Source of the DNA: a virus
Direction: 5' to 3' (one strand)
DNA: 21,966 bases
IMG/VR virus record: IMGVR_UViG_3300017782_000259
Location: 1 to 21,966 of that record
Below the pieces are notes generated by a model. It worked only from the letters and a program-made list of their open reading frames with translations, had not been told where the DNA came from and did no database searches. A program made the position numbers and the translations under genes. This document shows, one piece after another, positions 1 through 21,966 of this stretch. Numbering within the stretch: the stretch's first letter is position 1; every line of letters begins with the position of its first letter.

Positions 1-179
1 AATGATTTAATTAATGTGTTTGAGAACGCTCTTTCTGCGGCTACTAATTGGTCTAAATCAAATCTAGCTTTAGCTATTCTTTCTCTTAGTGACCTAACTT
101 GAGCAAGCCAGTATCTTTCATTATCATCTACATCTGATACATCATACTCCTCACCCTCATACTTTAATTTATTTTCCAT
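1..179 (-). CDS. Small DUF6447-like protein, C-terminus cut by window edge
   Basis: The frame is open from an ATG at 179 to the window edge, giving 59 residues that start MENKLKYEGEEYDVSDV. An acidic N-terminal part (a short beta-type 'YEGEEYDVSDV' stretch) is followed by a helical, coiled-coil-like part (RSLRERIAKARFDLDQLVAAERAF). This layout, ending in a heptad-like segment with Q/A/E and an aromatic near the end, resembles the small DUF6447 family of unknown function; the match is from memory and tentative. The start codon overlaps the stop of the preceding gene by one base (TAATG), so it is probably translationally coupled to it. The stop codon lies outside the window. Confidence 0.6.
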   Translation of the reverse strand, partial: MENKLKYEGEEYDVSDVDDNERYWLAQVRSLRERIAKARFDLDQLVAAERAFSNTLIKS

Positions 180-292
180 TATTTATTTCTCCATCTATGT
201 TTAAAGAATACAACTATATTTATTATTGTGTTTATTGATATAGCAGTAAGCATTGCTACTTCCCACCAATTAGCTACATAATTTAGAACCAT
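179..292 (-). CDS. 37-residue single-pass membrane protein, unknown function
   Basis: This encodes a 37-residue protein beginning MVLNYVANWWEVAM, with one hydrophobic segment at about residues 12-30 and a basic C-terminal tail (KHRWRNK). The tail suggests a small inner-membrane protein with its C-terminus in the cytoplasm. It overlaps the upstream gene by 10 bases and the downstream gene by one base (TAATG), a coupling pattern that supports real translation despite its size. It could be a phage superinfection or lysis accessory, but nothing in the sequence fixes a role. Confidence 0.55.
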   Translation of the reverse strand: MVLNYVANWWEVAMLTAISINTIINIVVFFKHRWRNK

Positions 293-453
293 CCTAGCTT
301 GACCCCATTATGTATAATAATAAAAAAGCAAGCAACCAAATGAGTGAGTACCCAAAAGGTACGTAGCATAGCAGCCATATCACTTTCACTTTCATCATCT
401 GATATCTTGCTCCCAATTGTTTTTGCCCATACTCTCCATACTTTACTTCTCAT
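283..453 (-). CDS. 56-residue phage membrane protein, unknown function
   Basis: The protein starts MRSKVWRVWAKTIGSK, has a short acidic stretch (DDESESD, about residues 19-25) and then a hydrophobic helix (about 31-48) followed by HNGVKLGWF. The W-R-V-W-A-K N-terminus plus acidic linker plus membrane helix is an arrangement I associate with small proteins of marine phages; no function is known to me. The ATG lies within the end of the DUF1127 gene (11-base overlap), and its stop lies within the next gene. It is part of a chain of four overlapping small genes at the distal end of the left transcription unit. Confidence 0.6.
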   Translation of the reverse strand: MRSKVWRVWAKTIGSKISDDESESDMAAMLRTFWVLTHLVACFFIIIHNGVKLGWF

Positions 454-634
454 AGTTCTTTCTTTGTAACTCTGTATACGCTAATTTTTCTATCTCATGT
501 CTTTTTATACCCATATCCTCTAACGTATGGTCAGGTAAATCTTGTAGCATTCTTATTATCTTTCGTGTTTTACGCCAGTCTATAACATATCTCATAAATC
601 TTGTCAAGTAATTTTCTAGTGCTAATTTTTTCAT
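443..634 (-). CDS. DUF1127-type small basic protein
   Basis: The 63-residue product starts MKKLALENYLTRFMRYVIDW. It contains the DUF1127 signature in its second half: an Arg/Lys-rich helix (WRKTRKIIRMLQDLPDHTL) followed by EDMGIKRHEIEKLAY, matching the family pattern 'L..L.DH.L.DIGI.R.EI'. DUF1127 proteins are abundant in Alphaproteobacteria, where some have been linked to RNA turnover and to phosphate and carbon metabolism; the role of a phage copy is unknown. The ATG at 634 was chosen because AGGAGA lies five bases upstream; a longer in-frame start at 697 would overlap the reductase gene and has no such site. It sits directly after the ribonucleotide reductase. Confidence 0.82.
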   Translation of the reverse strand: MKKLALENYLTRFMRYVIDWRKTRKIIRMLQDLPDHTLEDMGIKRHEIEKLAYTELQRKNYEK

Positions 635-693
635 TGTATCTCCTGTTGTGTGTATATATTCTCTTTTGTTTCCTAAATATCCGGGAACGTACT

Positions 694-2637
694 TCATGCT
701 GCAGTCAAGTCTACTACTTCACACACTCCTGCCGAACAAGCTAACTCACGTCCACCTGATGTGTTATCTTCTTTCTCAAACTCAGGCAGTAAAGACCAGT
801 CAACTGTGTCTGGCATACGTGCAAACAACTCTGTGTACTTCTCCTTGTTGATATCTTGATATGGTGCTTGCTGATATGTATGCTCACTAAATGGTAAGAA
901 GCTAATGCCTGATACCTCATCAAAGTTTTCATACACCCATGAACCTACTTCCATCCACTCATGCTCTTTCACAGAGATAGTGACAGATGGTTTATGCTCA
1001 CACCAATGTCTCTGATATAGTAGCCATAAGTCTAGCTGTTCAATAGCTGTCATACCAGTACGTGTTACTGCACCAGAGGGTGACTGCATTGGAAAACTAA
1101 AAACTGTAGTGCTGTCAGGCTTCATTACGTCAGGCTCAGCAGGTATACCTTGTGCTACTAAGAACTGTGTTAGTGGGTCTTTATTATCACCACGAACAGT
1201 ACGCACATAGTATGGGTTGTGTCTAGCATGAATGCCTGATGCACTGTCAACTAATTGACTGACTGTACCACTAGGCTTAACGCAAGTTATAGCAGTAGAT
1301 TGATTAATACCTAACTGTTCAGCAAAGATAGCATTTGTTTCTACAGCTACTGACTTTAACTCTTCTAGTAATGCACTGATGTTCATACCATATGTTGCAC
1401 TCTGCCCTGCCAGTATCTGATTATCCATGATACCAGTAAGGGACACACCAAGTAGTCTCTCTTCCTGCGTATTTCTTTTCCATACATCTCTTAGATATTT
1501 AAAATCTGTCATTGTAGACTGAAACGTACCTAATATAGTCGCAATACGTACCTTTTTACGTAGCGATTCCATATTGTCTGATGCACGTGCTACTACCTCT
1601 GACAAGTTACAAAACTGGTATGGGCGTAAGATAATTTCACTACATGGATTACATCCAAATGCGTAATCAGTATCGCGTCTACCATTCTTAGCGGCTTGTT
1701 TAATAGCTGATGCACGATTAAATATGCCACGCTCACCTGACTTGCTCTCATACAAGGACACCCACTCACGCATGAATGTACCCATCTGTGGCTTCTCTTT
1801 GTAGGCAACAGAGTTATTAGCTAACGCACGTTGTCCTTCATTCTCCCACCACTGACCTGACTTAGCGTGTGCCATCTGGTCATCATTAAGATTAGACAAT
1901 GAAATCAATGCACTACGTCTAACCCCACCTACGACTACAACCTCTCCTATCTTACACATAATATCGTGACATTCAATAGGATATAGCCTACGTCCTGATG
2001 CACCCTTGAACTTCTCAATGCAGAAGTTAAACAACTCTATCAAAGGTTGTGGTCCTGATGCCCTACCACCAAATGTCTTTAACCTTGCACCTGCTTGACG
2101 CACTTTAGATACATCCCACTGTGGTATCTGACCTGCATATAACATAGCAATCAACTCACGTAATGCTTTAGACCACCCGGGTCTGCTGTCACCAACCTTA
2201 ATTACTGTGTCGCTGTACTCAAAGTGTTCATTAACTATAGGCAACTTGTCTACAGCGTTACGCTCCACAGAGAAGCCTACACCTGTGCCACACATTAAGA
2301 TGTACATTGTCTCATCAAATGCTCTAGGACTGTCTACAGGTACGTAAGAACAGTTGTATCCACCTACGTGGCATCTATCTAAGGCAGGTCCTGATGTCAT
2401 CAATGCCCTCATGCTTGGCATTACTCTTTGCTCAAGCACTGCTTCCTCTAACTCATTACGTAATGAATCAGATAATTCAAAGTTACACGTTTCTTTGAGA
2501 TGGTTTGTCATGTAGTCAAAGTATCTTGCTACTGTTTCTCCCCATGTCTCACGTCTTTGCTCATCTTCTTTCCATCTAGCGTAGCGAGATAGAGCAATAA
2601 AGTTTTGGTAGTCTGTTGGTAAGTAATTGCTTATCAT
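694..2637 (-). CDS. nrdJ: Adenosylcobalamin-dependent (class II) ribonucleoside-triphosphate reductase, monomeric type
   Basis: This 647-residue enzyme reduces ribonucleotides to deoxyribonucleotides for phage DNA synthesis, using coenzyme B12 to create a thiyl radical. All key residues are visible. Cys332 in NPCSE is the thiyl position, with Glu334 as general base. Cys96 (YNCSY) and Cys343 (QFCNL) form the active-site redox pair. A C-terminal C-x4-C (CSAGVC, 634-639) is the redox shuttle. The 332/334/343 spacing equals 408/410/419 of the Lactobacillus leichmannii enzyme. The size and single-chain layout fit the monomeric RTPR subgroup. The ATG overlaps the preceding gene by four bases and follows GGAGAACAATAC. 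The enzyme needs cobalamin from the host, which restricts plausible hosts. Confidence 0.95.
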   Translation of the reverse strand: MISNYLPTDYQNFIALSRYARWKEDEQRRETWGETVARYFDYMTNHLKETCNFELSDSLRNELEEAVLEQRVMPSMRALMTSGPALDRCHVGGYNCSYVPVDSPRAFDETMYILMCGTGVGFSVERNAVDKLPIVNEHFEYSDTVIKVGDSRPGWSKALRELIAMLYAGQIPQWDVSKVRQAGARLKTFGGRASGPQPLIELFNFCIEKFKGASGRRLYPIECHDIMCKIGEVVVVGGVRRSALISLSNLNDDQMAHAKSGQWWENEGQRALANNSVAYKEKPQMGTFMREWVSLYESKSGERGIFNRASAIKQAAKNGRRDTDYAFGCNPCSEIILRPYQFCNLSEVVARASDNMESLRKKVRIATILGTFQSTMTDFKYLRDVWKRNTQEERLLGVSLTGIMDNQILAGQSATYGMNISALLEELKSVAVETNAIFAEQLGINQSTAITCVKPSGTVSQLVDSASGIHARHNPYYVRTVRGDNKDPLTQFLVAQGIPAEPDVMKPDSTTVFSFPMQSPSGAVTRTGMTAIEQLDLWLLYQRHWCEHKPSVTISVKEHEWMEVGSWVYENFDEVSGISFLPFSEHTYQQAPYQDINKEKYTELFARMPDTVDWSLLPEFEKEDNTSGGRELACSAGVCEVVDLTAA

Positions 2638-2801
2638 GTATTGTTCTCCATTTTAGCTTTTATATATTTTAAATTTATCCCATCTATATCATAAATTATA
2701 TCACGTATAACTTCTCTTATTTCTTCCGAAGGGTTTTCATCAGCAGGTAGTTGATACTCTTCTTCATCTACTTCTAAGGTTAGATACACTTTAACTTTCA
2801 T
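2634..2801 (-). CDS. 55-residue acidic phage protein, unknown function
   Basis: The protein starts MKVKVYLTLEVDEEEYQLPA, continues with DENPSEEIREVIRDIIYDIDG and ends IKAKMENNT. The order is beta strand, acidic loop, helix, beta strand, and it is a type of tiny protein I have seen in many marine phages; no function is known. It overlaps the DUF3310 gene by 11 bases at its start and the reductase start by four bases (ATGA) at its end. This places it as a translational bridge in a nucleotide-metabolism segment. Confidence 0.7.
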   Translation of the reverse strand: MKVKVYLTLEVDEEEYQLPADENPSEEIREVIRDIIYDIDGINLKYIKAKMENNT

Positions 2802-3066
2802 TTGGTTCACGACCTTCTAGTTGATTAATACGCATATCAATATACCTTTTAGCTTTATTTAAATCTGTTATCTCAGCAGTGTTAGATTTATACCCTGCTC
2901 TCATTATATATTTTATTACATTACCCATCCAAAAAGGTAACTCATTATTCATTATAAATGATACAGGCTCAATAGCATAACGCTCGTAGTGTTTTGGATT
3001 TGTAATTACGTCTGATTGTGCCATTGCTTGTTTCATATACTTCTCATGTCTTATCTGGTCATCCAT
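2791..3066 (-). CDS. DUF3310 protein (T7 gp1.7 / SaV-like domain)
   Basis: The 91-residue product has the DUF3310 pattern: NPKHYERYAIEPVSFI (about 23-38), then FWMGNVIKYIMRAGYKS (about 45-61), then DLNKAKRYIDMRI (about 68-80). In phage T7 the gp1.7 nucleotide kinase carries this domain, so a role in nucleotide metabolism is plausible, and the position next to the ribonucleotide reductase fits. The domain alone has no obvious P-loop, so kinase activity is not shown by the sequence. The ATG overlaps the previous stop (TAATG) with GAGGATGC just upstream, supporting the start. Confidence 0.85.
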   Translation of the reverse strand: MDDQIRHEKYMKQAMAQSDVITNPKHYERYAIEPVSFIMNNELPFWMGNVIKYIMRAGYKSNTAEITDLNKAKRYIDMRINQLEGREPNES

Positions 3067-3428
3067 TATGCATCCTCTTCTGTATCTTTTATAAAGTTTA
3101 ATTTAATTATGTTACCATCGTGTTCTATGTCAATTAATTTACCATCCCTTTCATACGTATCTGAAAAATCTTCTGGGTAATTTTCTGCAACGTAATTGTA
3201 TATAGCCTTACGAACATGCTGGTCTATCTCCATAACTGACACAGAACACACCAACATTTTTACAAAAAAATCTATACCAGAGTATGCTTGCTTTGTCAAT
3301 ACGTTTCTAGGTGGGTATGCTACAGTTATATCTACCTCACCATTCCATTCATCTCTTTCATCAAAGGTAGGTTTTACTTGTATAAAAAAATCACGTTCTG
3401 TAATTTCAAAGTTATCATTTTCAATCAT
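3066..3428 (-). CDS. Hypothetical phage protein, 120 residues
   Basis: I do not recognise a family. The protein is mildly acidic and soluble, starting MIENDNFEITERDFFIQVKP. Alternating beta-type segments (WNGEVDITVAY, HDGNIIKLNFI) flank a helical centre (GIDFFVKMLVCSVSVMEIDQ, then IYNYVAENYPEDF). There is no signal peptide and no metal-binding cluster. It begins with AAAGGA upstream, overlaps the endonuclease I stop by four bases (ATGA) and is joined to DUF3310 by a TAATG junction. It is therefore a regular member of the replication operon, between recombination and nucleotide-metabolism genes. Confidence 0.8.
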   Translation of the reverse strand: MIENDNFEITERDFFIQVKPTFDERDEWNGEVDITVAYPPRNVLTKQAYSGIDFFVKMLVCSVSVMEIDQHVRKAIYNYVAENYPEDFSDTYERDGKLIDIEHDGNIIKLNFIKDTEEDA

Positions 3429-3901
3429 TTCTTTTTCCTTTCTACTTTTTTAATTGGAAAAGGTATAAACTTTGGATGCTTGTTTTTACCTTTTTCTTCA
3501 AGCCATGATTCAGGAATAATTCTATCGTAGTATTTAAAGTCATACTTGTCACACCACTCACCATAAGTAGACTTAGCATTCTTTCGTAACTTTCTTTTAC
3601 TGTTTGTAAACACAAATCTTATATCTAAATTAGGATGTTGCTTTTTTACTTCCTTATGTTTTCTTCTGTCTTGTGTAGTAAAGAACCCTTTTGTTTCAAT
3701 TATTATACCATTGTCTAATACAAAGTCAGGTGTATAAGTTCTGTATGCTAAGTCTTCCCATTCAATCTTAATACTTTCATATTCAAATTTAATATTTAAA
3801 GCAGTAAGTCTTTCTGAAGTAGCAAGTTCTAGTCCACTTCTATAACCATACTTACGTGCCATTCTAAACTGCTTGTGGTATGAAGATTTAGGCAACCTCA
3901 T
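3425..3901 (-). CDS. T7 gp3-like endonuclease I (Holliday-junction resolvase)
   Basis: The 158-residue protein matches phage T7 endonuclease I (149 residues). The catalytic set is present with the right spacing: Glu25 in SGLE, Asp59 in TPDF, Glu69 and Lys71 in IETKG, corresponding to T7 Glu20, Asp55, Glu65 and Lys67. The enzyme cuts branched DNA and in T7 helps resolve replication intermediates and degrade host DNA. A basic C-terminal half (NSKRKLRKN; KKVERKKK at the end) fits DNA binding. It overlaps the Cas4-like nuclease by 14 bases and is followed by a four-base overlap with the next gene. The start has AAAGGA only two bases away, which is close, but no better start exists. Confidence 0.92.
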   Translation of the reverse strand: MRLPKSSYHKQFRMARKYGYRSGLELATSERLTALNIKFEYESIKIEWEDLAYRTYTPDFVLDNGIIIETKGFFTTQDRRKHKEVKKQHPNLDIRFVFTNSKRKLRKNAKSTYGEWCDKYDFKYYDRIIPESWLEEKGKNKHPKFIPFPIKKVERKKK

Positions 3902-4748
3902 ATTCCTTTGCTAACTCAACATACTTAACAATCTTAGGTTCTTTAGCTTGAGATTTAACAGCAGGTAGTTCTTTTAGAGTAGGCCAACAACTAAATCTGT
4001 AGTCACAAAAGCCACACTCAGTACCTAGAATTTTATTACCTGTAGGTTTACTTCTAAATGTTTCTACTTGTGGCTCAAAACAACGCTCAAATACATTAGT
4101 TTTTAACTTATCGTGTGTGATTTTTATCTTACTAATTTCTTCTTCAATATCAATATTACTAGCTGGAATGTATTTAAAATCACCATTAGCTTTATTGATT
4201 ACCCACCAACCACCTACTTTTAGTCCTGATGCTTTAGCATAACCTGCTAGTTGACCCACATAACCAAAGGGGTCACTAGCTTTTAATGTTTCATAAGATT
4301 CAAACTTGTGTTTGTATGACCAGTCAGACGCAGATTTAATATCATCAACAGCCCCATCAATAACAATATCATATGTTCCATTTATGTTACTTGTACCTAT
4401 TGGTAATTTTACAGTATCAGAATCACTATACTGTACCCCTGCTTCTTTCAACAAACCTTTGAATGCAGCCTCAACAATATCACCTAGTAGCATGTTCATA
4501 ATAAATGTAGTAGGTTTTGGTAAAGCTGTTTCGGGTTTATTCTTTTCAAACCACAACTGGCAATAAGGTCTGCCAACATTAGACATACGTAGTTTAAACT
4601 CTCTGGGTTTACTAACTCCAAATTGTTTTAATACAGCTTCATATACATCCTTTGAGATTTGGGATGCTACATCTTTTGATATAGCACCCTTTCCCTTAAC
4701 AGTTTTTTCTAAGTATTGATGTAAAGCTATCTCTGCTCTATGGTTCAT
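3888..4748 (-). CDS. PD-(D/E)XK exonuclease of the Cas4/RecB-like type with four-Cys cluster
   Basis: This 286-residue protein has the core of a RecB/Cas4-type nuclease: Asp127 in GTYDIVIDG, Asp136-x-Lys138 in DDIKS, and a QLAGY motif at about 166-170. Four cysteines are placed as in Cas4 and AddB (Cys63 in PYCQLW; Cys245, Cys248 and Cys254 in CGFCDYRFSC), suggesting an iron-sulfur cluster. In T7-like phages this slot beside polymerase and endonuclease I is filled by the gp6 exonuclease, so a role in recombination, primer removal or host DNA degradation is likely. There are no Cas1/Cas2 genes or CRISPR repeats nearby, so it is not a CRISPR component. GAGGAAAGCGT precedes the ATG. Confidence 0.85.
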   Translation of the reverse strand: MNHRAEIALHQYLEKTVKGKGAISKDVASQISKDVYEAVLKQFGVSKPREFKLRMSNVGRPYCQLWFEKNKPETALPKPTTFIMNMLLGDIVEAAFKGLLKEAGVQYSDSDTVKLPIGTSNINGTYDIVIDGAVDDIKSASDWSYKHKFESYETLKASDPFGYVGQLAGYAKASGLKVGGWWVINKANGDFKYIPASNIDIEEEISKIKITHDKLKTNVFERCFEPQVETFRSKPTGNKILGTECGFCDYRFSCWPTLKELPAVKSQAKEPKIVKYVELAKEYEVA

Positions 4749-5596
4749 ACGCTTTCCTCTGCATCTGTTACCTCAATAAAACCATCACTCTCTACAGGTT
4801 TGTTGTTTTTATTCCACTCATTTAAAACATAATCATTATGAGATTCAATACTCTCCATAAAAGATGTAAACAAACCTTGGTCTTCATCTGATATCTCAAT
4901 AGATGATTGCATGTTTAACTCAGGGACTGGTACATAATATGAGTTACCTGTTGGTAAGTCTCTTTTGGCAGTACTAAGATTTATAGTATGTAACATAGGT
5001 AATCTTTTCATTTTAAGAAGTTTGGCAAAGACACTACCCATATTTTTAAAACCTTCTTTAGTATCTACATCCCAAACAAAAGGTATATCCTCAATGGGAT
5101 GTGCATCACCCTCTTCAGTTACTGCATCTGGCATAGTAACTGTACCATACACAACACGTGTACGTTTAATAGCGCGAAGTAAATCTTTAGTTTCTTGTGG
5201 TAAGGAATTAAAATCTTCAATCCAACCAGAGGGTTTACCACAATTAAAATCACCTACTGTATCTTTTAAATCTACGTTAAAACTATCTGCCATAAGAGTT
5301 TTAACATACGTGTTACTGTTTGGGTCATACTTCTGATACATAAATCGTTGTACAAAAGGTCTGATGATAGCACTCTCTGCATATACAGTAGTACCATTCT
5401 TTAATTCAAAGCCACCAGATAGTACTTCAACCTTTACTATCTTACCATTCATATTTGTCTCACCATACAAAGGCTTCTTGTTTACTCGTAGTCGTGCTAG
5501 ACTAGCTTTACTTTCACTGCCTGTGTCGTAAGCCATGCCCATCATCTTTGCCATTGCTGCGTAATCGTTTGTATTTATTACTGTTAATTCACTCAT
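4745..5596 (-). CDS. Conserved phage replication-cluster protein, candidate ssDNA-binding protein
   Basis: The 283-residue product starts MSELTVINTNDYAAMAKMMG. The ATG at 5596 was chosen because AGGAGA lies about nine bases upstream; a longer frame up to 5659 overlaps the polymerase gene and lacks such a site. It has beta-rich stretches (KIVKVEVLSGGFELKNGTTV; TRVVYGTVTM) and ends in an acidic tail (DGFIEVTDAEESV), a feature common to ssDNA-binding proteins. No motif proves the role. Its position between DNA polymerase and the Cas4-like nuclease, where T7-like phages often keep an ssDNA-binding protein, is the main argument. It could equally be a recombination mediator. Four-base overlap with the nuclease gene. 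Confidence 0.75.
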   Translation of the reverse strand: MSELTVINTNDYAAMAKMMGMAYDTGSESKASLARLRVNKKPLYGETNMNGKIVKVEVLSGGFELKNGTTVYAESAIIRPFVQRFMYQKYDPNSNTYVKTLMADSFNVDLKDTVGDFNCGKPSGWIEDFNSLPQETKDLLRAIKRTRVVYGTVTMPDAVTEEGDAHPIEDIPFVWDVDTKEGFKNMGSVFAKLLKMKRLPMLHTINLSTAKRDLPTGNSYYVPVPELNMQSSIEISDEDQGLFTSFMESIESHNDYVLNEWNKNNKPVESDGFIEVTDAEESV

Positions 5597-5636
5597 AAAT
5601 TTTATCTCCTGTACTGTAATTGAGTTCGTAGTTATA

Positions 5637-7679
5637 TCATATAACGTCTTTGGTGTCAAGCCAATTTGGACCTATTTTTGCTTCTAATAATAGTGGAACA
5701 TTAAATGTTATACCCCACTTAGTGTTGATTAAATCTTCTAGTTCTGTGTTTGTTTTATTTATTATTTCTATTACTCCTTTCTCTTCATCAGGGTGTATAT
5801 CAATTACAATACTGTCGTGAACTGTGTTAACAATACAGGACTTAAAAGTTTTCAATAACTTATGTATATATATCATAGCCACAGGAACTATGTCTGCTGT
5901 AGCAAACCCTTGGACAGGATAGTTCTTAATGTTAGTAAAGTAAGTTACACCACCATTAGGTCTACGCTGTACGTTAGGAAACGAGTACTGTCTACCTGAT
6001 GGTATAGTAATATACCTATGTGTTAAAGCCTCTTCAGCCAGTCTGGTGTGCCATAGTTTGATTCCTTGGTACTTTTCTGTGAAGTGTTCGTAGTACGCAG
6101 CTTCAGCAGGTGTGCGTCCATATCCCGTTGCTCCGTAAAGTGGCGCGAATGTATGTGCTTTTGCTTCTTGGCGACTAGTCTTCTGACCTGCATCACTAAT
6201 AACTTTGGCAGTGTAACTATGTACATCAAAGCCTGTCTTAACTTCTTCAATTGCTACTCCATCATTTGAAAGGAATGCTGCTACACGAAACTCTAACTGT
6301 GCAAAGTCAGCTTCCATAATTTTACCACCACCCCAACGCGATACAAATACTTTCTTTACAGGAAACGTACCACCACGAGGCATGTTCTGCATGTTAGGAT
6401 TAGAACCTGATAACCTGCCTGTTGCTGTTCTATGTTGCATCAAACTTACATGCAACTTACCATCAGGTTTTGTGTACGCTTCAATACCATTTACATAAGT
6501 AGATATATAAGATTCAACAGCATTCAAACGTATAACCTTAGACAAGAATTGTTCAGCTTGTGTCATCTCTTTTGATTTAGCTACAGCTTGTAGGTGTTTT
6601 AAATTATCCTTTCCTGTACTAAAACCATTAGCACTAGCCCACTTAGATGATGGTGCTTTAAACTTTAGTCCTGCTATTTGTTTGATATCATTATATATAA
6701 AGCCTTCAGAATGACAAACAACACACTTATTATCTTTAGCATATGGTGTACCATCCTTTTTAGTTTTACGTATATAACCTCTACCACTACAAGTCTTACA
6801 CTTCTCAGCTAGTGTCTTAAAAACTGTAGTAGTTTCAAGCCTAATTAAATCTCGCCATTGTAGGTCTTTCATGTACTCACTATAAGAATTAGCCCATACA
6901 TTTTTATCTCTTGGCTTCCTAGAATATATTACCCACGACAGTTGTTCTGGACTACTAAGATTTATTTTTGTATCACCCATCAAGTCTTGTATATCTTTTT
7001 GTAATTGACTTGTAAGTTCTAGTTTTTCTTTTTCAAACTCCTTTCTAACATCATTAAGAATATTAGTGTCTACTGATATACCATTACAGTATGTATCAGC
7101 TAGAACTTTACATAACTCATTAGTTAATATAACTGTATCTAACAATATTGAATATTCTTTTGTGTTTAACTTTCTCCATTGTAAATCAGACAGTTCTTGG
7201 GTTGCCTTTACGTCAGTCAAACAATACTCTGACAACTCATCCAATGGAATATCATTTGTATTCAAACCTTTAGCATAATATTCTTTTAGTGTTCCAAGTT
7301 TACGAGTTAAGTCATGTCTCTCAGCACATGCCTCAAGCGATAGGCTACCCTGCTTATCACATCTTTGTAAGACATACTCTACTAACATGGTATCCCAAAT
7401 TGCACCATCATATTTAAAACCACATTCCCACAACCACTGTAATTCATATGCCGCATTGTGACATATTAATACAGTAGCTTCATCTAAGAACCATTGAACA
7501 CGCTCGTGGTAATTATGTTTACTCACATGCTCTGGATGGTCAAATGGAAACGCATAATCAACACCTGCATCAGTTCTTATTCCAACTAGAACAAGAGAAT
7601 TGTTAGGCTCAAAAGGGTCAAGGTGTAATTTACCATCACGCTTTTGTGTATTTGTTTCCACATCTATTGTTACTTTCAT
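5637..7679 (-). CDS. polA: Family A DNA polymerase with 3'-5' exonuclease domain
   Basis: The 680-residue replicative polymerase has an N-terminal proofreading domain: Asp6-x-Glu8 (Exo I), NAAYE at 75-79 (Exo II, with Glu where Asp is usual) and Y152-x3-D156 (Exo III). The polymerase domain shows motif A (Asp458 in EADFAQLE), motif B (Arg503, Lys507, Phe511 in the O-helix, then YG) and motif C (HDS at 621-623). Phe511 corresponds to E. coli Phe762. Between the exonuclease and the palm, Cys294, Cys297, Cys319 and Cys322 form a DnaJ-like CxxCxGxG...CxxC zinc module, roughly where T7 polymerase carries its thioredoxin-binding loop. AAAGGA precedes the ATG. It lies just downstream of the helicase and primase genes. 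Confidence 0.96.
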   Translation of the reverse strand: MKVTIDVETNTQKRDGKLHLDPFEPNNSLVLVGIRTDAGVDYAFPFDHPEHVSKHNYHERVQWFLDEATVLICHNAAYELQWLWECGFKYDGAIWDTMLVEYVLQRCDKQGSLSLEACAERHDLTRKLGTLKEYYAKGLNTNDIPLDELSEYCLTDVKATQELSDLQWRKLNTKEYSILLDTVILTNELCKVLADTYCNGISVDTNILNDVRKEFEKEKLELTSQLQKDIQDLMGDTKINLSSPEQLSWVIYSRKPRDKNVWANSYSEYMKDLQWRDLIRLETTTVFKTLAEKCKTCSGRGYIRKTKKDGTPYAKDNKCVVCHSEGFIYNDIKQIAGLKFKAPSSKWASANGFSTGKDNLKHLQAVAKSKEMTQAEQFLSKVIRLNAVESYISTYVNGIEAYTKPDGKLHVSLMQHRTATGRLSGSNPNMQNMPRGGTFPVKKVFVSRWGGGKIMEADFAQLEFRVAAFLSNDGVAIEEVKTGFDVHSYTAKVISDAGQKTSRQEAKAHTFAPLYGATGYGRTPAEAAYYEHFTEKYQGIKLWHTRLAEEALTHRYITIPSGRQYSFPNVQRRPNGGVTYFTNIKNYPVQGFATADIVPVAMIYIHKLLKTFKSCIVNTVHDSIVIDIHPDEEKGVIEIINKTNTELEDLINTKWGITFNVPLLLEAKIGPNWLDTKDVI

Positions 7680-7681
7680 AA

Positions 7682-7870
7682 CTATTCCTTTGTATGTTTA
7701 AAGTATATCTTATCACCTAATGGTAAAGACAGTTCTACATTTTCTATATCTTGTTTTCCTACGTACTCCCATGTGTATCCATTGTTTCTATTCTCTTCTA
7801 CTGCATCTATGAATGTAGCATTTTCATTACTAAACAATGCCACCATTACTATTCCAAAAATTGTTATCAT
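7682..7870 (-). CDS. Small exported or membrane-tethered phage protein, 62 residues
   Basis: The protein begins with a hydrophobic stretch (MITIFGIVMVALF) and continues with a polar part containing DAVEENRNNGYTWEYVGKQ and a C-terminal PLGDKIYFKHTKE. The hydrophobic N-terminus lacks a basic n-region, so signal peptide versus membrane anchor is undecided. The 'NGYTWEYVGKQ' type of motif recurs in small marine phage proteins of unknown function. It is wedged between helicase (TAATG junction) and polymerase (two-base gap), so it is certainly co-translated with the replisome genes, although its likely location is the envelope. Confidence 0.75.
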   Translation of the reverse strand: MITIFGIVMVALFSNENATFIDAVEENRNNGYTWEYVGKQDIENVELSLPLGDKIYFKHTKE

Positions 7871-9093
7871 TATACTTTATACCTTCCTGTTACGTTATCT
7901 ATATTACATAATAGTCTACCATGCCAACCAGATAATTTATTCTTCACAATATTAATGTGTCTTTGTGGGTCATTATTATCTGAGTTATTACCAATTGCAG
8001 GGTTAGCAGCAATCAATAACATCAAGTCAGCTTCGGCAGCTTTACCTGTCTTTGAACCTTCCATCATACTCTGGTTCAATGTCACCTTACCTTCAGCTTC
8101 TGCCGATAGTTGAGACATATAAAATATGGCACAGTTATGTTCCTTTCCTATCTGTCGTGCCTTTATTACATTAGCTTTCAGAGATTCATCTTGCCTAAGA
8201 TTAGAATCTATCTTAGCAAACTTATCTCCCATGTCTAGTACAACGATGTCTGGATTATAAGATTTACAAACACCATCTACCCAATTCATATTCTTTCCTG
8301 TACTATCTTTCATATATAAGTTTGGCATATTTTCATATGCACTTCTACCTAACTCTCTATTTAGTTTTAATTTATCCTCAGAATAATTTGATGCTACACA
8401 AGCATAACGTCTTGCTACTCTGTCATACTTTTCTTCATTGATAAGCACTAAACACTTAGCCCCTTGTTCAAGGAATCCTCCGGGACCTGCTAACATACTA
8501 GCATGGAAAGATGTCTTACCTGTGTTAGGTCTAGCACCTACCTCAATCAACATGCCAGAGTTAACACCTGCTACAACTTGCGCTAATGTAGGTAAGTTAA
8601 ACTTCCAACGACTGTGTTCTTCTAGCATATCCATGATAGTATCGTAAGATATATCTTCCCATTCAACGCTAGTCGTTGGTGTGAAATCAGAATTGTATTT
8701 AGCAATTAAATCTTTTAAAGGTTGTAGAGTAGTGATATCACCATTAGATAAGTCTACTGCCAAGTTAACTAGTTCATCCCCCACATGCTTGCGAAACAAC
8801 TTAGAAAGTACATCATTTGCTACATCAGTACCCATAGGTTGTTCATTCTTTATAGAGTGAAACAACGCATCAAACTGATGCATCTGTGCAGTAGTAAGAG
8901 ATGGGTTTTCTGATATAAAAAACATATGTACTTCCTCAGGTGTCAAGTCACGTCTATAAGTACTAACCATCTCATCAATAATCTTCTTGATTTTCTTAGC
9001 ATCAGTAGAGAACAGAGTATCTGGGCATCTATCTCCACGATTACTATCGTGAAAGTCTTTATTCATTAAGGTACGTAACAGTGTTTGTTCCAT
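7870..9093 (-). CDS. DnaB/gp4-type replicative DNA helicase
   Basis: The 407-residue protein carries a RecA-like helicase core. It has Walker A GARPNTGKT (186-194), a catalytic-type Glu220 in INEEK, Walker B DIVVLD (282-287), the polar sensor motif YMSQLS (about 325-330) and a C-terminal VKNKLSGWHG segment. The N-terminal 150 residues are helical and carry no primase domain; primase is encoded separately just upstream, whereas T7 gp4 fuses both. It should unwind the phage replication fork as a ring. A one-base overlap connects it with the primase gene and a TAATG junction with the 62-residue gene. Confidence 0.93.
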   Translation of the reverse strand: MEQTLLRTLMNKDFHDSNRGDRCPDTLFSTDAKKIKKIIDEMVSTYRRDLTPEEVHMFFISENPSLTTAQMHQFDALFHSIKNEQPMGTDVANDVLSKLFRKHVGDELVNLAVDLSNGDITTLQPLKDLIAKYNSDFTPTTSVEWEDISYDTIMDMLEEHSRWKFNLPTLAQVVAGVNSGMLIEVGARPNTGKTSFHASMLAGPGGFLEQGAKCLVLINEEKYDRVARRYACVASNYSEDKLKLNRELGRSAYENMPNLYMKDSTGKNMNWVDGVCKSYNPDIVVLDMGDKFAKIDSNLRQDESLKANVIKARQIGKEHNCAIFYMSQLSAEAEGKVTLNQSMMEGSKTGKAAEADLMLLIAANPAIGNNSDNNDPQRHINIVKNKLSGWHGRLLCNIDNVTGRYKV

Positions 9094-9842
9094 TACACAC
9101 CACCTAATCTTATCATCATATCAATGTCATCCTTTCGTTGATATTTTAAATCATTATTTAATCTTAATAACTTAGAGTTGGGTATATCCTGTGTCATCTT
9201 TACAGCTTTTGTTATGGCATCAGGGTCAAGGGCTACTAAAACAGTTGAGAACTGTGAGAGTATCTGCTTATGTTGTTCCAACAAAGTTGTTCCAAGTAAC
9301 GCGACCCCAACAAAACCATTCACATTACCTGCCACTACAGCACTAACACAGTCCTCAACCACCACTGCGACATCACCAGAGCCATAACGATATGGGAAAG
9401 GAGAGAAACCATATCGCTTCCACTTAGGTTGCCGCCATCTTGCCAACGCTCTACCAGTAGCGTCAACAAAAACACCATCATTCATCACAGGAAATACTAC
9501 TCTGTCTTCTCTGACATCGTAAAGTATATTATTATGTGCGTATGTTATTGCCCACTTGTGTAGGAAATCTAATACGTGTCCTCTATTTCTATGAGGTACA
9601 ATGTACTCAGGCATTACAAATTCTTTTTGTTGCTCCTTCTTTTTATTTATCTGTTCTACAGATAGTCGTGTTTTCTCGTTACCTTTTACATCACAACTAG
9701 CTTTATAACAATTCCACATTAACTTACCCATGTCATTCGTAATAGTAAAAGTATTATACCCTTTACATATTGGGCAGTTAGTTCTTACTGTTTCACCTAT
9801 GCCAACATCTATATCATTTAATATCTTTAACATTATATACAT
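9093..9842 (-). CDS. DNA primase with zinc-binding and TOPRIM domains
   Basis: The 249-residue protein resembles the N-terminal half of T7 gp4. A zinc-binding domain (Cys23, Cys26, Cys45, Cys50) precedes a TOPRIM-type core with Glu163 in VVVEDC and the DPD triad (Asp206, Asp208) in LVALDPDA. It should make RNA primers for lagging-strand synthesis with the helicase encoded next to it. ATG at 9842 follows AAAGGATTA at very short spacing; the next in-frame ATG at 9833 is possible. A 27-base gap separates it from the integrase gene. Confidence 0.9.
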   Translation of the reverse strand: MYIMLKILNDIDVGIGETVRTNCPICKGYNTFTITNDMGKLMWNCYKASCDVKGNEKTRLSVEQINKKKEQQKEFVMPEYIVPHRNRGHVLDFLHKWAITYAHNNILYDVREDRVVFPVMNDGVFVDATGRALARWRQPKWKRYGFSPFPYRYGSGDVAVVVEDCVSAVVAGNVNGFVGVALLGTTLLEQHKQILSQFSTVLVALDPDAITKAVKMTQDIPNSKLLRLNNDLKYQRKDDIDMMIRLGGV

Positions 9843-9869
9843 TAATCCTTTCTTGTCGGCATTTAATAT

Positions 9870-10742
9870 TTATGTATCACGATTTTGTCTTGCTGTCAAG
9901 GCATAATTAGCACTCTCAAAAGTATTTTTTATGTAAGGCTTCACACTTTGTGGGTTACTGTGTCCTGTAACCGACATGATTTGTGCAATGCCGACACCTG
10001 CCTCAACCATTTCTGTCGTGCCTGTTCTGCGTAAGTCAGACAACCTTAATTCTTTTGGCAGCCCTGCCTCATCTATTAGCTGACGAGAAAACTTAGACAT
10101 CTTAAACATACTATAGGGTATATATTCTCCCTTATAAGGGCTAGGTCTGGGTGCAATGTAATTTTGAAAACCAAAATCATCGTGTTGTTGCGCTAACATC
10201 TCCATTAAGTTATTACTTATAGGTAAGAATACTTCTGCTCTACGCTTACTCTGCTCAATGGAACATCTTTTCTTATTAAAGTCTATACTATCCCATGTAA
10301 GAATACGCATATCTCCTACACGTTGACACCATTCATATGCCATCTGTGCAATAAGACCTATGTTACGCCACTTGTAATCTGTATATGCATGGTCAAGTAA
10401 TTGTTTTACTTGTTCGGGTGTCCAAACAGTTTTTCTACTTTTAGTTGACCTCTTCTTAACTGAAGCAAATGGATTAGTGCTTATGTTCTCCATGCGAACT
10501 GCATAGTTCATAACTATATTTGCTACACACACTATGTGATTAGCATATGATACACCCATGCTACACCAGAAATCGTAAGCAAGTTTAGCTTTCTTTGTTG
10601 TCAAAAGATTGACATCTAATTCCTCACCAAAGTATTTAGTAAAGCAACTCATCATATATTTATAATGTTGTTTAGTTTCTTTACGTAACTCTTTGTATTC
10701 TATAGAACTTTTGTATTGTTCTATCAGTATTGTTATTGTCAT
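9870..10742 (-). CDS. int: Tyrosine recombinase, phage integrase
   Basis: The 290-residue protein has an N-terminal SAM-like core-binding region (about 1-100) and a C-terminal catalytic domain: Arg141 in WCQRVGD, Arg238 in LSDLRRT, His261 in TGHSNP and Tyr270 in KPYIKNT, with the usual nine-residue His-Tyr spacing. The box II residue normally His (HxxR) is Ser235 here, a substitution at a secondary catalytic position. The enzyme should recombine attP with a host attB, implying a temperate or formerly temperate lifestyle. AGGAGTACACT precedes the ATG. It is embedded in the early cluster upstream of primase, on the same strand, and no excisionase or repressor was recognised. Confidence 0.92.
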   Translation of the reverse strand: MTITILIEQYKSSIEYKELRKETKQHYKYMMSCFTKYFGEELDVNLLTTKKAKLAYDFWCSMGVSYANHIVCVANIVMNYAVRMENISTNPFASVKKRSTKSRKTVWTPEQVKQLLDHAYTDYKWRNIGLIAQMAYEWCQRVGDMRILTWDSIDFNKKRCSIEQSKRRAEVFLPISNNLMEMLAQQHDDFGFQNYIAPRPSPYKGEYIPYSMFKMSKFSRQLIDEAGLPKELRLSDLRRTGTTEMVEAGVGIAQIMSVTGHSNPQSVKPYIKNTFESANYALTARQNRDT

Positions 10743-10810
10743 AGTGTACTCCTGTATATACTATATCCTATACATATCCATACATAAATTATTACAAGTT
10801 CTAGCAGCAT
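10743..10810 (-). promoter_or_regulatory. Gene-free gap upstream of the integrase, possible promoter or operator
   Basis: These 68 bases between the 57-residue gene and integrase are AT-rich. On the minus strand they contain ATAGGATATAGTATATAC shortly before AGGAGTACACT-ATG. The ATAGGATATA part is similar to one half of the near-palindrome at 15768-15783 before the first left-cluster gene. A sigma70 -10-like TATAGT is present but the -35 match is poor. A separate integrase promoter is possible, not shown. Confidence 0.3.
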
Positions 10811-10984
10811 CTAGTCGCAACTATTAAATCGTGACATCTCAGCTACATAGATAGCTTTGCGTTCATCATAGTATGACTTGTCAAGTGAAGTCATATAACC
10901 CATTCGAGGATACGTGTCATAAAACATTTGTATTTTCTTATCCATTTCTTCTTCAGATTCTGTTTCAATTCTTACTGTTATCAT
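10811..10984 (-). CDS. 57-residue phage protein, unknown function
   Basis: The protein begins MITVRIETESEEEMDKKIQM, continues with FYDTYPRMGYMTSLDKSYYD and ends ERKAIYVAEMSRFNSCD. Its beta-helix-beta layout with a terminal SCD resembles small conserved proteins of cyanophages and roseophages; no function is known to me. It overlaps the preceding 45-residue gene by 20 bases. Its stop is followed by 68 gene-free bases before the integrase start, the largest gap in this part of the cluster. Confidence 0.7.
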   Translation of the reverse strand: MITVRIETESEEEMDKKIQMFYDTYPRMGYMTSLDKSYYDERKAIYVAEMSRFNSCD

Positions 10985-11102
10985 AGGTTGTATCCTTTAT
11001 AATTTCTGTATCATCTTCATCTAATATACCTATCACCTGTTCGCGCCAAGAATTATAACATCTCTCAAGTGAATCTACAATATCTAATAGTTCTTCATTC
11101 AT
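10965..11102 (-). CDS. 45-residue acidic protein, unknown function
   Basis: The product starts MNEELLDIVDSLERCYNSWR and ends DTTYDNSKN. It is an acidic helical peptide with a single Cys and no membrane segment. The ATG at 11102 was chosen because GGAGGTGAGC lies immediately upstream; a longer frame to 11171 runs through the previous gene without a ribosome site. It overlaps the preceding membrane protein gene by eight bases and the next gene by 20. I do not recognise a family. Confidence 0.65.
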   Translation of the reverse strand: MNEELLDIVDSLERCYNSWREQVIGILDEDDTEIIKDTTYDNSKN

Positions 11103-11376
11103 GCTCACCTCCATTACCTCTGCCAAGTCCACCAAAGTATTGTGGTCTACGCTTGGCTGTTTGAAATACACCGACAGTAATAAACACTCCTGCCAGTAAT
11201 AGTGTATGTGCTACAGCACTAATGCCAAAGGCAACTATAGAACCTAGTGACATACTGAATATGATACACCACATCCATGCTAATACCTGCATTATCATAT
11301 GCCTTGTGTTGATATCAGGTATGTTAGACAATGGATTCTTTGCGTCATCCATAATCATATTATATAACTTTAACAT
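11095..11376 (-). CDS. Two-pass membrane protein, 93 residues
   Basis: A soluble N-terminal part (MLKLYNMIMDDAKNPLSN, then PDINTRHMIM) is followed by two hydrophobic helices (about 29-45 and 49-69, separated by a short GSIVAFGIS-type turn) and a Gly/Arg-rich tail (KRRPQYFGGLGRGNGGEHE). It looks like an inner-membrane hairpin with both ends in the cytoplasm. Similar two-helix proteins occur in marine phages; the function is unknown, with holin-like or exclusion roles as guesses. It overlaps the preceding 51-residue gene by seven bases and has AAAGGA about nine bases before the ATG. Confidence 0.75.
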   Translation of the reverse strand: MLKLYNMIMDDAKNPLSNIPDINTRHMIMQVLAWMWCIIFSMSLGSIVAFGISAVAHTLLLAGVFITVGVFQTAKRRPQYFGGLGRGNGGEHE

Positions 11377-11525
11377 TCACATATTCCTTTCTTTAATAAC
11401 TCTATCACAACTACGTATGCACCACAAGCAAACACAAACATGATAGCAAATCGTAACACGTTATCCATGCTTGGGTCTTGCATCTCATCCTTGTTCATCC
11501 AGAATGTAAGTATCTTTTTAATCAT
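11370..11525 (-). CDS. 51-residue single-pass membrane protein
   Basis: The protein starts MIKKILTFWMNKDEMQDPSM, has one hydrophobic helix (about 23-43: VLRFAIMFVFACGAYVVVI) and ends ELLKKGICEC with two cysteines. GGAGAAAATAA precedes the ATG. It overlaps both neighbours by seven or eight bases, and the following gene also encodes a membrane protein, so the two may act together. Unknown function. Confidence 0.65.
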   Translation of the reverse strand: MIKKILTFWMNKDEMQDPSMDNVLRFAIMFVFACGAYVVVIELLKKGICEC

Positions 11526-11646
11526 TTATTTTCTCCATCAATACACCATGAGTACCATGATGTGCATGTAGTTGCTGTATAACTATCCATCCCATACGTT
11601 TGTATGCTTCTATGTCGTAGTGTGATACGTATTTATATGTTCTCAT
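11518..11646 (-). CDS. 42-residue His-rich small protein
   Basis: The product starts MRTYKYVSHYDIEAYKRMGW and has a His-rich loop (LHAHHGTHG) before the end VLMEKIND. The pattern 'Y.YVS.YD...Y...GW.VI' followed by a His/Gly turn is typical of tiny phage proteins I have seen, but no function is known. It starts directly after the stop of the 116-residue gene (TAAATG) and overlaps the next gene by eight bases, which supports coupling. Confidence 0.6.
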   Translation of the reverse strand: MRTYKYVSHYDIEAYKRMGWIVIQQLHAHHGTHGVLMEKIND

Positions 11647-11997
11647 TTAATCCATCCTTGTTATAAAATGTCCATGATACTTACCAATTCTTGTAGGCAA
11701 TGCTGTAATAGCATAGGGATAAAAATAAACTGTACCCTCTTTTGTTTTCATTGTAGCTATATAATCTAAGTCCTCATCCTCATCATGCTCTGACTTGTAT
11801 GCACCAGTGTCTGTGACAGTACCATTAAATTCATACAAACCCCATTCATATCTATACTTCATAAAGTTCACAATGTCATCCTCACCTAATACATTAAACT
11901 CATGTACCCATATAGGTAATAATCCAAGTGCCTCTCTTACATCCTCTGGTGGTAAGTGTCCATACTTTTCTTTATTAATTACTATTGTCATCTTCAT
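11647..11997 (-). CDS. Hypothetical phage protein, 116 residues
   Basis: This is a soluble, acidic protein: MKMTIVINKEKYGHLPPEDV, an acidic loop in the middle (KSEHDEDEDLDYIA, about 68-81) and a His/aromatic C-terminus (GKYHGHFITRMD). I do not recognise the family. Two start codons six bases apart (11997 and 11991) follow AGGAGGAG; the second has the better spacing from the Shine-Dalgarno site, so the true product may begin MTIVI. The whole start region is a near copy of that of the gene upstream (see the 21-base repeat entries). Confidence 0.75.
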   Translation of the reverse strand: MKMTIVINKEKYGHLPPEDVREALGLLPIWVHEFNVLGEDDIVNFMKYRYEWGLYEFNGTVTDTGAYKSEHDEDEDLDYIATMKTKEGTVYFYPYAITALPTRIGKYHGHFITRMD

Positions 11998-12160
11998 TCT
12001 CCTCCTGTCTGAAAAATTCTAACAAAGTCCAAGCACTTTCATATGCGTGGTCATAACTTCTGTATCCATGCTCCTCTTGTAACTGTTTAGCTAACTGATG
12101 TGCTACATAGTTAAGATGTGGTGTGTGGTCTATTGGTAACTCAAGTTGTGTCATCTTCAT
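11975..12160 (-). CDS. 61-residue small protein, unknown function
   Basis: The product starts MKMTQLELPIDHTPHLNYVA and ends FFRQEENEDDNSN. The middle is helical (HQLAKQLQEEHGYRSYDHAY). The acidic C-terminal codons GAG-GAG-AAT-GAA-GAT-GAC double as the ribosome-binding site and start of the next gene. The start has the same architecture as the 116-residue gene: AGGAGGAG, then two ATG codons six bases apart. No family recognised. Confidence 0.65.
   Translation of the reverse strand: MKMTQLELPIDHTPHLNYVAHQLAKQLQEEHGYRSYDHAYESAWTLLEFFRQEENEDDNSN
11986..12006 (-). repeat. 21-base repeat copy 1: acidic tail plus ribosome site of next gene
   Basis: On the minus strand this block reads AGGAGGAG followed by AATGAAGATGACA. 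It encodes the EENEDD-type tail of the 61-residue gene and simultaneously supplies the Shine-Dalgarno and the start codons of the 116-residue gene. An identical block is at 12149-12169. Confidence 0.85.
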
Positions 12161-12614
12161 TCTCCTCCTCTATCATTCCTCTTATATCAAATTCCTCATC
12201 TAATTCTGGACATTCTTTGATAACATCTTCAACATTGCTAAAGCGAGTAACCTCACCATTATCATACATACCTATGAACATCCATCCTTCATCTAAGTAT
12301 CTGGCATGAACATCATATCCCATATCTACTAGCTTATCAAATATACCTGTCGGTGGCGACCAAGCTGTATGGAATATTAATTGAAGTGTGTTAGCGTCTA
12401 TCCTATCACAGGTGCTGTCATATATATCCCACTTAGTTCCCCAATTATCTAGTCTCCATTCATACCAATTACCACCATCAAGTAACTTCTCATCCATTGG
12501 TAGGATAGTTTGGCATAGTTCAGTATCTTCTGTATTCATTATGTTATATATCTTGTCAATCATTTGGCTGTCATCGTGTGACAGTATTACTCTATTGTCT
12601 GTATGATTAGGCAT
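12141..12614 (-). CDS. YubB ferredoxin-like / DUF1281-type protein
   Basis: The 157-residue protein starts MPNHTDNRVILS and has the family's characteristic sequence: WYEWRLDNWGTKWDI (about 50-64), then FHTAWSPPTGIF (about 81-92), then RYLDEGWMFIGMY (about 105-117). Members of this group (YubB/Api92-like, DUF1281) occur on plasmids and phages; their biochemical role is not established. The tail is strongly acidic (PELDEEFDIRGMIEEENEDD). It is joined to the methyltransferase gene by a TAATG junction with AAAGGA upstream. Assignment rests on remembered motif similarity. Confidence 0.8.
   Translation of the reverse strand: MPNHTDNRVILSHDDSQMIDKIYNIMNTEDTELCQTILPMDEKLLDGGNWYEWRLDNWGTKWDIYDSTCDRIDANTLQLIFHTAWSPPTGIFDKLVDMGYDVHARYLDEGWMFIGMYDNGEVTRFSNVEDVIKECPELDEEFDIRGMIEEENEDDTT
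12149..12169 (-). repeat. 21-base repeat copy 2
   Basis: This is identical to 11986-12006. It encodes the EENEDD tail of the YubB-like gene and provides the Shine-Dalgarno and start of the 61-residue gene. Confidence 0.85.
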
Positions 12615-13684
12615 TATTTAATTCCTTTCAATATATGTGCTATCACGTCAACTGTAAAGCCATTGCCTAGCATCTTGTATCGTTGCGTGTTGGACACATG
12701 GTTGGTGTAATTGTCTGGCAATGTTTGCAATCTCTCGCACTCAAGTGGTGTTAGCTTACGCCATTGTAACTCTGATATATCTACTGCTACATTGTCTTTC
12801 TGTACTGTGGTCAAGCTGTTGGTCTTGCCATCTGTACGTACTTCCAGACGTTGTGTGGTCATACCTGCCACCTTGTGCTTGTGGTCTTGACGTACCCCAT
12901 CAACTGTGTATCTGCCTCGCCATGCACCACACAATACTTTAGGTTCTCTGTGTCCACCACCCATAGTAGTTAGTGTAGGTGCTTTACCTAGTGGATGATA
13001 TACACGTTTGATAGTATCGTTGCCATTGATATCAGCATCTCCGACATGACATAGACCATCCTTGCTGAACACTAATTGTCTACTGTGCTTCTCAAAGTAT
13101 GTCTTTAAGTCACCACCCTTATGATAGGTAGCTGTCAGACAGTGTGACTTGTCTCTGTCTACAAACCCATCCTCTAGTATGTCTTGCAGAACAATACCCT
13201 TGTCATCTGGTTGTGTGACATTGGGTATGTTTGTCCAATACAAACGCTGTCGGTTCTGTGCAGACATAAGCCTACTGTTGATAGCGATAGGCTTGACACC
13301 TAGTGCATCAGATATCACGTCCTGATACTCCTGTTTCATGCGTACATTCTCAAGCAAGAAATACTTGGGCTTGAGTTTGCGTAACACTCTGACATACTCC
13401 CAGAATAATTTACTGCGTGGGTCATCAAAGTTTAACTGCTTACCTGCAAAGCTAAAGCCTTGACATGGTGAACCACCCACAAGCAAGTCAATATCACCTT
13501 CCTTGAAAGCTATGCCTACATTCTTAACGTCACCTAACTGTGCTATGTCAGGATAGTTTGCCATTGCTACCTTGATAGCATACTTGTCTATCTCTGACGC
13601 ATAGTACTTAGTAACTGGTATGCCTAGTTTGTCCAAGGCAACACGAGTACAAGCACTCCCATCAAATAAACTTAATATCTTCAT
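12614..13684 (-). CDS. DNA (cytosine-5) methyltransferase
   Basis: The 356-residue enzyme shows the 5mC methyltransferase motifs in order: I (LSLFDGSACTRVAL, 4-17), IV with catalytic Cys74 (GGSPCQGFSFAG), VI (LLENV, 110-114), VIII (SAQNRQRLYWTN, 141-152), and IX/X near the C-terminus (LTPLECERLQTLPDNY; LGNGFTVDVIAHIL). The variable target-recognition stretch lies between about 160 and 300. No restriction endonuclease gene is next to it, so it is an orphan phage methyltransferase, probably protecting phage DNA from host restriction or marking it. It overlaps the previous gene by 23 bases. The recognition sequence cannot be read from the protein. Confidence 0.94.
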   Translation of the reverse strand: MKILSLFDGSACTRVALDKLGIPVTKYYASEIDKYAIKVAMANYPDIAQLGDVKNVGIAFKEGDIDLLVGGSPCQGFSFAGKQLNFDDPRSKLFWEYVRVLRKLKPKYFLLENVRMKQEYQDVISDALGVKPIAINSRLMSAQNRQRLYWTNIPNVTQPDDKGIVLQDILEDGFVDRDKSHCLTATYHKGGDLKTYFEKHSRQLVFSKDGLCHVGDADINGNDTIKRVYHPLGKAPTLTTMGGGHREPKVLCGAWRGRYTVDGVRQDHKHKVAGMTTQRLEVRTDGKTNSLTTVQKDNVAVDISELQWRKLTPLECERLQTLPDNYTNHVSNTQRYKMLGNGFTVDVIAHILKGIK

Positions 13685-13922
13685 GTATTGTACTCCTATA
13701 ATTTGCTACTGCATTTTTCACTATCTCTGGATACTTACCTAGATAAGTACCTGCCTCTAGCATATCCTTTGATAGCAGATGTTTGTGTGGATGTTCAAGT
13801 GTATCCCAATGCTCTAAGATATTCTTAGCACATTGGTCAAACATTGCGTCACTTAGTATTGGGTCATCCTCTACATAGTATGCGTAGGATGCCATCATAT
13901 ATCTGGATATTGGGTGTTTCAT
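13662..13922 (-). CDS. Stand-alone LigA domain-Ia-like protein
   Basis: The 86-residue product resembles only the N-terminal Ia domain of NAD-dependent DNA ligases. The segment YAYYVEDDPILSDAMFDQCA (about 14-33) matches the ligase 'YY..D.P.isDa.yD' pattern that contacts the NMN half of NAD, followed by EHPHKHLL. The adenylation domain with its KxDG lysine is absent, so it cannot be a ligase by itself. Such isolated domains are found in marine phages; role unknown. GAGATTT-type spacing upstream is weak. It overlaps the methyltransferase gene by 23 bases and lies one base from the preceding stop. Confidence 0.7.
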   Translation of the reverse strand: MKHPISRYMMASYAYYVEDDPILSDAMFDQCAKNILEHWDTLEHPHKHLLSKDMLEAGTYLGKYPEIVKNAVANYRSTIHEDIKFI

Positions 13923-13923
13923 T

Positions 13924-14298
13924 TTATGCCTCTACCTTTTCATCTATACCAAAGTATTTTCTAGCTAAGTATTCATCTATTACATAACGTGAACCTGTTG
14001 AAAGTTTTTGTATAATAAAAGGACGTTTTCTTGCCTTTGAATTATACCCTACTAATGTATATTGTTTTCCATCTGCCATAATACCTATTTTGTTTGTGTC
14101 TACATCATTTATACTTGCAAAGTATTCTAGGTCACGTTTCTCTTTACTTGGCGCACCCTCTGGTGCAAGTGTAACTTTGAACGTAGCATCTGTCTCGTTA
14201 TATGAACAGTTACCTATTGTTACATTATAACTGCTATCAAATTGTTCTAATACCTTGTTCAATTCTACTCTTAATCTTTTAGCTTCTTGTCTATCCAT
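13924..14298 (-). CDS. Hypothetical phage protein, 124 residues
   Basis: The product starts MDRQEAKRLRVELNKVLEQF, a charged helix, and continues with beta-rich stretches (YNVTIGNCSYNETDATFKVT; GKQYTLVGYNSKARKRPFII) and ends with IDEYLARKYFGIDEKVEA. This small helix-plus-beta protein pattern is common in phages, but I know no function. ATG 14298 was chosen because AGGAGAGGTATT lies directly upstream; a longer frame to 14373 would overlap the basic 45-residue gene and lacks a ribosome site. Confidence 0.78.
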   Translation of the reverse strand: MDRQEAKRLRVELNKVLEQFDSSYNVTIGNCSYNETDATFKVTLAPEGAPSKEKRDLEYFASINDVDTNKIGIMADGKQYTLVGYNSKARKRPFIIQKLSTGSRYVIDEYLARKYFGIDEKVEA

Positions 14299-14428
14299 AA
14301 TACCTCTCCTGTATTTGTTTTTTAGCTTTACGATTTGCCTTGCGTGTATGCTTCCATTCAGGTTGCCTACCACTAGTCAATTTCTTGACGCTTATCTTCT
14401 GAAAGTTTTTTATTGTTCTGCCTTGCAT
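14291..14428 (-). CDS. 45-residue very basic protein
   Basis: The product starts MQGRTIKNFQKISVKK and ends KANRKAKKQIQERYYG; about a third of the residues are Lys or Arg. It is likely a nucleic-acid-binding peptide. AAGGAAGTT precedes the ATG, and the stop overlaps the next start by eight bases. Its first 56 bases lie inside the 3' end of the ArfA-like gene in another frame, so two basic proteins are encoded by the same stretch. No family recognised. Confidence 0.6.
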   Translation of the reverse strand: MQGRTIKNFQKISVKKLTSGRQPEWKHTRKANRKAKKQIQERYYG

Positions 14429-14567
14429 AACTTCCTTTTCCTTTTTTGTTTTGTTTAACTAGGGTGGATTGCCTACGTCTCGTTTGCAACATCACCCTAG
14501 CTATTGGGTTTATCCTACGCACTTTTTTGTCGTGGAACAAAGTTTCCTGCCTTATACTTTTTATCAT
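14373..14567 (-). CDS. ArfA-like alternative ribosome-rescue factor (candidate)
   Basis: The frame gives up to 64 residues ending NKKGKGSYARQNNKKLSEDK plus RQEID. The segment NPIARVMLQ...VKQNKKGKGSYARQ (about 20-50) matches E. coli ArfA around 'NAIEALL...VEKNKKGKGSYMRK'. This is the part of ArfA that sits in the empty mRNA channel of stalled ribosomes and recruits release factor RF2. A phage copy would rescue ribosomes stalled on broken or non-stop mRNA during infection. The start is uncertain: ATG 14567 has no Shine-Dalgarno, and TTG 14540, GTG 14522 and ATG 14492 are alternatives. An 8-bp inverted repeat (14459-14466/14493-14500) lies inside the gene. Other basic phage peptides could mimic the motif by chance. 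Confidence 0.6.
   Translation of the reverse strand: MIKSIRQETLFHDKKVRRINPIARVMLQTRRRQSTLVKQNKKGKGSYARQNNKKLSEDKRQEID
14459..14500 (-). repeat. 8-bp inverted repeat inside the ArfA-like gene
   Basis: CTAGGGTG at 14459-14466 and CACCCTAG at 14493-14500 can pair around a 26-base loop. In the minus-strand mRNA this stem lies just before the codons of the KKGKGSY motif, and the 5' arm abuts the ATG at 14492. There is no T-run, so it is not an intrinsic terminator. Confidence 0.7.
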
Positions 14568-14736
14568 TTATTACGCAATCTGTTAATGCTCTACTTACTG
14601 CCATATAACCTCTGTTATTTGAGATAGTACCCTTGCGCTTGTATCTATTTGTAGTCCTACGAAACATCATATTTTCTGTACCAATTGGATTGCGAATGAT
14701 TGCTTTTACGTTTACAGTTTTAGTTTTTAATAGCAT
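14515..14736 (-). CDS. 73-residue basic phage protein
   Basis: The product starts MLLKTKTVNVKAIIRNPIGT, continues with a very basic central part (MMFRRTTNRYKRKGTIS) and ends AGNFVPRQKSA. It has beta-type character and high Lys/Arg, with no Cys cluster that would suggest zinc. AAGGAGAAAATATT precedes the ATG, a strong start. It overlaps the ArfA-like frame by up to 53 bases, depending on that gene's real start. No function recognised; nucleic-acid binding is a guess from charge. Confidence 0.72.
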   Translation of the reverse strand: MLLKTKTVNVKAIIRNPIGTENMMFRRTTNRYKRKGTISNNRGYMAVSRALTDCVINDKKYKAGNFVPRQKSA

Positions 14737-14752
14737 AATATTTTCTCCTTTT

Positions 14753-15352
14753 CTATGCTGTTTGTGTTACTGCTGTAACATGATATAACGACACTTTTGC
14801 GCCAGTGTCAAGCGATTTGTTGGCACGATTCCCTGCTACATAATTGCACCAAGTATTCCACCAGTATTCTGCACCACCTGTATCTTGTGTAAAGGTGATA
14901 TAATCCTGTATCTTTTTACGTTTTATCTCAGGTTTTACTTTCTTACTAAAACGTAAAGCCGTTCTTGCTAGTCCTAGCCTATCGCAATTATGGCTATCAA
15001 TACATGATACATCAAGCCCTACCATTTGCGCTACAAAACTTGCCTTAACTATTCCTAAACAAGGTACGTTTGTTAATACATCAACGGCAAATACAATATC
15101 GTTATATACTACTGCTGATTTGATAGCGTCAAATAGCACTTGTTTATGTTCTTGTAAATACTCATATCCCTGACGTTTACTGCCCCATAAATACTTACTA
15201 TCTGCCCCATGCTTATCAATATCTAACATCTGATTATGTGTAGTAGCTAATCCAGCTTGTATTGTAGTTAATACAAAAGTTGCTACCCTCACAAGATTAT
15301 CAGGGTTTTTGAGTGCATATCTCGCTATCTTTTTACAATCTCTTTTATACAT
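14753..15352 (-). CDS. HhH/DNA-glycosylase-like phage protein (tentative)
   Basis: The 199-residue protein is basic and soluble. Its centre reads LTNVPCLGIVKASFVAQMVG then LDVSCIDSHNCDRLGLA (about 92-129). That resembles the helix-hairpin-helix and following Asp of the HhH-GPD DNA glycosylase/endonuclease III superfamily ('LPGVGxKTA...D.H..R'). No iron-sulfur cysteine set is present, and the canonical glycine hairpin is degenerate (VPCLG). I know similar uncharacterised proteins in marine phages. A base-excision or DNA-modification role is an inference from this segment only. It is the first sizeable gene of the left cluster. Confidence 0.75.
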   Translation of the reverse strand: MYKRDCKKIARYALKNPDNLVRVATFVLTTIQAGLATTHNQMLDIDKHGADSKYLWGSKRQGYEYLQEHKQVLFDAIKSAVVYNDIVFAVDVLTNVPCLGIVKASFVAQMVGLDVSCIDSHNCDRLGLARTALRFSKKVKPEIKRKKIQDYITFTQDTGGAEYWWNTWCNYVAGNRANKSLDTGAKVSLYHVTAVTQTA

Positions 15353-15365
15353 TTTATCTCACCTT

Positions 15366-15584
15366 TTAACTAACTGCTCTAATTACTTCTCTCATACCGT
15401 CAAGATATGCTTTCATCTCACGTGCGGATATCCTATGTTGGATTATATGACTTCCCTTTTGCGTTGTTAATTGCCAACCACCATAGCATGATGCATAGTT
15501 TAAGTCGTACTTGTCTACCCATGCTGGTATCCATTGATTAACCTTGTCAAGTGATTTATATAATTGTGTTTTAGTTACTCTCAT
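15366..15584 (-). CDS. 72-residue phage protein, unknown function
   Basis: The product starts MRVTKTQLYKSLDKVNQWIP, has an aromatic centre (YDLNYASCYGGWQLTTQKGS) and ends RISAREMKAYLDGMREVIRAVS. The 'YGGW.L....G......S.RE...YL.G' arrangement is shared by small conserved proteins in many phages; no function is known. Its ATG overlaps the preceding gene by 14 bases. Confidence 0.78.
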   Translation of the reverse strand: MRVTKTQLYKSLDKVNQWIPAWVDKYDLNYASCYGGWQLTTQKGSHIIQHRISAREMKAYLDGMREVIRAVS

Positions 15585-15741
15585 TTTTTAATCCCTCAAT
15601 AATTTCTTCTGCACTAATCCTAGTCAATACTTTATATGTTTCTAGTGATTGCTCAACCATTGTTTCATCCCTATGGTCAAACTTACCATGCCATATCTTG
15701 AATATTATGTCTATATCTTTTCTAGTTAATTGAGTTTTCAT
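15571..15741 (-). CDS. First gene of left cluster, 56-residue protein
   Basis: The product starts MKTQLTRKDIDIIFKIWHGK, has a helical middle (DETMVEQSLETYKVLT) and ends AEEIIEGLKNESN. AAGGTGATAAAA precedes the ATG, a good ribosome site. It is acidic and soluble, and I do not recognise a family. It is the promoter-proximal gene of the leftward unit, downstream of the near-palindrome at 15768-15783 and the candidate structured leader, so it could be an early host-takeover protein. Confidence 0.68.
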   Translation of the reverse strand: MKTQLTRKDIDIIFKIWHGKFDHRDETMVEQSLETYKVLTRISAEEIIEGLKNESN

Positions 15742-15767
15742 TTTTATCACCTTTTTATTTATCTTCT

Positions 15768-15783
15768 ATAGGATATACCCTAT
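15768..15783. promoter_or_regulatory. Near-perfect 16-base palindrome, possible operator
   Basis: ATAGGATATACCCTAT matches its reverse complement at 14 of 16 positions. It lies 26 bases upstream of the first left-cluster start, where a repressor or activator site would be expected. A related half (ATAGGATATA) occurs on the minus strand before the integrase. Confidence 0.45.
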
Positions 15784-15836
15784 CATAAGCATATACCCAA
15801 CACAAGATAAAAACAAGGGATTTGTGCATGGCATAC

Positions 15837-16045
15837 TCTAAAATAATTTAGATACACTCCGCCCTTGTCCAAGCAAACTATTGTTATCTCTGACTAAGTT
15901 TGCACCTTTTACAGCGTCCACCGTTATACAGCCACCTATTGTATTAGGACTTTCCAGACTGTCTATCAGGTTACATAATTGTAACACCTTGATAACTTTG
16001 TTTAGATACCATATCCCACATGGCTTAATAACTGGCAGTCTAATC
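15837..16045 (-). ncRNA. Candidate structured RNA or leader of left cluster
   Basis: The stretch is richer in G+C than its surroundings and has several complementary segments: TCTAAA/TTTAGA (15837-15852), GCAAAC/GTTTGC (15873-15878 with 15898-15903), GTTACA/TGTAAC extended by TATCA/TGATA (15964-15994) and a long-range AGACTG/CAGTCT (15956-15961 with 16036-16041). On the minus strand it would be part of the 5' leader of the left cluster. I compared it by memory with tmRNA, RNase P, 6S and group I introns and found no convincing match. Strand and function are uncertain. Confidence 0.35.
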
Positions 16046-16168
16046 TACCTTTGAGTGCTGGTTTTGGTCATTCTTTATTAGCGCATCAACACCTAATCGC
16101 ATTTATTATAAGTTAGTCTTTTAAAATATTCTGGTTTTGAAAATTCCTTTTTTCGTTTTGTTGGTTTT

Positions 16169-16200
16169 ATTATAGTCATTTATTATTTTGTTTTAGTCAA
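16169..16200 (-). promoter_or_regulatory. Possible leftward promoter with long spacer
   Basis: On the minus strand TTGACT and a consensus TATAAT are separated by 20 bases. Both hexamers are good but the spacing is longer than the preferred 17, so function is doubtful. It would drive the left cluster through a leader of about 420 bases. Confidence 0.35.
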
Positions 16201-16476
16201 GTATTATTTTTTATTCGGTATTCATATTTTATAAACTAATTACTTTATTTAAACTATTGAATAATGAAAGTTGCCGTAGCGATTATCAGATATTCGTTAA
16301 ATGTTTCTGTTAGTCATACTTAAGAATAGCATTAAATAAAAAAGATAATCAAGAAATAATTAAATTCTTTTCACATTGTGGAAAGTGTATTGTTAAGTTA
16401 TTGAATTTAAAAGAATCTTTTTTTATTTGGTGGTGTTATTTGTTGGAATTGTTTTTCTGCATTATATAGTATCGAT

Positions 16477-16616
16477 AAAAAACCGGGAATTGTTAGTATC
16501 GACTAACATTTTATGGGGTAGTATATATTTATTAGTCGTGGGGTACTATGTTTCAATAGTGTAACTATATGCACCGACTATAATATTTCATGTCTAATCT
16601 AAAAAACCGGGGAATT
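16477..16616. repeat. Repeat-rich block with paired direct and inverted repeats
   Basis: AAAAAACCGGGAATT (16477-16491) and a near copy with one extra G (16601-16616) bracket the block. Inside are a hairpin TGTTAG/CTAACA (16491-16508), direct repeats GGGGTAGTAT and GGGGTACTAT (16515-16524, 16540-16549) and an inverted pair TAGTCG/CGACTA (16533-16538, 16575-16580). This density of small repeats suits protein-binding sites, for example an origin, an integrase arm region or operators. Confidence 0.55.
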
Positions 16617-16757
16617 AATGCACCAAATACTAGCGTCAAGTGATGAATTATCTCTTAACCCCAGCCAATAACCCAATAAATTCAATAGCTTACGGGCTAA
16701 GTGCTTGATATCGCACCAATTATACGGCAACGGGCATGAGCCACCCCCCGTACCCAC

Positions 16758-16769
16758 GTATACGTATAC
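16758..16769. promoter_or_regulatory. Perfect 12-bp palindrome
   Basis: GTATACGTATAC is fully self-complementary. It lies upstream of the rightward promoter and may be a dimeric repressor or nuclease-sensitive site; no direct evidence. Confidence 0.4.
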
Positions 16770-16816
16770 AGAGAAATACACAGATTAGGTAAATTAAGTG
16801 TTAACCACAAAGGTAA

Positions 16817-16827
16817 GTGACACTATA
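16817..16827 (+). promoter_or_regulatory. SP6-like phage RNA polymerase promoter core (candidate)
   Basis: GTGACACTATA is identical to the 11-base core of the SP6 RNA polymerase promoter and points toward the right cluster. The next base is T, whereas SP6 starts with G, and the upstream ATTTAG part is not conserved. No single-subunit RNA polymerase gene is in the window. Confidence 0.25.
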
Positions 16828-16885
16828 TACATAGGGTAGGTCAAATTTCTGACACACAATATATGCAACTAATGCATTTTAGGGA

Positions 16886-16915
16886 TTGACAGACCCCCTA
16901 TAAGTATGGTATAAC
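16886..16915 (+). promoter_or_regulatory. Strong sigma70-type promoter for the right cluster
   Basis: A perfect TTGACA (16886-16891) and TATAAC (16910-16915) are spaced 18 bases apart, about 113 bases before the first right-cluster start. This is the best bacterial promoter seen in the window and implies that host RNA polymerase transcribes the right arm. Confidence 0.8.
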
Positions 16916-16921
16916 TATTAT

Positions 16922-16985
16922 ATTAAATGAAAACATTAAATGTTATTTAAAAAAAGTAAGATACATTAAATGTAAACATTAAATA
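16922..16985 (+). repeat. Four phased ATTAAATG repeats after the promoter
   Basis: ATTAAATG occurs at 16922, 16935 and 16965, with ATTAAATA at 16978, so starts are 13, 30 and 13 bases apart. Each pair has the form ATTAAATG-N-AAAC-ATTAAATR. Around the second and third copies the sequence is dyad-like (AACAT-TAA-ATGTT, TACAT-TAA-ATGTA). The position at the transcript start suggests an operator array for a repressor of the right promoter. Confidence 0.65.
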
Positions 16986-17027
16986 TACTCCTTAATAATA
17001 AAAATACATATGTATAGGAATTAATTC

Positions 17028-17249
17028 TTGACAAAAAGTAAAAAATCTGTAAAACTATACACAGATAATGTATTAGATGCATTCTATGATGCTATTAAGA
17101 ACAACACATTAGATAAATTACATATACCCCATAGTGATGTCTTCTATGTAAGACAGGCTGTGGAGGCATATTATGGTCAAAAGTTTACTTTAGAGCATGT
17201 AGAAAAAGCTATGAAGGCCGAAGGATGGAAAGACACAGACGATGTTTAA
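17028..17249 (+). CDS. First gene of right cluster, 73-residue protein with TTG start
   Basis: The product reads MTKSKKSVKLYTDNVLDAFY and ends KAMKAEGWKDTDDV. TTG at 17028 was chosen because AGGAATTAATTC lies upstream and no in-frame ATG occurs before residue 62. The part FYVRQAVEAYYGQKFTLEHV looks like a small helical DNA- or protein-binding fold seen in other phage small proteins. Function unknown. It lies directly after the strong promoter and the ATTAAATG array, so it may be expressed early and could be regulatory. Confidence 0.7.
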   Translation: MTKSKKSVKLYTDNVLDAFYDAIKNNTLDKLHIPHSDVFYVRQAVEAYYGQKFTLEHVEKAMKAEGWKDTDDV

Positions 17250-17436
17250 GACTTTAATACTAGTATGTGCATTAGATGTAGTAGATTTAAATCAATGTAC
17301 TATATTTGAAGATACGTGGGGTCCTTATAAATCGGAAGCACAGTGTGTATTACGTGCAAAACAAATGCAAAGTGATATAGCTGATTTTATTTATGAACCT
17401 GTAAAGGCTTTTCACAAGTGTGAATTGAGTATTTAG
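17242..17436 (+). CDS. Small Cys-containing protein with N-terminal hydrophobic segment, 64 residues
   Basis: The protein starts MFKTLILVCALDVVDLNQCT and continues GPYKSEAQCVLRAKQMQSDI with a last Cys near the end (HKCELSI). The short hydrophobic N-terminus could be a signal or anchor; four cysteines suggest disulfides if exported. The gene at 20776 has the same layout (hydrophobic start, 'C..(R/Y)AK....Q...I'), so the two may be distant paralogues. It overlaps the preceding gene by eight bases. Function unknown. Confidence 0.65.
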   Translation: MFKTLILVCALDVVDLNQCTIFEDTWGPYKSEAQCVLRAKQMQSDIADFIYEPVKAFHKCELSI

Positions 17437-17437
17437 C

Positions 17438-17731
17438 ATGGCTATACCAGAGCGTGTCAAAACAAAGATGAAGGAAGAGGGGCTATCTGGCGTTAATAAG
17501 CCAAAGCGTACCCCGAAACATCCTACTAAGTCTCACTGTGTGATGGCATCTGAAGATGGTAAGTATAAATTTATTAGATTTGGGCAGCAGGGTGTATCAG
17601 GTGCAGGTAAAAATCCTAAGACTGCAAAAGATAAAGCACGTAAAAAATCGTATTATGCTAGACATAATGCACAAGGTAAACCGACCACTAAGCTGAGTGC
17701 TAAGTATTGGTCACACAAAGTTAAATGGTAG
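17438..17731 (+). CDS. Basic phage protein resembling DUF6321
   Basis: The 97-residue product starts MAIPERVKTKMKEEGLSGVN and contains KPKRTPKHPTKSHCVMASED, then IRFGQQGVSGAGKNP, KARKKSYYARHNAQGK and a terminal KYWSHKVKW. The order 'GVNKPKRTP.HP.KSH...' then 'IRFGQQGV' then 'RRKS(F/Y).ARH' then 'YW..KVKW' is familiar from many marine phages (DUF6321, from memory). Very basic, soluble, unknown function; nucleic-acid or virion association is plausible. It starts one base after the previous stop. Confidence 0.8.
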   Translation: MAIPERVKTKMKEEGLSGVNKPKRTPKHPTKSHCVMASEDGKYKFIRFGQQGVSGAGKNPKTAKDKARKKSYYARHNAQGKPTTKLSAKYWSHKVKW

Positions 17732-17740
17732 GAGATTACT

Positions 17741-18616
17741 ATGGCATCTAATGATAAAACAATTACAATATATGGAAAGAAAAGAACTTTTCGTGCAATA
17801 AATGGAAAGTATTATGAAGTAAAAAATGGAGAAGTCTCAAAAAATCCTTCAACTAGTTTTTTAGTTACATCAAATTTACCTAAATTACAGAAGAGTTCTA
17901 GCACAAAGCCTATGGGATTTATGACTGAGAAACCTAGTGGTACAGTTAAAAATCCTAAAGATAAAAACGATGGAAATGCTAAAGCGTATAGACCCGGGAC
18001 TGTGCCATCTAAACCTACACCTAAACCTAAACCCCCTGCACCTAAAGCAAAAGCTGTACCTAAAGCTAGACCATCAGGTATGGCTGACAGAAAATCTAAA
18101 CCATCTGTATCACCTACACCTAAACCCCCTGTGCCTAAAGCAAAACCTAAACCTAAAACAGATGGAAATGCTCAAGCATATAGACCGGGCAGAGGTGATT
18201 CTAAACTACCACCTAAAACAAAGGATGCTAAGAATCCTGATGCTGCATATAAGTCTGCAAGAGATAAGCAAAGACGTGCAGGTAAAAAGATACAGGAGTT
18301 AAGTAATAAAACTGTAAGAGATACCAGCATCAAAGACGCAAGACCAGCAAGAGGTCCAGCCTATGATACTAAAGCACCAGCTAAACAAAAACCTAATGCA
18401 AGAGCATTGAAGCAAATACAAGAGCGTAAGGATAAGGCTAAGAACCCACTAAGCAAAGGTATGTTAAATAAAATTACCAAGGAACTTAAAGAGGGTGGTA
18501 AGCCTGTATACAAAGATGGTATTGTTGTAGGTGTTACACACAAAGGTTTAATAGGCACTGTTTATACTGGTCGTCCAGATTCTAACCCTTTTAAAAAGAA
18601 GAAGAAGAAGAAGTAA
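17741..18616 (+). CDS. Lys/Pro-rich repeat protein, candidate virion or DNA-associated protein
   Basis: The 291-residue protein has a small N-terminal domain (MASNDKTITIYGKKRTFRAI), then a low-complexity Lys-Pro region (about 65-165) of PKP/PKAK units with two copies of DGN-A-(K/Q)-AYRPG (77-86 and 141-150). A helical charged region (about 167-250) follows, then a conserved-looking end (GKPVYKDGIVVGVTHKGLIG) and a seven-Lys terminus. The Lys-Pro block resembles flexible, DNA-compacting or virion-internal proteins. No family recognised. AGGAGATTACT precedes the ATG. The DNA carries a 28-base near-repeat at 18025-18052 and 18118-18145. Confidence 0.8.
   Translation: MASNDKTITIYGKKRTFRAINGKYYEVKNGEVSKNPSTSFLVTSNLPKLQKSSSTKPMGFMTEKPSGTVKNPKDKNDGNAKAYRPGTVPSKPTPKPKPPAPKAKAVPKARPSGMADRKSKPSVSPTPKPPVPKAKPKPKTDGNAQAYRPGRGDSKLPPKTKDAKNPDAAYKSARDKQRRAGKKIQELSNKTVRDTSIKDARPARGPAYDTKAPAKQKPNARALKQIQERKDKAKNPLSKGMLNKITKELKEGGKPVYKDGIVVGVTHKGLIGTVYTGRPDSNPFKKKKKKK
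18025..18145 (+). repeat. 28-base direct repeat in the Lys-Pro gene
   Basis: Copies at 18025-18052 and 18118-18145 differ at two bases and each encode a TPKPKPPAPKAK-like unit. They suggest past slippage or duplication within the gene. Confidence 0.7.
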
Positions 18617-18617
18617 A

Positions 18618-18977
18618 ATGGCAAATATGAGTTTAGCAGATGCTTACGAAATATTAGAATCACCATCAGACTTTACTAAACAAGAAGTAAAGAATGCAAA
18701 AGAAAAAGTAGCTGATGCTTCAAAAACTGTACAAGCTAGTAAAGGTGCGCTAATGAAAAAGAAAAAAGATGATAAGGTAACAGTTGTATCAATTGGTGTA
18801 GGCACTATGAAAAAAAGTGACGCTAAGAAAATGGCTAAAGCACAGATGGCAGATGGTGGCATGGCTTATGGTAAGAAGCATATGTACTCCGCAGGTGGTA
18901 GTGTAACTATGAACCCCGGACTAAAAGCATTGAAGAAAGCTAGTCCTGAAGCATTTAATAAAATTACTAGTGGCTAA
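18618..18977 (+). CDS. Basic phage protein, 119 residues, unknown function
   Basis: The product starts MANMSLADAYEILESPSDFT, has a charged helical part, a KKKKDDK cluster and a C-terminal part with AGGSVTMNPGLKALKKASPE. The NPGLKALKKASPEA-type end recurs in marine phage proteins. It is separated from the preceding gene by one base and joined to the next by TAATG. Charge and neighbours suggest a virion- or DNA-associated role, not proven. Confidence 0.72.
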   Translation: MANMSLADAYEILESPSDFTKQEVKNAKEKVADASKTVQASKGALMKKKKDDKVTVVSIGVGTMKKSDAKKMAKAQMADGGMAYGKKHMYSAGGSVTMNPGLKALKKASPEAFNKITSG

Positions 18978-19273
18978 TGCGTAGAATACCTAGAAAGCCG
19001 GGACAACCTGCTAAAAGTAAAAAGCATAGTGACCTATATACAGATGAAGACCCAAAGGGTACAATCAAAGGTTTAAAGTTTGCTACAGTAAAAGATGCAG
19101 AAGCATCTGTGCGTAAGATAAAAGCATCTAGCAGAAGTCATAATCATAAAACACAAGCGGCTATTGCTATGGAGCAAAGGGCTAAAGCAGCAGGTAAAAT
19201 TGCAGCAGCCAATGTTTTTAGAAGATTTATAGAACAACAAAAGAAGAAAACACGTGCATCCAGTAGAAGCTGA
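18977..19273 (+). CDS. Conserved basic phage protein, 98 residues
   Basis: The product starts MRRIPRKPGQPAKSKKHSDL and contains YTDEDPKGTIKGLKFATVKD, then SHNHKTQAAIAMEQRAKAAG. The order 'HSDLYTDEDPKGTIKGLKFAT..DA..SV.KIK' then 'SH.HK.QAAIAMEQRA' is a strongly conserved marine phage signature known to me without a function. It ends in a Lys/Arg/Ser tail and overlaps the next gene by 20 bases. Confidence 0.8.
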   Translation: MRRIPRKPGQPAKSKKHSDLYTDEDPKGTIKGLKFATVKDAEASVRKIKASSRSHNHKTQAAIAMEQRAKAAGKIAAANVFRRFIEQQKKKTRASSRS

Positions 19274-19784
19274 TATACGTAAGTGGTCACACGACTTTCT
19301 TGAAGTACCTAACGATAAACTAAATGGATTGCCACCCTGTCCATACGCTAGAAAAGCATGGGTAGATAATCAAGTAAAGTTTAGTATTAATACAGGATTA
19401 GAAGGTCTAACAGAAGAAGTAAAAAATTTTGAAACTCATAACTACGATATAGTAGTATGGGCATCTGAAGAATTACCTGACATAGAATATCTTGATGGTA
19501 TTTGTGACGGTATGAATGAAGCATTATCTATTGCAGGTATTGATATGCACTTGATGGTGTTTCACCCAGACTTTGATGCTAGTGATGCAGGTCTTGACTT
19601 TTTAGAAGAAGATGGTATAACTAGTAGTCAATTAGAATACTGTATGGTATTTATACAGAGATTGTCCATATTGGATGATGCGGCATTAAGCCTAGAAAAG
19701 TCAGGATATTATAAACATTTTCCTGAAGATACATATAACGCTTTAGTTCTTGATAGAAGGAGATTACGTGATGGCAATGGGTAA
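19254..19784 (+). CDS. Conserved acidic phage protein, 176 residues (CPYA motif)
   Basis: GTG at 19254 gives MHPVEADIRKWSHDFLEVPN. Next comes GLPPCPYARKAWVDN, then a beta-alpha core (NYDIVVWASEELPDIEYLDG), HLMVFHPDFDASDAGLDFL and a C-terminal MVFIQRLSILDDAALSLEKS with HFPEDTYNALVLDRRRLRD. The W..d.f.......CP(Y/F)A opening loosely recalls DUF1415-like proteins. It is acidic and soluble, unlike its basic neighbours, and I know close relatives in marine phages only as conserved hypothetical. The Shine-Dalgarno is weak (AAGAAG), so the start is moderately certain. Confidence 0.75.
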   Translation: MHPVEADIRKWSHDFLEVPNDKLNGLPPCPYARKAWVDNQVKFSINTGLEGLTEEVKNFETHNYDIVVWASEELPDIEYLDGICDGMNEALSIAGIDMHLMVFHPDFDASDAGLDFLEEDGITSSQLEYCMVFIQRLSILDDAALSLEKSGYYKHFPEDTYNALVLDRRRLRDGNG

Positions 19785-19908
19785 AACAAAAGTAGCTAAG
19801 AAAAAAATGATGCGTGGCGGTGTTGCACAGAAGAAGATGCGTGGTGGCGGCATGGCTAAGATGGCTAAGAAAAAAATGATGCGTGGTGGAATGTTAAAGA
19901 AAAAGTAA
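19771..19908 (+). CDS. 45-residue KMRGG-repeat basic protein
   Basis: The product is built of KK(K)M(M)RGG units: MAMGKTKVAKKKMMRGGV, then AQKKMRGGGMAK, then MAKKKMMRGGMLKKK. AAGGAGATTACGTG precedes the ATG. Repetitive Lys/Met/Arg-Gly-Gly peptides of this kind are common in marine phages and may bind nucleic acid or coat components. It overlaps the previous gene by 14 bases and joins the next by TAATG. Confidence 0.72.
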   Translation: MAMGKTKVAKKKMMRGGVAQKKMRGGGMAKMAKKKMMRGGMLKKK

Positions 19909-20018
19909 TGGCTAAACAATTTACTAATTCTTTTATATCAAAGAAACGACATCGTAGACCGGGAAGACATAAAAAGAATGTTAACAAAGCTGACAAAACT
20001 AAAAACTTTTTTGGTTGA
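19908..20018 (+). CDS. 36-residue very basic protein
   Basis: The product is MAKQFTNSFISKKRHRRPGR plus HKKNVNKADKTKNFFG. KKRHRRPGRHKK is a familiar phage small-protein pattern. The TAATG junction with the preceding gene supports translation. Possible nucleic-acid binder; unknown function. Confidence 0.62.
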   Translation: MAKQFTNSFISKKRHRRPGRHKKNVNKADKTKNFFG

Positions 20019-20136
20019 ATGTTATTGGTTTTTTTGGAGCAGGTTATTTTTAGAATTTGCAAAAGTATTTGGCAAATGGAATAACAAGTTACATAAATGG
20101 TCTGTAATTTGTATAGATAAAATTAGGATAACCTAA
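19978..20136 (+). CDS. 52-residue aromatic small protein, start uncertain
   Basis: The longest frame reads MLTKLTKLKTFLVECYWFFW and continues SRLFLEFAKVFGKWNNKLHK to ...DKIRIT. A hydrophobic aromatic centre (about 11-30) followed by basic KWNNKLHKW suggests membrane association. The stop overlaps the next ATG (TAATG), which supports the frame. The start at 19978 lies inside the previous gene; a TTG at 20011 is the alternative, or a +1 frameshift from the previous gene at the TTTTTT run near 20008-20013. Function unknown. Confidence 0.5.
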   Translation: MLTKLTKLKTFLVECYWFFWSRLFLEFAKVFGKWNNKLHKWSVICIDKIRIT

Positions 20137-20489
20137 TGCCACAGTTAGACAAAGTAAAATATACAAATGCTGTTGTGCCGTTAGGAACAAGTACAACAGT
20201 TATATACACATGTCCTGCTAACTTTACGGCTGTTGTACAGCTACTTGCTTTTGCAAATAAAGATACATCAGATAGAACATTTGATTTATCTTATACACCT
20301 TCGGGTGGTTCTGCACAACAAGTATTAGATGCATTTAGTGTAGCAGTAGCTACTAATATCGTATACGTATTTGATGATGGCAAACCTTTTTTTATGAATG
20401 CAGGAGATGTTTTGTCAGGTGTAGGTTCATCTGCAAGTCAAATTATTGCACTAGCATCTATAGAAGAATATTATGACCCAAGCAGGTAA
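20136..20489 (+). CDS. Beta-rich protein, candidate virion component
   Basis: The 117-residue protein starts MPQLDKVKYTNAVVPLGTST. It is dominated by Thr/Val/Ser/Ala beta-type stretches (TTVIYTCPANFTAVVQLLAF; DLSYTPSGGSAQQVL) with a final Gly/Ser loop and IEEYYDPSR. This composition is typical of small head-decoration or fibre proteins in marine phages, but no defining motif is visible. It is the only clearly beta-sandwich-like product of the right cluster. TAATG junction with the previous gene. Confidence 0.75.
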   Translation: MPQLDKVKYTNAVVPLGTSTTVIYTCPANFTAVVQLLAFANKDTSDRTFDLSYTPSGGSAQQVLDAFSVAVATNIVYVFDDGKPFFMNAGDVLSGVGSSASQIIALASIEEYYDPSR

Positions 20490-20494
20490 AGATT

Positions 20495-20779
20495 ATGAAA
20501 AATACAACAAATAAAAAGACGGTAAAGAAAGTTGTAGCAGGTTTGAAAAAAGCATCTAAGTCACATGCTAAACAAGCTAAAACTTTATCTAGCCTTAAAT
20601 TAAACAAGGGTGGTAGTACAGTAAATAAAGCAGGTAATTACACAAAACCAACAATGCGTAAGAACCTGTTCAATAGAATAAAGTCAGGTACTAGTGGTGG
20701 TGGTGCAGGTCAGTGGTCTGCAAGAAAAGCCCAGATGTTAGCCAAGCAATATAAAGCCAAGGGTGGTGGCTACAGGTGA
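20495..20779 (+). CDS. Conserved basic phage protein, 94 residues
   Basis: The product starts MKNTTNKKTVKKVVAGLKKA, continues SHAKQAKTLSSLKL and has a conserved C-terminal half AGNYTKPTMRKNLFNRIKSG, then GGAGQWSARKAQMLAKQYKA and KGGGYR. The 'AG.YTKP.MR...F.RIK.G..GG..GQWSARKAQ.LAK.YK..GGGY' pattern is widespread in marine phage genomes, normally near structural genes; the function is not known to me. Strongly basic, probably virion- or DNA-associated. GTGA overlap with the next gene. Confidence 0.85.
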   Translation: MKNTTNKKTVKKVVAGLKKASKSHAKQAKTLSSLKLNKGGSTVNKAGNYTKPTMRKNLFNRIKSGTSGGGAGQWSARKAQMLAKQYKAKGGGYR

Positions 20780-20967
20780 TACATGTATTTGTCTTGTATG
20801 TCTTTCTTGGTTTAGATGCAGATAAAAAATTAATAAGTAAAGATATGTACTTCAAAGATTTAAAAGAATGTACATGGTATGCTAAAACATTTGAACAACA
20901 AAAAAATAATATAGCATCTTATTGTTTACCAACTCGTGTTAATAAGGAGATGAAACCTATTTACTAG
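20776..20967 (+). CDS. 63-residue protein with hydrophobic N-terminus, GTG start
   Basis: GTG at 20776 overlaps the preceding stop (GTGA). The product starts MIHVFVLYVFLGLDADKKLI and continues CTWYAKTFEQQKNNIASYC, so it has a hydrophobic N-terminal segment followed by two cysteines. The layout parallels the gene at 17242. Possible exported or membrane-anchored phage peptide; unknown function. AAGGGTGG upstream is a moderate ribosome site. Confidence 0.65.
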   Translation: MIHVFVLYVFLGLDADKKLISKDMYFKDLKECTWYAKTFEQQKNNIASYCLPTRVNKEMKPIY

Positions 20968-20989
20968 CTTATCATAAAAGGAGAGAGTT

Positions 20990-21451
20990 ATGATAGCAGA
21001 AACAATGGCAGGTATTGCACTTGTTAAAGCGAGTGTGGATGGAATAAAAAAAGCTATCACAACTTGCAATGATATAGGCGATATAGCAAAATATATTGAT
21101 GGCATGTTCGAGGGTGAACAGCAGATACAAAAGAAAAGAAGTAAAGCCCAGAAAGACCCCTTTGCTGTAAACACAATCGCTGAAGAAACCATAAACGCTA
21201 AACTTGCACAAGAACATATGCAAGATATGAAGAACCTAATCAATATGAGATTTGGGGCAGGTGTTTGGGAAGGTATAATAGCTGAACGTGCTAAACGAAT
21301 ACAAGAAGCAAAGGAAGCAGAAAAGCAAGCACGTATTGCTAAACGTAAGAAACACGATGCTTTTATACACAATATAGAAGTTGGCAGTATAGTAGTTGGA
21401 GTTTGTACGGCATTAATTGCCGCTTTAGTATTTTTAATAATGTGGGTGTAA
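20990..21451 (+). CDS. Conserved phage protein with C-terminal membrane anchor
   Basis: The 153-residue product starts MIAETMAGIALVKASVDGIK, continues TCNDIGDIAKYIDGMFEGEQ then QIQKKRSKAQ, and has ETINAKLAQEHMQDMKNLIN, FGAGVWEGIIAERAKRIQEA and a long charged helix (KEAEKQARIAKRKK). The last about 22 residues are a membrane helix (VGSIVVGVCTALIAALVFLI). This arrangement is common in marine phages. Unknown function; a lysis or virion-membrane role is a guess. AAAGGAGAGAGTT before the ATG is a strong site. Confidence 0.82.
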   Translation: MIAETMAGIALVKASVDGIKKAITTCNDIGDIAKYIDGMFEGEQQIQKKRSKAQKDPFAVNTIAEETINAKLAQEHMQDMKNLINMRFGAGVWEGIIAERAKRIQEAKEAEKQARIAKRKKHDAFIHNIEVGSIVVGVCTALIAALVFLIMWV

Positions 21452-21452
21452 G

Positions 21453-21698
21453 ATGGCATTAGCAAAATCACAACAGAGTTTAAAGTCTTGGACAAAACAA
21501 AAGTGGAGAACTAAAAGTGGCAAGAAATCCAGTGAAACTGGAGAACGGTATTTACCGTCAGCAGCTATCAAATCGCTTTCGTCACAGGAATATTCGGCAA
21601 CCTCGAAAGCTAAACGAGCAGGAACTAAAGCAGGTAAACAGTTTGTATCCCAGCCTAAAAAAATAGCAAAGAAAACAGCGAGGTTTAGACGTGCTTAA
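21453..21698 (+). CDS. Conserved basic phage protein, 81 residues
   Basis: The product starts MALAKSQQSLKSWTKQKWRT and has KSGKKSSETGERYLPSAAIK, SLSSQEYSATSKAKRAGTKA and ends KQFVSQPKKIAKKTARFRRA. The pattern 'W...KWRTKSGK.S..TGERYLP.AAI..L...EY.AT..AKR' with 'GKQFV.QPK.IAKKT...R' is a very common marine phage family with no established function. It directly follows the preceding gene (one-base gap). Probably virion- or DNA-associated from charge and neighbours. Confidence 0.85.
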   Translation: MALAKSQQSLKSWTKQKWRTKSGKKSSETGERYLPSAAIKSLSSQEYSATSKAKRAGTKAGKQFVSQPKKIAKKTARFRRA

Positions 21699-21699
21699 T

Positions 21700-21966
21700 A
21701 TGTTAATAGGACCTGTAGCAGATTTAGCTGGTACATGGTTAAGTGGTAAAGTAGAAGAGAAGAAAGCACAGTCAGCTACTAAGGTAGCTAGGGCGCAAGC
21801 TGAAGCTGTAGTAATGCAGAAGAAAGCTACTGGTGAGATAGACTGGGATTTGGAGATGGCTAAAGGTAGTCAGTCTTCGTGGAAAGATGAGTGGCTTACT
21901 ATTCTATTTAGTATTCCATTAATCTTAGCATTCATACCGGGAATGGAAGAGGTAGTATCAAATGGT
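21700..21966 (+). CDS. Holin-like membrane protein, C-terminus cut by window edge
   Basis: An ATG at 21700 opens a frame to the end of the window (89 residues). The product starts MLIGPVADLAGTWLSGKVEE, has a charged coiled-coil-like part (KKAQSATKVARAQAEAVVMQ), GSQSSWKDEWLTILF and a hydrophobic helix (SIPLILAFIPGM) near the edge. The layout matches the three-transmembrane GTA-type holin-like proteins of marine phages ('W.DE..T..(F/V)..P...AF.PG'). It is a likely lysis gene, although only the first membrane helix is visible. Confidence 0.75.
   Translation, partial: MLIGPVADLAGTWLSGKVEEKKAQSATKVARAQAEAVVMQKKATGEIDWDLEMAKGSQSSWKDEWLTILFSIPLILAFIPGMEEVVSNG

Follow-up and report, generated by a model that had tools for sequence, protein, structure and literature searches.

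The divergent gap of an HMO-2011-type virus record almost certainly encodes a structured RNA. As judged from the sequences compared, this RNA is made of a constant 3′ hairpin and of a 5′ domain which comes in at least three exchangeable types. The analysis covers record IMGVR_UViG_3300017782_000259 over its whole 21,966 bases, hereafter called the window. A preliminary description of the interval 15837-16045 had proposed a new structured RNA there. Covariation in relatives and the match of an independent 5′-domain model support this proposal, with the RNA now assigned to the minus strand, enlarged and modular (Table 1). The local stems and the long-range complement noticed at the time are real and correspond to helices P2 to P6 and to the ACAAGGG/CCCTTGT helix closing at 15868/15813. 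The interval itself was too short at both ends, since helix P1 (16093-16054) lies beyond one of them and positions 15820-15813, which form the 3′ arm of the terminal hairpin, beyond the other.

Table 1. Features of the leader RNA and its surroundings in the window
Feature	Coordinates	Strand	Details
Structured leader RNA core, type A 5′ domain	15812..16104	minus	293 nt, from 5′ motif AAATGCGA to the end of the 3′ hairpin
Helix P1	16054..16093	minus	GGTGTTG 16093-16087 with CAGCACT 16060-16054; loop with conserved TGCGC
Helix P2	16034..16049	minus	GGTAG/CTGCC
Helix P3	16008..16024	minus	GCCAT/ATGGT; 5/5 pairs with double changes in 8 sequences, hand-chosen strands
Helix P4	15968..15990	minus	GTTAC/GTAAC, after conserved CAAGGTG; by hand, and by rule in 6/8
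Helix P5	15930..15951	minus	AGTCCTA..TAGGTGGCT; compatible change in L146; two sequences inspected
Helix P6	15873..15903	minus	GCAAAC/GTTTGC; weak, L146 loses one pair
Constant 3′ hairpin	15813..15868	minus	ACAAGGG/CCCTTGT, purine internal loop GGA/AAA, GTGTA/TGCAC, variable tip stem, 3′ bulge GTATGCCA
U5 run after hairpin	15809..15813	minus	Terminator-like in window clade only
Second hairpin	15771..15798	minus	GGGTATAT/GTATATCC, between leader and ribosome-binding site; pairing by eye
Promoter-like site	16169..16200	minus	TTGACT-N20-TATAAT (or TTGACT-N17-GACTAT); kept in L146, L151, L130, L129, L157, L141
First gene of leftward cluster	15571..15741	minus	ATG at 15741

Genomic setting

The DNA polymerase of the window is 62.9% identical to its HMO-2011 counterpart. 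Leftward genes occupy the part below 15750 and rightward genes the part above 17028, and the structured RNA lies in the gap between these divergent clusters. The GC content of 15837-16045 is 37.8%. The interval had been called a GC-rich island, which is correct relative to its flanks (25.8% over 16046-16600, 32.6% over 15751-15836) but not relative to the window as a whole (36.1%).

A separate stretch of noncoding DNA in the same gap, 16730-16832, has blastn matches of at least 75% identity in 48 of the 127 other loci first fetched (L001-L127), including HMO-2011 (window 16767-16832) and CRP-345 (window 16757-16809). Its conservation is broader than that of the leader RNA. Could it be a promoter or an origin of the rightward arm?

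Folding energy, coding potential and known RNA families

Folding energies are ordinary for the region 15800-16070 (z −1.05 on the minus and −1.14 on the plus strand), for the window transcript (−0.2) and for the window 5′ domain (about 0). The 5′ domain does not fold below shuffles in L146 and L151 either, and does so slightly in L141 (z −1.5), for which the full-length value is −2.6. Folding energy was rejected as support for structure since neither the whole nor the 5′ domain (window, L146, L151) is significant. The 3′ hairpin alone is unusually stable, with z −2.9 in the window and −3.7 to −5.1 in three relatives. Because single-sequence folding is indecisive, relatives are needed and the proof has to be comparative.

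The one longer open reading frame in the region encodes 57 residues from a TTG start and lies on the plus strand (15881-16054). It is still open in L146, which differs from the window at nine positions distributed 5/2/2 over codon positions 1, 2 and 3, altering 7 of the 57 residues. This lack of a third-position excess, together with the residue changes, is the reverse of protein conservation; nothing therefore suggests a kept protein, and a coding explanation was rejected. In the L151 clade the same stretch is replaced by other sequence. On this light test the interval is unlikely to be coding, in agreement with the initial view that no frame fits.

The initial view that no known RNA family fits also holds. 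None of the 4227 models of Rfam 15 matches the window at gathering score. Under relaxed thresholds, the window gap together with 12 carrier or related loci gave five weak matches in total, none near gathering score: four in the window gap, at chance level and far below that threshold, and one in L028 (2508-2589), outside the leader. The riboswitch families of Rfam 15 do not match the leader in either kind of scan.

The constant 3′ hairpin

The hairpin was modelled from 16 sequences including the window (model R1), whose own members, such as the window at 15869-15812, match by construction. In the alignment of 16 distinct sequences (A4), 12 of the 20 pairs are changed on both sides. Paired cells amount to 93.2%, versus 76.1% in shuffles, and the covariation score of 0.448 (shuffled 0.159, sd 0.019) is reached by none of 500 shuffles; structures slid along the same alignment score 0.036-0.105. 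With no structure supplied, RNAalifold arrives at this fold with 19 pairs, of which 11 have double changes.

The constant features comprise the internal loop RGA/AAA, the helix GUGUA/URCAC and the bulge GUAUGCCA. In A4 the 16 bases of the search pattern GTATGCCATRCACAAA are invariant by construction, so that the pattern fixes the 3′ side of these features, and the constancy of the GUAUGCCA bulge is partly a product of selection because the bulge belonged to this pattern. The 5′ side, RGAGUGUA (RGAGTGTA in DNA), is constant though unselected, and helices 1 and 3 were likewise unselected. L028, which was found without the 16-base pattern, departs from it.

Read as minus-strand RNA, the hairpin alignment contains 36 G-U cells versus 5 A-C cells, an excess that assigns the RNA to the minus strand. 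This count also bears on a DNA-level element, a replication origin or a protein-binding site, whose inverted repeats would mimic RNA stems. The cumulative GC skew does reach its minimum at about 16.0-16.2 kb; however, this turn coincides with the divergent gene orientation too. The excess of G-U cells favours RNA from one strand, and the conservation extends to bulges, internal loops and helices. We regard a DNA-level element as extremely improbable.

The 5′ domain and its types

The type A core measures 264-304 nt across eight members. A rule-based search finds helix P1 in all eight, always 7 bp long and at one anchor (single-sequence p 0.009-0.30), with strands as varied as GGTGTTG/CAGCACT in the window, GGCAATG/CATTGCC in L200 and CCACAAT/ATTGTGG in L205. 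With strands placed by hand, P1 pairs in 56 of 56 cells and carries double changes at 7 of 7 pairs. The corresponding cells are 36/40 for P2, 40/40 for P3 and 32/32 for P4, the strands of all three being hand-picked with repeats included. When whole 3′ strands were re-dealt, the values of P1, P2, P3 and P4 were reached in 2, 36, 3 and 2 of 5000 shuffles. The comparison of the window with L146 provides the double change GGTAG/CTGCC to GGTGG/CCGCC in P2. Where P4 was placed by rule, shuffles were mostly non-significant singly. The MAFFT alignments A6 and A7 were unused for these counts because they misaligned the diverged type A members.

An independent line of evidence comes from model R2 (24 pairs), which describes the 5′ domain from L182, L220 and L200 only, the window being left out. 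Among 23 sources it matches the window at 16104-15959 (E 1.4e-13), L146 (3e-15), L216 (1.2e-7) and, weakly, L028 (0.16). It misses L205, although that locus has the same type A motifs. Double changes beyond the shuffled controls, which separate structured RNA from chance folding, occur in the hairpin and in the 5′ helices alike. Such compensatory changes in relatives were the check named by the preliminary description. Rapid divergence without conservation, which it named as grounds for refutation, did not occur, yet 15875-16129 is replaced in the L151 clade.

R2 does not match the eight type B loci (L151, L129, L141, L204, L180, L184, L190, L194) or three type C carriers (L178, L187, L195), and types B and C are therefore different or very diverged domains. 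The outer helix of type B pairs in 56 of 56 cells over seven rows, which hold four distinct strand pairs, and 43 of 5000 shuffles are as good; the strands of this helix (B5) were also hand-picked with repeats included. L178/L197, L187 and L195 carry type C. All typing relies on short motifs: L180 is assigned to B by one motif, L205 has one stray B motif and L008 is untyped.

Across the leader, L004 (the L146 contig) is 90% identical to the window. In L003 (the L151 contig) a different, shorter sequence takes the place of window 15875-16129, flanked on each side by DNA that is 86-89% identical to the window. From the sequences, these are two versions in one slot.

Carriers in two phage groups

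Carriers were sought in IMG/VR by pattern scans and by neighbour-gene searches, the latter giving 45 loci plus the best 80 of 597. A scan for the 16-base piece of the hairpin 3′ side (GTATGCCATRCACAAA) returned 48 loci, 23 of which have the full hairpin by R1; rescanning the other 25 with R1 gave none below E 0.01. Of 34 new loci from a relaxed pattern one was real (L220), and L028 was added from an earlier locus set by R1. In total, the hairpin is carried by 25 contigs including the window; one contig holds both L200 and L215, which brings the number of loci to 26.

Both HMO-2011-like and T7-like phages are represented. In HMO-2011-like carriers whose loci extend far enough, the RNA is followed on its own strand by replication genes, and an r73 homologue is encoded on the other strand at a distance of 1.1-1.3 kb. 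In the T7-like carriers (L200/L215, L204 and L182) terminase lies on the far side, so that the RNA sits between terminase and the early genes. One L215 protein matches annotated terminases of Autographiviridae, and, to judge from their translations, L215 and L204 each have genes for a primase-helicase and for an RNA polymerase of the single-subunit kind. The contig of L200 and L215, IMGVR_UViG_2802429358_000003, contains the leader hairpin twice, 40,985 bases apart and near the contig ends; it is therefore likely a terminally redundant assembly of a genome of about 41 kb.

Outside these carriers the RNA was sought in several collections. R1 gives no convincing copy in 18 related named phage records, which cover both groups and include three fosmid clones (best W02, E 0.57), and two exact-pattern scans of bacterial and archaeal genome contigs gave no match. 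In blastn searches against phage records, the window gap yields, inside the leader, only weak matches to unrelated records (E 0.03-0.5); the same range, again to unrelated records, was obtained with the leaders of the window, L151, L154, L157 (plus downstream gene), L008, L007, L184 and L195. Scans with the promoter pattern and with CTTGGACAAGGG returned known members and chance matches only.

Several candidates were rejected as carriers. L008 has the type B core CCAAAGACACTATAAGTGCGCC, but R1 does not match it. The weak R1 match in L009 (6148-6192, downstream of a w199 homologue; E 0.05, or 0.0015 in its own record alone) was not counted; G020 and G021 have further weak matches (E 0.15-0.24). 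L005/L154 shares the motif GGTGAAGTGTGTCTAAA, yet R1 finds no hairpin in its contig. This related motif (L154:1287-1303) occupies the same place after a small ORF and perhaps marks a further leader type. Elsewhere, L052 has a strongly folded insertion of 146 nt between early genes (1425-1570, minus strand; z −5.89) which is absent at the same place in L076 and is possibly another structured RNA.

Putative promoter and transcript, and position before the early genes

The distance from the hairpin end to the first leftward or early start codon was measured in 19 carriers. It is 30-76 nt in 18 of them and 121 nt in L190, where the first longer ORF begins at +184. This spacing is the reason for favouring a leader among the options initially named, a leader, a ribozyme or an independent RNA; a ribozyme is unsupported. 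In the window the RNA is placed directly between the promoter-like site and the first leftward gene, and homologues in HMO-2011-like phages occupy the equivalent position. To judge from the promoter-like site, the leader transcript of the window likely extends from about 16162 to 15806. The site was not listed by a consensus promoter scan with spacers of 16-18 only. By eye, TTGAC boxes precede the leader in other carriers as well. A spacing of about 20 nt, versus the usual 17, between TTGAC[AT] and TATAAT-like hexamers was noticed by eye in the window (16169-16200) and in the leaders of L216, L182 and L200.

The hairpin that follows the leader in the window (15771-15798) shows wobble-type changes in L129 and L141. 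T7-like carriers have, by eye, another hairpin in its place, for example AGGTGCAATGGTGCGCCT in L182.

The genes downstream, grouped into families by eye, are not bound to one domain type. MKTQLTRKD and MAxxRN..ITIVK genes each follow types A and B, MSVENIL genes follow B and C, and MS(N)YNLxGVGxNAKT genes follow A, B and C. With at least two types in each of these four families, the 5′ domain is untied to the next gene, and this shuffling argues for an operon-wide over a gene-specific role.

The same shuffling speaks against an attenuator or riboswitch, in which the 5′ domain would sense a ligand, a protein or the host state and the hairpin would then terminate transcription or hide the ribosome-binding site of the first gene. 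The aptamer of a riboswitch is linked to the genes of one pathway, unlike the arrangement found here, and no known riboswitch family matches in the Rfam scans. In the window clade the order leader, hairpin, U5 run, gene does fit an attenuator. However, a run of at least five T follows the hairpin in just 7 of the 26 carrier loci, so that a terminator or attenuator signature of hairpin and U run is not family-wide. Between the hairpin 3′ arm and the ribosome-binding site, L184, L187, L194, L195 and L205 can form up to 8 bp, a value equalled in 9-24 of 500 shuffles, but the pairing of the remaining 14 of the 19 carriers is equalled in over 25 of 500. A switch through this pairing is therefore unsupported in general, and we consider an attenuator or riboswitch unlikely.

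Another reading is an independent non-coding RNA acting in trans, transcribed from its own promoter, ended by the hairpin and aimed at a host process or defence, with the swappable 5′ domains as specificity parts. Its own promoter-like site, the terminator-like end in the window clade and the swapped middle between flanks of 86-89% identity (L003/L151 versus the window) agree with such a molecule. The 19 of 26 carrier loci without a T run do not, and neither does the position closely ahead of the first early gene (18 of 19), which makes a trans-acting RNA distinctly unlikely.

The 5′ position in a presumed early mRNA could also indicate an element which shields this mRNA from decay, offers an RNase III-like processing site or recruits ribosomes. 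A long base-paired hairpin and the further hairpins seen by eye before the first genes of T7-like carriers would suit this role. But protection and translation elements seldom require a constant loop sequence such as RGAGUGUA or exchangeable domains, and the idea seems very unlikely.

Possible mode of action

Position and modularity point tentatively to a cis-acting leader of the first transcript made by the host polymerase, perhaps similar in action to HK022 put RNA. The first early transcript, made by host RNA polymerase, would begin with this RNA as its 5′ leader, and the leader would fold while emerging and act in cis. The constant hairpin may then dock on the transcription (or translation) machinery, with the 5′ domain tuning or diversifying this contact. 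The outcome would be efficient expression of the early operon, as put RNA achieves by binding RNA polymerase. Against a put-like role, the leftward operon is not enriched in terminator-like structures (five found versus 5.8 expected, one of the five on the minus strand).

A bolder and rather doubtful proposal is that this is the earliest RNA made upon infection, that its constant 3′ module grips a conserved host machine, RNA polymerase or the ribosome, and that the 5′ module is swapped by recombination in the manner of tail tips, thereby matching hosts or evading defences.

Relation to known systems

By position, HK022 put RNA is the nearest known system. The put RNA is described as contacting RNA polymerase and so suppressing, without a phage protein, the pausing and termination of early transcription; it has about 70 nt and two stem-loops, and putL, just downstream of an early promoter, exerts its effect on terminators 10 kb or more away (PMC9378689). 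Like put RNA, the present RNA is a structured phage RNA at the head of an early operon, and its position would fit that of put close behind an early promoter if the promoter-like site acts as one. In contrast to the RNA of HK022, a lambdoid phage of E. coli, it has a core of 293 nt, other helices and exchangeable 5′ domains, and occurs in marine phages. Given these differences in size and fold, we claim only that the leader may work like put.

Other structured RNAs offer looser parallels. EAR (Rfam epsC, RF01735), which is linked to readthrough, and JUMPstart (RF01707) are leaders of bacterial chromosomal operons. They resemble the present RNA in being operon leaders; neither is among the Rfam matches obtained here. 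GOLLD and ROOL are large structured RNAs of Rfam that also occur in phages. Both are much larger than the leader and absent from the matches. The RNAs manA and wcaG, known from marine metagenomes and phages, have been detected in T4-like cyanophages and are associated with metabolic genes (PMC2864571). They are structured marine phage RNAs as well, and again neither appears among the matches.

A literature search covering mostly open-access journal papers found no report of this leader. A structured phage leader as such is of a known kind. What is new, as far as tested, is the architecture, in which two phage groups combine a constant hairpin with exchangeable domains.

A folded RNA of about 300 nt which heads the early operon, is shared with T7-like podoviruses and matches no Rfam family would be an unexplored device of early infection. 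Its modular 5′ domains are natural variants for the dissection of function, and the device is open to standard transcription and reporter assays. If the hairpin does grip a host machine, the leader would represent a takeover device made of RNA only, the RNA counterpart of the early takeover proteins of phages, common to two groups of marine phages.
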